Notes under the pieces: model-generated | Databases searched by the model: none | The model's input: the letters and a program-made list of their open reading frames with translations, nothing else | What the model was told of the DNA's origin: nothing | Shown here: piece by piece, positions 1 to 45,333 of the stretch | How positions within the stretch are numbered: position 1 is the stretch's first letter | How the letters are laid out: every line of letters starts with the position of its first letter | Program-made: the position numbers and the translations under genes | Source of the DNA: Minisyncoccota bacterium | GTDB lineage: Bacteria > Patescibacteriota > Minisyncoccia > Moranbacterales > UBA2206 | Length of the DNA stretch: 45,333 nucleotides | Reading direction: 5' to 3' | NCBI GenBank assembly: GCA_031291955.1 | Contig: JARLIA010000010.1 | Location: 1-45,333 of the forward strand

Positions 1-720
1 GATGCGATCATTGGCGTAGTCATGGCTCTTGTTTCTTGGTTGCTCCTTTACACCATTAATCCTGACCTGGTCAAATTCACGCCGCTGACTAAACTGCCAA
101 TACCGGCCGCTTCAACCAGTGCCACGGGGGGAGCGACATCCGCAGCCAACAGCGCGGCCGCCCAACAGCAGTTGGCTCAATGCCAAAGTTATTGCAACAA
201 CGCCGGAGCCGACTCGAGCTCGGCTGGTACGACCTGGACACAAAATTGCCTATCCGGCTGTCAACAAAATGCCCAAAACGCAGCTGCCAGCGGCAGCAAG
301 GCCACTGGCGGTCAATGTAATCAAATCAACGACGCCTGTAACAACAATTCCTCTGGCATCGACCCGTCACTACTAAAAACCGTTATGGCCGGAGGAGAAG
401 GCTGCAACAAAAACGTCTCCTCGGACGGATATGGCTCCTGCGGCTACTCCCAGGCCCTGCCAAACATCAGAACGGCCTGTGGAATAAGTGGCACTCCGTC
501 GGAAACTTGTGCCAAAATCCAAGCTGATCCACAATTGGATGCCAACTGTGCCGCCTGGCTCATCAAACAGCAAGGTAGCTCTTGCGGAACCACCGATGCC
601 GTCCAGGTCGGCTGTTGCTATAATGGTGGACCTTCCAATAGCGATTGCCACAAAAATCCAACATACGGTACCAAAATTAATAACTACGTTTCAAAATATG
701 GCAGCAGCACACAAAATTAA
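1..720 (+). CDS. VirB2-like pilin fused to lysozyme-like (VirB1-like) domain, 5' partial
   Basis: The reading frame is open from base 1, so the gene starts before the window; the ATG at 22 lies inside a hydrophobic helix and is not the true start. The first ~30 residues end a membrane segment (SWLLLYTINPDLVKF), which resembles the second helix of TrbC/VirB2-type pilins in CPR genomes. A Ser/Ala/Gln-rich linker follows with several Cys residues. The C-terminal ~115 residues (from SGIDPSLLKTVMAGGEG, through GYGSCGYSQ, to DPQLDANCAAWLI) have the layout of a lytic-transglycosylase/lysozyme fold, with a candidate catalytic Glu in GGEG. The likely role is the pilus subunit or a wall-opening protein of a type IV secretion/conjugation-type machine. 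The fold assignment rests on motif layout only. The next gene overlaps by 23 bases. Confidence 0.6.
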   Translation, partial: DAIIGVVMALVSWLLLYTINPDLVKFTPLTKLPIPAASTSATGGATSAANSAAAQQQLAQCQSYCNNAGADSSSAGTTWTQNCLSGCQQNAQNAAASGSKATGGQCNQINDACNNNSSGIDPSLLKTVMAGGEGCNKNVSSDGYGSCGYSQALPNIRTACGISGTPSETCAKIQADPQLDANCAAWLIKQQGSSCGTTDAVQVGCCYNGGPSNSDCHKNPTYGTKINNYVSKYGSSTQN

Positions 721-1510
721 AAGAAGGCTCATAAAAATTATTTTGGTCATTTTCCTGCTGGGACTTCCTGGGTATACACACGCCTCGGCTTTTGTTGTTT
801 ATCTTTATTTCAATCCAACTAACCAAACGCTCTCTTTCGACAAACAAGCCAGTATTCCGGTGGCCCTGGATAAAAGCATCAGCCCAGATTATGTTTCTTT
901 TTCTGAAAATAATTCAAAAGGAAGTTATATCCTAAAACTTTACGACACAAACAATCAGGAAATTATAAGCACGGAATTTAGCCAGCAAAACGGAGCCTTC
1001 TCATTGCAAATACCATATTTTAGTTTGGCTAATTCTATAAAAATATTCAGCCAATCTTCCGGAAAGGAAATTTTGAGCGCCGATCTATCAAAATTCAATA
1101 CCTGCAACGGCAATGGGATTTGCGAATTCGAAAGAGGAGAAAATGTAACCACCTGTCTGGGAGATTGCGGGACTAGCCATGTCACCTATAGCAACCAGAC
1201 AAAACAACTGCTATCAGAGCATGACGGAGCCCTAAAAGACCCGGACACCGGCCAAATCCTGCTACAAGACAAAGCCTTTGTTAAAACTAATAATTCCGGC
1301 CAATCGCAAAATGCTTCCGCAATAACCGGAACACAAACAACTCCTTCTGCCAATCAAAGCAACAATCAAACAAGCCCGACTGCCAGCAACTCGAATTCGG
1401 CCGTTCCGGTGATTATTCTTGTCATCGCCGTTATCCTTGTTATTGTCGGCATTATCCTTTACAAAAAATATTTTAAAAAAAATAATGACAACGAACATGA
1501 ATCAAAATAA
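698..1510 (+). CDS. Secreted, C-terminally anchored hypothetical protein
   Basis: About 270 residues. The start is placed at the ATG at 698, just before a signal peptide (basic KIKRR, then IIKIILVIFLLG); upstream in-frame sequence lies inside the preceding gene and reads as a shadow. The exported part contains a beta-rich region and a Cys-rich knot of the type NGNGICEFERGE...CLGDCG, a short disulfide or metal-binding repeat common in secreted CPR and archaeal proteins. A Ser/Thr/Asn/Gln linker leads to a C-terminal membrane helix (VIILVIAVILVIVGIIL) and a Lys-rich tail. It sits between two pilin-like genes with coding overlaps on both sides, so it is translationally coupled and probably belongs to the same envelope machine. 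I do not recognise a named family. Confidence 0.65.
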   Translation: MAAAHKIKRRLIKIILVIFLLGLPGYTHASAFVVYLYFNPTNQTLSFDKQASIPVALDKSISPDYVSFSENNSKGSYILKLYDTNNQEIISTEFSQQNGAFSLQIPYFSLANSIKIFSQSSGKEILSADLSKFNTCNGNGICEFERGENVTTCLGDCGTSHVTYSNQTKQLLSEHDGALKDPDTGQILLQDKAFVKTNNSGQSQNASAITGTQTTPSANQSNNQTSPTASNSNSAVPVIILVIAVILVIVGIILYKKYFKKNNDNEHESK

Positions 1511-2198
1511 AATAAAACTCACAACAAAAACTAATTTCAAAAAAATATACTTAGCCGTTTTTCTGCTAGTGGCGATTTTTATTTTGGGAGCAAAAAAAAC
1601 CGCCCAAGCGCAAGTCACAAACAATATGCCCTCTACCACGCCCGCTTCCACCTCCACAACTGCCACCAGTGGCGGCATCGTGCCATGCGGCAGCGGAAAC
1701 AGCAAGGGCAGCGCTTGCACGCTGTGCAGCCTAATCGTCGGGATTTATAGACTCATTCAATGGGGAAGAAACATTCTCCTCACCCTTACCATAGTGGCCA
1801 TCTTTATCTCCGGCATAATATATATCATTTCTTCCGGCACAGCGCTTATGGAGCAAGCCAAGAAAGCCTTGAGTGCCTCACTTATTGGCTTCACCTTGGT
1901 GCTGACGGCTTGGCTGATTGTAGCCACGGTAATGTGGGTCCTTTCCGCCAGCAGTAACCTGGGAATATCGGGAAAATCCAATATAAACTGGCAGACCGGT
2001 TCAATCAACTTTAGCTGCACCGGAACCGGTTCTAGCTCAAGCGCGCCCGCATCAACCAGCCAAACTCCCTCCTCCGCCACATCAACCGCTCCGACTGCCG
2101 CTACTCCAACAACTACACCCACCCAGACCACCAGTCCAGCTCCTGCCGCTTCACCCTCTCAACCCACCAGCCCCCTTCCAGCGGGTTCAATATTCTAA
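1497..2198 (+). CDS. TrbC/VirB2-family pilin-like protein
   Basis: About 233 residues from the ATG at 1497 (an ATG at 1485 is also possible); the start overlaps the preceding gene. A signal peptide ends near AQAQ. A short Cys-containing segment (CTLCSLIVGIYRL) precedes two membrane helices: one around NILLTLTIVAIFISGIIYII, then SASLIGFTLVLTAWLIVATV. This two-helix layout with a small linker (SSGTALMEQAKKAL) is that of the TrbC/VirB2 pilin family as seen in CPR genomes. A ~70-residue Ser/Thr/Pro/Ala-rich tail is low complexity. The likely role is the main or a minor subunit of a type IV secretion-type pilus. It is the third gene of the operon that enters from the left edge. Confidence 0.7.
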   Translation: MNQNKIKLTTKTNFKKIYLAVFLLVAIFILGAKKTAQAQVTNNMPSTTPASTSTTATSGGIVPCGSGNSKGSACTLCSLIVGIYRLIQWGRNILLTLTIVAIFISGIIYIISSGTALMEQAKKALSASLIGFTLVLTAWLIVATVMWVLSASSNLGISGKSNINWQTGSINFSCTGTGSSSSAPASTSQTPSSATSTAPTAATPTTTPTQTTSPAPAASPSQPTSPLPAGSIF

Positions 2199-2208
2199 AT
2201 TTTATTCT

Positions 2209-3357
2209 ATGTCCATCTTAAAAAAAATCTTTTTCTTTTGTCTTTTTCTTTTTGCCCTCTCTCTTTTGCTTTGGGGTATTTACAACCTTTCCTTTAGCAA
2301 CACCAACACCGCCGGACAAAATTCCTCCGCCAATCCTGCCGCTCCCCAGAATGGAAAAAACGACTCCGCGAAAAATTCCGGCACAATAACCGCCCTTGTT
2401 TCCGAAGCGGTCTTGGCTCCAGCCTTGACGCCAAACGGCCAGAGCGTCAAATATTTTTCCAAGGATGGCAATGGACTGTATGAAATCAATTTAGACGGCA
2501 GCAATAAAAATACGCTTGACAGCCAAACTTTCCCGGGCCTGGCCAATGCCTTTTGGTCGCCCAACCAAACCACGGCAATTCTCCAATTTTCTCAAAACGG
2601 CCAAACGTCTTTTACTTATAAAGATTTTTCCACCCATCAAGAAACGCCGCTCAAAAATAATTTGGATCAAGTAGTCTGGCAGACTTCCGCTAACCGGATT
2701 TTTTATAAATACTATGATCCAAAAAGCCAAGAGCGAACGCTCAATGTTTCTGATCCAGATGGAAGTCATTGGACTAAACTGGCTGATTTGCCTTATCGCT
2801 ATGTTTCTATCGCCCAAATTCCAAAATCAAGCCTGGTGTCATTTTGGAACACCGGAGATGCTTTTTCCCAAACAATTTTCCAATCCGTTTCCATCTTGGG
2901 CGGAACGCCGGCAACAATCCTCGATAATGTTTACGGCGCGGATTATCTGTGGGACGCTGCCGGAGACCACGTCCTAGTCAGCCACACCGATTCACAAGGC
3001 GGCCACAAAATGCAGCTGGCAGTCATGAATTATAATGGAGGAGAATATCGCGACCTTGGAATTAGCACGCTTTCCTCCAAGTGCGTCTGGTCATCTGATG
3101 GAAAAACCGTCTATTACGCCTTGCCGGGCAATATTCCAGCCAGTGCCATTATGCCCAATGACTGGAACAGCAATCAATTCAACACGACAGACACTTTTTG
3201 GAAAGTCGATATTCAAACCGGCAAAACCACCCAGTTAGTCGACCCCAAAAAAATCCAGCAGAACTATGACGCTACAAATCTTTTTCTCAACCAAGATGAA
3301 AGCACGCTTTTCTTCATGAACCGCGTTGACGGCAAGCTGTATAAAATAGGTTTGTAA
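2209..3357 (+). CDS. Secreted PD40/WD40-like beta-propeller protein
   Basis: 382 residues. The N-terminal Lys-Lys and the hydrophobic stretch IFFFCLFLFALSLLLWGIY form a signal anchor, followed by a low-complexity Asn/Ser/Ala linker. The rest is a series of TolB/PD40-type blades: NGLYEINLDGSNKNTL with FWSPNQTTAI, LNVSDPDGSHWTKLADL, MNYNGGEYRDLG with CVWSSDGKTVYYA, and STLFFMNRVDGKLYKIGL. Such proteins bind partners at the cell surface; no catalytic residues are recognisable. The start is 10 bases after the pilin stop, so it is probably in the same operon. The convergent terminator hairpin downstream lies inside the end of the next gene. Confidence 0.65.
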   Translation: MSILKKIFFFCLFLFALSLLLWGIYNLSFSNTNTAGQNSSANPAAPQNGKNDSAKNSGTITALVSEAVLAPALTPNGQSVKYFSKDGNGLYEINLDGSNKNTLDSQTFPGLANAFWSPNQTTAILQFSQNGQTSFTYKDFSTHQETPLKNNLDQVVWQTSANRIFYKYYDPKSQERTLNVSDPDGSHWTKLADLPYRYVSIAQIPKSSLVSFWNTGDAFSQTIFQSVSILGGTPATILDNVYGADYLWDAAGDHVLVSHTDSQGGHKMQLAVMNYNGGEYRDLGISTLSSKCVWSSDGKTVYYALPGNIPASAIMPNDWNSNQFNTTDTFWKVDIQTGKTTQLVDPKKIQQNYDATNLFLNQDESTLFFMNRVDGKLYKIGL

Positions 3358-3361
3358 AAAA

Positions 3362-4549
3362 TTATCCCAGGACCAGAAAATTCAGCCAAAAAACGACCGC
3401 CAGGTCGTTTTTTAAAATGGTCGTATCAACAAGACCATGAAGAAGAAAATAAAGCACAATGCCAAAAGACAAAATGAATATTGAAGCATCTCCGGATGTG
3501 TTTTTTATTTTTTGAAAAATATTTTTGAAATAAAAATAAAGCACCAAAAAAAAACCAAGCAGTCCCAAGATTCCGCCCGACAGCCAAAACGCCAGATAAA
3601 CATTTTGCGGATGCGGAACCGCCCATTCGAGATACGGCGGAAAATATTTTTGGCTTTCCAGATAAAAAGGCTGGAAATTGCTCGGACCAATGCCAATTAA
3701 CCAATGATCCTCCAATATTTTCCCGGCTGCGCGCCAGATCATCTCCCGGGAGGCAATTGATGAACGTGAGCCGAGCGTGATCAACTCAATGAATTTGGGG
3801 TTATTAAACTGTGATAGAACCAGCATAATCACGATAGCCACAGTTAGGCTGATCTTTTTTAGAGAAATATTTTTTTGAATCAAAAATATCGCCAGCAGAG
3901 AGCTGGTCACCGACAGCCAGGCCGCATAGGAGTAGGTTTTATAAAAAGCAGCTAAAATAATTAGCAAAGTTATCCCTTCAAAAAACATCTTCCAGCTTGC
4001 CTTGGAGCTTTGAGTTTTGAGACAAAGACCGATTATAATTCCTGGCGCCAGATACATCGCCAGATAATTTGGTGAATTAAAAAAAGCCTCCAATCGGCCG
4101 TCATAAGTCATTCGGTCGGCCAAAAGATATCCCAGAGAAACAAGGGCGACGCCGAAAGAAGAAAGGTATATAGCTCGAAAAATATTGACCAATTTATCTT
4201 TGGAAATATACTTATAAATCACAAAAACCAGAAGCCAGGGGAAAACAAACCAGCTCTTAATTATCCCGAGACCCGCCATTGGATTAATATTTGCCAGCAT
4301 GGAAATCAAGAGCCCGATAAAAATCAGCCCGGCAGAAAGAATAATTTTTTTAGGATATGCCTCCGTAGAGACGAGGCATTGCCTCGTCTCTACGCGGCAA
4401 CATTTCACCAGCCACCAAATAAAAACCAGGGGAATTAAAAACTCCAAAAGATTGGTTGGAAAGCCAAAGATTTGGAATTTTAAAAGATAGACGGGGAGCG
4501 CCGCCACTGTAAAATAAATAAAATTTTCCAGGCTAAACAACTTCTTCAT
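3362..4549 (-). CDS. O-antigen ligase/polymerase-like (Wzy_C) membrane protein
   Basis: About 395 residues from the ATG at 4549 (MKKLFSLENF), chosen because the longer frame runs further into the upstream gene. It has roughly ten hydrophobic helices and the typical Wzy_C/WaaL signature: a large periplasmic loop with TLGSRSSIASREMIWRAA, then LIGIGPSNF and WAVPHPQNVYLAFWLSGGI, whose conserved Arg and His match the family's catalytic loop. The expected role is joining or polymerising surface glycans on the outer face of the membrane. Its start overlaps the paralogous gene upstream by 17 bases. Near the N-terminus the protein contains CCRVETRQCLVSTEAYP, which is encoded by a palindromic REP element (4364-4394) inserted without breaking the frame. 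Confidence 0.75.
   Translation of the reverse strand: MKKLFSLENFIYFTVAALPVYLLKFQIFGFPTNLLEFLIPLVFIWWLVKCCRVETRQCLVSTEAYPKKIILSAGLIFIGLLISMLANINPMAGLGIIKSWFVFPWLLVFVIYKYISKDKLVNIFRAIYLSSFGVALVSLGYLLADRMTYDGRLEAFFNSPNYLAMYLAPGIIIGLCLKTQSSKASWKMFFEGITLLIILAAFYKTYSYAAWLSVTSSLLAIFLIQKNISLKKISLTVAIVIMLVLSQFNNPKFIELITLGSRSSIASREMIWRAAGKILEDHWLIGIGPSNFQPFYLESQKYFPPYLEWAVPHPQNVYLAFWLSGGILGLLGFFLVLYFYFKNIFQKIKNTSGDASIFILSFGIVLYFLLHGLVDTTILKNDLAVVFWLNFLVLG
3390..3413 (+). terminator. Intrinsic terminator of the pilin operon
   Basis: ACGACC (3393-3398), loop GCCA, GGTCGT (3403-3408), then a run of T. It lies inside the 3' end of the convergent O-antigen-ligase-like gene. The A-run on its other side means it could work in both directions. 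Confidence 0.6.
4364..4394. repeat. REP-type palindrome inside coding sequence
   Basis: CGTAGAGACGAGGCA (4364-4378) is the exact reverse complement of bases 4380-4394. The CGTAGRGRCG...CTACG edges match the style of the REP elements around the RAYT gene at 27.1-27.7 kb. It lies in frame in the O-antigen-ligase-like gene. Confidence 0.75.
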
Positions 4550-5789
4550 CTTTTTCGGGCAAATTATTGAGAGCAAGGATAATCAAAACAAGTGCCAGAT
4601 CCGGCGGCCAATAGAGCGCCGTGTCTGCCAGTGAATGAACGGCGAAAACCATGACCGCAGCAGTAAGGCCCAAATAGGCCAAATCCTTTCGGGTCTTTTT
4701 CCAAAGACCCAAGAAGGCCGTCAGCAAAATTCCCGCCCAAATCAAAGCGTTTGGCACGCCTGTTTCAACCGCCACATCCAAATAAGTGTTATGCGCGTAA
4801 ATAGAATTGCGATAATTCACATTCGGATCGACCGCCAAAGAAAAATTGCCGATTCCGACGCCTAAAAATGGTTTGGTTAAGATAATCCGTTCGGCCGTTT
4901 CCCACATCGACAGGCGGCCGGCATTTGAACCTTCATCCGGATTAAAACTGGAGTCGAACCGGCTGGCCACCGGCCCTGGAAGAAGAAGAGCCAAAGTCAG
5001 AATCGCCGCGAAAGCGCCGCTGACAAGCGTCGCTTTTTTGTCCGCCCGCTGAAAGCAAATATAGCCAAAAAACAAAACTCCCGCAATGAGCCCGATGTAT
5101 CCTCCGCGAGAAAAAGTGAGTAAATCAGCCGCAAAAACAAGCCCGGCCGCCCCCAGCCATTTTTTATCCTTAAAAAGTCCCAGCCCCAAAGCAATTGGAA
5201 AAATCATTCCCAAAAAAAAGGCAAACATGTGCGGATCGGGAAAAAACGAAACCGCTCGAAGATAGGTCTTGCCGCCGATATTAACAAACCAGGAAGGATT
5301 GGACAACACTTCCATCCCGAAATTACGCCCCAAAAAAAACATCGCTACCCGAGCGGAAATTTTTTGAACAACCGCCAGGCCAAACAGAAACTGGGAAAAA
5401 AATTGAACAAGACCAATTGCGGCCGCCAGCGCACCACCTAAAACTAAAAAGGCTAGCGTTTTGAAAAGTTGGGCGCGATTTTTGACCAAACCTGAAACAA
5501 CAAAATATAAAGGAAAAATAGAAAACAAGTAGAGCAACTTTCTAGCCGCCCAAGCCATGTTGATCGTCGCAAAAATTGACAACAGATTCAGAAACAAGAA
5601 CATGACTACCAGCCAGGTTTCAAGATTATTTTTAAAAGCAACCTCTTTTTTGCGCCAAACGGCAAACAACCAAAAAAGAAACACCCCTAAAATTAAAACA
5701 CGGAGAGACGCCAAATCCACGCCACTGGTCGGATTAAGCGCGATCCCGAAAGGCAAATATAAACAGAGAAATAAAAATAAATTAAACAT
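4533..5789 (-). CDS. O-antigen ligase/polymerase-like (Wzy_C) membrane protein
   Basis: 418 residues, polytopic, starting with the ATG at 5789 (MFNLFLFLCLYLPFGIAL). The signature loop contains FNPDEGSNAGRLSMWETAE, then LGVGIGNFSLAVDP and YAHNTYLDVAVETG, which carries the conserved Arg and the His-Asn-Xaa-Xaa-Leu typical of Wzy_C proteins. The predicted activity is transfer or polymerisation of lipid-carried oligosaccharides. It is followed directly by a second protein of the same family, so this cluster has tandem ligase/polymerase genes. It lies 10 bases downstream of the glycosyltransferase gene, in one operon with it and the flippase. Confidence 0.8.
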   Translation of the reverse strand: MFNLFLFLCLYLPFGIALNPTSGVDLASLRVLILGVFLFWLFAVWRKKEVAFKNNLETWLVVMFLFLNLLSIFATINMAWAARKLLYLFSIFPLYFVVSGLVKNRAQLFKTLAFLVLGGALAAAIGLVQFFSQFLFGLAVVQKISARVAMFFLGRNFGMEVLSNPSWFVNIGGKTYLRAVSFFPDPHMFAFFLGMIFPIALGLGLFKDKKWLGAAGLVFAADLLTFSRGGYIGLIAGVLFFGYICFQRADKKATLVSGAFAAILTLALLLPGPVASRFDSSFNPDEGSNAGRLSMWETAERIILTKPFLGVGIGNFSLAVDPNVNYRNSIYAHNTYLDVAVETGVPNALIWAGILLTAFLGLWKKTRKDLAYLGLTAAVMVFAVHSLADTALYWPPDLALVLIILALNNLPEKDEEVV

Positions 5790-5799
5790 CCTGATAATT

Positions 5800-6672
5800 T
5801 CAATTGCGGCCCGTTTTTTTGAAGTCCAGATAAGCTTTTCCCACAGCCAAAGCCAGCTCTCCCTTTTCTTTTTTTACGTCAATAATATTTTTTATCCTTC
5901 TCCCGGCCACATAGAGATAAATATAGGGCCACTGCCACCACCGGCTATTCTTTTGAAAAAAAATCAATCCGGAAAGAACCAACCAATAAGTTTTGTTTTT
6001 TTTGTTTTGCTCGCTTTTTTCTAAGTGAAAAATGCGACTTTCGGAAACTACCGCCAATTTGTAGCCGGCTCTTTTGGTCCGGAGACTGAAATCCGTGTCT
6101 TCGTAGTAAAGAAAATAGTCCTCATCCAGTAACCCGACTTTTTTAAACACCTCTGTCTTGATCAACATAGCGCAACCCGAGATAAAATCACTGGAAAAAC
6201 TGTCTTTTTCGAGTTTTTCCCGGCACTGAACAGCTCTCATTCGCCACCAATCTATTTTTCCGCCGGAAAACCACACCGTCTCGTTGTTCGCTCCAAAAAT
6301 AAGCGGGCTGGCCAACCCTATTTTCGGATCTTTTTCGACCGCCTCCACCAAACGTGACAAGAAATTTTTTTCTACCAAAGTATCGTTATTAAGCAGCAAT
6401 ACGTATCGCGCCCCTCGCTCCAGGGCATATTTTATCCCAACATTATTGCCAGCGGAAAAACCCACATTCTGATCATTCCGGATGAACGCGGCCCGCGGAA
6501 AAAGACCCTTGGCTCTTTCAAAAGATCCATCGTCAGAATTGTTGTCCACCACCACCGCTTCAAAGCTTGGGTAGTTCAGACTCAAAAGACTGGCCAAGCA
6601 CCGCTCCAAGTCTTGTCCGCCATTGTAATTCAAAACAACAATAAAAACCTTGGGATATTGTTCGTCGTTCAT
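5800..6672 (-). CDS. Family 2 glycosyltransferase
   Basis: 290 residues. The N-terminal GT-A fold starts at VFIVVLNYNGG, followed by VVVDNNSDDGS (nucleotide-sugar binding) and LLLNNDTLVE, the DXD-equivalent metal site. DEDYFLYYEDTDFSLR supplies the acidic acceptor-side motif typical of rhamnosyltransferase-like GT2 enzymes. A C-terminal stretch is moderately hydrophobic (YWLVLSGLIFF) and basic, suggesting membrane association. It would transfer a sugar from a nucleotide donor onto a growing surface glycan, which the flippase upstream and the ligases downstream then export and attach. Confidence 0.85.
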   Translation of the reverse strand: MNDEQYPKVFIVVLNYNGGQDLERCLASLLSLNYPSFEAVVVDNNSDDGSFERAKGLFPRAAFIRNDQNVGFSAGNNVGIKYALERGARYVLLLNNDTLVEKNFLSRLVEAVEKDPKIGLASPLIFGANNETVWFSGGKIDWWRMRAVQCREKLEKDSFSSDFISGCAMLIKTEVFKKVGLLDEDYFLYYEDTDFSLRTKRAGYKLAVVSESRIFHLEKSEQNKKNKTYWLVLSGLIFFQKNSRWWQWPYIYLYVAGRRIKNIIDVKKEKGELALAVGKAYLDFKKTGRN

Positions 6673-6689
6673 TGTTTGTTAGTTACTGG

Positions 6690-8141
6690 TTATCTTGGAA
6701 CGTATTCCTCAATTTCATACTCGCCGCCCCGCCGGCTAATAATACTAGTGATTTCACTGGTCTTAACCGCTCGAAACACCCAAAGAGCCAAAAGATACAC
6801 CGAGACACTGGCCAGCCCAGCCGAAAAGATTCCCCCACTGTGAAAGAAATAGAGAAATAGCCCCATGACTAGACCAGCGCTGAGAATTCCCCGGATCTGC
6901 TCAAGTTTAGGAAAATAATCAAGCTTCCTGGCCACCAAATAAAAAGTCGCCACCAACACGAAAAGTTCCGTCAGAAAAGACATATAAGCGGCTGCCATGT
7001 ATGAATAGCGGGGAATAAGAATCAAATTGGCACCGATGTTTAACACCGCGGCGACAGCTAAAACAGTCATCAATTTTTTCTGAAGGTTTCCGGAAATAAG
7101 AATGGCATTGGAAAGATTGCTGAAAAAAATGCAGGCCAGGGCAAAAATCAAAATGCGCAACACAACAGCAGACTGGGAAAACCCCGCTCCACCGATCAAT
7201 TGAACAATACCTTGAGAAAGGAAGAGTGTTCCAACCACCAAGGGAATGGCGACTACGAGCAGAACCTTAAAGGTTTTATTGGAAACATTTTCAAATTGAG
7301 CCCGATCGCTAAAGATGTTGGCAGCCATAATAGGAAAAACCAGCCCGACCAGCATGGACGGAAAAAAGGTGATATTTTCCATAACTTTGTAAGCCCCGTT
7401 ATAAACACCCACGTCCGCGCTGCTTTTCATGACAGAAAGAAGGATCGTGTCCGCCTTGAAATAAAGAAAAGTGATGATTGCGGAAAGACCCATCGGATAT
7501 GATTCCTTGAGAAAGTTTTTCCAGTAAATGAAGTCGAATTGGGGACGAATCCGGATATACTTCCTCGACCAAGCAATGACCAAGACAAAGGTGAATATCA
7601 TGTAAAAAAGGACAGAGGCAATGATCCAAGTGAAATCCAGTTTTAATTTAACCGCCGCAATTGTCAACGCAACTTGCAAGATTCTCCCCAAAAGCTCAGC
7701 AATGGCCACCCGATCCATAGCCAGATTCTTCTGAAAAACCCCATTCAACACTTGATAGCCGGTGGAAAAAAGATAGGCGCCCGCCACAATAATAATGGCG
7801 TTTTTCACTTCCTGCGGATAGGGGAAGAACAAAACTAGAATAGGCGCAATAACAATAATAGCCAAGGAAGAAACGATATTCAAAGTGAAAATGTTGCCCA
7901 TTATCTTCTCTTCATCCGCTCCGGGCCGGGAAATTTCCCGGGTGGAAATGGAATAGAGACCCAAATCCAGAAGAGCGGCAAAAAAAGAAAAAAACGCCAA
8001 CACTGTAGCGTATTCTCCAAAACCGCTCACTCCCAAATAGCGAGTAATAAACATGAGCGAAACTAGGGCCAGCACTGTCGAAGCAATCTTGGAAACGCTG
8101 CTGACTAGCACATTGTAAGCGATTTTACGCGCAACCCTCAT
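6690..8141 (-). CDS. Polysaccharide flippase (Wzx-like, MOP superfamily)
   Basis: 483 residues with about twelve to fourteen hydrophobic helices. The N-terminus (KIAYNVLVSSVSKIASTVLA, then FITRYLGVSGFGEYA) is the classic start of polysaccharide biosynthesis/oligosaccharide flippase proteins, and FLYFKADTILLS is the conserved central helix. It is expected to flip lipid-linked oligosaccharides across the membrane. It is the first gene of the glycan operon; the downstream glycosyltransferase begins 17 bases after its stop. Confidence 0.85.
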   Translation of the reverse strand: MRVARKIAYNVLVSSVSKIASTVLALVSLMFITRYLGVSGFGEYATVLAFFSFFAALLDLGLYSISTREISRPGADEEKIMGNIFTLNIVSSLAIIVIAPILVLFFPYPQEVKNAIIIVAGAYLFSTGYQVLNGVFQKNLAMDRVAIAELLGRILQVALTIAAVKLKLDFTWIIASVLFYMIFTFVLVIAWSRKYIRIRPQFDFIYWKNFLKESYPMGLSAIITFLYFKADTILLSVMKSSADVGVYNGAYKVMENITFFPSMLVGLVFPIMAANIFSDRAQFENVSNKTFKVLLVVAIPLVVGTLFLSQGIVQLIGGAGFSQSAVVLRILIFALACIFFSNLSNAILISGNLQKKLMTVLAVAAVLNIGANLILIPRYSYMAAAYMSFLTELFVLVATFYLVARKLDYFPKLEQIRGILSAGLVMGLFLYFFHSGGIFSAGLASVSVYLLALWVFRAVKTSEITSIISRRGGEYEIEEYVPR

Positions 8142-8259
8142 AAATAAAATTTCTAATTTTCAATTTATAATTTCTAAACAATTCCTAAATTTTCAATGGC
8201 TAAATTTAAAAATTGAATCATCAAAAATTGCTTGAAAATTGAAAACTGCGAATTGAAAA
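8142..8259. repeat. AT-rich intergenic inverted repeat
   Basis: The spacer between jag and the flippase is built of variants of 'aattttcaattt' on the left and 'gaattgaaaatt' on the right, able to fold into one long imperfect hairpin. It resembles the 'aattcgaa' spacer repeat at 30601-30716. No gene or clear promoter was seen in it. Confidence 0.5.
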
Positions 8260-8745
8260 TTATACCAGGTCTGTCGGCTTAATCACCACCCGCCGATCCT
8301 CGCCTTCCCCAATGCTTTCCGTCCTGACTTGGTCATTTTTGGAAAGTTCCAAATGGATCAAGCGACGCTCATAAGGCGACATGGGTCGAAGTACCACCGC
8401 CCGCCGCTCACTCATGGCCTGCTCGGCCATGCTTTTAGCCAAAGCGGCGATCGATTCGTTTTTTTCTTGCCGGTACGAATTAACATCAAGAATAAAATCA
8501 GCCCTGGTGTCAGTCTTTTTTCGAGCAATAACCCGGGCAATATGCTGAAGAGCTTGCAAATTCACACCATACTGGCCGATCAAGTAATTGGATTCGGTCG
8601 TTTTAATATTAACAGCTAGTGTTTTCTGTCCATTCTGATCAAATTCTTCCATTTCAACTTCACAAGCAATTCCTATTTTATTTACTAATTCCTCAATGAC
8701 AGTTTTTACTATTCCCCGAACATCTTGGGTATTTTCATTTTCCAT
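8260..8745 (-). CDS. jag: Jag/KhpB-type KH-R3H RNA-binding protein
   Basis: 161 residues. The first ~85 residues form a KH-like domain, with SNYLIGQYGVNLQALQHIAR in the place of the nucleic-acid-binding GxxG-type loop. An R3H domain follows (YRQEKNESIAALA through SPYERRLIHLELS), with the conserved Arg and His of the ER-R-IH pattern. The N-terminal Jag_N domain found in longer homologues is missing. KhpB proteins bind RNA and influence cell division and elongation in Firmicutes. The position after yidC is conserved across bacteria and supports the identification. Confidence 0.88.
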   Translation of the reverse strand: MENENTQDVRGIVKTVIEELVNKIGIACEVEMEEFDQNGQKTLAVNIKTTESNYLIGQYGVNLQALQHIARVIARKKTDTRADFILDVNSYRQEKNESIAALAKSMAEQAMSERRAVVLRPMSPYERRLIHLELSKNDQVRTESIGEGEDRRVVIKPTDLV

Positions 8746-8763
8746 ATAGTTAAAGTTATTGTA

Positions 8764-9537
8764 TTAAGCTTTATTTCCCACCACAACAGATCTTTCTTTC
8801 ATCAACAACCTTTGTTGAATAATAGTAAAAGCCGTCGAAATCAACCAATAAAGAGCTAGCCCAGCTGGGAATTGCACCCCAATAAAAAGCGTCATTAACG
8901 GACCAAGATATAACATTTGTTTGGACATAATTTGGGAAACATCTGAACCGGAGGTGTTTTTGTTAGTTGGTGCCATAGCCGGCATCAACATCTTTATTTG
9001 AAAATACTGAGCCGCCGCCGCCAAAACAACCAAGACCAGCTGCGGAATAACTCCAATAGTCAAATGACTCAGATTAAGTTTTCTGGAAAGATCAACTATT
9101 CCCAAAAAATACTGGTTTATCTGCCCAGGGTTGGCCACAAAAGAATACAATTCTTTTCCGTCAATCACCAACCCGGCCTTGGAAATATCAAAAAGCACCC
9201 GGTAGATGGCGATCAGAAAAACCAGCTGGAAAACGGTTGGTAAACATCCGGAAAAAGGATTGGCTTTGTTTTCTTTATAAAAATCCATCAGCGCCCGGCT
9301 TTGCTTCTCCTTATCTTTTTTGTATTTCTCTTGTATTTCCTTGATTTTTGGCTGAAGCTCCTGCATTTTCTTTTGGGCCTGGATCTGTTTTTTGGAAAGC
9401 GGCACCAATAGGAATTTAAGCAGCATTGTCACTAAGATTATAGCTAAGCCGAAATCATGATAGGGGATGATGCTATAAGCCAAAATCAAAAGATTATAAA
9501 GAGGCCGATATATAAACTCGCCGAATAAAAACCCCAT
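8764..9537 (-). CDS. yidC: YidC/Oxa1 membrane protein insertase
   Basis: 257 residues, the short form lacking the large periplasmic domain of proteobacterial YidC. The order of parts is a first helix (LYNLLILAYSII), an amphipathic charged cytoplasmic hairpin (KKQIQAQKKMQELQPKIKE), a helix with NPFSGCLPTVFQLVFLIAIY, and C-terminal helices ending in GLALYWLISTAFTIIQQ, the family signature. It inserts and folds membrane proteins with or without the Sec translocon. The gene lies in the conserved rpmH-rnpA-yidC-jag order. No lipoprotein Cys is present at the N-terminus. Confidence 0.92.
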   Translation of the reverse strand: MGFLFGEFIYRPLYNLLILAYSIIPYHDFGLAIILVTMLLKFLLVPLSKKQIQAQKKMQELQPKIKEIQEKYKKDKEKQSRALMDFYKENKANPFSGCLPTVFQLVFLIAIYRVLFDISKAGLVIDGKELYSFVANPGQINQYFLGIVDLSRKLNLSHLTIGVIPQLVLVVLAAAAQYFQIKMLMPAMAPTNKNTSGSDVSQIMSKQMLYLGPLMTLFIGVQFPAGLALYWLISTAFTIIQQRLLMKERSVVVGNKA

Positions 9538-9567
9538 AATAATGAAAATTACTTTCTAAATACTTAA

Positions 9568-9912
9568 TTATCTTTTCAACACGCCAGTTTTTTGAAGCAG
9601 TCCCAAAATCAGACTTTCCAGCTCTGCATAGCCCAGTTCGTCTTGCGTTTTTCTAACCACAACCACTACGTCAAAGCCGGGCTTTATCTTCTCTAAATTT
9701 AAACGAACAATTTCTCTTAATTGCCTCTTAATCCTGTTTCTTTGAACCGCTTTTTTGGAAAATTTGATTCCAACTGCAAACCCCAGACGAGTTTCCTCAC
9801 GTGTGTTGCGGGAAACCTTGGCCGCCAACAGCCCGAAAGAAAAAAATCTACCCAGGCGGTGAACGGTTTCAAAATCTTTCTTTTTGATAAGTCGATTTTT
9901 AGGGGGAAGCAT
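9568..9912 (-). CDS. rnpA: Ribonuclease P protein component
   Basis: 114 residues from the ATG at 9912 (MLPPKNRLIKKKDFETV), the usual beginning of RnpA; an ATG at 9924 would add four residues. The family features are all present: the basic N-terminus, FGLLAAKV, the RNR box as KKAVQRNRIKRQLREIVR, and a C-terminal DVVVVVRK strand. It assists the RNA subunit in cutting 5' leaders from tRNA precursors. It begins 15 bases after rpmH, in the standard order. The RNA subunit gene (rnpB) was not found in the window. Confidence 0.92.
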   Translation of the reverse strand: MLPPKNRLIKKKDFETVHRLGRFFSFGLLAAKVSRNTREETRLGFAVGIKFSKKAVQRNRIKRQLREIVRLNLEKIKPGFDVVVVVRKTQDELGYAELESLILGLLQKTGVLKR

Positions 9913-9927
9913 TTCAATGATCAATTT

Positions 9928-10065
9928 TTAGACCGTAGTTAGCTTTTTTCGCCCCTTTTGCCGTCGTCTTTTAATGACCGCCTGACCGGTTTTGGTGCTG
10001 TTTCTTTCAAGAAAACCATGCCTTCTTTTCCGGCGCTTGTTTTTTGGTTGATAGGTGACACTCAT
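9928..10065 (-). CDS. rpmH: Ribosomal protein bL34
   Basis: 45 codons reading [20 protein letters not shown] and ending GRKKLTTV. It is a highly basic peptide with the bL34 core (QPKNxxRKRxHGF). It is part of the large ribosomal subunit. It is placed by translation of the minus strand between rnpA and the divergent dnaA, its standard position next to the origin. A good sigma70-type promoter lies 40 bases upstream. Confidence 0.93.
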
Positions 10066-10106
10066 AGTGTTGGAAAAATTATCAATTTAACTTTTGACTA
10101 ATTAGA

Positions 10107-10135
10107 AGTGTACCAACTAAACAGCCAAAAGTCAA
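10107..10135 (-). promoter_or_regulatory. Promoter of rpmH operon
   Basis: On the minus strand TTGACT (10130-10135), a 17-base spacer, and TACACT (10107-10112). The predicted start near 10100 leaves a leader of about 35 bases before rpmH. Confidence 0.65.
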
Positions 10136-10237
10136 TGAGATTTGCCTTAATTTAATTTTTGTATAATATAGAAAATAGCTATACACATTTTATAAACACC
10201 TTTATCCACCTCTCCCTTAGACGCCGCGATGCTTCCA

Positions 10238-10246
10238 TGATATACT
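10238..10246 (+). promoter_or_regulatory. Extended -10 promoter of dnaA
   Basis: TGATATACT (TGn plus TATACT), with no good -35. The start would be near 10253, 40 bases before dnaA. A second candidate -10 (TATAAT, 10162-10167) lies further upstream, and a near-consensus DnaA box, TTATCCACC (10202-10210), sits between the two, consistent with autoregulation. Confidence 0.5.
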
Positions 10247-10292
10247 CTTTTCACACACTTTCTTTTTTTCACTAACAAACTAAGCCCATACC

Positions 10293-11678
10293 ATGACAAA
10301 TGAGGAGATTTGGCAAGCAGCTTTGGGGGAAATAGAGCTTTCAATCTCGAAGGCTAATTTTATTACTTGGTTTAAAAACACCTCCATTTTTTCCATAGAA
10401 AATAGCCGCGTCATCTTAAGCGTTCCTAATGGTTTTGCCAAAGAATGGTTGGAAAATAAATACAACCTCCACATCCTACGAGCTTTACGCAACATTCAAC
10501 CGGACGTGAAATCTATCTCATGCAACATCGCCACTAGTCGCGAACTTCCCACTGAACAATCCTTTAAACCTTCCCTTGATGCCGTCATTCCCCCACAAAA
10601 CACCTCCCCAACCTACCTAAACATCCCAAAACCAATCCCGCCCAGTCTGCAAAATAACCTTAACCCGCGTTATACTTTTGAAAATTTCGTTATTGGCGGA
10701 AGCAATGAGTTGGCTCGAGCAGCTTGTTTTGCTGTTTCGCAAAATATGGGCCGCATTTATAATCCTCTCTTCATTTATGGCGGGGTGGGCCTAGGTAAAA
10801 CCCACCTAATCCAATCCATTGGCAATGAAGCTATAAAAACCAACCCCCATCTTCAAATTAAATATATTGCCTCTGAAAGATTCACTAATGACTTAATTGA
10901 GTCCATTAAAAACCAGAAAATCAGCGAGTTTAAAGCTTATTACCAAAAAATAGACCTTCTCATTATTGATGATATTCAATTTATTTCCGGAAAAGAAAAA
11001 ACCCAGGAAGAATTTTTTCATATCTTCAATTATCTCTATCAATTAGACAAACAAATTGTTCTAACCAGCGACCGTCCACCAAAAGCCATTGAGATCTTAG
11101 AAGCAAGACTCAAATCCCGCTTTGAGGGTGGGATGATTGCGGATGTTTCCCAGCCGGATTTTGAAACTCGGATCGCTATTCTTAAAAGAAAAGCGGTTAC
11201 CCAAAAATTAGATATATCCCCCGAGGCTTTAGAGTTTATCGCGCAAAATATTAAAAATAACATCCGAGAGCTTGAAGGAGCCTTAAATCGCGTATTAGTT
11301 AGCGCCCAACTTACTAAAAATGTAGTGGACCTAACTTACACAAAAAAAATCTTATCTGATATCATTTCCAGCAGCCGCCGAAAAGGCATTACCCATAATC
11401 ACATTCTCAAGGCGGTTTCTGATTTTTATGAAATAAACCCTCAGGATCTAATCGCTAAAAACAGAAAACGTGAGGTGGTAAGGCCCCGCCAAATCGCCAT
11501 GTACCTAATGCGCAGTGAATTACAATATTCTTATCCTGGTATTGGAGAAAAACTTGGAAAACGTGATCACACAACCGCTATCCATGCTTATGAAAAAATC
11601 GCCAACGCCCTAAAGTCAGATGAGAAACTCATAGAAGAAATCAATAACCTACGCGATCAACTCTACCTCCTAGGATAA
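10293..11678 (+). CDS. dnaA: Chromosomal replication initiator DnaA
   Basis: 461 residues with all four domains. Domain I is at the N-terminus (IWQAALGEIELSISKANFITW), followed by a variable linker. The AAA+ domain has NPLFIYGGVGLGKTHLIQSI (Walker A), IDLLIIDDIQFISGKEKTQ (Walker B) and ARLKSRFEGGMIADVSQPD (sensor/box VII). The C-terminal DNA-binding domain has the DnaA signature KRDHTTAIHAYEKI. It binds DnaA boxes at oriC and melts the origin. The start ATG has no obvious Shine-Dalgarno. It is divergent from rpmH and 278 bases before dnaN, the standard origin layout. Confidence 0.97.
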   Translation: MTNEEIWQAALGEIELSISKANFITWFKNTSIFSIENSRVILSVPNGFAKEWLENKYNLHILRALRNIQPDVKSISCNIATSRELPTEQSFKPSLDAVIPPQNTSPTYLNIPKPIPPSLQNNLNPRYTFENFVIGGSNELARAACFAVSQNMGRIYNPLFIYGGVGLGKTHLIQSIGNEAIKTNPHLQIKYIASERFTNDLIESIKNQKISEFKAYYQKIDLLIIDDIQFISGKEKTQEEFFHIFNYLYQLDKQIVLTSDRPPKAIEILEARLKSRFEGGMIADVSQPDFETRIAILKRKAVTQKLDISPEALEFIAQNIKNNIRELEGALNRVLVSAQLTKNVVDLTYTKKILSDIISSSRRKGITHNHILKAVSDFYEINPQDLIAKNRKREVVRPRQIAMYLMRSELQYSYPGIGEKLGKRDHTTAIHAYEKIANALKSDEKLIEEINNLRDQLYLLG

Positions 11679-11956
11679 CAAAACACAGGATAAAGTGTGG
11701 ATAAAACCACAATAACCCCTTCATCATCCCTGTGAATAACCCCCACCAAACTCCCTCTCTTGCTATGCATAACTTAAAACATAATTATTTCCTACCCACA
11801 TACACCCTCAAATCATTATCCTTAAAAACATACTTATCCAGACCTTATTAACAACTTTATTACTTAATTTAAAGCAAATATCTCCCTTATCCCCAACTTT
11901 CACCATTCTTAATAATAAATAGTAATTTATTTTAATTAATTAAACTATTAATACTT
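11679..11956. other. Probable oriC between dnaA and dnaN
   Basis: A 278-base, AT-rich, gene-free spacer. Two sites match the DnaA box consensus TTATNCACA on the minus strand: TGTGGATAA (11696-11704) and TGTGAATAA (11731-11739). Two weaker plus-strand sites are TTATCCAGA (11834-11842) and TTATCCCCA (11887-11895). The last ~60 bases before dnaN are almost pure A/T, a candidate unwinding element. Genes to the left of 10065 run leftward and the genes immediately to the right run rightward, as expected of diverging forks. Confidence 0.7.
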
Positions 11957-13117
11957 ATGAAACTTATTTGCACTCAAGAAAATTTCAAACACGCTATTCA
12001 TAATTGTGAACGAATGGTTTCTAAAAGAAACACTCTTCCAATTTTAAATAACATTCTTCTTGAAACAGAAAAAGGGGGATTAAAAATTTCCGCTACCAAT
12101 TTAGAAGTGGGGGTTTCTACTAAAATTGGAGCCAAGATAGAAAAAGAGGGAAAAATCACAATACCAGCTAAATTAATTGGTAGCTTTTCAGCGAATTTGG
12201 GTAATAATGAAGAAAATGTTATTTTAGAAATGATTGAGGATAAATTAAAAATAAAAAGTGGCGCCAATAAAGCGATTATAAAAGGAATGTCAGCTAATGA
12301 TTTCCCTTTAATTCCCTCTAAAAGCACAAAATTTCTCCTAGAGTTACCTAGTTTGGAAATAAAAAATGTCTTAATGAAGGTATTACCCGCCGCCGCGCTT
12401 AATGAGGCGCGTCAGGAATTAACTGGAGTTAATTTGTTTTTAGGTGAGGGTGAGTTGGCTTTTGCTTCCACGGATAGTTTTCGGTTGGCGGAATGTAAAT
12501 TGAAAATAAGTGATGATCAAATTGATTTGGAACAATATAAAATATTATCAGAAAAAAAGGATAGCTTTATTATTCCCTCTAGCACTTTAATTGAGCTTAA
12601 TCGGATAATAGCTGGTGATAATCCAGGGAAAATTAAGATTGCTATTGAAGACGGGCAGATTTTTTTTGAAATAGATGGCACAAAATTAGTTTCACGTCTC
12701 ATTAATGGAAAATATCCGGATTATAGGCATATTATGCCAGAAAGCTACAAAACCCGCATCGTAGGGGAAAAAACCCTGCTTCAGGGAGCGGTAAAAATGG
12801 CAAGTATTTTTTCTCCCGGTGCTTCTGGAGAAATTACGCTTAAAATTGATTCTCCGGCGAAAAAAACCTTTGTGCTGTCTTCCAGTGCTGAGGCGGGAGA
12901 AAACTCAACTGAACTTAATTTTGACATCACTGGGCCATCTCAGGAGGTGGTTTTTAATGCGAAATATCTTTTGGATGGTATTAATATTGCCGCTTCTTCC
13001 CAAGTGGCGGTACTTCTAAATAGTGAATCTACACCAGCAGCCGTAAAAGAGATTGATGGAAAAAACGGGGAAGTATTGGAAAATTTCACTTATATTGTAA
13101 TGCCGATCAAAAACTAA
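11957..13117 (+). CDS. dnaN: DNA polymerase III beta sliding clamp
   Basis: 386 residues, standard for a three-domain DnaN. MKLICTQENFKHAIHNCERM opens the protein, ERMVSKRNTLPILNNILLE is the domain I signature, and the C-terminus ends FTYIVMPIKN, the family's usual closing strand (Y-I-x-MP-x). It forms the ring that tethers polymerase III to DNA. The surrounding DNA is distinctly AT-rich, like dnaA. The next gene starts 5 bases after the stop. Confidence 0.96.
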   Translation: MKLICTQENFKHAIHNCERMVSKRNTLPILNNILLETEKGGLKISATNLEVGVSTKIGAKIEKEGKITIPAKLIGSFSANLGNNEENVILEMIEDKLKIKSGANKAIIKGMSANDFPLIPSKSTKFLLELPSLEIKNVLMKVLPAAALNEARQELTGVNLFLGEGELAFASTDSFRLAECKLKISDDQIDLEQYKILSEKKDSFIIPSSTLIELNRIIAGDNPGKIKIAIEDGQIFFEIDGTKLVSRLINGKYPDYRHIMPESYKTRIVGEKTLLQGAVKMASIFSPGASGEITLKIDSPAKKTFVLSSSAEAGENSTELNFDITGPSQEVVFNAKYLLDGINIAASSQVAVLLNSESTPAAVKEIDGKNGEVLENFTYIVMPIKN

Positions 13118-13122
13118 ATCAT

Positions 13123-14049
13123 ATGGAGAGTATTTACGATTTAATTATTATTGGTGCTGGTCCAGCGGGGTTGGCGGCTTCAATTTACGCTTCACGTTAT
13201 GGGATTAATCACATGGTTATTGGCCGGATTTTGGGTGGGCAAATTTCTGAAACGCACAACATTGATAATTATCCGGGCTTAGAGGAGGTGTCTGGTTTTG
13301 AGTTTTCTCAAAAGTGGAGTAATCATGTTAAAAAATATGGCGCCGAAATTCTACCCCATTTGGTAGAGAATATTGAGCAAGAAAATGACTTATTTAAGCT
13401 AAAGATTGATAATAAAAGAGAAGTGAAAGCCCAAACTGTTCTTTTAGCGCTGGGGGCCAAGCGGCGGGAATTGGGCATTGAGCGGGAAATGGAATTTATG
13501 GGGAAGGGGGTTTCATATTGCGCCACTTGTGATGGATTTTTCTATAAAGAAAAAACGGTGGCAGTGATTGGTGGGGCCGACAGTGCGGTTTCTTCGGCCG
13601 TATATTTAAGCGATATTTGCGAAAAAGTATATCTCATCTACCGCAAAAGCGAATTGCGGTGCGAACTGTTCTGGACGAAAAAAGCCAAAAATAATTCAAA
13701 AATAGAAATTCTTTACGACACCCGGCCCATCTGCGTTTTGGGTGAGAAAAAAGTCGCCGGCCTTGCGATTGAAAATATTCCTACCATGAAAACCAGCGAT
13801 TTGGAACTCGACGGGATTTTTGTGGAGATCGGCTCAATCCCCAATACTGATTTGGCCAAAAAATTGGGAGTGGAAACGGATGAAGGCGGCTATATAAAAA
13901 TCAACCCGGACTCCTCTACTAATATTCCCGGCATCTTCGCGGCCGGCGACGCGACCACCGGCTCTGACAAATTCTGCCAGGTCATCACCGCCGCTTCCGA
14001 AGGGGCGATCGCGACCCGGAGTATTTTCAATTGGCTGAAAAAGAACTAA
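13123..14049 (+). CDS. trxB: Thioredoxin reductase-like FAD/NAD(P) oxidoreductase
   Basis: 308 residues. The N-terminal FAD site is LIIIGAGPAGLAASIYASRYG. The redox-active pair is SYCATCDG, matching the CATC of thioredoxin reductases. The NADPH site is VIGGADSAVSSAVYL, with Ala where GGGDSA is usual. The C-terminal FAD motif is GIFAAGDATTGSDKFCQVITA. It would use NAD(P)H to reduce thioredoxin or a related small redox protein. No thioredoxin gene lies nearby. The coding sequence becomes more GC-rich toward its 3' end than dnaN. Confidence 0.85.
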   Translation: MESIYDLIIIGAGPAGLAASIYASRYGINHMVIGRILGGQISETHNIDNYPGLEEVSGFEFSQKWSNHVKKYGAEILPHLVENIEQENDLFKLKIDNKREVKAQTVLLALGAKRRELGIEREMEFMGKGVSYCATCDGFFYKEKTVAVIGGADSAVSSAVYLSDICEKVYLIYRKSELRCELFWTKKAKNNSKIEILYDTRPICVLGEKKVAGLAIENIPTMKTSDLELDGIFVEIGSIPNTDLAKKLGVETDEGGYIKINPDSSTNIPGIFAAGDATTGSDKFCQVITAASEGAIATRSIFNWLKKN

Positions 14050-14052
14050 AAC

Positions 14053-14814
14053 TCAAGCCGACCAATAATCATCCGCATTTTCCTTGCTAGAAGTTGTGCC
14101 GCGCCAAGCCAACTCAAAAAGAAAGCGCATATTTTTGGCAATCTCATTACTTTCTACAATCAGCCCTAAGGATTCCTGAAAACTCATAAAAGTCAATTTG
14201 TTGCCGTAAATATTCATCTCAATGGAAAAAGGAAATTCTTCCTTACTGACTAGTCGCGTCTCTTTTAGATCTTTTTGATCTGATTTTTTATACTCTTTTA
14301 TTTCTTCCGTATCCGGTCCGATCGCCCGGACGGTGATTTTAGCTTTGACCCTTTTGTTTTTATATTCGTCGGCAAAGTCCGCTCCCAGTTTGGCGATTAT
14401 ATTTTCTGTCACGAAGGCGACTAATTCACCCTCGTATTTCAAGGTGTCGCGGTAAACTTCTTTGATGCCTTCCGGTCCTTCAAAGTAGCGGATGACCGGT
14501 TTGGTGCCGGCGGTGTTGAGGAGTGATTTCAGCGCCGGCATCAACTCCTTCAGTTTTTCTTTCTTTTCGTCTAATACTTTTTCCAGATTGGATGGATCAG
14601 CCGCTAAAAATAATCTCTTCTTACCTTTTCGGGTTTGGGAAACCAAGTTCTTTTTCTCCAGTTCGAGCAACACATCATAGACAGTTGTTCTTAAAATGCC
14701 GGTCTTTTTGGCGAGAGTTATCACCGGGCTGGCTCCCAACTCTAAAAGCGCCAGGTAAATGCCAGCTTGTTTCTCATTGAGGCCGAACTGGGTCAATTGT
14801 TGGGATATATCCAT
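14053..14814 (-). CDS. TrmB-family transcriptional regulator
   Basis: 253 residues from the ATG at 14814 (MDISQQLTQFGLNEKQAGIY); a longer frame to 14883 would overlap its own promoter. A winged helix-turn-helix follows (YLALLELGASPVITLAKKTG, then TTVYDVLLELEKKNLV). After a short coiled segment (LEKVLDEKKEKLKELMPAL) comes the TrmB C-terminal sensor region, related to phospholipase-D-like folds (PVIRYFEGPEGIKEVY). TrmB proteins respond to sugars or other small molecules in archaea and are frequent single-copy regulators in CPR. The target is not evident; it is convergent with trxB and divergent from the hairpin-rich transcript, so that promoter is a candidate target. Confidence 0.8.
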   Translation of the reverse strand: MDISQQLTQFGLNEKQAGIYLALLELGASPVITLAKKTGILRTTVYDVLLELEKKNLVSQTRKGKKRLFLAADPSNLEKVLDEKKEKLKELMPALKSLLNTAGTKPVIRYFEGPEGIKEVYRDTLKYEGELVAFVTENIIAKLGADFADEYKNKRVKAKITVRAIGPDTEEIKEYKKSDQKDLKETRLVSKEEFPFSIEMNIYGNKLTFMSFQESLGLIVESNEIAKNMRFLFELAWRGTTSSKENADDYWSA

Positions 14815-14844
14815 AAAATGTCGAAATAATAAGTCAACATTTAC

Positions 14845-14873
14845 AGTATAGCAAATAAGCCATATTTTGTCAA
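14845..14873 (-). promoter_or_regulatory. Promoter of the TrmB-type regulator
   Basis: Minus strand TTGACA (14868-14873), a 17-base spacer, TATACT (14845-14850). Near-perfect consensus; the predicted leader is about 24 bases with no Shine-Dalgarno. Confidence 0.8.
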
Positions 14874-14931
14874 TATAAAGCAAAAAAGGGCTTATAGGCG
14901 TGAGATATTTTTCGACGAAAGTCCAAACAAA

Positions 14932-14960
14932 TTGACATTTAGTGGGTTAGGTGCTATAAT
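14932..14960 (+). promoter_or_regulatory. Perfect sigma70-type promoter of the structured-RNA locus
   Basis: TTGACA (14932-14937), exactly 17 bases, TATAAT (14955-14960). Both hexamers are fully consensus, the best promoter in the window. It fires to the right into a region with no ordinary gene at its start, so the product is probably a highly expressed RNA. Confidence 0.85.
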
Positions 14961-15110
14961 AACCCGTTACGATGAGACAACGAGAAGAGAGAGCAAGCGT
15001 AACCAACGCACCTTACATATAAATAGTGTCCCTACCGCCCAAAGGCGGAAAAGACCTATAAATGGCACTAGAAACAGAAAGCATACGAAAATCCTTTGTA
15101 GAGAAGAGAA

Positions 15111-15136
15111 CCCGCCTTCGCCAAGGCTACGGCGGG
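15111..15136. repeat. CPR-type GC-rich hairpin repeat
   Basis: CCCGCC (15111-15116) pairs with GGCGGG (15131-15136), with GCCTT/AAGGC nested inside. This 'CCCGCCTTCGCC...GGCTACGGCGGG' form is a familiar interspersed element in CPR genomes. Here it sits inside the candidate RNA as one of its stems. Confidence 0.6.
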
Positions 15137-15277
15137 CAAAGAAAGATAGCCAAAGGATCTGACACAATTCTGTTTCTCCTCCGGACGAGCCATCGCCGGA
15201 GTAGAAAGTGGTCCTTGTTCCGAAGTAATTCGGAACAGGAGCAGGCTTTCTAAAAGTCTAGGGAAGAGAGGCAAATA

Positions 15278-15353
15278 TGTCAGTGAGCCATCAGCATTGA
15301 TTGGTGTAAAAACTCTCTCTTCTCTTCAATCAATATCGCTCACTGGCATTTTT
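15278..15353 (+). terminator. Terminator-like long hairpin ending the first RNA
   Basis: TGTCAGTGAGC (15278-15288) pairs with GCTCACTGGCA (15338-15348, one G-U). ATTGATTG (15296-15303) pairs with CAATCAAT (15327-15334). TTTTT follows directly. Its 23-base loop holds the sequence complementary to the RNA's 5' end. Confidence 0.6.
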
Positions 15354-15375
15354 GTGGACAGTTCCTTAAGAAAAA

Positions 15376-15500
15376 ATAGCGATTGGCATTTTGAAAATAT
15401 GAAACAATGTTTTTGAAATGCCGATCGTTATCACAAGATCGGAACCCGGCGACACAGCCAACGCCGGGGGAAGCCAAAGAAGAAAGGAGGTGAAACTTCT
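15376..15500 (+). promoter_or_regulatory. Structured leader of the Csx3-like gene
   Basis: A 16-bp hairpin (15376-15391 with 15416-15431, two G-U pairs) is followed by CCCGGCG/CGCCGGG (15445-15468). CCGATC (15421-15426) can instead pair with GATCGG (15437-15442), so the first hairpin has an alternative partner. The ribosome site AGGAGG (15485-15490) lies in the 13-base loop of AGAAG/CTTCT (15478-15500), ending directly at the ATG. This looks like a leader in which translation could be switched. No riboswitch class is recognised. Confidence 0.45.
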
Positions 15501-15790
15501 ATGGCACAGACCATTAATCTTGGTCTTGATAACCCCGAACTGTATCGGGGTTGCGAGATCGAGAAGGTGGCCGGGAGAGCCAACCTCACCACTTCGGTGG
15601 TTTCGGCGATTGAAATCGTCGGCGAGAATATCGCCGCGATGGCAATATCGACCCGGAAGAGGTGACACTCACCGGTCCGATGGCCGTGTGGAGCTACCTC
15701 GTGGTGTTCCATGCCGTCGTGCATAAGACACGCAAAGTGTTTTATGACGATGGGCGTGAAAACCGCGTGCTGGTGGCCGCCCACGGCTAA
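15501..15790 (+). pseudogene. Csx3-like small protein, interrupted by a -1 frameshift
   Basis: The frame starting at ATG 15501, 10 bases after AGGAGG, reads MAQTINLGLDNPELYRGCEI... and stops at 15665 after 54 codons. The -1 frame then reads NIDPEEVTLTGPMAVWSYLV, then VFHAVV, VFYDDGR and VLVAAHG, stopping at 15790. Adding one G to the GG at 15641-15642 joins the two into a 96-residue protein. The pattern IDP-x(4,6)-TGPMAVWSYL...VFYDDGR...VLVAAH resembles the core of Csx3 (CRISPR ring-nuclease family: GPIWLYAYL...VAVYDPR...VVVxSH), also ~100 residues. The homology is inferred from motif order. No cas gene or CRISPR array is present. The break may be an assembly error, a true mutation or programmed. 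Hairpins at 15531-15552, 15588-15601, 15621-15635 and 15722-15746 lie inside it. Confidence 0.5.
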
Positions 15791-15792
15791 AG

Positions 15793-15889
15793 GGATTGCC
15801 AAGCAATCCTGCATGCCGACTCTTTTGCTGTGAAGAGTCGGTGAGTTCAACCACTAAATTGGGGTCAACACCACACGACCCCTTCTTTT
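15793..15889 (+). terminator. Hairpin series after the Csx3-like gene, terminator-like end
   Basis: GGATTGC/GCAATCC (15793-15809), CCGACTCTT/AAGAGTCGG (15816-15841), then GGGGTC (15861-15866) with GACCCC (15877-15882) followed by TTCTTTTC. The last is a plausible weak intrinsic terminator. The hairpins continue immediately beyond it. Confidence 0.4.
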
Positions 15890-16094
15890 CTCAAACCTTA
15901 ATTTATTTAAGGTTTGAGATGAAGAAGTTTGTTCTTTGAAAAATTATTCCAGCTGTTCCGCGCGAGAATGTAACAAAGTTATATTTTTACGCGGAACAGC
16001 TGGAAAACTTTCCTGATTCGCAGAAGTCGCCCCTGAATCGGAAAGGTTGGAAAAAATTTTGCGCCCAGGGCGAGGGCGTGAGAGGAGGTGCCCC
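15890..16094 (+). ncRNA. Hairpin-rich spacer/leader of the small Cys/Arg-rich ORF
   Basis: CTCAAACCTTAA (15890-15901) pairs perfectly with 15907-15918. A 16-bp perfect stem, TTCCAGCTGTTCCGCG (15947-15962) with 15990-16005, encloses a small TAAC/GTTA stem. CTTTCC-GATTC pairs with GAATCGGAAAG (16008-16019, 16035-16045). GCGCCC pairs with GGGCGT (16061-16079). AGGAGG (16083-16088) then leads to the ATG at 16095. There is no ORF of note and no clear promoter, so it is probably part of a longer transcript. Confidence 0.45.
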
Positions 16095-16382
16095 ATGAGG
16101 CATCGAAGAAGAAGGTTACGTCGAGCGAGGGCTCAGCGAGAGTTCTTTTCCGCCACGGCATGGGCCGCGGCGGATGTTGAACTGAGCAGCTGTCCGGACG
16201 AATGTCCGGACAGCTGCGCCACCTGCCAAACAGGGCAGGTGGCAAATTGGTATAAATGTGCGGCTGACGGCGCTACGGAAGTAGCAAGCATTAGCCGCAG
16301 GTACTTTTCCGAATGGAGAAAAGCTCTCCATTCGGAAGGCTGGGGACGCGAGGTCGAGCGGCATATCCGCTCGCGTCGCTAA
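16095..16382 (+). CDS. Small Arg- and Cys-rich ORF of unknown function
   Basis: 95 codons starting 6 bases after a perfect AGGAGG. The predicted peptide begins MRHRRRRLRRARAQREFF, has a Cys cluster (SSCPDECPDSCATCQTG...WYKC) and ends REVERHIRSRR. The Arg-rich start suggests nucleic-acid binding and the Cys pattern a metal or disulfide site, but this is weak. Most of the ORF's bases are also paired: GCAGCTGTCCGGAC with its complement (16186-16217), GCCACCTGCC/GGCAGGTGGC (16218-16243), GCGGCT/AGCCGC (16260-16298), a 13-bp stem (16307-16337) and CGAGCGG/CCGCTCG (16345-16363). It may therefore be a structured RNA with an incidental open frame. I recognise no family. Confidence 0.4.
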   Translation: MRHRRRRLRRARAQREFFSATAWAAADVELSSCPDECPDSCATCQTGQVANWYKCAADGATEVASISRRYFSEWRKALHSEGWGREVERHIRSRR

Positions 16383-16389
16383 CCAGCAC

Positions 16390-16428
16390 AAGGAGATGTC
16401 GCCGCTCCTTGAAAAACAATCGGCGACA
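16390..16428 (+). ncRNA. H-type pseudoknot before the terminator
   Basis: Stem 1 is AAGGAG (16390-16395) with CTCCTT (16405-16410). The 8 loop bases TGTCGCCG (16397-16404) pair perfectly with CGGCGACA (16421-16428) as stem 2; loop 3 is the A-rich GAAAAACAAT. The geometry (6-bp and 8-bp stems, 1-base and 10-base loops) is that of a classical H-type pseudoknot. It starts 7 bases after the stop of the small ORF. Confidence 0.6.
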
Positions 16429-16438
16429 AAACCACTTG

Positions 16439-16466
16439 GGCGGGATTATCACATCTCGCCTTTTTT
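16439..16466 (+). terminator. Intrinsic terminator of the structured locus
   Basis: GGCGGGA (16439-16445) pairs with TCTCGCC (16454-16460, one G-U) and is followed by TTTTTT. Confidence 0.7.
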
Positions 16467-16480
16467 ATTTTCCGGCGAAT

Positions 16481-16489
16481 TGGTATAAT
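16481..16489 (+). promoter_or_regulatory. Extended -10 promoter of the methyltransferase operon
   Basis: TGGTATAAT with no clear -35. The start near 16496 gives a leader of about 22 bases. Confidence 0.55.
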
Positions 16490-16517
16490 TAAAGAAAATA
16501 AGCAATAAGATAACTAT

Positions 16518-17786
16518 ATGCGCGAATGGCCAATAACAAAAAGAATCAATAAAGAACCGGAAGAAAATAAAGATGAAGAAAGGGAAGTGGATAACGTGAT
16601 CAAATACCAGTTGCTTATGAATACTTTCTATGAAAGATACAGACTGAATAATGGGAATGATGAGCAGTGCGCCAAGGATAAAGAGATGATTGAAATTATG
16701 GAATTTTTTCAGAAAAGTTTGGATGATTTTATGGATAGGGGGTTAAGAGAAAAAAACTTTTTTTACAACAATCGGCAAGAATTCGATAACGTGCTTCAAA
16801 AAGCGTTACTTTTGTTTTCAAGACACAATAATTTACTCAAGGATCAAAAATTAAAAGACCAGTCAATCAATACTTTTTCAAAAACGCTGGATTTATTTGA
16901 GGAAAACTCTTTTGAATCCAAGCAGATAATAGTTCTCGCGGCCAATTTAGCGGGCGCGGAGAAGCTTCGAGACAAAATTGATAGTCTTATTGTAAAAAAT
17001 AGAGATTTAGGAAATGAAGAAAGGGTAAATCATTTGGAATATATTCGTTCATTCATCACGCCCAATGACGACAAAGTTGCGATTTTAAATTTGCAAAAAT
17101 TTTATCAGGAAAATATCAAGTTTGAAGAATACAAAGTCAACGAAAAAATGAACGCGAGGGATGTGGAGCTTTTGGAATCCTTGATTGGCAAAAACCAAAA
17201 AGTTTTGGAAATGGGTTGTGGGACGGGACGATTGATAACGGAATTGGCCAAAGACGGATATGACGCGGCTGGTTATGATTTCACGGAACGGCATGTGAAA
17301 ATTACAAAAGAAGAAATAGAAAAATCAGGGAATGTTGCCAAAGTATTCCAGGGCGACTGGCACAGGAACGCGCTGGCGGACGAAAATTTGGACGCGGTTT
17401 ATTCTTTGGGCCGGAATATTCTTCACGACTATTCCATCGTTGATCAGGCGCAACTTTTTCGGGAAGCCAACCGGATTTTGAAGCCGGGCGGGCGGTTTAT
17501 TTTTGATATTCCCGATCGCGAGGCGGGTGGATATCAAAAAATGGTCGGGGAATACGCCGAAGAAATGAAACGGCGGGGCATCCGGAATTTCCGCTACGGC
17601 ACGATTTATGACAGTCCGGACGGGGAAAATTTCGCCACCCGCTACGCTTATTCGCCGGACGACATTGAAGAGCTGGCCAGATTGGCCGGATTCAAAATTG
17701 TCAAAGTTGAAAAACGCGAACTGGAAACTAGTGAAGGCGACGAGAATTTATATTATGTTTTGGAAAAAAATAAAGTTGATTTATGA
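16518..17786 (+). CDS. SAM-dependent methyltransferase with long helical N-terminus
   Basis: 422 residues. The first ~210 are charged and helical (EEREVDNVIKYQ, then MIEIMEFFQKSLDDFMDRGL), with no recognised domain. The C-terminal ~200 are a class I methyltransferase: motif I KVLEMGCGTGRLITELA, the acidic post-I DAAGYDFTERHV, a GDWHRN...LDAVYSLGRNILHD region and ILKPGGRFIFDIPDREAG (motif III). Closest in style to Methyltransf_11/25 proteins; the substrate is unknown. The stop overlaps the start of the DUF721 gene by four bases, so the two are translated together. Confidence 0.75.
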   Translation: MREWPITKRINKEPEENKDEEREVDNVIKYQLLMNTFYERYRLNNGNDEQCAKDKEMIEIMEFFQKSLDDFMDRGLREKNFFYNNRQEFDNVLQKALLLFSRHNNLLKDQKLKDQSINTFSKTLDLFEENSFESKQIIVLAANLAGAEKLRDKIDSLIVKNRDLGNEERVNHLEYIRSFITPNDDKVAILNLQKFYQENIKFEEYKVNEKMNARDVELLESLIGKNQKVLEMGCGTGRLITELAKDGYDAAGYDFTERHVKITKEEIEKSGNVAKVFQGDWHRNALADENLDAVYSLGRNILHDYSIVDQAQLFREANRILKPGGRFIFDIPDREAGGYQKMVGEYAEEMKRRGIRNFRYGTIYDSPDGENFATRYAYSPDDIEELARLAGFKIVKVEKRELETSEGDENLYYVLEKNKVDL

Positions 17787-18070
17787 AAACCCTAAAATCC
17801 CTTCTCTCTCAAAGAAAAGAAATCAAATTGGCGCCAGCGGCTCTCACCGACAAGGATATTTTTTATATTTTTCGCCGGGTGGTAAAAGAAGAGTTTGGCG
17901 CGCTTGGGGCGTCAAAGTTCCAGGCGGATTATTTCAAAAATAAAACCATTTTCATAAAAAGCGAAAGTTCTGTTTGGGCGGCTGAGTTGTTTTCCAATCG
18001 GAGCCGGATTGTGCGGAAGCTAAACGCCGAGCTGGGCGAAGGAGTGATCAGGGAAATTAAATTAAAATAG
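17783..18070 (+). CDS. DUF721/DciA-like protein
   Basis: 95 residues in an ATGA overlap with the methyltransferase gene. The pattern FYIFRRVVKEEFGA...KFQADYFKNKTIFIKSESSVW, then AAELFSNRSRIVRKLNAELG and IREIKLK, matches the DUF721 domain, with the conserved Trp-Ala-x-Glu-Leu. DUF721 includes DciA, the common bacterial loader of the replicative helicase DnaB. Most bacteria lacking DnaC use it, so this is a reasonable role 6 kb from oriC. The assignment is from pattern only. Confidence 0.65.
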   Translation: MKTLKSLLSQRKEIKLAPAALTDKDIFYIFRRVVKEEFGALGASKFQADYFKNKTIFIKSESSVWAAELFSNRSRIVRKLNAELGEGVIREIKLK

Positions 18071-18101
18071 CGTAGCGCATAGCGCGTAACGCAAAATCAA
18101 A

Positions 18102-18126
18102 AAACGGGCTGACGCCCGTTTTTTTG
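18102..18126. terminator. Bidirectional terminator between DUF721 gene and PBP gene
   Basis: AACGGGC, loop TGAC, GCCCGTT, with A-run and T-run on either side. It serves both convergent genes. Confidence 0.8.
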
Positions 18127-18127
18127 A

Positions 18128-20752
18128 TTAGTTACCGTTGCCATTACTGCTACTGGAGTTTCCGCCGACGTTGGTGATGACGTGGATGTCGGTGTTGGCC
18201 GAGTCGCCATCATCATCGACCACGGTGGCGCCAATGTCCAGGGTGGTTGATTTTTGGTCATCGGGAATTTGGTAGGTGTAGGTGAAGGAGTTGTCATTGC
18301 TTCTGGAATAAATAGCAGTGCCATTAATTGAAATGGTGGCGGAGAGGATGCCGTTAGACGAGTCGATATTGAGTTTGATTGGAATGGTTGAATCGGTGAT
18401 GGTGTCGCCGTCCGAGGGCGAGTCGATGCTGACACTCGGCTTATTGCTGTTGGACCCGCCGTTTCCAAAATCACTGTCCTGGCAAGGGATGGTTGGCACG
18501 GCGTCCCCGGAAGTGTGGTTGTCCTTCAAATATTTTTGGATGGCTTTTTCCCAGCCGTTAAATTGAGGATCATTTGAAGGATTGCTCGGCGGCGGGCCGA
18601 GCGGGTTATCCTTATCGATATAATAGAGAATGCTGTGAGCGTCCACGAAGCTTTTTTTGTCGGAGCCGTCCGGGCAGGAATCATTGGCCAGGCAATAGTC
18701 GCCCTTGTTGTCGCCGTGAGAAATTTTGCAGACTTTGACATCCTTCATTTTCATGGAAAGTTGGCCGTCGAGCACGGGAACTCCGGTTTTTTGGGGAGAA
18801 TATTCAGGAAATTGCTGAACGGTGGAATTTTGGAGGGCGGCGGCCATAAATTCGTGCCAAATGGGAGCGGCCACAAAGACTCCGTCCGCGCCAGCTACCA
18901 AAGAAGAGTTGTCGTTGTTTCCGGCCCAGACGCCGGTGACGAGAGACGGCGTGTAGCCGATGGTCCAACCGTCCCGAAAATCATTGGTAGTGCCGGTCTT
19001 GACCGCCACTGGCCGGTCAGAAAAATTGAGCGGACCATTGGCGCCAAAAGTCGGGGCGCGAAGAGCATTGTTATCTAAAATAGAATCCAACATCGCCACA
19101 TATTTTTGGTCCACTACCTTGGTGCCAGAATTGGACTGGTATTGTTCCAGGGTTTTTCCGCCACTGTCTTGCACTTGCAAAATGGCCACGGTTGGATGAT
19201 GGATACCGCCGGTGGCGAAAGTGGAATAAGCGTTCACATGATCCAAAAGCGTTACTTCGCCGCCGCCCAAAACTAGAGACAATCCATAATTTTTCGGATT
19301 GTTTAGGGTGGTGATGCCCATTTTGTGAGCCATATCAATGGAGGCGTTGACGCCGGCCAGATACAAAGTTTTTACGGCCGGGACGTTCAGTGATTGGGCC
19401 AGGGCGTTTTTCATTTGCAAGAGCCCACGATTTTTGTCATCGTAGTTTTTCGGATCATACGTTTGATTGGTGTCAGTGGAGAAATTGGTGTCAACATCCC
19501 AAAGTTGGGTTTCGGGAGTGAAGCCTTTTGTAAAAGCAGTCAGATAGACATAGGGCTTGAAGGAGGAGCCTGGCTGGCGGGCGGCGGTGGCAACGTTGAA
19601 ATTGCCTTCGAACTTGCAATTGGCACCAGGGGTGCAACCAGCTGGCTCGGAACTGCCGAAATAATTTTTGGAACCGACCATGGCCAGAATTTGTCCGGTG
19701 TTGGGATCCATTGAGACCAGCGCTTCGTTGTTAGCTTTATATTTCGTGGCGTTGGTTTGGGCGTAATCGTCAATAGCTTTCTCGGCCGCCTGTTGTTTAT
19801 CCCAGTCGAGCGTGGTAATGACGCGGAGTCCGCCATTTTCCACTTCGTCGTCGCCATATTTGGCTTCCAGATATTGCTTAATATACATCACGAAATGCGG
19901 AGCAGACATATTCTGGCTGGGTGGTTTTATCTTGGAAAGCACATCGATTTTTTTGGCGGCTATGGCTTGGGCTTGGGTAATATAACCCAACTTGGCCATC
20001 TGACTGAGCGCGTACTGCTGGCGGGCGAGAAGTTTCTGAGTATTGTTGCCGTAGGGGGAATAGTAAGTCGGCGCCTGCGGGAGCGAGGCCAAGAGAGCTG
20101 CTTCGTCGAGCGTCAGTTGGTTGGCGTGAACGCCGAAAAAAGTCTCCGCCGCCGCTTCGATTCCATAAGCGTTTGAGCCGTAAGGAATTTCATTGAGATA
20201 CATGTCCAAAATTTCGTCCTTGCTATATTTTTGGTCTATTTCGATAGCCAGGATGGCTTCTTTGATTTTTCGTGACAACGTTTTTTGCGAAGTGAGAAGG
20301 GAAATTTTCACCAATTGTTGAGTGATAGTGGAAGCGCCCTGGGCCGCACCCAAATGCAAAACGTCGGCTAGCCCAGCCCGAAAAATGGAAGTTATTTCGA
20401 TGCCGGAATTTGTATAAAAGTTTTGATCTTCAAGGGAGATGGTGGCGTATTTGGCTGAGTCGGGGATATTGGAAAAGGGGATCTCGGTCCGTTTTTCGTC
20501 GCCATGGATCTCGTAGAGCAGATGGGCGCCGGTTCGGTCGTAAATCTTGGTCGATTGGGCTAAGTCCATCTGGCTCAATTTTCCCGGACTGGGAAGGTCG
20601 CGAGAAAACCACGCAAAAACACCGCCGGCCGTCAAAACACCGGCTAGCACAAGCCACAAAAAAATTTTCAAAAACAGCTTCCACTTGAGTTTCAGCCGCC
20701 GCTTTTTGGGCGTTCCGTCGGGGAGATTGTTTTTGGGAGAAAATATTTGCAT
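18128..20752 (-). CDS. Class A penicillin-binding protein (glycosyltransferase-transpeptidase)
   Basis: About 874 residues from the ATG at 20752 (MQIFSPKNN); a TTG at 20767 is less likely. A basic cytoplasmic tail and one membrane helix (FLKIFLWLVLAGVLTAGGV) are followed by the GT51 domain: SLEDQNFYTNSGI and QGASTITQQLVK. The transpeptidase domain has SSFKP (nucleophile Ser, residue ~393), SLN and AVKTGTTNDFRDGW (~582). After residue ~700 come an EF-like/Cys-containing segment and an Ig-like domain (VSIDSPSDGDTITDSTIPI). It polymerises and cross-links peptidoglycan outside the membrane. It is a single-gene unit with its own promoter. Confidence 0.93.
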   Translation of the reverse strand: MQIFSPKNNLPDGTPKKRRLKLKWKLFLKIFLWLVLAGVLTAGGVFAWFSRDLPSPGKLSQMDLAQSTKIYDRTGAHLLYEIHGDEKRTEIPFSNIPDSAKYATISLEDQNFYTNSGIEITSIFRAGLADVLHLGAAQGASTITQQLVKISLLTSQKTLSRKIKEAILAIEIDQKYSKDEILDMYLNEIPYGSNAYGIEAAAETFFGVHANQLTLDEAALLASLPQAPTYYSPYGNNTQKLLARQQYALSQMAKLGYITQAQAIAAKKIDVLSKIKPPSQNMSAPHFVMYIKQYLEAKYGDDEVENGGLRVITTLDWDKQQAAEKAIDDYAQTNATKYKANNEALVSMDPNTGQILAMVGSKNYFGSSEPAGCTPGANCKFEGNFNVATAARQPGSSFKPYVYLTAFTKGFTPETQLWDVDTNFSTDTNQTYDPKNYDDKNRGLLQMKNALAQSLNVPAVKTLYLAGVNASIDMAHKMGITTLNNPKNYGLSLVLGGGEVTLLDHVNAYSTFATGGIHHPTVAILQVQDSGGKTLEQYQSNSGTKVVDQKYVAMLDSILDNNALRAPTFGANGPLNFSDRPVAVKTGTTNDFRDGWTIGYTPSLVTGVWAGNNDNSSLVAGADGVFVAAPIWHEFMAAALQNSTVQQFPEYSPQKTGVPVLDGQLSMKMKDVKVCKISHGDNKGDYCLANDSCPDGSDKKSFVDAHSILYYIDKDNPLGPPPSNPSNDPQFNGWEKAIQKYLKDNHTSGDAVPTIPCQDSDFGNGGSNSNKPSVSIDSPSDGDTITDSTIPIKLNIDSSNGILSATISINGTAIYSRSNDNSFTYTYQIPDDQKSTTLDIGATVVDDDGDSANTDIHVITNVGGNSSSSNGNGN

Positions 20753-20782
20753 AAAAAACGCGGGCAATTAAAGGTGGCTACC

Positions 20783-20811
20783 AGTTTAGCCGAAAACAAA
20801 AGGTTTGGCAA
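20783..20811 (-). promoter_or_regulatory. Promoter of the PBP gene
   Basis: Minus strand TTGCCA (20806-20811), 17 bases, TAAACT (20783-20788). Confidence 0.6.
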
Positions 20812-20863
20812 TAGCCATAACAGTGTTTATAATATTATACCCCAAAAAGCCTTTTTCAAAAAA

Positions 20864-21775
20864 TTATTTTTTTACTAACGCCTCAATTATTTTTTTGGCC
20901 ACATTGATCCCAGTGGCCTCTTCGAATCCTTGAAATTGGGCGGAAGTATTAATCTCAATGGCCAAATATTGGTCACCATTTTTGATGAAATCCAATCCGG
21001 CGTAAAAAAGTTTCCCTTTCTGGATTATGGCTTGGCAAGCTTTTTCCAATTTTTGATCTATGGCGAATGGTTCAGCCTTTCCTCCTAGGTAAAGATTGGC
21101 TCTGAAGTCTCCGTTTTGGGAATTCCTTTTTATTCCACCAAGCAGTTCTCCATCTAGACATAGCACGCGATAATCGCTGCCTCTGGCACTTTCGATGTAT
21201 TCTTGAAGGATAAAAGATGATCTTAAGAACGGCACCAGTTCTTTGTCCGCTTTATTTTGATAAATGTTCCGGATAAATTTTTTTAAACTTTCTATTGAGC
21301 CGACAAGCTCCACTTCAGCCCCTCCCGATCCAAACGTTTTTTTGATGACACAAGGGAAGCCACCTACGTATCTAATTCCATCAAGCAACGTCTTCTCACA
21401 AGATACGAGTATGGTTTTTGGAGTTTTAACGCGCGCCCGAGCAAGAAAATGATTGGCAAACATTTTGTCGGAAAAATCGATGGAGGATTGTGTCGGCCAG
21501 GTAAAATAGGTGCTTTTTGAATATAGTTTTTCAAAATAATGGCTCAGGTTGGAATTGGATAGTATCCAGCAGAGCGTGTTTTTATCCAGGACTATCGGGA
21601 GATGTCCGGCTATTTTATAAAGCCCATCTTGCGTCATTGGGACGTCCCGGTGCAAATTGAAACTTTCAAATTCCAAGTTCATTTTTTCCGTCTCCTCTTT
21701 CAGCCGACAAACTCGCTTGTCGGAAGCTGATGAATGGAAGACAATGATCCTTTTCTGATTATTCATTTCCGGCAT
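20864..21775 (-). CDS. RimK-like ATP-grasp ligase (fourth of the array)
   Basis: 303 residues (an ATG at 21766 is an alternative start). The N-terminal Rossmann-like half includes FHSSASDKRVCRLKEETEKM. The ATP-grasp core includes PKTILVSCEKTL, FPCVIKKTFGSGGAEVELV (the Lys and Gly-rich loop), SSFILQEYIESARGSDYRVL and LAIEINTSAQFQGFEEATG (the Mg-binding Glu and Asn). Enzymes of this group join an amino acid to a carboxylate using ATP. It starts 4 bases after the previous ATP-grasp gene stops. Substrate unknown; it is most similar in layout to its immediate neighbour, suggesting duplication. Confidence 0.8.
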   Translation of the reverse strand: MPEMNNQKRIIVFHSSASDKRVCRLKEETEKMNLEFESFNLHRDVPMTQDGLYKIAGHLPIVLDKNTLCWILSNSNLSHYFEKLYSKSTYFTWPTQSSIDFSDKMFANHFLARARVKTPKTILVSCEKTLLDGIRYVGGFPCVIKKTFGSGGAEVELVGSIESLKKFIRNIYQNKADKELVPFLRSSFILQEYIESARGSDYRVLCLDGELLGGIKRNSQNGDFRANLYLGGKAEPFAIDQKLEKACQAIIQKGKLFYAGLDFIKNGDQYLAIEINTSAQFQGFEEATGINVAKKIIEALVKK

Positions 21776-21779
21776 TTAA

Positions 21780-22658
21780 TTATTTATGTTTCTTGCCGTA
21801 TAGGCTGACAGCGCGTTCGATGATGTATTTGGCCGGGTTTAGACCGGTGATTCTTTTGAAGGCCTGCCATTGAGGAGAGATATTGACCTCGATGACATAC
21901 CACCGCTTTTTATTTTTCGCCCAAGCCAGGTCGACCCCAGCGACTTCGTAGCGCATGATTTTGGCGGCGTTCCGGGCTAATTTTTTGGTTTCAGGCGTCA
22001 GTTTGAATTTTTCCACCCTTGATCCCAGAGAAGCGTTTGAGCGGCAGTCGCCGTCCAGGAGGTGTCTTTTTATTCCCCCCAGCGGTTTGCCGTTGACCAC
22101 GAATACACGCACGTCCCACTCTATTTCAAGCCGCTCTTGGATGAGAAAATCTTCCGTGGCGCTGTGTAGGAAATCAGCCAGTTCTTTCTTGTCATTAATT
22201 ATCCGAACGTCTCGGCCTTTTGATCCGTCCGCCGGTTTGACGATAGCCGGAAAAAAATTATCAGAGATGAGTTCTAGGTTTTTAAAATTGGGGATTTGAT
22301 AGGTTTTTGGATAGGGGAGATTGTTTCTTGTCAGTCGAACGCCTTCGGCGAATTTGCTGTTAATGTAATTGTCGGAGACGCAACTCTCAATAACGATTTT
22401 ACCGCGCAATCGGAGCTCCTCGATAAAAATTCTGGAGTTAGCCATGTTTTTGGAGAATGACCGGAAAAGATAAATATCAAAATCGAAGAGATCCGCGATG
22501 GTCGGAGTGCTGGCACTGAAAGTCCCATCTTCTATTTTAAGGATGAAATCACGCGTGGTTGAAAAAGCATAGCCGTGGTCATTAGCGATTATTTCATCGA
22601 TCAAGTCTTGGGACAGCTCGCTTATTTTGGAGCTTACAATCAGGAACTTGAGGTGCAT
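21780..22658 (-). CDS. RimK-like ATP-grasp ligase (third of the array)
   Basis: 292 residues. Shares architecture with the next gene: NNLPYPKTYQIPN, FFPAIVKPADGSKGRDVRII (ATP-binding Lys and Gly loop), DFLIQERLEIEWDVRVFVVN, GGIKRHLLDGDCRSNASLG, and VIEVNISPQWQAFKRITG (metal ligands). The G-x-K-R-x(5)-G-D-x-R-x-N segment is the RimK-type acceptor loop and is also present in the downstream paralogue. It probably adds an amino acid to a peptide or protein C-terminus or side chain. Part of a tightly packed run with gaps of 4 bases. Confidence 0.8.
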   Translation of the reverse strand: MHLKFLIVSSKISELSQDLIDEIIANDHGYAFSTTRDFILKIEDGTFSASTPTIADLFDFDIYLFRSFSKNMANSRIFIEELRLRGKIVIESCVSDNYINSKFAEGVRLTRNNLPYPKTYQIPNFKNLELISDNFFPAIVKPADGSKGRDVRIINDKKELADFLHSATEDFLIQERLEIEWDVRVFVVNGKPLGGIKRHLLDGDCRSNASLGSRVEKFKLTPETKKLARNAAKIMRYEVAGVDLAWAKNKKRWYVIEVNISPQWQAFKRITGLNPAKYIIERAVSLYGKKHK

Positions 22659-22662
22659 AAGC

Positions 22663-23658
22663 TTAAGAGAATAAATAATTTATCAAGTTCGGAACGAGAT
22701 GAGCCGCTATCCCGTGGGTAGGATTGCTGTGGAACAATATGTCCGGGTACGTGCCGTTTATCTCGATCACGACCCCGCCGTTTTCATTCGGGTCGATTGC
22801 AATATCTCGGGAAATTATATCTATTCCGACGATTGGCAGTCCTAAGCTCTTGGATATTTCTCGGCTCATTTCCAGAAAATAAGGATGGACTTCTTTCGTG
22901 GCATCAATATATTCCCCCCCGTCGAATCCGCTAAAACAGAGTGGAATACTTTCGCTCTTCGGCAAGATCGACTCCATCTCATATCCAGCCGAGGCCAGAA
23001 ATCTTTCTGTTTTTCCGGATATTTTTATTTTTTTCAATTTACCGCCGGGCCTTCTTTCTTTATTGGTGGCATTTTCCATGGTGATGAGTTCTTTGATGGT
23101 ATTTTTCCCGTTTCCAGAAACGAAGGCGGGGAGATTTTTCATAACAGCATATGATCCGTCGGCTACGTACGTTATTCGGTAATAATCACCCAGAATATGT
23201 TTTTCGATAATAACCTTATCGTCGAATTTCAAGGCCGACTGGATGGAATCTAAAAGCAAATCTTTGTCATTGATATTGATTGTTATGCCTTTCCCTTCTG
23301 CCGCGCTCAGTGGTTTGGCGACCAATGGAAAGGAAAGTTCTTTGATGACGTAGTCGACATTTTCAGGACCGCTTATTGTTTTGCTCGGAGGTACTGGATA
23401 TCCCAACTCTTTCAGGAATTTTTTCGCGAGCTGTTTATTTCTGGCTATTCTCATTCCCACTGGATTGGTTTTTGAAGTAAGGGAGGTGTCCAGCCATACA
23501 TTTTTGTCGTCCTTTTTTAAAATAAGGATTCTTTTGTCGGGGAAGACCTGGTATACTTCTATGTCTTGACTGAGGGCATATTTGAGGATCGCTCGGGTAG
23601 TTCCCTTCAGATTCTTTATATTTTCAGCAGACATTTTTATAAAATGTTTTGTAAACAT
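22663..23658 (-). CDS. Cyanophycin-synthetase/glutathione-synthetase-like ATP-grasp ligase
   Basis: 331 residues. Motifs: RNKQLAKKFLKELGYPVP, FPLVAKPLSAAEGKGITINI (ATP loop), KVIIEKHILGDYYRITYVAD, NLPAFVSGNGKNTIKELI, and VVIEINGTYPDILFHSNPTH near the end. The E-x-N-x(2)-P-x(3)-H-x(3)-P ending is that of CphA and GshAB/GshF-type ATP-grasp domains and differs from the RimK-like neighbours. The polymerase's Mur-ligase half is absent. It would form amide bonds between amino acids, possibly a short peptide. Gap of 3 bases from the upstream gene. Confidence 0.8.
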   Translation of the reverse strand: MFTKHFIKMSAENIKNLKGTTRAILKYALSQDIEVYQVFPDKRILILKKDDKNVWLDTSLTSKTNPVGMRIARNKQLAKKFLKELGYPVPPSKTISGPENVDYVIKELSFPLVAKPLSAAEGKGITININDKDLLLDSIQSALKFDDKVIIEKHILGDYYRITYVADGSYAVMKNLPAFVSGNGKNTIKELITMENATNKERRPGGKLKKIKISGKTERFLASAGYEMESILPKSESIPLCFSGFDGGEYIDATKEVHPYFLEMSREISKSLGLPIVGIDIISRDIAIDPNENGGVVIEINGTYPDILFHSNPTHGIAAHLVPNLINYLFS

Positions 23659-23661
23659 AAT

Positions 23662-25068
23662 TTATTTGGCTACATCAATTAAAAATTTACCCAAATTTCT
23701 CCGACCGATGAGGGCGCTCTTTTTTAGCTCCTGCCTTTCTACAATATTAACTTGAGTGGCCATCTCTATGTTGTCCAAAATTATTTTTATGGAAATTTTA
23801 GGCCGCACAGATATGCCATTTGAAGAATATACCACAGTGATATCCGCCAAGTCGGGATGTTGCCCGAGATATTTTTTCCGCAAGCTATCTTCCACTTGCT
23901 TTGCTTCTTCGCGGTTGAACTCCGCGGGGATATCCAGCGAATTGAAAAAAGAGATGACATCTGCAAAACCGAGCTCTTTGGCAATATCCGTGTCGATTGA
24001 GGTAGAATATGCCCCCGTGTCAATCTTGGCATCTATCTCCACTTCCTTTCCGTCTTTCCCAATCAGCTTTACTTTCTCAGCCGTCCCAATCAATTTTTTT
24101 CCGGAAATATATTCCAACTCTTCCTCGATTTCGCCGCCGAAAAGGTCCATGCCGACTCGGACGCCGCGCTCAATTGATTTTATTTTTAGGCTAACAACCT
24201 TTTCCAGACGTTCTTTGAGACCAGAGAGATTGGCGATCTGGATGGAAAGTCCCGGCCGGGCGTTCAGTTCGAAAAAAACCGGTCCGCGTTCGCGGTCGAT
24301 GGCGATGTCGGCGCCCAAGAATCCCAGGCCTGAAATTTCCTGGGCCCGGACGGCTAATCGCAAAATATCTTTCCAATAGGGGATTTTGATTCCAGAAAGG
24401 AGAAGGCGAGTATCGGGGACATATTCAATAATTTTGCTTTTATTCACAACGGCCGTGGTTGTGGTGCCGGTGGCGAGATCGATGCCGACGCCAAGGGCGC
24501 CCTGCTGCAGATTGGCCTTGCCGCCGGATTCTTTGGTGGGGAGACGGAGCATCGCCATCACGGGAACTTTATTGAAAACGATAACCCGGATATCCGGGAT
24601 ACCCTTGAAAGCGTAGGGCTTGAAAAGTTTCAGAAGCTGGAGCCGTTCTTCGAAAAAAGCGATATCGGGCGTTCCGGAAAGAGAATATGCGCCGTCGATG
24701 ATGTTTCGGATGTGGCTCTTGAGATCTTCCACGGTGATGATCGAGCGATCGGCTTTCACCCAAGCGTCGGCGCGGCCCTTTTTGTGGCTATAAACTACCA
24801 AGATTCCTTCACCGCCGAAACCGCGGTTTGGTTTCAAGGCGAAGCTATCCGGCAATTTTGACCAATCGAACTTTTCCAATTGGTCGAGATCTTTGATTTT
24901 AGCGATGAGCTTCGGGACTGGTAAGTTGTTTTTGGCCAAAACTTTTTTGCTCAAGAGCTTGTCATCAGCCAAGCGCTTAGCGCGCGACAAATTGAAAGGA
25001 CGGATGAAATCCAAATTGCGGGCGTTCATGCCGAGAATTTTTTTGCTATTGCGAAGATAGTTGAACAT
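23662..25068 (-). CDS. ATP-grasp ligase fused to retropepsin-like (RimK/LysX zinc-protease family) domain
   Basis: 468 residues. Residues ~1-310 are an 'alpha-L-glutamate ligase-like' ATP-grasp: LLSKKVLAKNNLPVPKLIAK, FALKPNRGFGGEGILVVY, FEERLQLLKLFKPYAFKG and VFFELNARPGLSIQIANLSG. Residues ~330-468 match the putative ATP-dependent zinc protease/aspartyl-protease-like family: LIGTAEKVKLIGKDG, AKIDTGAYSTSIDT (the DTGA of retropepsins), SIKIILDNIEMATQVNIVER and ALIGRRNLGKFLIDVAK. In most genomes these are separate neighbouring genes; here they are one chain. The ligase would make and the protease trim or release a peptide modification. It is preceded by the 7TM gene. Confidence 0.82.
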   Translation of the reverse strand: MFNYLRNSKKILGMNARNLDFIRPFNLSRAKRLADDKLLSKKVLAKNNLPVPKLIAKIKDLDQLEKFDWSKLPDSFALKPNRGFGGEGILVVYSHKKGRADAWVKADRSIITVEDLKSHIRNIIDGAYSLSGTPDIAFFEERLQLLKLFKPYAFKGIPDIRVIVFNKVPVMAMLRLPTKESGGKANLQQGALGVGIDLATGTTTTAVVNKSKIIEYVPDTRLLLSGIKIPYWKDILRLAVRAQEISGLGFLGADIAIDRERGPVFFELNARPGLSIQIANLSGLKERLEKVVSLKIKSIERGVRVGMDLFGGEIEEELEYISGKKLIGTAEKVKLIGKDGKEVEIDAKIDTGAYSTSIDTDIAKELGFADVISFFNSLDIPAEFNREEAKQVEDSLRKKYLGQHPDLADITVVYSSNGISVRPKISIKIILDNIEMATQVNIVERQELKKSALIGRRNLGKFLIDVAK

Positions 25069-25069
25069 T

Positions 25070-25744
25070 CTACATTTTCTTAATCACTTCCCGAAACCGG
25101 AAATATTCACTGATGCGGAGTCCCGTCCATTTGCCCAAGATGACGTTTATCGGCAAAGTAAGAAGTACCACCCAGGGATGAAGGGCGATGAATTGGACAA
25201 AACTGACGGAGCCGGCGATAAAATAGCCGATAATCGAAATAATCAGAGTTTCAATGGCCAGTATGATGGCTACACGGTCACCCTTTTCAATTTGGACGGT
25301 CACGAATTTTTCTACCAGCGTAATCATGATGAGGATAGGGAAAATGGAAACAGCTGCCAGTCCTGTTCGGCGGAGATCGCCGCCGATAGTCAGTACGCCT
25401 AAAATGAAAATGGCAACAATGGTAAGCATGATGGCCACTCGCGGAAGATAGAGGAGGCGGAAAGGTTTTAGAACGAAGCGCATCAGCATGCCGCTCAAGA
25501 TGACGGCCGCGAAAATTGCAACGCCGTATTTCAGACCATTGGTCGCCAAAAAAGCGAAAGTGATGATGAGTGGAGTATAAATTCCAAAAGCTTTGATGCC
25601 GGCCACTTGGCGCAAAAAGGCGATGAGAGTGGCAATAATCGGCAAAATCAAAAGCAAAATCACCGTGTCAAAAGGCACGCCGGCGCGGATAAAAAAGTAG
25701 ATGATGGAACTGACGTAAAGATGTTGGCCGGGTAGATATTGCAT
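25070..25744 (-). CDS. 7TM membrane protein of the transglutaminase-7TM family (7TM part only)
   Basis: 224 residues, nearly all membrane helices (VILLLILPIIATLIAFLRQV, FGIYTPLIITFAFLATNG, IVAIFILGVLTIGGDLR, TLVEKFVTVQIEKGDR and others). It matches the seven-helix module that is usually fused to an inactive transglutaminase-like domain and found next to a glutamate-ligase-like ATP-grasp and a retropepsin-like protease. The transglutaminase part is absent here. The known gene neighbourhood strongly supports the identification. It probably anchors the ligase system at the membrane. It lies between ruvC (4-base gap) and the fused ligase-protease (1-base gap). Confidence 0.7.
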   Translation of the reverse strand: MQYLPGQHLYVSSIIYFFIRAGVPFDTVILLLILPIIATLIAFLRQVAGIKAFGIYTPLIITFAFLATNGLKYGVAIFAAVILSGMLMRFVLKPFRLLYLPRVAIMLTIVAIFILGVLTIGGDLRRTGLAAVSIFPILIMITLVEKFVTVQIEKGDRVAIILAIETLIISIIGYFIAGSVSFVQFIALHPWVVLLTLPINVILGKWTGLRISEYFRFREVIKKM

Positions 25745-25748
25745 AAAA

Positions 25749-26249
25749 TTATTTTAGATTATTCATTTTCCGGCTGTTGAGATGGCAGAGCGCGATCGCA
25801 ATCGCATCAGCCGTGTCGTCGGGGCGCGGAAGTTCGGCCAGGTTCATGATGCTTTTGGTCATGAGCTGGATTTGTTTTTTTTCCGCCCGCCCGTAGCCAG
25901 TGAGCGCTTGTTTCACCTGGAGGGGTGTGTAACTGGCAATCCTAACATTATTTTGCCGGAGTGTCAAGAGGACTGCTCCGCGGGACTGGGCGACGCTGAT
26001 GACCGTTTTTTGGTTCTTGAAAAAGAAAAGTTCCTCAATGGCAGCTTCGGCCGGCCGGTATTTTTTGATGATTTCAACAAGATCATTGCATATTTCACAA
26101 AGCCGGTTTTCGGGGCTATTCCCCTTGTCTGTGCTGATGTGGCCGTAAGCTACCGCCTTGGTCTGTCCACTGTTTTCTTCGACTATGGCCCAGCCGGTGG
26201 TGGCGGTTCCCGGGTCAATTCCAAGCACGCGCAAATTATAAGTTGTCAT
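25749..26249 (-). CDS. ruvC: Holliday junction resolvase RuvC
   Basis: 166 residues from the ATG at 26249 (MTTYNLRVLGIDPGTATTGW); the longer frame is a shadow of yebC. Catalytic acids are the Asp in GIDPG, the Glu in AAIEELFFFKNQKT, and the Asp pair in PRPDDTADAIAIALCH. QSRGAVLLTL, YTPLQVKQALTGYGRAEKKQ completes the fold. It cuts four-way junctions made during recombination, working with RuvAB; ruvB is in this window at 30.7 kb but ruvA is not. It overlaps the end of yebC by 14 bases. Confidence 0.93.
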   Translation of the reverse strand: MTTYNLRVLGIDPGTATTGWAIVEENSGQTKAVAYGHISTDKGNSPENRLCEICNDLVEIIKKYRPAEAAIEELFFFKNQKTVISVAQSRGAVLLTLRQNNVRIASYTPLQVKQALTGYGRAEKKQIQLMTKSIMNLAELPRPDDTADAIAIALCHLNSRKMNNLK

Positions 26250-26949
26250 ATATTTCGTCAACGTCATCCTGCTCATCGAGCGCTTCCAAAAGTTTTTCGT
26301 AGTCCAATCGCGTTTCTTCGTCGATAGCGACGGTGCTCTTGGGCAGATAAGTGAGGCCGGCTTCCAAAATTTTAAGCCCGCTTTTTTCGAGAGTTTCCTG
26401 GACTTTTTGCAGCTCATGCGGTTCCGTGAAAACGATAAAATTATTTTCTTCGGATTTTATGTCTTTCGCTCCAGCTTCAATCGCAACCATTTCCAGTTCT
26501 TCCGTATTTTTATTTTCCGCATCGAGAATTATACTGCCGGCTTGCTCAAAATTCCACATTGCGCTCCCGGCTTCGCCGAATTTGCCGCCGTTTTTAGTCA
26601 GAATCGTTTTGATTTCGCCGAGCGTCCGATTTTTGTTGTCGGTGGTAGTTTTTATTAGCAGCATGATGCCGCCCGGCCCCATGGCTTCGTAGGTGATTTC
26701 CACAATTTCCGCGCCTTTCAGCTCACCCGTGCCGCGTTTCACTGCCCGGTCGATGTTGTCTTTGGGCATATTGAACTCCCGGGCCTTGTCGATAGCCATT
26801 CGGAGTTTGAAATTGGTGTCCGGGTTGCCGCCGCCGTCTCTCGCGGCGATGGTAATGGGTTTCGCCAGCCGCGTAAAAATTTTGGCGCGTTTGGCGTCAT
26901 TGACTCCTTTCCGTTGTTTAATTCCGGCCCAATGGGAATGTCCTGACAT
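26236..26949 (-). CDS. yebC: YebC/PmpR family protein
   Basis: 237 residues, standard length. The start MSGHSHWAGIKQRKGVNDAK and GGNPDTNFKLRMAIDKAREF, then NMPKDNIDRAVKRGTGE, are the family signature. YEAMGPGGIMLLIKTTTDNK marks domain II. YebC proteins have been described as transcriptional regulators and, more recently, as helping ribosomes through difficult proline stretches. The yebC-ruvC pairing is widespread. It appears to head the operon that contains the ATP-grasp array. Confidence 0.95.
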   Translation of the reverse strand: MSGHSHWAGIKQRKGVNDAKRAKIFTRLAKPITIAARDGGGNPDTNFKLRMAIDKAREFNMPKDNIDRAVKRGTGELKGAEIVEITYEAMGPGGIMLLIKTTTDNKNRTLGEIKTILTKNGGKFGEAGSAMWNFEQAGSIILDAENKNTEELEMVAIEAGAKDIKSEENNFIVFTEPHELQKVQETLEKSGLKILEAGLTYLPKSTVAIDEETRLDYEKLLEALDEQDDVDEIYDNL

Positions 26950-26952
26950 TTT

Positions 26953-27009
26953 TCACGTAACACGTAGCATGAAACAAATGTTTCGTGCTTCGTGTTGTAT
27001 GTTACGTGA
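26953..27009. repeat. Intergenic inverted repeat
   Basis: TCACGTAACA (26953-26962) pairs with TGTTACGTGA (27000-27009), with ATGAAACA/TGTTTCGT nested (26969-26986). A 'cacgtaacacgtagcatgaaac'-type spacer repeat, just upstream of yebC. Confidence 0.65.
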
Positions 27010-27068
27010 TTCAAGTTTAGCATTTTGAATGGATAAATTCAAGGGAAAATCAAATTTTATCTTCAACA

Positions 27069-27090
27069 GGGGTCGCATATATGCGACCCC
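27069..27090. repeat. REP palindrome, distal side of the RAYT gene
   Basis: GGGGTCGCAT, AT, ATGCGACCCC, followed by CTACGG. It shares the GGGG...CCCC-TACG edges of the two other palindromes around and inside the transposase gene. Confidence 0.75.
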
Positions 27091-27109
27091 TACGGAAATG
27101 ACGATTGAA

Positions 27110-27634
27110 TTACGTAAAGATATTTTCCGAATTATTCCGGTCGCGGTTCCAGTTGGCAGGATTGTTTCTGATATATTCCCGGATGCGGTTCAGTTCGGCG
27201 TCGTTTCGGACAATATGGTCAAAATAATTTTGTTGCCAGCAAAAATAATAATTATTTTCATTGCACCATTTAGTGACGCCAATTTTAAATCCGCGGACGG
27301 CCGAGGACAATGAACGCGCCCACAATGTTTGCCAAGGTAAATCCCGTAGGGGGCAATAATTATTGCCCCCTACGGGTTCAGGGTTGATAATTTCGATAAT
27401 TCCATGGATATGATTGGGCATAATGACAAATTCGTCTAATGCAATATGTGGAAAATGGTTAGGTATTTCTAGCCAGCATCTTTGCGCGATTATTCCGATG
27501 TTGGAGGAATTTATTTTTTGGTCTGCAATGTCTCCGAAAAAATATTCCCGGTCTTTCGTACAAATCGTCACGAAATACATTCCGTTTTGGGAATAATCGT
27601 AATTTCTTAATCGGTTGGGCTTGCGATTTTTCAT
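27110..27634 (-). CDS. REP-associated tyrosine transposase (RAYT, TnpA_REP)
   Basis: 174 residues from the ATG at 27634 (MKNRKPNRLRNYDYSQNGMY). The Y1 transposase features are clear: YFVTICTKDREYFFGDI, the HUH motif in EFVIMPNHIHGIIEI, and the catalytic Tyr in NRIREYIRNNPANWNRD. Such enzymes nick and move small palindromic REP elements. Three palindromes of the same type lie at 27069, 27343 and 27649. The middle one is inside this gene and encodes EPVGGNNYCPLRD in frame. All key residues are intact, so it may be active. Both flanks carry REPs rather than IS200/605-type ends. Confidence 0.88.
   Translation of the reverse strand: MKNRKPNRLRNYDYSQNGMYFVTICTKDREYFFGDIADQKINSSNIGIIAQRCWLEIPNHFPHIALDEFVIMPNHIHGIIEIINPEPVGGNNYCPLRDLPWQTLWARSLSSAVRGFKIGVTKWCNENNYYFCWQQNYFDHIVRNDAELNRIREYIRNNPANWNRDRNNSENIFT
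27343..27376. repeat. REP palindrome inside the RAYT gene
   Basis: CCCGTAGGGGGCAATAA (27343-27359) is the exact reverse complement of 27360-27376, a 34-base perfect palindrome. It keeps the transposase frame open. Confidence 0.85.
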
Positions 27635-27648
27635 TGCGTTTACGCCGC

Positions 27649-27668
27649 GGGGCAAAAATTTTTGCCCC
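27649..27668. repeat. REP palindrome at the RAYT 5' side
   Basis: GGGGCAAAAA followed by TTTTTGCCCC, then CCTACG. Its TACG edge supplies the stop codon (TAG on the minus strand, 27669-27671) of the lamin-tail protein gene. Confidence 0.8.
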
Positions 27669-29732
27669 CTACGCAGCGTTGAGAAGATGATTTAAGGCGG
27701 AATTTATTTCCATCCAAAGTTCATCCAGCCAGCTGACCAGCCAATGTTTTTCTGGTTGGGAAATATCGCGAATAGTTGCCATGCCGGCGACGCGAGGAGA
27801 GGCGGCGTTCAAATTGAATTTTACGGCGAGATTGTAATTTACAAGATCGTTTCTGGTTGCTAGTTTCTTTTTCTCATCCGGCGCGGCGGAATATTTTCCG
27901 AGGGCGGCTTGGATTTCGGTTATCGAGGTGTTTAATTTTTGTTCTGACGTAGCGGGTGCGCGGGCAACGACCTCGGAGGTCTGCTTCTGCAGACCTCCGA
28001 GGTCTGTGGTTTTTTGCGGGGTGATCCAAACCCAACTGTCTTTATTTTTTTGATAAAGCTCGTCTTCGGCAATCGTTTTTTTGCCGTGGTCGTAGGTTAT
28101 TTCCTGGATCGCTTTGCCGTCCGGGCTTCGAAGCTTGATCTTATCTTTGGTGTTGGCAAGCGTGAAAGCGCAGATGTCGCGCGTGAGCTTTTCGGTTTGG
28201 CCGGGCTTAATTTTGAAATCCGTGCGAATGGGATGGTTGTAAAAAATTTCCCAGCCGGTGGCGATCGACCAGCCTTTGAGATTAATTTTCTTTTTGGAAT
28301 TATTTTCAATCTCGATCCATTCGTTGTCGGTGTCAGAACCCTTCGGGTTAGGAGAAAAACTGACGATCCGAATTTTTGGCGCTTTGTACTTTTCAACGTC
28401 AACTTCAAAATCCAGCGTTTCGTCAACTTTGCCGTCGTGAACACGCAGACTCGCGGCGTACGTTCCGGTTTTGGCGTATTTATGTTTTGTGTCTTGTAAA
28501 TAACTTTTATGACTGTCGCCGAAATCCCAAGTAAATTTCGTATTTTTATTTTGGTCTTCGACGTCAACGGAAAAATAGGCATACATATCTTTGTAAACCG
28601 GATCATCTTTTTGGATTTTTATTTTCGGCACTTTGTCGAACTGGTTTTCCGCGCCGGGCGTTGGTTGTGAGGTCCAGCGCCAAGCGGAGCCGTCAAAAGC
28701 GTAAGACTGCTGTGCTTTAGTGGAAGAGTAAGTCCGGCTGTCGACGAGGGTATTGTCTTTGTCGGATAAATAAACCGTGTCGCCCTTAGAATCATTGTTT
28801 AAAGAAAAAGTTCCGTAAAAAACAGTAAATATTCCTTTGGTCTCCTGGTCACCTATTTTTTTACAGCTGCCTTTGTTTCCCTTGGCATATTCAACCTGAT
28901 CTTTTAGGCACCATGTGGAAAAATCAATGCTATCGTCGCTGGTATTTGTTATTTCTACAAATTCCTTTTCGCCGATGCCCGTGTTGGGCGCTGGATAGAT
29001 CTCGTTGATTTTTACTTGGCCGGCGTATTTTGATTCTTTGTCTTGGTTGCCATTGTTATTATTATCATTATCTCCATTATTATTATCACCAGAGCCGCTA
29101 TCGCAGTTTTCGTCTTTCAAATTTTCTTTTCCCGGCGTGCCGCCCGGGTCGCAACTTACTTGCCAGTTGTTGCCGTTTAAAGCGGTCCTTTCCAAGCTCT
29201 TTTTGCTGTCTGGATTTTGGACCACGTGGTCGGAGAAATAATCATTGCTTCCCCAGCCAAGATAATCAATGACATCCTCTTTTTTATTTTTCGAGGTACT
29301 GATATAAACAGCGCCATCGGCCACCAGCGAGGCCGAATAGGTCACGTCCGGGTCAGTTTTGTTATCACTGTCGGACGCATAATCTTTTGAAGCGATGAGA
29401 TAATAACTTTTCGCGCCGATAGTCCCGTTTATAAAATTCAGGTCTTTGGCGCTGTCTGAATTTTTCGAGTTTACGATGTGGAGCGCGAGTGGCATTTTTT
29501 CCAGATCGATTTCTGATTCGGACGGATTATACAGTTCGATAAATTCTTCCGAGGCGGAGTTGCCGCCGACCAGAACCTCGGAAATTATCAGGCTATCAGG
29601 CGCATCATCGGCTGAAGATTTATGACAGGTGATAAAACCCGCCACCAAAAAAAATAGCAGCAACGCGACTGATTGCAGAATGAAAAAAGTCTTTTTGTTT
29701 TCGCCACTTCGGGACGGAAGCGAAATTTTCAC
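27669..29732 (-). CDS. Secreted lamin-tail-domain (LTD) and PKD-domain protein
   Basis: 687 residues from a GTG start at 29732. A signal anchor (ILQSVALLLFFLVAGFITC) precedes a first LTD domain (SLIISEVLVGGNSASEEFIE), then a Gly/Asn/Asp-rich linker. A second LTD domain has KINEIYPAPNTGIGEKEFVE. A PKD domain has KFTWDFGDSHKSYLQDTKHK, and a third LTD domain has IRIVSFSPNPKGSDTDNEWI. The C-terminal ~100 residues include a hydrophobic, Trp-rich patch (HWLVSWLDELWMEINSAL). LTD and PKD modules are extracellular adhesion or scaffold domains. A palindrome at 27969-28004 is read through in frame as DLGGLQKQTSEV. The stop codon comes from a REP. Confidence 0.75.
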   Translation of the reverse strand: MKISLPSRSGENKKTFFILQSVALLLFFLVAGFITCHKSSADDAPDSLIISEVLVGGNSASEEFIELYNPSESEIDLEKMPLALHIVNSKNSDSAKDLNFINGTIGAKSYYLIASKDYASDSDNKTDPDVTYSASLVADGAVYISTSKNKKEDVIDYLGWGSNDYFSDHVVQNPDSKKSLERTALNGNNWQVSCDPGGTPGKENLKDENCDSGSGDNNNGDNDNNNNGNQDKESKYAGQVKINEIYPAPNTGIGEKEFVEITNTSDDSIDFSTWCLKDQVEYAKGNKGSCKKIGDQETKGIFTVFYGTFSLNNDSKGDTVYLSDKDNTLVDSRTYSSTKAQQSYAFDGSAWRWTSQPTPGAENQFDKVPKIKIQKDDPVYKDMYAYFSVDVEDQNKNTKFTWDFGDSHKSYLQDTKHKYAKTGTYAASLRVHDGKVDETLDFEVDVEKYKAPKIRIVSFSPNPKGSDTDNEWIEIENNSKKKINLKGWSIATGWEIFYNHPIRTDFKIKPGQTEKLTRDICAFTLANTKDKIKLRSPDGKAIQEITYDHGKKTIAEDELYQKNKDSWVWITPQKTTDLGGLQKQTSEVVARAPATSEQKLNTSITEIQAALGKYSAAPDEKKKLATRNDLVNYNLAVKFNLNAASPRVAGMATIRDISQPEKHWLVSWLDELWMEINSALNHLLNAA
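27969..28004. repeat. Palindromic repeat inside the LTD protein gene
   Basis: GACCTCGGAGGTCTGC (27969-27984), loop TTCT, and its exact complement (27989-28004). This 'cagacctccgaggtctg' form is another interspersed palindrome, here in frame. Confidence 0.8.
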
Positions 29733-29744
29733 GCGGGCTTTTAT

Positions 29745-29770
29745 AAAGAAAAGGCGGATAATTCCGCCTT
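29745..29770 (-). terminator. Intrinsic terminator after the PH-domain gene
   Basis: Minus strand AAGGCGGA, loop ATTA, TCCGCCTT, then TTCTTT. Confidence 0.6.
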
Positions 29771-29775
29771 AAAAA

Positions 29776-30372
29776 TTACAAAGTATTATCGTCATGATGG
29801 ATTTTTTTGCTGAGCATCTCGGTGAATTCCACATCTTCTTGATGCTCGAATTTTTTCTGGAGCTGCATGATCAGATCTTTTACGGCGTACGGATCGGGGA
29901 TGTCCTGAAAGATGAATTTTTCCTGTTCGCCGGCCGTTTGGACTTCAATGGTGCCGTAATTGAGAAAAGTTGGGATGACGCCTTTGACGTCGGTGGCGAC
30001 ATCCTGGATTTTTTCTAGCTGGAGCTCGCTGGTCTCCCGGGCGAAGAGACCTTTTTGTTCGATGTTGACGATCCGTTTGTCAGTCACGATCCAGACGTCG
30101 AAATAATAGTCGATCCAGATGATGAAAAAGGTGATCCAGGTGAAAATGAAAAATAAGTTGCGCAAAAAAGCGAAGAGAGTGCCATAAGACGGATCGCCGC
30201 CGTTAGAATAGAAAAAAGCCGTCAGACCGTAGCTGCCGAAAAAAAGAAGCAGCATAATGAGGATGATGAAGAATTGAGAGAGGATGCTGAACCAGTGGCG
30301 ATGAAGGACCAGAAGGATGTTTTCATCGGTATTCTGGCCGTTAAAATGATACTTTGTAAAGTTATGTTCCAT
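29776..30372 (-). CDS. PH-domain (YdbS/DUF304-like) membrane protein
   Basis: 198 residues. Two membrane helices (FSILSQFFIILIMLLLFFGS and FLRNLFFIFTWITFFIIWID) are followed by the bacterial PH-like domain: VWIVTDKRIVNIEQKGLFAR, then ETSELQLEKIQDVATDVKGV and YGTIEVQTAG. The family is widespread, membrane-bound and of uncertain function. It ends with a charged tail. The small membrane protein gene upstream stops 3 bases before it, so they form a pair. Confidence 0.75.
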   Translation of the reverse strand: MEHNFTKYHFNGQNTDENILLVLHRHWFSILSQFFIILIMLLLFFGSYGLTAFFYSNGGDPSYGTLFAFLRNLFFIFTWITFFIIWIDYYFDVWIVTDKRIVNIEQKGLFARETSELQLEKIQDVATDVKGVIPTFLNYGTIEVQTAGEQEKFIFQDIPDPYAVKDLIMQLQKKFEHQEDVEFTEMLSKKIHHDDNTL

Positions 30373-30375
30373 TTT

Positions 30376-30600
30376 TTAAAAATTAAACACTTGCGAAAGC
30401 AGGCCGTTCCAATTCACACTGAAGAACAACATGACATTAGAGAAAAGGAGAATTGTGGAAATGACGATAAAAAGCGGTAACAATATTTTGTTCAGGCTGG
30501 CGTTTATGGAATATTTAGCCAAGTGATAGATGATGAAGAAATACAAAAAGACAAAAATGAGAATAATGATGGCGTAGAGGGCGAGGATGATGTAAAACAT
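30376..30600 (-). CDS. Small membrane protein
   Basis: 74 residues with two membrane helices (IILALYAIIILIFVFLYFFI and ILLPLFIVISTILLFSNVML) separated by a short loop. No known family. It is immediately upstream of the PH-domain gene, with a 3-base gap, and probably acts with it. Confidence 0.55.
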   Translation of the reverse strand: MFYIILALYAIIILIFVFLYFFIIYHLAKYSINASLNKILLPLFIVISTILLFSNVMLFFSVNWNGLLSQVFNF

Positions 30601-30716
30601 TTTGTTAAATTCGAAATTCGAAGTACGAAATTCGAAACAATATCAAACTATTAAATAATAAATTCTAAACTGTTTCAGATTTTAATCATTTGAATTTCGG
30701 ATTTTGTGCTTCGAAT
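30601..30716. repeat. AT-rich 'aattcgaa' inverted repeat spacer
   Basis: The left half holds 'cgaaattcgaagtacgaaat' and the right half 'tttgaatttcggattttg...cttcgaattt' in reverse orientation. This forms an imperfect ~115-base hairpin filling the gap between ruvB and the next gene. Similar spacers are typical of CPR genomes. Confidence 0.6.
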
Positions 30717-31721
30717 TTAGAATAATTTATTTTCACTGGTGTACTTTATTCCAAGATGTTCATAAGCGGCTTCCGTCGCGATCCGGCCGCGGGGGGTGCG
30801 GGCCAGGAAACCGAGTTGGATGAGATACGGTTCGTAAACGTCTTCGATGGTTTTTATTTCTTCCGATGTGGCGGCGGCGATTGTCCCAAGCCCGACCGGT
30901 CCGCCCCCGAATTTTTCAATGATAACGCGGAGAATTTGATTGTCGGCCGGTTCCAGGCCTTGGTGGTCGACGTCAATCATACTGAGAGCTTCTTGGGCGA
31001 CGGCAGAGTTGATGGAAAGATGATTTTTGATTTGAGCGAAATCGCGGACGCGTTTCAGAAGTCGGTTGGCGACCCGCGGAGTTTGGCGGGCGCAGGCGGC
31101 GATTTTTTCCAAGCCCGTTTTTTCAATGTCGACATTTAAGATTCTGGCTGAGCGTTCCAAGATTTTTTCTATTTCCATATTAGCATAAAATTCCAAACGG
31201 TGCACGGCCCCGAAGCGGTTTCGGAGGGGATTCGAAATCGAACCGAGTTTGGTGGTCGCGCCGATGAGAGTAAACTTTGGTAAGTCTAATTGGATGGTGC
31301 GGGCGGACGGACCTTTGCCGATAATGATGTCGAGTTTATAATCTTCCATAGCTGGATAGAGAACTTCTTCGATGGATTTATTCAGGCGGTGAATTTCATC
31401 GATGAAAAGAATATCGCCGTCAGAAAGGTTGGTTAAAATAGAACCGAAATCACCGACCCGTTCAATCGCTGGTCCGGAAGTGGTTTTGATACCGGCCCCC
31501 ATTTCTTTGGCGATGATGTTGGCAAGCGTCGTTTTTCCCAAGCCCGCCGGACCATATAGCAAAACATGCTCGATCGGTTCGCCCCGTTTTTTGGCGGCTC
31601 TAATCAAAATGTCGAGATTCTTTTTGACTTTCTCCTGGCCGACATATTCGGCGAAAGCTTGGGGCCTTAGAGTCAGATCAAATTCCTTGTCGTCGGGTTG
31701 TTCGTTGGATGTTGTAATCAT
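30717..31721 (-). CDS. ruvB: Holliday junction branch-migration ATPase RuvB
   Basis: 334 residues. [20 protein letters not shown] opens the protein. Walker A is [20 protein letters not shown], Walker B is [20 protein letters not shown], and the RuvB-specific helix is [20 protein letters not shown]. The C-terminal winged helix has [16 protein letters not shown] and [14 protein letters not shown]. It is the hexameric motor that moves Holliday junctions with RuvA. The promoter's predicted start falls on the ATG itself, so the mRNA may be leaderless. Confidence 0.97.
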
Positions 31722-31727
31722 ATTCCT

Positions 31728-31756
31728 AGTCTATCACTATTTGACAACATTTCCAA
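31728..31756 (-). promoter_or_regulatory. ruvB promoter
   Basis: Minus strand TTGGAA (31751-31756), 17 bases, TAGACT (31728-31733). Only 6 bases separate the -10 from the ruvB ATG. It overlaps the opposite-strand promoter at 31741-31769. Confidence 0.55.
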
Positions 31757-31769
31757 CTTATGCTAGACT
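31741..31769 (+). promoter_or_regulatory. Promoter of the candidate small RNA
   Basis: TTGACA (31741-31746), 17 bases, TAGACT (31764-31769). Confidence 0.65.
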
Positions 31770-31775
31770 GCTCAG

Positions 31776-32031
31776 TCATCGATTTTTTCCAAAAAACGGT
31801 GGCTAGCAGTAAATTGCGGGCAATTGGTGGTTTCTATCTTTTGCCATCAATATGGGAACTTTTTTCAAGATATGGGTGGGACGGTTTCGGCTGTGCCATT
31901 CCTCGATGTCGTTCCTTTTTCGGGGCTCCTAGTTCCGATTTTTGCCCGCAGATTATTGTCTGAACCACTGATTCCCACTTATTATCACATTAGCGCGCAT
32001 GAAAAAAAGCGCGGCCTAGGCCGCGCTTTTA
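31776..32031 (+). ncRNA. Candidate structured small RNA (unknown; 6S-like shape possible)
   Basis: About 255 bases from a good promoter to a strong terminator, with no convincing ORF. TGCGGGCAA (31815-31823) pairs with TTGCCCGCA (31942-31950), closing a 136-base domain. Inside, a TGGTGG/CCATCA hairpin and GGAAC/GTTCC pairing continue an elongated rod. A long irregular rod from a housekeeping-type promoter recalls 6S RNA, but the conserved central bubble was not verified. It lacks the signatures of RNase P RNA, tmRNA and SRP RNA. Confidence 0.5.
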
Positions 32032-32079
32032 AAATTTCAGCGTAATTAGTGCTCTCACGTGTTAATCAGTGGTTCTGAC
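31958..32079. repeat. 16-base inverted repeat flanking the terminator
   Basis: GTCTGAACCACTGATT (31958-31973) and AATCAGTGGTTCTGAC (32064-32079) are inverted copies with one mismatch. They enclose the bidirectional terminator, and the right copy ends at the stop codon of the ATPase gene. Confidence 0.65.
32005..32034. terminator. Bidirectional terminator
   Basis: AAAGCGCGGCC paired with GGCCGCGCTTT around a TA centre. It has T-runs on both strands (seven on the minus side) and serves the small RNA and the convergent ATPase gene. Confidence 0.85.
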
Positions 32080-35000
32080 TAAAGGTCGGTAACCCGTTCC
32101 ACTTCAGCGAGCGTCGTTTCGCCGGAGATGACGCGGAGCACGCCGTCTTGGGTCATAGTGAGCATGCCGAGCTCGACCGCTTTGTCCTGGAGTTCGGAAG
32201 TGAGCGCGCCGCGCGTGACGAGTTCTTGGATGTCGCGGCTGATTTGGAAGACTTCGGACACCGTCATGCGGCCGTGGTATCCGATGTGGTTGCATTTGTC
32301 ACAACCTTTGGGTTTATAAATGTCGCCGATGGCGGGAATCTCGACGCCGGATTTTGGCGAAATAGTCTCTAAAACTTTTTCCATTTTTGCTTTTTCTTCA
32401 GCGCTTGGCGCGACTTTTTCTTTGCAATCACAGAGTCGGCGCACCAGCCGTTGGGCGATGAAAGCGTTGACAGCCGTGGCAATGTCGTTTGGGGCGACGC
32501 CCATATTTTCCATGCGGGCTACCGCGCCGGCGGCGTTATTGGTGTGGATAGTCGAAAGCACAAGATGGCCAGTCAGCGCGGCCTGCACCGCCGCTACGGC
32601 TGTTTCGTTGTCACGGATTTCACCGATCATCATGATGTCCGGGTTTTGGCGAAGGAGTTGCCTTAAGGCTGTCGCGAAAGTGTACCCACCTTCATCGTTC
32701 ACTGGTGTTTGCAAAATTCCGTCCATCTGGTATTCGATCGGATCTTCGACGGTGATGATTTTTACTTCCGGCTTGTTGAGATGTTCCAAGATGGAATAAA
32801 GCGTAGTCGTTTTTCCTGAGCCGGTCGGACCGGTGTTCAAAATCACGCCGTTGGGTTTTTCGATTTCCATCATTATTTTGTCCAAATTGGTTTGCCGGAT
32901 GCCGAGTTTGGTGAGATCATATTCCAAATTGGCTTTGGAAAGAAGCCGCAACACAACTGTTTCGCCGTAACCGCCGAGAATAATCGAGACACGGATGTCG
33001 ATTGATCGTTCGGAGACGTCTTTTATTTCGTCATCAAACTTAATGGCAAAGCGGCTGTCGACGACGCCCTGCCGGACTTCCGTTTTGACGCCCGAGAGCA
33101 TTTTGATTTCGCCCAAGAAGCCTGGGTATTCCGTTTTGGAAATCGCGGCCACGGTTTCCAAGATGCCGTCGATCCGGAAACGGATCTTGATGTCTTCAGC
33201 CCCTGGCTCGATGTGGATGTCGCCGGTCCGGAGAATAACAGCAGCGGCGAAAACAATTTTTACGATATCAGTTGTTTTGCTTTGGCGAATAACCTCTTGA
33301 AGTTTTTTGAAATCTTCAATGTTATCTTTGGCTTTTTGATAATTTTCTGCGTTCACCAGAACCGCCCGGCCGAGCGCGGCCGACATCAGTTTTTCATAAA
33401 TACTTTCCAAAAATTCGCCTTGGCCGGTCACGCGTTTCACTTCGTCAATTGACGTGATGCCTTTTATGGCCTTCAGAATTCCATCCTGGAGCATAGTGAT
33501 CATGCCGGCCTCCAAGGCGGCCACGGCATATTCCGTTTCACCGGCCATCTCGCCGATCAATTTTTCGATTTCTTCGTTGATCGTCAAGACTTCAAAAATA
33601 CCGATCCGGCCTTTGTATCCCAGGCCGTTGCATTTTGGGCAACCCTTGGGGCGATAAAGATTCTCGATGTTTTTCGGGACATCCACTTTGGCCTTGGGCG
33701 AGATGATAGAGATCATTTTTTTGAGCGACTCAACCGACTCTTTGGCGGGCACATAGGACTCCTTGCAATCGCAAAGTTTCCGCACTAGCCGTTGGCCGAT
33801 GGCGGCATTGAGAGATGGAGTAATGAGGGTCGGTTTCACGCCCAGCTCGATGAGGCGCGGGATGGCACCCAGCGCGTTGTTGGTGTGAAGGGATGACAGA
33901 ACCAAGTGACCAGTGAGCGCCGAGTTGACGGCGATGTCGGCCGTTTCGTCATCCCGGATTTCACCCACCAGGATAATGTCCGGGTCCTGCCGCACAATAG
34001 CGCGAAGTCCTGTGGCAAAAGTGTAGCCGCGTGATTTTTCGATCTGAGTTTGGGAAATGCCCGGCAGCTCATATTCGATCGGATCTTCGATGGTGATGAT
34101 TTTTTTGTCGGGCGTGTTCAGGTGGTTAATGATAGCGTAAAGAGTGGTGGTCTTTCCGGAACCGGTCGGACCGGTGTTTAAAATCATGCCGTTAGGCGCT
34201 TCCATTTCCCGGAGCAGAATTTCGTGGGCCAGGCCTTGGATACCTAATTTTTCAACATCAACCTTGATCGAATCGGGATCAAGAAGCCGAATTACGACTG
34301 ACTCGCCGAAATTGCCCGGGATGATCGAGACGCGGGTGTCAACTTTTTTTTCGGCCAGCTTGATTTCAAATGTTCCGTCCTGGGCGATGTCGCGCAAGTT
34401 TATCTTCATGCCGCTCATTAGTTTTATTCTGGAGATGATGCTTTTGAAAACTTTGAGTGGGAGAAATGCGATGTCCTGCAGCACGCCATCGATGCGATAG
34501 CGCAAGCGAACCTCCTTCTCGCCTGGTTCGATGTGGACGTCAGACGCCCCGAGCTTGTAGGCGCCGGCTAGCATGATGTTCATGATTTGCGTGGTTGGCA
34601 GTTCGCCAATCCTCGCCTTTAAGGTGAGCAAATCTTTCATGTCGGCCTCGAATTTTTCCAAGTCTTCTCCGGAAAGCTGGAGGCTCATCTGGTCCAGGAT
34701 GTCGACAAAGACGATTTGTTTATATCTATCCCAGAGATGTTCCAGATTGGAGCGCGAGATGACAAAAATTTTGATCTGCCAACCCCGTTCTTTCTTTAGG
34801 GATTCGATAAAATCCAAAGTTTCTTTGTTTTGGGGTTCGTTGGTAACCAGCGTTACGATCTTTCCGGTGCGATGAATGGCCGCCAAATTGTATTTCCGGG
34901 CTTCTTCTTCGGTGAGTGTCTTGATGTCTTCTGTTGCGATCGGCACCAAATTGGTGTCGATATAGGACAAGCCAAGTTTAGCCGCCAAGTTCGAAGTGAG

Positions 35001-35105
35001 TTCTTCTTCTTCCTGATGCCGGAAACCGGCGATGACTTTTTTGGTGTCAATTTCCTTTTGGGCATCTTCTTTGGAAATGGATTTTGTTTTTAGAATTTTT
35101 ATCAT
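32079..35105 (-). CDS. PilB/GspE-type ATPase with two complete motor modules in one chain
   Basis: 1008 residues, about twice the usual length. The N-terminal ~140 residues resemble the GspE/MshE N-domain (IAGFRHQEEEELTSNLAAKL). Module 1 has LGASDVHIEPGEKEVRLRYR, Walker A TGPTGSGKTTTLYAIINHL (~308), DPDIILVGEIRDDETADIA, SSLHTNNALGAI, and a Cys4 zinc site (LCDCKES...CPKCNGLGY). Module 2 repeats the order: GDIHIEPGAEDIKIRFRIDG, GPTGSGKTTTLYSILEHLN (~756), DIMMIGEIRDNETAVAAV, STIHTNNAAGAV, and LCDCKEK...CDKCNHIGY. Both look catalytically intact. It powers type IV pilus or type II-like assembly at the inner membrane. It is a single-gene unit. Confidence 0.9.
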   Translation of the reverse strand: MIKILKTKSISKEDAQKEIDTKKVIAGFRHQEEEELTSNLAAKLGLSYIDTNLVPIATEDIKTLTEEEARKYNLAAIHRTGKIVTLVTNEPQNKETLDFIESLKKERGWQIKIFVISRSNLEHLWDRYKQIVFVDILDQMSLQLSGEDLEKFEADMKDLLTLKARIGELPTTQIMNIMLAGAYKLGASDVHIEPGEKEVRLRYRIDGVLQDIAFLPLKVFKSIISRIKLMSGMKINLRDIAQDGTFEIKLAEKKVDTRVSIIPGNFGESVVIRLLDPDSIKVDVEKLGIQGLAHEILLREMEAPNGMILNTGPTGSGKTTTLYAIINHLNTPDKKIITIEDPIEYELPGISQTQIEKSRGYTFATGLRAIVRQDPDIILVGEIRDDETADIAVNSALTGHLVLSSLHTNNALGAIPRLIELGVKPTLITPSLNAAIGQRLVRKLCDCKESYVPAKESVESLKKMISIISPKAKVDVPKNIENLYRPKGCPKCNGLGYKGRIGIFEVLTINEEIEKLIGEMAGETEYAVAALEAGMITMLQDGILKAIKGITSIDEVKRVTGQGEFLESIYEKLMSAALGRAVLVNAENYQKAKDNIEDFKKLQEVIRQSKTTDIVKIVFAAAVILRTGDIHIEPGAEDIKIRFRIDGILETVAAISKTEYPGFLGEIKMLSGVKTEVRQGVVDSRFAIKFDDEIKDVSERSIDIRVSIILGGYGETVVLRLLSKANLEYDLTKLGIRQTNLDKIMMEIEKPNGVILNTGPTGSGKTTTLYSILEHLNKPEVKIITVEDPIEYQMDGILQTPVNDEGGYTFATALRQLLRQNPDIMMIGEIRDNETAVAAVQAALTGHLVLSTIHTNNAAGAVARMENMGVAPNDIATAVNAFIAQRLVRRLCDCKEKVAPSAEEKAKMEKVLETISPKSGVEIPAIGDIYKPKGCDKCNHIGYHGRMTVSEVFQISRDIQELVTRGALTSELQDKAVELGMLTMTQDGVLRVISGETTLAEVERVTDL

Positions 35106-35172
35106 GTGTCTATAAACTAAGAATTTTTAAAAATATGTTTTATGTGGCTTTATTTTATCAAAGAATGGGAAA

Positions 35173-35197
35173 TAAAAAAAGCAGGCACGCGCCTGCT
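35173..35197 (-). terminator. Intrinsic terminator of the DHH gene
   Basis: Minus strand AGCAGGC, loop GCGT, GCCTGCT, then seven T. Confidence 0.75.
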
Positions 35198-35218
35198 GAG
35201 ATCTGGGAGCAATTTTTT

Positions 35219-36352
35219 CTACGAAGTGATTATTTTCTTGATCTTTTCCGCCAAGGCCTTCCCGACCTCGGGAAGATCGCCGCGGTCGAATTTTAGCTCC
35301 AGCATTCCGACTTTGATGTCGCCGTCGAGCTGGGGGTAGATTTTTTTCATCTCGTCCATGCTGGCGGTCTTGATGATGGCCACGGCCGAGTCGGGCGTGT
35401 CGTTGTAGGCCACCATGAAAATTTTCCCTTCGCTGTAATTTTCTTCTAATTTTTCGATAATCAAACGCAAGTCTTCGGGTTTCGAGCGCGACTGGACGAA
35501 ATCTTCGACCGTGACGCCCGACCAGATGAGTTGACTTTCTTCGTCCCAATTGATTTTGGCCATGACGCGGCCCCAAAGTTTCAAAATGTGGAGCGGCTGA
35601 GTTTTGTAGAGCCAGCGGATGATTTCCTGCTGGTCGGCGCCTTTGTCCATAAGGTTGGCCGCCAGCGACAAGGCTTTCGGGGTGGTGTTCTTTTTCTGAA
35701 AACTGTCGGTGGCACTAATAAGGCCGGTCAGAAGGCAAGTGGCGATATTTTTGCCAATCTCTTCGGCGTCCAGGCTTTGGAGCGTTTCCATCAGAATTTC
35801 CGAAGCGGACGAAGCGGTGACATTCACCAGATTGATCTGACCAAAATTGTCGTTGTCGCTCCGGTGATCGATGTTCACCACTGGCACTTCGAAAAAGAGG
35901 TCGGTATTCTGGGTGTAAAGTCGGCCTAATTTTTCCAGATCCGGGCAATCGATGACTACCACCAAATCATACTTAAACTTCGCCAGAATGAAAGAAAAAT
36001 CCCGCGGATCAACAGAACCCTTTTCCGGTGTGACATAAATATTAAAATGATCGCCGGTCTTTTCTTCGCGAAGGCCGATAATTTTGTTTCGAGTCGTGTC
36101 AAAGGACAAAACAAAATCCCGGGCGCCCGAGATTTCTGTCATCAACCGCTCCGGCCGGGGCAAGAAATTATATTTTTGGTTCAGGTGGTTGGAAAAAGCG
36201 ATGGTTGGCAGGATATTTTTATGCTCCAAAAAATGATAAAGCGCCCAAGCGGAGCCGACCGCGTCTCCGGACGGATTTTCCGGAATGAGAATCAGCACCT
36301 CTTTGGAAGTTTCAAGGAATTTTTTGAATTGTTCTTGGGGAGTGAGGGACAT
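35219..36352 (-). CDS. DHH-family phosphoesterase-like protein with altered active site
   Basis: 377 residues. The overall pattern is of the NrnA/DHH-DHHA1 family that degrades short RNAs or pAp: ILIPENPSGDAVGSAWALYH, VVVIDCPDLEKLG, NIDHRSDNDNFG, and SASEILMETL. The usual first motif (HENPDGDAxGS) reads PENPSGDA here, losing the His and one Asp. The DHH motif reads DHR. Several metal ligands are therefore replaced, so activity may be changed or lost. The DHHA1 part has FSEG-like text (YSEGKIFMVAYNDTPDSAVA). It has its own promoter, divergent from tsaE. Confidence 0.75.
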   Translation of the reverse strand: MSLTPQEQFKKFLETSKEVLILIPENPSGDAVGSAWALYHFLEHKNILPTIAFSNHLNQKYNFLPRPERLMTEISGARDFVLSFDTTRNKIIGLREEKTGDHFNIYVTPEKGSVDPRDFSFILAKFKYDLVVVIDCPDLEKLGRLYTQNTDLFFEVPVVNIDHRSDNDNFGQINLVNVTASSASEILMETLQSLDAEEIGKNIATCLLTGLISATDSFQKKNTTPKALSLAANLMDKGADQQEIIRWLYKTQPLHILKLWGRVMAKINWDEESQLIWSGVTVEDFVQSRSKPEDLRLIIEKLEENYSEGKIFMVAYNDTPDSAVAIIKTASMDEMKKIYPQLDGDIKVGMLELKFDRGDLPEVGKALAEKIKKIITS

Positions 36353-36383
36353 AATAAGATTAAAAAATAAAAGATAGTTCTCT

Positions 36384-36412
36384 AAAGTAGCAAGTCATTG
36401 CTAAATTGTCAA
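36384..36412 (-). promoter_or_regulatory. Promoter of the DHH gene
   Basis: Minus strand TTGACA (36407-36412), 17 bases, TACTTT (36384-36389). It overlaps the divergent tsaE promoter. Confidence 0.6.
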
Positions 36413-36426
36413 ATATTGGCTAATAT
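36398..36426 (+). promoter_or_regulatory. Promoter of tsaE operon
   Basis: TTGCTA (36398-36403), 17 bases, TAATAT (36421-36426). The tsaE ATG lies 8 bases after the -10, so the transcript would begin at or next to the start codon. Confidence 0.5.
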
Positions 36427-36434
36427 TAAGGCAT

Positions 36435-36848
36435 ATGAAAAAAACTTTTACTACCCATAATTCCAACGAGACTCAAAGGCTTGGCCGGCTTTTGGCCGAA
36501 GAACTGCGTGGCGGCGGGATAATTTGCATGACTGGCGAGTTGGGAACAGGAAAGACCACCTTTACCCAGGGGCTGCTGAAGGGATTAAAAATCAAAGGAC
36601 CGTACACCAGCCCGACTTTTGTCATTATGAAAAAGTACGCCGATAACATTTACCATTTTGACGCGTATCGAGTGGGTGTCTCCGATGTTTTAAATCTAGG
36701 CTGGGAGGAGATTGTTGCCGATAAAAATAATCTTGTTATAATTGAATGGGCGGAAAGGATCGGGAAAATAATTCCGAATGATTCTCTCTGGATAGAATTT
36801 TCTTGGGTGGGGGAGGAAGAGCGGAAAATAACATTTAAATCCAAATGA
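36435..36848 (+). CDS. tsaE: tRNA threonylcarbamoyladenosine biosynthesis ATPase TsaE
   Basis: 137 residues. Walker A is TGELGTGKTTFTQGLLKGL, followed by YTSPTFVIMKKYADNIYHFD, then DAYRV and NLVIIEWAERIG, which are standard TsaE motifs. TsaE works with TsaB and TsaD to place t6A at position 37 of ANN-decoding tRNAs. Neither partner gene is in this window. It is followed 28 bases later by the cyclophilin gene. Confidence 0.92.
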   Translation: MKKTFTTHNSNETQRLGRLLAEELRGGGIICMTGELGTGKTTFTQGLLKGLKIKGPYTSPTFVIMKKYADNIYHFDAYRVGVSDVLNLGWEEIVADKNNLVIIEWAERIGKIIPNDSLWIEFSWVGEEERKITFKSK

Positions 36849-36876
36849 AAAAAATTTAATTAGCGAATAAAAAATT

Positions 36877-37632
36877 ATGAAAAAAACATTGCAAGTGTTA
36901 TTGGTAATAGGTTTTGTTCTGACGCTGTCAGCCTGTTCTTCAGCTGGGAACGGCGCTAAAAATTCTTCGGTGTCGGAGAATAACAATCAATCGAACGCGA
37001 ACACGCAAAGTTCGGCCGGAAGCGGCCAGGCGAGTAGTCAAAACAGCACTAATCAAAATAATTCTCAAGCCAATATGTCAACCAACCAAACAAATCCCAA
37101 TATCCCGACCGATCTCGCGCCAAAATTTCCTTTCGCTCTTATTAAGACCAGTCTCGGCGATATCAAAGTAAAATTGGATGCGTCGAACGCTCCAATAACA
37201 GTTAATAACTTTCTAAATCTGGCTAAGACCGGTTTTTACGACGGCACGAAATTCCATCGCGTCATCAAAGGTTTCATGATTCAAGGCGGCGACCCGAAGA
37301 GCAAAGACGAATCTCTGAAAAACGAGTGGGGCACCGGTGGGCCGGGCTATACTATTCCTGATGAACTAAGTGGGACGGAAAAATACCCACAAGGAACTTT
37401 AGCTATGGCTAATACTGCAATGCCAAATACAGGAGGTAGTCAATTTTTCATCGTGACAGCCGCGCCGGCCGCGCCGCTGCCGCCCAGCTACACTGTTTTC
37501 GGCTCGATCGTTTCGGGTTTGGACGTAGCTCTCAAAATCGAATCAGTGTCAACCACCGGCGACGCCGGGAGTCCCGCCAATCAACCGTTGACCGACGTGG
37601 TGATAAACACCATTGAGCCGTTAAACAACTAG
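36877..37632 (+). CDS. Lipoprotein peptidyl-prolyl isomerase (cyclophilin)
   Basis: 251 residues. An N-terminal lipoprotein signal (LVIGFVLTLSAC, lipobox LSAC) is followed by a ~60-residue Ser/Asn/Gln linker. The cyclophilin domain has NAPITVNNFLNLAKTGFYDG, FHRVIKGFMIQGGDP (catalytic Arg), GTLAMANTAMPNTGGSQFFI and YTVFGSIVSGLDVALKIE. It catalyses proline cis-trans isomerisation to help exported proteins fold outside the membrane. The compact form lacks the large loop of eukaryotic cyclophilins. Confidence 0.9.
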   Translation: MKKTLQVLLVIGFVLTLSACSSAGNGAKNSSVSENNNQSNANTQSSAGSGQASSQNSTNQNNSQANMSTNQTNPNIPTDLAPKFPFALIKTSLGDIKVKLDASNAPITVNNFLNLAKTGFYDGTKFHRVIKGFMIQGGDPKSKDESLKNEWGTGGPGYTIPDELSGTEKYPQGTLAMANTAMPNTGGSQFFIVTAAPAAPLPPSYTVFGSIVSGLDVALKIESVSTTGDAGSPANQPLTDVVINTIEPLNN

Positions 37633-37655
37633 TTTTGTTTTTGAAATAATCTTGC

Positions 37656-37689
37656 TATACTTGAGCCATAAGAAATCCTTATGGCTTTT
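37656..37689 (+). terminator. Hairpin between cyclophilin and polA, with a promoter -10 just before it
   Basis: TATACT (37656-37661) is a candidate polA -10. GCCATAAG (37665-37672) pairs with CTTATGGC (37678-37685), then TTTT. It looks like a terminator for the upstream gene and would also be the 5' end of the polA transcript. Confidence 0.45.
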
Positions 37690-37694
37690 GTTGT

Positions 37695-40394
37695 ATGGAA
37701 GACAAAATATTAAAGACGCTCATCCTCATCGATGGCAATGCCATCATTCATCGGGCTTATCACGCCATTCCGCCGCTGACCAACAAAAAGGGCGAGCTTT
37801 TGAACGCCGTTTATGGTTTCTCCTCGACGGTTTTGTCGGTGATTGATAAATTCAGGCCCGATTATATCATTGCGACTTTCGATTTGGCCGGGCCGACCTT
37901 TCGGCATGTTGAGTACAAAGAATACAAAGCCACCCGGGTCAAGGCCGACCAGGCGCTTTATGACCAGATTCCGCGCGTCAAAGAAGTGACGGCCGCCATG
38001 GGCATTCCCATCTTGGAAAAAGCGGGCTTCGAAGCGGACGACGCCATCGGAACAATCGTAAAATTCGTGGAAAAAAATAATCCGGAAATTAAAACCATTA
38101 TTGTTACTGGTGACCTAGATACTTTGCAATTGGTGAGTGATAAGACGGAAGTTTATACTATGCGACGCGGTCTCACTGATTCGGTTTTGTATGATTTAGA
38201 CGGCGTGTTCGCGCGTTATCAGTTGAAGCCGGAACAGCTCATTGATTTCAAGGGTCTCCGTGGAGACGCTTCGGACAATATTCCCGGAGTGAAGGGTATT
38301 GGCGAAAAGACAGCCATTGAACTCCTCAAAAAATATGGAACTTTGGAAGAAGTTTACAAACACTTGGCGGAGATCAAAGGGACGCTGAAAGACAAACTCG
38401 AACGGGACAAAGAGATTGCCAGGCAGAGCAAAAATCTGGCTACTATTCGGACCGACGCCCCGGTCGAAGTCTATCTGGAAAAAGCCAGGGCCGACGGCTT
38501 TGATCGGGAAAAATTGGTGCGATTGTTTCAGGAGTTGAATTTTTTCAGTCTGATAAAAAGAATTCCCGGCATTGACGATGAGGAGGCCAAGACGGCGCGC
38601 GTTTCCCAGCACGGAGGGGTTCAGGATTTCAAATATGAAGACATCGCGCCGGATAAAATCGATGAATTTATTGAATTGTTGTCCCGGCAAAAGGAGCTCG
38701 CCATCAAACTAAAAACTATCGGGCAAAAATATCATGACCATGATTTGCGTGGCCTGGCAATCAGTTGGAAAACCGGACGAGCCGGTTATGTCGAGTATTC
38801 AAAAGATATTTTTGAAAAGTTAAAAGTTATTTTGGAAGATAAGCAGATTAAAAAGATCGGTTACGATTTAAAGTTTGATCTGGAAGTTTTGAAAAAGTAC
38901 GGAATTGATTTGCGCGGTTTGGATTTTGACATTATGTTAGGAGCTTATGTTTTAGATCCCGGTTCTAAAATTGAATTTGAACGCTTGGTGTTGGTCGAGA
39001 TTGGGGATGAGATTGGCGGAGAAAATAAAAAAGGCCAGTTGGGACTCGAGATCGAATCGGCTGAAGAGACGGCCCAAAAATTCTGCCGGCGGGCTGATTA
39101 TATTTTCAAGCTGAAAAGCATCTATACCGAAAAAATAAAGACGATCAGCCAGACGCAAGGACAAGGGAAAAATAATTTGGAAACGCTTTTTTCCGCGCTT
39201 GAAATGCCGCTGGTGCCGGTTTTGGCCGCGATGGAAACACGCGGGGTGCGGCTGAATAAAATAATTTTTGCCGGTATTTCGGAAAATATCGAGCATCGGA
39301 TCAAAAACTTGGAGGAGAATATTTATAAATTGGCCGGCGTTCAGTTTAACATCAATTCGCCGCGCCAGCTAGCTGACATTCTTTTTGAAAAACTTAAATT
39401 ATCAACGATTGACATCAAAAAAGGCAAGACCGGATATTCAACCGCTTCAGCCGAACTGGAAAAACTGCGGAGTGAGCATAAAATCATTGAAAAGATTGAA
39501 GAGTACCGCGAAATTTTCAAACTCAAAACGACTTATCTTGATACTCTTCCGGAACTTTGTGATGAGCATTCCCGGATCCACACTACTTTCAATCAGGCCG
39601 TGACGGCCACTGGTCGATTGTCGTCGTCTGACCCGAATCTCCAAAACATTCCCATCCGCACCGACCTAGGCCAGTTGCTGCGAGCGGCTTTTGAGGCTGA
39701 GTCGGGGAATAATTTGGTCGCGGCTGACTATTCTCAGATCGATTTGCGGGTGATGGCCCACGTTTCGGATGATAAGAAATTAAAGGAACTATTTTACGCG
39801 GGCGAAGACATCCACCGGGCTACGGCCGCAATCATCAACAATGTGACGCTTTCGCAAGTGACGGACAAAATGCGGCGCGGAGCTAAAGAACTCAATTTCG
39901 GCGTGATATACGGCATTAGTCCCTTTGGTTTCGCTATGCGTGCGGGCATCGACCGCGACCAGGCTAAAAAATTTATCGACCAATATTTCGAGCGTTTTCC
40001 GGGCGTGGCGGCTTTCATGAAAAAAACGAAAGAATCCGCCAAAAAGAACGGCTATGTCGAGACGGAACTGGGGCGCCGGCGAAACATTCCCGAAATCAAT
40101 TCGCCTAATTTCCAGGTCCAATCAGCCGCCGAACGGATGGCTATCAATTTGCCGATCCAAGGTATGAGCGCCGATATCGTAAAACTTGCCATGTTGAAAG
40201 TTTACGCAGAATTTAAAAATAATCCGGATGTCGCTATGATCCTTCAAGTCCACGACGAAATTATTTTGGAAGTGAAAGAGGATTTAGCCGAAGAAGTGGC
40301 GAAAAAAGTGAAGGCAATCATGGAAAATGCCTACAAACTTTCTGTGCCGTTAGTGGTGGATGTGAAAGTGGGGGATAATTGGGGTGAAGTCTAA
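37695..40394 (+). CDS. polA: DNA polymerase I
   Basis: 899 residues with three regions. The 5'-3' exonuclease part (~1-300) has LILIDGNAIIHRAYHAIP, ATFDLAGPTFRH, EADDAIGTIV and LRGDASDNIPGVKGIGEKTA. The central 3'-5' exonuclease fold (~310-480) has lost the DxE of motif I (it reads LAIKLKTIG), so proofreading is probably inactive, as in Taq. The polymerase part has VAADYSQIDLRVMAHVS (motif A), RRGAKELNFGVIYGISPFG (O helix, motif B) and LQVHDEIILEV (motif C). It fills gaps in repair and Okazaki-fragment processing. Confidence 0.96.
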   Translation: MEDKILKTLILIDGNAIIHRAYHAIPPLTNKKGELLNAVYGFSSTVLSVIDKFRPDYIIATFDLAGPTFRHVEYKEYKATRVKADQALYDQIPRVKEVTAAMGIPILEKAGFEADDAIGTIVKFVEKNNPEIKTIIVTGDLDTLQLVSDKTEVYTMRRGLTDSVLYDLDGVFARYQLKPEQLIDFKGLRGDASDNIPGVKGIGEKTAIELLKKYGTLEEVYKHLAEIKGTLKDKLERDKEIARQSKNLATIRTDAPVEVYLEKARADGFDREKLVRLFQELNFFSLIKRIPGIDDEEAKTARVSQHGGVQDFKYEDIAPDKIDEFIELLSRQKELAIKLKTIGQKYHDHDLRGLAISWKTGRAGYVEYSKDIFEKLKVILEDKQIKKIGYDLKFDLEVLKKYGIDLRGLDFDIMLGAYVLDPGSKIEFERLVLVEIGDEIGGENKKGQLGLEIESAEETAQKFCRRADYIFKLKSIYTEKIKTISQTQGQGKNNLETLFSALEMPLVPVLAAMETRGVRLNKIIFAGISENIEHRIKNLEENIYKLAGVQFNINSPRQLADILFEKLKLSTIDIKKGKTGYSTASAELEKLRSEHKIIEKIEEYREIFKLKTTYLDTLPELCDEHSRIHTTFNQAVTATGRLSSSDPNLQNIPIRTDLGQLLRAAFEAESGNNLVAADYSQIDLRVMAHVSDDKKLKELFYAGEDIHRATAAIINNVTLSQVTDKMRRGAKELNFGVIYGISPFGFAMRAGIDRDQAKKFIDQYFERFPGVAAFMKKTKESAKKNGYVETELGRRRNIPEINSPNFQVQSAAERMAINLPIQGMSADIVKLAMLKVYAEFKNNPDVAMILQVHDEIILEVKEDLAEEVAKKVKAIMENAYKLSVPLVVDVKVGDNWGEV

Positions 40395-40406
40395 ATCATG
40401 ACGGCG

Positions 40407-40415
40407 TGGTATAAT
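40407..40415 (+). promoter_or_regulatory. Extended -10 promoter of the first surface-protein gene
   Basis: TGGTATAAT (TGn plus consensus TATAAT) with a weak -35. The leader is about 35 bases. Confidence 0.55.
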
Positions 40416-40454
40416 CGTATATAGAAAAAGCGTAAAATAAAAAAAACAAAAAGA

Positions 40455-41498
40455 ATGTTAAAAAGACTTAAAAAATTTTTCTTTCCGCTTTTCATTTTTC
40501 TTGTCTTGCCGGCCAGCACAAGTTACAAATTGCAGGACTACAGTTTCGGTAGTGGCGGGACAAGTGGCTCTTCCGGCGGCGGTTTTTCTTTGGAGGCGGT
40601 GAGCGGCGAACAGGGCGGCGGGCAAGCGTCCGGCGGCGGATTCAGTCTCAATCCGGGGATGATTTTTCTCGGTCAGGCCAATGTGCCGGCAGCGCCGACT
40701 TTTTCCAATCCGTCCAGCTGGTATAATAAGCTAAATTTAGTCATTAATCCGTCCGGCAATCCGTCGGACACAAAATTTGCGGTCGCGATCAGCACGGATA
40801 ATTTCGCTACCACTCAATACGTGCAGAGCGACGACACGGTCGGTCCGGTGCTCGGCGCGGAAGATTATCAGATCTATGCTGCGTGGGGCAGCGGCAGCGG
40901 CATCACAGTCATCGGTCTGGCGGCTAATACGACCTACAAAGTGAAAGTCAAAGCCATGCAAGGCAAGTTTTCTGAGACCGGCTATGGGCCGACCGCTTCG
41001 GCGACCACTTCCAATCCGACTTTGTCTTTCAGTGTCGGCACGGACGACAATCCTTCTACGCCGCCTTTTTCCATCAATTTTGGCAGCATGACGCCAGGTA
41101 GCGTGAACACCAGTCCGCATCAGGTCAATGTCGGTCTGACGACTAACGGAGTGAATGGCGGTATGGTGTATGTCTATGGCGCCAACGGCGGACTCTATAG
41201 CGCCGGGGCAAACTATAAGATCAATGCTGTGACAAATGCCAATCTAGCGGGACTGGCTGAAGGATTCGGTGCGCAGGGCAAGTCTGGCGGAACATTAACG
41301 CTAGTCGCTCCGTATGACGTGACCAGCGGCGATGCGGTTGGCACTGTTGATCCGACAGTGCGCAGCATCTTTTCCACGGCCGGACCGATCACTGGCGGCA
41401 CCGGATCATTCCTGTTGAAATCCAAGCCGGCCACTACGGCGCCGGCGGCCAGCGATTACACGGAGTTGTTGACAGTCATTGCGGCGGGCAGTTTCTAA
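40455..41498 (+). CDS. Secreted protein with FN3-like domain and shared C-terminal domain
   Basis: 347 residues. A signal peptide (FFFPLFIFLVLPASTS) is followed by a Gly/Ser-rich mature start (GSGGTSGSSGGGFSLEAVSG). An FN3-like region has PAAPTFSNPSSWYNKLNLVI and GLAANTTYKVKVKAMQGKFS. A C-terminal ~150-residue beta domain ends in ASDYTELLTVIAAGSF, nearly identical to the end of the next protein. It is probably exposed on the cell surface. No known family is recognised for the C-terminal domain. Confidence 0.65.
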   Translation: MLKRLKKFFFPLFIFLVLPASTSYKLQDYSFGSGGTSGSSGGGFSLEAVSGEQGGGQASGGGFSLNPGMIFLGQANVPAAPTFSNPSSWYNKLNLVINPSGNPSDTKFAVAISTDNFATTQYVQSDDTVGPVLGAEDYQIYAAWGSGSGITVIGLAANTTYKVKVKAMQGKFSETGYGPTASATTSNPTLSFSVGTDDNPSTPPFSINFGSMTPGSVNTSPHQVNVGLTTNGVNGGMVYVYGANGGLYSAGANYKINAVTNANLAGLAEGFGAQGKSGGTLTLVAPYDVTSGDAVGTVDPTVRSIFSTAGPITGGTGSFLLKSKPATTAPAASDYTELLTVIAAGSF

Positions 41499-41503
41499 AA
41501 AAG

Positions 41504-41512
41504 TTATCCACA
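41504..41512 (+). other. Isolated perfect DnaA box
   Basis: TTATCCACA immediately after the stop of the preceding gene. No cluster of further boxes was seen. Confidence 0.35.
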
Positions 41513-41621
41513 GTTTTTTCCAGAAGGAAAGTTTCATGTTTTTGCAAAAGTGTGGTATATTTCAATAGATAAGAATTCTCTGTTCCACATTTAAGTGGGG
41601 GATGAAATAAAAAATAAAAAT

Positions 41622-42686
41622 ATGAAAATAAGATTCATAAAAAGTCTTTCACTGCTGAACATTGTCAGCCTGATTGCTCTCTTGGTTTTGCCGATGGTGT
41701 ATTTCACGCAGAAAGCGCAGGCAGGGAATCTCGTTCAGACAATGGTTAGGTTTGATAGGTTGGCAGCTGCGACTGCAACTGGAGGAACGGTTTGCGTAAA
41801 GCCAACTACTATTACTACTGTTGCAAAAGTGGTAGTGACATTCCCAAGTGACTTTGTGCTTAACACTACGGCTGCAAACTGGACTGCTGACACTACATCG
41901 AATGCATCTTGGCCGACGGGAGCAGTGGCTTGGCCAGCAACATTCACTTCGCCGGCCTCGGCAGTCGATAATGTTGGCAAGACAGTAACATTTAGTCCTG
42001 TTGGAAACTTACCATCGAACACTACGCTCTACTGTTTTAATTTTACTGGCACAAGCACATTGACTACTGGTGCGGCTGGACCTAACAAGGCAGGCTCTGT
42101 ACAGACGCAGACGTCGGGCGGGTCACCTCTTGATACTGGAAATTATGCCGCGCAGATTGTTGCTAATGATCAAGTCCAGATAAATGGAACAGTCTTGCCG
42201 ACATTCTCTTTTACTCTTTCAGCTACAACTGCTAACTTCCCTGCTACCGGTATAGCCAACACAACGACCCAGACTACTGCTAATCCAACTGTAACTATTG
42301 CAACGAATGCAAGAAACGGATGGATTACTTGGGTCAAAGATGGGAACAATGGACTTCTAAGCTCAAGTTCAACGGGTGCGAATATACCAACTGCCGGAGC
42401 TGTCGGCTCTAACCACGATTTGTCCACCATGAGTGCTACAGGAGGATTTGGCTTGGGCGTCCTGGCTACTGCTGGACCGACTGTAGTTCCAGAATATAGC
42501 GCTTCTTCTGCTGGTGGTACTACCGTAGGTACCTTATCTTCAAGTTTTCGACCTGTGGTTACATCATCAACGTTTGCAACAAATGATGTAATAACTCTCT
42601 ACCCGCGTGCTATTGCTTCAACCACTCAAGCTCCAGCTACTGACTATGCCGACCTGCTGACGGTCGTGGCGGCTGGCCAATTCTAA
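41622..42686 (+). CDS. Secreted protein with the same C-terminal domain
   Basis: 354 residues from the ATG at 41622 (MKIRFIKSLSLLNIVSLIAL); an ATG at 41595 would add nine residues before the signal peptide and is less likely. A signal peptide is cleaved near KAQAG. The mature protein is rich in Thr, Ala and Gly and looks all-beta (TTVAKVVVTFPSDFVLNTTA). The C-terminal half (FTLSATTANFPATGIANTTT through ATDYADLLTVVAAGQF) parallels the previous protein's. It is likely to be an abundant surface or pilin-like protein. Codon use is more AT-rich than its neighbours'. Confidence 0.65.
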   Translation: MKIRFIKSLSLLNIVSLIALLVLPMVYFTQKAQAGNLVQTMVRFDRLAAATATGGTVCVKPTTITTVAKVVVTFPSDFVLNTTAANWTADTTSNASWPTGAVAWPATFTSPASAVDNVGKTVTFSPVGNLPSNTTLYCFNFTGTSTLTTGAAGPNKAGSVQTQTSGGSPLDTGNYAAQIVANDQVQINGTVLPTFSFTLSATTANFPATGIANTTTQTTANPTVTIATNARNGWITWVKDGNNGLLSSSSTGANIPTAGAVGSNHDLSTMSATGGFGLGVLATAGPTVVPEYSASSAGGTTVGTLSSSFRPVVTSSTFATNDVITLYPRAIASTTQAPATDYADLLTVVAAGQF

Positions 42687-42707
42687 ATCGAATTGAAAAC
42701 GTTCATC

Positions 42708-42737
42708 AAAAACTTCTCCACCCGGGGAAGTTTTTTT
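42708..42737 (+). terminator. Intrinsic terminator
   Basis: AAAACTTCTCC, loop ACCC, GGGGAAGTTTT, then more T (one G-U in the stem). Confidence 0.75.
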
Positions 42738-42777
42738 ATGGGAAAAATGTTGTGTGATTATTCAAAACCGGGTTTTC

Positions 42778-42786
42778 TGGTATAAT
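42778..42786 (+). promoter_or_regulatory. Extended -10 promoter, probably leaderless
   Basis: TGGTATAAT, with the gene's ATG at 42795, only 8 bases after the -10. Confidence 0.55.
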
Positions 42787-42794
42787 GACAATAC

Positions 42795-44264
42795 ATGAAA
42801 AAGAAACAAAAAGAAATTAAGACAGCCAGAAGAAGATTGAAAAAAATTGCGAAATTCCACATGCTTTTTTCCGTCAGCTTGTTCGTTTTCTATCTTACGC
42901 TATCGCTGGTCTATAGCCCGGAATTTTTTCTCTCCGATGTGCATAATAAATTCAAAGCCTTGGCAGATGATACTATTGCTATTACGGGCAAAGTGCTGGG
43001 GCCGCCGGTGGTGCCGATCGTTTCGGGGAACGCGGATTGTGACACTGGCGCTGGTACGCTGTCCGTGACGCTCAGTTGGCCGGCGGATGAAAATTCCAAC
43101 AGTTTTGACGTGTCGCGCGACGACTTGCCGGTGGTCAGCGGGCTAGCCATCAATCGATATACGGATAGCCTGGTGGCGGTCGGGACGACTTACAATTACA
43201 TGGTGACGGCGCATGGCCCGATGGGTGCTGGCGTGGCGGTTTCTGAGCCAGTGGCCGTCATGACTCCGGCCGAGTGTGCGATCGTTCTGCCGGCACCAAT
43301 AGTCAATATCATTTCCATCAACGGTAAAAATGTGGCCAGTTATGTCGGCACGTCGGAAATGACCGAACTCCGGCCGACTTTTTCCGGCACGACTAACATT
43401 CCTAACGCTGAAGTGCATCTCATACTGCATAGCGAAATATTCTCCTCAGCTGATATCCAAGCCAATAGCGCTGGTTTTTGGAGCTGGACACCGCCCATCG
43501 ATCTGTCACTGGGCACTCACACCCTGTTCGTGTCGGCCGTTGACCCGTTGGATGCGACCAGAACCACTGCTGCTTCCCAGGATTTCAACATTGTCGAAAC
43601 GCCAGTGTCAAACAATAATAATGGCGGGAGCAATGGTGCGAGAAATTCTGCTTCGCACAAAACTGCCAAGTCTGCTCCGGCGCAGCCGGAGACGAATAAG
43701 CCGCCAGTAGTTCCAGCAGGGGGCATGCCATTGGATTTTTCTTTAAAATTGTCCAAAGACACGGTTTATCAAGGGAAAGACTTGACTGTCGGTCTCAGAA
43801 TCACTCACTTGGACACTCACTATGAAAATATGCCAGCGGTTGTCAGGTATAGCGTTTTGGATGAAAAAGGAACGGTGGAAGAAAACTTTTCGGATCAGGT
43901 CGTATTGCATACTGGCGAAATGATAGATCGCAGTATTCCTGTTCCGACGTATTATAAAGATGGAAGATATGGCGTGCAGGCGGAAATACTTTTCGGACAA
44001 TATGACATCAGCCGGGTGCAGAGTTTTTCCGTCTTGCCTTTGCCGGTGCTTAATTTCGGCGGCGGGGTAGTGGCCACTTATCCGGAAATGTTAAGCTGGA
44101 TCGGTACGACGGCTTTATGGCTACTGATGGCTTTGATTATCTGGCTACTGCTTTTTTCCCGTGAATACTGGCTCTATTTGCACGCCCTGCGGCACATTAC
44201 GGAAAATAATTTGGCTAGAATAGGCTTATTCGGGGACAGGAAAAGAAAGGGGGTGTCGCATTAG
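42795..44264 (+). CDS. Membrane-anchored surface protein with FN3/Ig-like domains
   Basis: 489 residues. A basic N-terminus and membrane helix (FSVSLFVFYLTLSLVY) are followed by an FN3-like domain (SVTLSWPADENSNSFDVSRD). A bacterial Ig-like domain has MTELRPTFSGTTNIPNAEVH and LSLGTHTLFVSAVDPLDA. After an Asn/Ser/Pro linker comes a third beta domain (PLDFSLKLSKDTVYQGKDLT). A C-terminal membrane helix (WIGTTALWLLMALIIWLLLF) leads to a short cytoplasmic tail. Both ends are thus in the membrane. It is followed one base after the stop by a small membrane protein. Confidence 0.7.
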   Translation: MKKKQKEIKTARRRLKKIAKFHMLFSVSLFVFYLTLSLVYSPEFFLSDVHNKFKALADDTIAITGKVLGPPVVPIVSGNADCDTGAGTLSVTLSWPADENSNSFDVSRDDLPVVSGLAINRYTDSLVAVGTTYNYMVTAHGPMGAGVAVSEPVAVMTPAECAIVLPAPIVNIISINGKNVASYVGTSEMTELRPTFSGTTNIPNAEVHLILHSEIFSSADIQANSAGFWSWTPPIDLSLGTHTLFVSAVDPLDATRTTAASQDFNIVETPVSNNNNGGSNGARNSASHKTAKSAPAQPETNKPPVVPAGGMPLDFSLKLSKDTVYQGKDLTVGLRITHLDTHYENMPAVVRYSVLDEKGTVEENFSDQVVLHTGEMIDRSIPVPTYYKDGRYGVQAEILFGQYDISRVQSFSVLPLPVLNFGGGVVATYPEMLSWIGTTALWLLMALIIWLLLFSREYWLYLHALRHITENNLARIGLFGDRKRKGVSH

Positions 44265-44265
44265 G

Positions 44266-44565
44266 ATGGAAAAAATATTTTTTGGCGTGAATGCCATCAC
44301 AATCATCGCGCTCCTCTTGGCAATCATTTTTACGGCCGGGGTAGTGTGGCGGGTGGAGAAAAAACTGGATATCTCATATAAATTTTTTTTGACAGCTATC
44401 ATTCTTCTTCTGGCGGCGGAAATTCTGGACCTGTATTACAGTATCGATAACCAGATCAGGATCGCGCTCATGGTGAAAAGCTTGCGGATGCTGTTCGCGG
44501 TGTTCTTCCTGGTCGGAGTGTTGTTTATGCGCAATATCGTACGGGACCTGGATGGGGAAGAATAG
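44266..44565 (+). CDS. Small three-helix membrane protein
   Basis: 99 residues with helices ITIIALLLAIIFTAGVVWRV, ISYKFFLTAIILLLAAEILD and LRMLFAVFFLVGVLFM. A ribosome site (GGGGGTG) lies 12 bases upstream, inside the previous gene, so the two are coupled. No known family; the context suggests a partner of the surface protein. Confidence 0.65.
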   Translation: MEKIFFGVNAITIIALLLAIIFTAGVVWRVEKKLDISYKFFLTAIILLLAAEILDLYYSIDNQIRIALMVKSLRMLFAVFFLVGVLFMRNIVRDLDGEE

Positions 44566-44597
44566 GCGGAAACATGTTTCAGATGAGATTTGCAAGA

Positions 44598-44625
44598 ATC
44601 TCCAAGCGTTGCTTGGGGATTTTTC
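44598..44625 (+). terminator. Intrinsic terminator
   Basis: ATCTCCAAGC, loop GTT, GCTTGGGGAT (one G-U), then TTTT. Confidence 0.7.
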
Positions 44626-44673
44626 ATTAATTCGGCCAAAAGCAGAAATCTGGTAAAAACCGGAAAAATGCTA

Positions 44674-44679
44674 TATAAT
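44674..44679 (+). promoter_or_regulatory. Consensus -10 directly before a start codon
   Basis: TATAAT with a weak -35. Six bases separate it from the ATG at 44686, suggesting a leaderless transcript. Confidence 0.5.
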
Positions 44680-44685
44680 AAGAAT

Positions 44686-45333
44686 ATGAAGAATATGACC
44701 AAATGTCTGAAAAATATGAAGTTTTTCCTTATTGCCGCAGCCATCTTCGGTTTTTCTCTTGTCCCTGCCCGCGCCCAATCCACTCCTGCCTCCGGCCAAC
44801 TGCTGCTCACGACTTCACCGCTCCCGATCAATCTGAAAGTCACGCCCGGCACTTCCGTCTCCGCGCCTATCAAGATCAAGAACGACGGCAATCAGGACGA
44901 GAATCTGAAAGTGACCCTCATGAAGTTCAAAGCTGATCCGGTCACCGGTGCCACCATCCTCTCTGAGCGTGAACCGGCCGACACATATTTCGACTGGGTC
45001 ACTTTCTCTGATCCGACTTTCACCTTGCAGCCGAATGAATGGAAAACAGTGACAGCTACTTTCAATGTACCGACGACCGCCTCTTTCGATTACTACTACG
45101 CCATCGTGTTCTTCCGGGCCGACCAGAAAGTGCAGCCGGGTGATCGCCAGACGGTCCTCAATGGCGGCACCGCCACCATGGTGCTGCTCACGGCCGATGT
45201 CCCCGATGCCAAAAAAGAATTGACTTTGGATCAATTCACCGTCAACAAGAATATCTTCGAGTTCCTGCCGGCCATCTTCAACGTCAAGCTCAGGAATACC
45301 GGCAATGTCCATGTCATTCCGCATGGCAACATC
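44686..45333 (+). CDS. Secreted beta-sandwich (DUF916/WxL-like) protein, 3' partial
   Basis: 216 codons before the window ends. A signal peptide (FFLIAAAIFGFSLVPARAQ) leads to an Ig-like fold: LKVTPGTSVSAPIKIKNDGN, FTLQPNEWKTVTATFNVPTT and YYYAIVFFRADQKVQPGDRQ. VKLRNTGNVHVIPHGN begins a second, NEW3-like domain. This order resembles DUF916/WxL-associated surface proteins and other pilus or adhesion chaperone-like proteins. Minus-strand open frames here are shadows. The rest, probably including a C-terminal membrane helix, lies beyond the edge. Confidence 0.7.
   Translation, partial: MKNMTKCLKNMKFFLIAAAIFGFSLVPARAQSTPASGQLLLTTSPLPINLKVTPGTSVSAPIKIKNDGNQDENLKVTLMKFKADPVTGATILSEREPADTYFDWVTFSDPTFTLQPNEWKTVTATFNVPTTASFDYYYAIVFFRADQKVQPGDRQTVLNGGTATMVLLTADVPDAKKELTLDQFTVNKNIFEFLPAIFNVKLRNTGNVHVIPHGNI

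Follow-up and report, generated by a model that had tools for sequence, protein, structure and literature searches.

What do four consecutive ATP-grasp ligase genes make in a small Patescibacterial genome, and why should one of the ligases end in a protease domain? The question is raised by the window, that is, the whole stretch of 45,333 nucleotides analysed here (contig JARLIA010000010.1 of assembly GCA_031291955.1, a Minisyncoccota bacterium of the order Candidatus Moranbacteria). The presence and coordinates of five open reading frames, all on the minus strand and spanning 20864-25744, were verified. With their flanks, the features of the locus are the following, where cassette denotes the genes between D and a penicillin-binding protein (PBP) gene:

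25749..26949, minus strand: ruvC and yebC, near flank, upstream of the 7TM gene
25070..25744, minus strand: 7TM protein, RloB-type membrane domain without transglutaminase domain (PF14402)
23662..25068, minus strand: D, ATP-grasp peptide ligase (RloC/RimK-like) with C-terminal retropepsin (RloA/RimB-like)
22663..23658, minus strand: C, cassette ligase, CphA/GshF-type ATP-grasp (Pfam/NCBIfam)
21780..22658, minus strand: B, cassette ligase, RimK-type ATP-grasp (Pfam/NCBIfam)
20864..21775, minus strand: A, cassette ligase, RimK-type ATP-grasp (Pfam/NCBIfam)
18128..20767, minus strand: class A PBP (transglycosylase and transpeptidase), far flank of the cassette

The initial annotation had described four ATP-grasps, a 7TM protein and a fused retropepsin with gaps of 1-4 bases next to yebC-ruvC, in agreement with the reading frames and the Pfam/NCBIfam assignments; the gaps amount to 4 (A-B), 4 (B-C), 3 (C-D) and 1 (D-7TM) bases. 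Its limits omitted the class A PBP gene, which begins 96 bases downstream of A and is a conserved neighbour in the order. ruvC and yebC are probably neighbours outside the function of the locus. The arrangement is not due to chance, since A and B are the sole PF08443 matches in the whole 1.01-Mb genome, the ligase-protease fusion lies in one frame and ATP-grasps are enriched between D and the PBP gene.

Profile comparisons identified A (139 bits) and B (103 bits) as RimK-type ATP-grasps (Pfam/NCBIfam). For the RimK family sensu lato (TIGR00768, cut-off 143.4), A scored 145.6, above the cut-off, and B 131.4, just below it. Neither reached the cut-off of 331 for the S6 glutamate ligase (NF007764), the scores being 77.8 bits for A and 49.5 bits for B, and a role of A or B as S6-modifying ligases was rejected on these scores. 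The best match of C, a protein of 331 aa, is the ATP-grasp part of cyanophycin synthetase (213.6 bits against TIGR02068, cut-off 850, covering positions 155-471 only), and C also matches NAGGN synthetase (125.7 bits) and GshF (135.2 bits), far below the family cut-offs. C thus shares the ATP-grasp part of these three enzymes but differs from them in being a lone ATP-grasp module. The 7TM protein of 224 aa matched PF14402 with 97.1 bits (cut-off 25) and reached only 76 bits against 900 for NF052267, which indicates that the transglutaminase domain is lacking; its predicted structure (pLDDT 87) has about ten helices. Its fold was dropped as a functional clue because the matches to RnfA/NqrD subunits were insignificant (E 0.2 and above). 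When eight proteins were scanned with PADLOC models, no anti-phage defence match was obtained, and the reading as a defence island was abandoned. A promoter scan gave 16 hits versus 9.5 ± 2.8 expected and terminators were at chance level, and neither was used as evidence; the search with PF14401 carries no information, as this family matched none of the control genomes.

The central protein of the locus is D, in which the following parts can be distinguished:

24169..25068, minus strand: ATP-grasp half (residues 1-300), with E267 and N269 invariant in the order
23671..24090, minus strand: retropepsin half (residues 327-466), from PF05618 and the RloA-structure profile
24010..24027, minus strand: catalytic motif KIDTGA (residues 348-353)
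23719..23988, minus strand: hypervariable part of the retropepsin (residues 361-450), with R422 and R445 retained

D scored 230.7 bits for ATPgrasp_ST, 288.5 bits over the whole domain for the RloC-type ATP-grasp TIGR02291 (cut-off 314.2) and 27.7 bits for the Zn_protease/retropepsin family PF05618 (cut-off 27). The retropepsin assignment is weak from the single sequence and firm from a profile of 28 homologues, which retrieved the RloA crystal structures 9g59 (E 4.8e-8) and 9g58 (E 1.2e-7) as well as RimK structures (E about 4e-8). A fold comparison with the AlphaFold prediction for D (pLDDT 87) gave RimK as the best match, also in its complex with RpsF. RloA binds or cuts polyglutamate through residues K46, D48, R114 and R137 (PMC12239564), and by alignment and spacing they map to K348, D350, R422 and R445 of D; the distances of 66 and 89 residues from D48 are the same in the numbering of the paper and in the crystal chain. 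Residues D350, G352, R422 and R445 are constant in all 78 aligned D proteins of the order, and residue 348 is K or R in 78 of 78. As judged from this alignment, the predicted retropepsin of D keeps the catalytic and polyglutamate-binding residues of RloA, and these four positions persist (K or R at 348) in spite of the hypervariability of the domain. D has no secretion signal and its retropepsin follows, at the C-terminus, an ATP-grasp domain in the same chain, so its peptidase is presumably cytoplasmic, unlike RloA. Two D homologues are longer (854-921 aa): L088:4408-7173 has a second ATP-grasp behind the retropepsin, and the C-terminal part of L082:3218-5782 matches no assigned family.

Neighbourhoods of this kind were reportedly first described by Iyer et al. 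in 2009. The combination of 7TM protein, ligase and retropepsin, which the initial annotation had recognized as a known predicted peptide-synthesis neighbourhood, now bears the name rloABC (PMC12239564). By homology, the core of our locus is a relative of the rloB-rloC-rloA operon of Pseudomonas: it shares with that of P. aeruginosa the RloB 7TM domain and an RloA-type retropepsin with polyglutamate-binding residues, and its ATP-grasp resembles the RloC type with a TIGR02291 score just below cut-off. It differs in that a single, presumably cytoplasmic protein combines ligase and protease, RloA being a secreted protein, in that the 7TM protein lacks the transglutaminase domain (it is bare here and carries a PKD domain in other classes) and in that a variable cassette of extra ligases trails the core. 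According to the same paper, 96% of its RloB hits were in Proteobacteria, and rlo mutants show envelope phenotypes and sensitivity to hypo-osmotic stress (PMC12239564). A polyglutamate-type retropepsin and a RimK-family ligase are also joined in one protein in the RimBK hybrids of Desulfotalea psychrophila and others, whose protease cuts polyglutamylated S6 and which occur mostly in Flavobacteriales and Rhodobacterales (PMC11957791). RimBK has the protease first, followed by a RimK domain; D, in contrast, is predicted from its sequence to have an RloC-like ligase (ATPgrasp_ST/TIGR02291) first and the protease last.

The fusion of ligase and protease had been called unusual, but it is near-universal in the order, where D was found in 125 of 131 genomes, and it forms a single open frame in nearly all relatives. 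Beyond the order, the occurrence of D in Patescibacteria is patchy. An even sample of the phylum yielded D matches, mostly strong, in 125 of 380 genomes; among the matches listed, other orders of the same class had at best a marginal one. Lineages with D further include Dojkabacteria, Kerfeldbacteria, Woesebacteria, Peregrinibacteria, Peribacteria and Portnoybacteria. The neighbourhoods of D were analysed in 160 loci, 83 of the order and 77 from elsewhere, with longest-ORF gene calls outside the window. The genomes are mostly metagenome-assembled, and the cassette variation described below is visible within single contigs that hold both flanks.

In Moranbacteria, the locus has a conserved frame of yebC-ruvC-7TM-D-[cassette]-PBP. 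Among the 83 loci of the order, 74 have the 7TM gene upstream of D in the same orientation, ruvC is present in 69 and yebC in 61, and the PBP gene forms the same-strand far flank in 63, the contig edge coming first in 14 others. Outside the order the PBP gene adjoins in only 5 of 77 loci, so this adjacency is largely a feature of the order; ATP-grasps follow D in other lineages too, with different flanks. Longer 7TM forms with a PKD domain carry a hydrophobic, signal-like N-terminus. In L033:2583-4082, L035:7882-9459 and L038:7621-9177, from other Patescibacterial lineages, an RloB-type 7TM domain is combined with an N-terminal PKD domain and no transglutaminase domain.

What varies in the order is the cassette, with 0 to 6 genes per locus. 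Single-linkage clustering with a threshold of 25% of the self score sorted the 223 cassette proteins into 43 families, many with one member; this criterion is permissive and overstates the similarity between cassettes. Family representatives are mostly ATP-grasps of several kinds, accompanied by Mur ligases, MATCAP carboxypeptidases, GNAT acetyltransferases, glycosyltransferases, YdjC and unknown proteins. ATP-grasp profiles matched 149 of 211 cassette genes (≥200 aa) versus none of 208 genes elsewhere in these loci; these profiles were derived from the cassette members themselves, and weight is therefore placed on the 0/208 control and on the Pfam assignments of the representatives. Nine cassettes of the order contain relatives of C (cluster 6), and the clusters of B (cluster 4) and A (cluster 10) have 11 and 8 members, respectively. 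One cassette (L154) holds a full CphA-like protein with ATP-grasp and Mur-ligase parts. Three cassette families, represented by L147:4417-6237 (606 aa), L128:6149-6940 (263 aa) and L153:8341-9741 (466 aa), have no confident Pfam match.

Across 62 pairs of genomes within genera, mean identity was 78% for D, 81% for the PBP and 89% for the 7TM protein, and the mean overlap of cassette families was 0.20; cassettes were disjoint in 33 of these pairs and identical in their set of families in 4. The g318 members L171 and L172 are 94% identical in D and the 7TM protein and share no cassette family at all. Cassette GC content is on average 6 points below that of the flanks and was lower in 60 of 62 loci. 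Given this low overlap between near relatives, the window carries, in genes C, B and A, a single allele of a locus that is polymorphic. The initial annotation was right to count the extra ligases as part of the neighbourhood, whereas its four ligases are not a fixed set, each locus having 0-4 cassette ATP-grasps from many families. Scattering of the genes in other genomes had been named as an argument against the proposed unit; this holds only in part, since in our neighbourhood survey the 7TM-D core stays together, and A, B and C each give way separately to different ligases. O-antigen and capsule loci likewise have conserved flanks and low-GC variable genes that turn over between close relatives. 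The cassette resembles them in all three respects but consists mostly of amide ligases instead of glycosyltransferases. Frequent recent transfer between genera was rejected as an explanation, direct cases being few (41 of 2587 cassette pairs and 4 of 2918 retropepsin pairs), and these numbers are explained equally well by a shared polymorphism of long standing or by rapid evolution with rare exchange.

The retropepsin half of D is also polymorphic within genera, and the ligase half tracks the genus. In 15-residue windows, mean identity within genera was 75-97% for the ligase half and 33-56% for residues 361-450; two retropepsin segments gave 49-80%, depending on the genus. In the tree of the ligase half, seven g318 proteins cluster (support 100/97), as do those of g332 and g338 (100/100), and in the tree of the retropepsin half both groups are scattered. 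An AU test on the retropepsin half rejected a g318 clade (p 0.0008, delta lnL 283), although this test was not blind, as g318, the best-sampled genus of its family, was picked after the identities had been seen. Old alleles kept across genera and exchange both fit the scatter. Co-variation of matched retropepsin and cassette pairs was sought by partial correlation with within-family permutation, and none was found.

Outside the order, the retropepsin can apparently be exchanged for another peptidase. A C-terminal MATCAP domain (PF08014) is present in 18 of 76 D homologues from the rest of the phylum; all 18 have the motif HExxxH and keep E267 and N269 of the ATP-grasp half. The retropepsin site was scored by D[TS]G, as the stricter DTG[AST] overstates loss; the motif is missing in 16 of the 18 MATCAP-fused proteins versus 5 of the 58 unfused ones (Fisher 2e-10, which overstates the case, since related sequences are not independent). 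Arginine occupies positions 422 and 445 in 51 and 45 of the 58 unfused homologues, respectively, and has ceased to be a common residue there in the fused ones. For 4 of the 5 unfused D proteins without D[TS]G, a separate MATCAP gene is found in the locus (L100, L104-L106). The comparison shows that, where the predicted retropepsin site has decayed, a putative MATCAP is usually fused or encoded nearby. The two are not strictly exclusive, given that 13 loci combine D[TS]G with a MATCAP domain, 2 of them in fused form; nine Moranbacteria cassettes contain MATCAP. In animals, MATCAP/TMCP enzymes are deglutamylases, which shorten tubulin tails and take off polyglutamate (PMC10499314). In tubulin glutamylation (TTLL versus CCP and MATCAP/TMCP), as predicted for MATCAP-fused D, a ligase of ATP-grasp fold is opposed by a MATCAP-type carboxypeptidase that removes glutamates (PMC10499314); D differs in being bacterial and fused in one chain, with no tubulin involved. 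The simplest reading is that the ligase would need a glutamate-removing partner and that two unrelated peptidases could serve as such. Replacement of the protease by a deglutamylase-type carboxypeptidase points to a glutamate chain as the substrate.

We give about an even chance to the locus being a Patescibacterial rlo relative that encodes a cytoplasmic writer and eraser of an acidic, probably glutamate-based peptide, coupled to the membrane and supplemented by exchangeable further ligases. The ligase half of D would start or extend a glutamate-type chain on some carrier, the peptidase half would trim or reset it, and the chemical type would be set by the cassette ligases, here C, B and A, through additional residues or caps. 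The 7TM protein may anchor the enzymes or hand the product to the envelope, where it would modify wall or surface; this step is suggested by the 7TM protein itself, the PKD-bearing longer forms, the PBP neighbour and the envelope phenotypes of rlo mutants (PMC12239564). It is plausible that, as initially proposed, the membrane would be the site where a short peptide or tag is built stepwise. Turnover of the cassette and of the substrate region of the retropepsin could reflect diversifying selection on an exposed product, comparable to O-antigen and teichoic-acid loci. Against this reading, retropepsin type and cassette content do not co-vary, contrary to a simple matched set of writer and eraser; adjacency to the PBP gene is mostly limited to the order, the peptidase of D is presumably cytoplasmic, unlike RloA, and the TIGR02291 score of D is just below cut-off. 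More tentatively, and with the balance in our view leaning somewhat against it, one may regard the whole as a polymorphic amide-ligase locus in which a membrane-linked polyglutamate writer/eraser core and swappable ligases would give rise to differing peptide surfaces in closely related cells, as an analogue in peptide form of O-antigen variation, and in which retropepsin and deglutamylase-type carboxypeptidase would be interchangeable erasers.

Diffusible products are an unlikely alternative, in which the variable ligases would yield NAGGN-, glutathione- or cyanophycin-like solutes, storage or signal peptides instead of modifying the envelope. The matches of C to NAGGN synthetase, GshF and cyanophycin synthetase (125.7, 135.2 and 213.6 bits), the CphA-like ATP-grasp and Mur-ligase protein of the L154 cassette and the hypo-osmotic sensitivity of rlo mutants (PMC12239564) would fit such products, but all three scores of C are far below cut-off, the 7TM partner is conserved, the PBP gene adjoins and an osmolyte pathway would not be expected to turn over so fast among near relatives. 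It seems rather improbable that D and the cassette add and remove C-terminal residues to regulate a cytoplasmic or membrane protein, as RimK does on S6: 43 interchangeable cassette families are needless for a housekeeping regulator, and A and B remain at 77.8 and 49.5 bits against the S6-ligase cut-off of 331, even though RimK, also in its RpsF-bound form, is the top fold match of D, S6 tails are substrates of RimB/RimK and RimBK (PMC11957791) and MATCAP trims protein C-termini (PMC10499314).

We consider it very improbable that the slot beside the PBP gene is a general insertion hotspot whose genes are barely related to 7TM-D. Low GC content, the many one-member families and the missing co-variation with retropepsin type would be expected of a hotspot, but the content is far from random, ATP-grasps making up about 70% alongside peptidases, Mur ligases and transferases, ATP-grasps trail D in lineages with other flanks, and none of the eight proteins scanned matched a defence family.

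If the reading as a membrane-coupled rlo relative is right, the locus bears on the product of rlo-type loci, a question of medical relevance in Pseudomonas. Three clues are offered for these systems: ligase and protease would act as one enzyme in the Patescibacterial version, the protease can apparently give way to a deglutamylase-type carboxypeptidase, and the locus lies next to a gene for a cell-wall synthase and varies in the manner of surface-antigen loci. Should the product reach the surface, it could make bacteria with tiny genomes look different to hosts and phages, as a trait that varies among them.

Three further genes of the window, all on the minus strand, were noted. Beside yebC, an IS200-like (Y1) transposase-type reading frame at 27110-27655 (Pfam 22.8, cut-off 23) looks like a REP-associated transposase. 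The gene at 27669-29732 encodes a 687-aa protein with three lamin-tail domains and one PKD domain that is probably secreted, and the 1008-aa protein encoded at 32079-35105 contains two type II/IV secretion ATPase (T2SSE) stretches and looks like two pilus ATPases in tandem.
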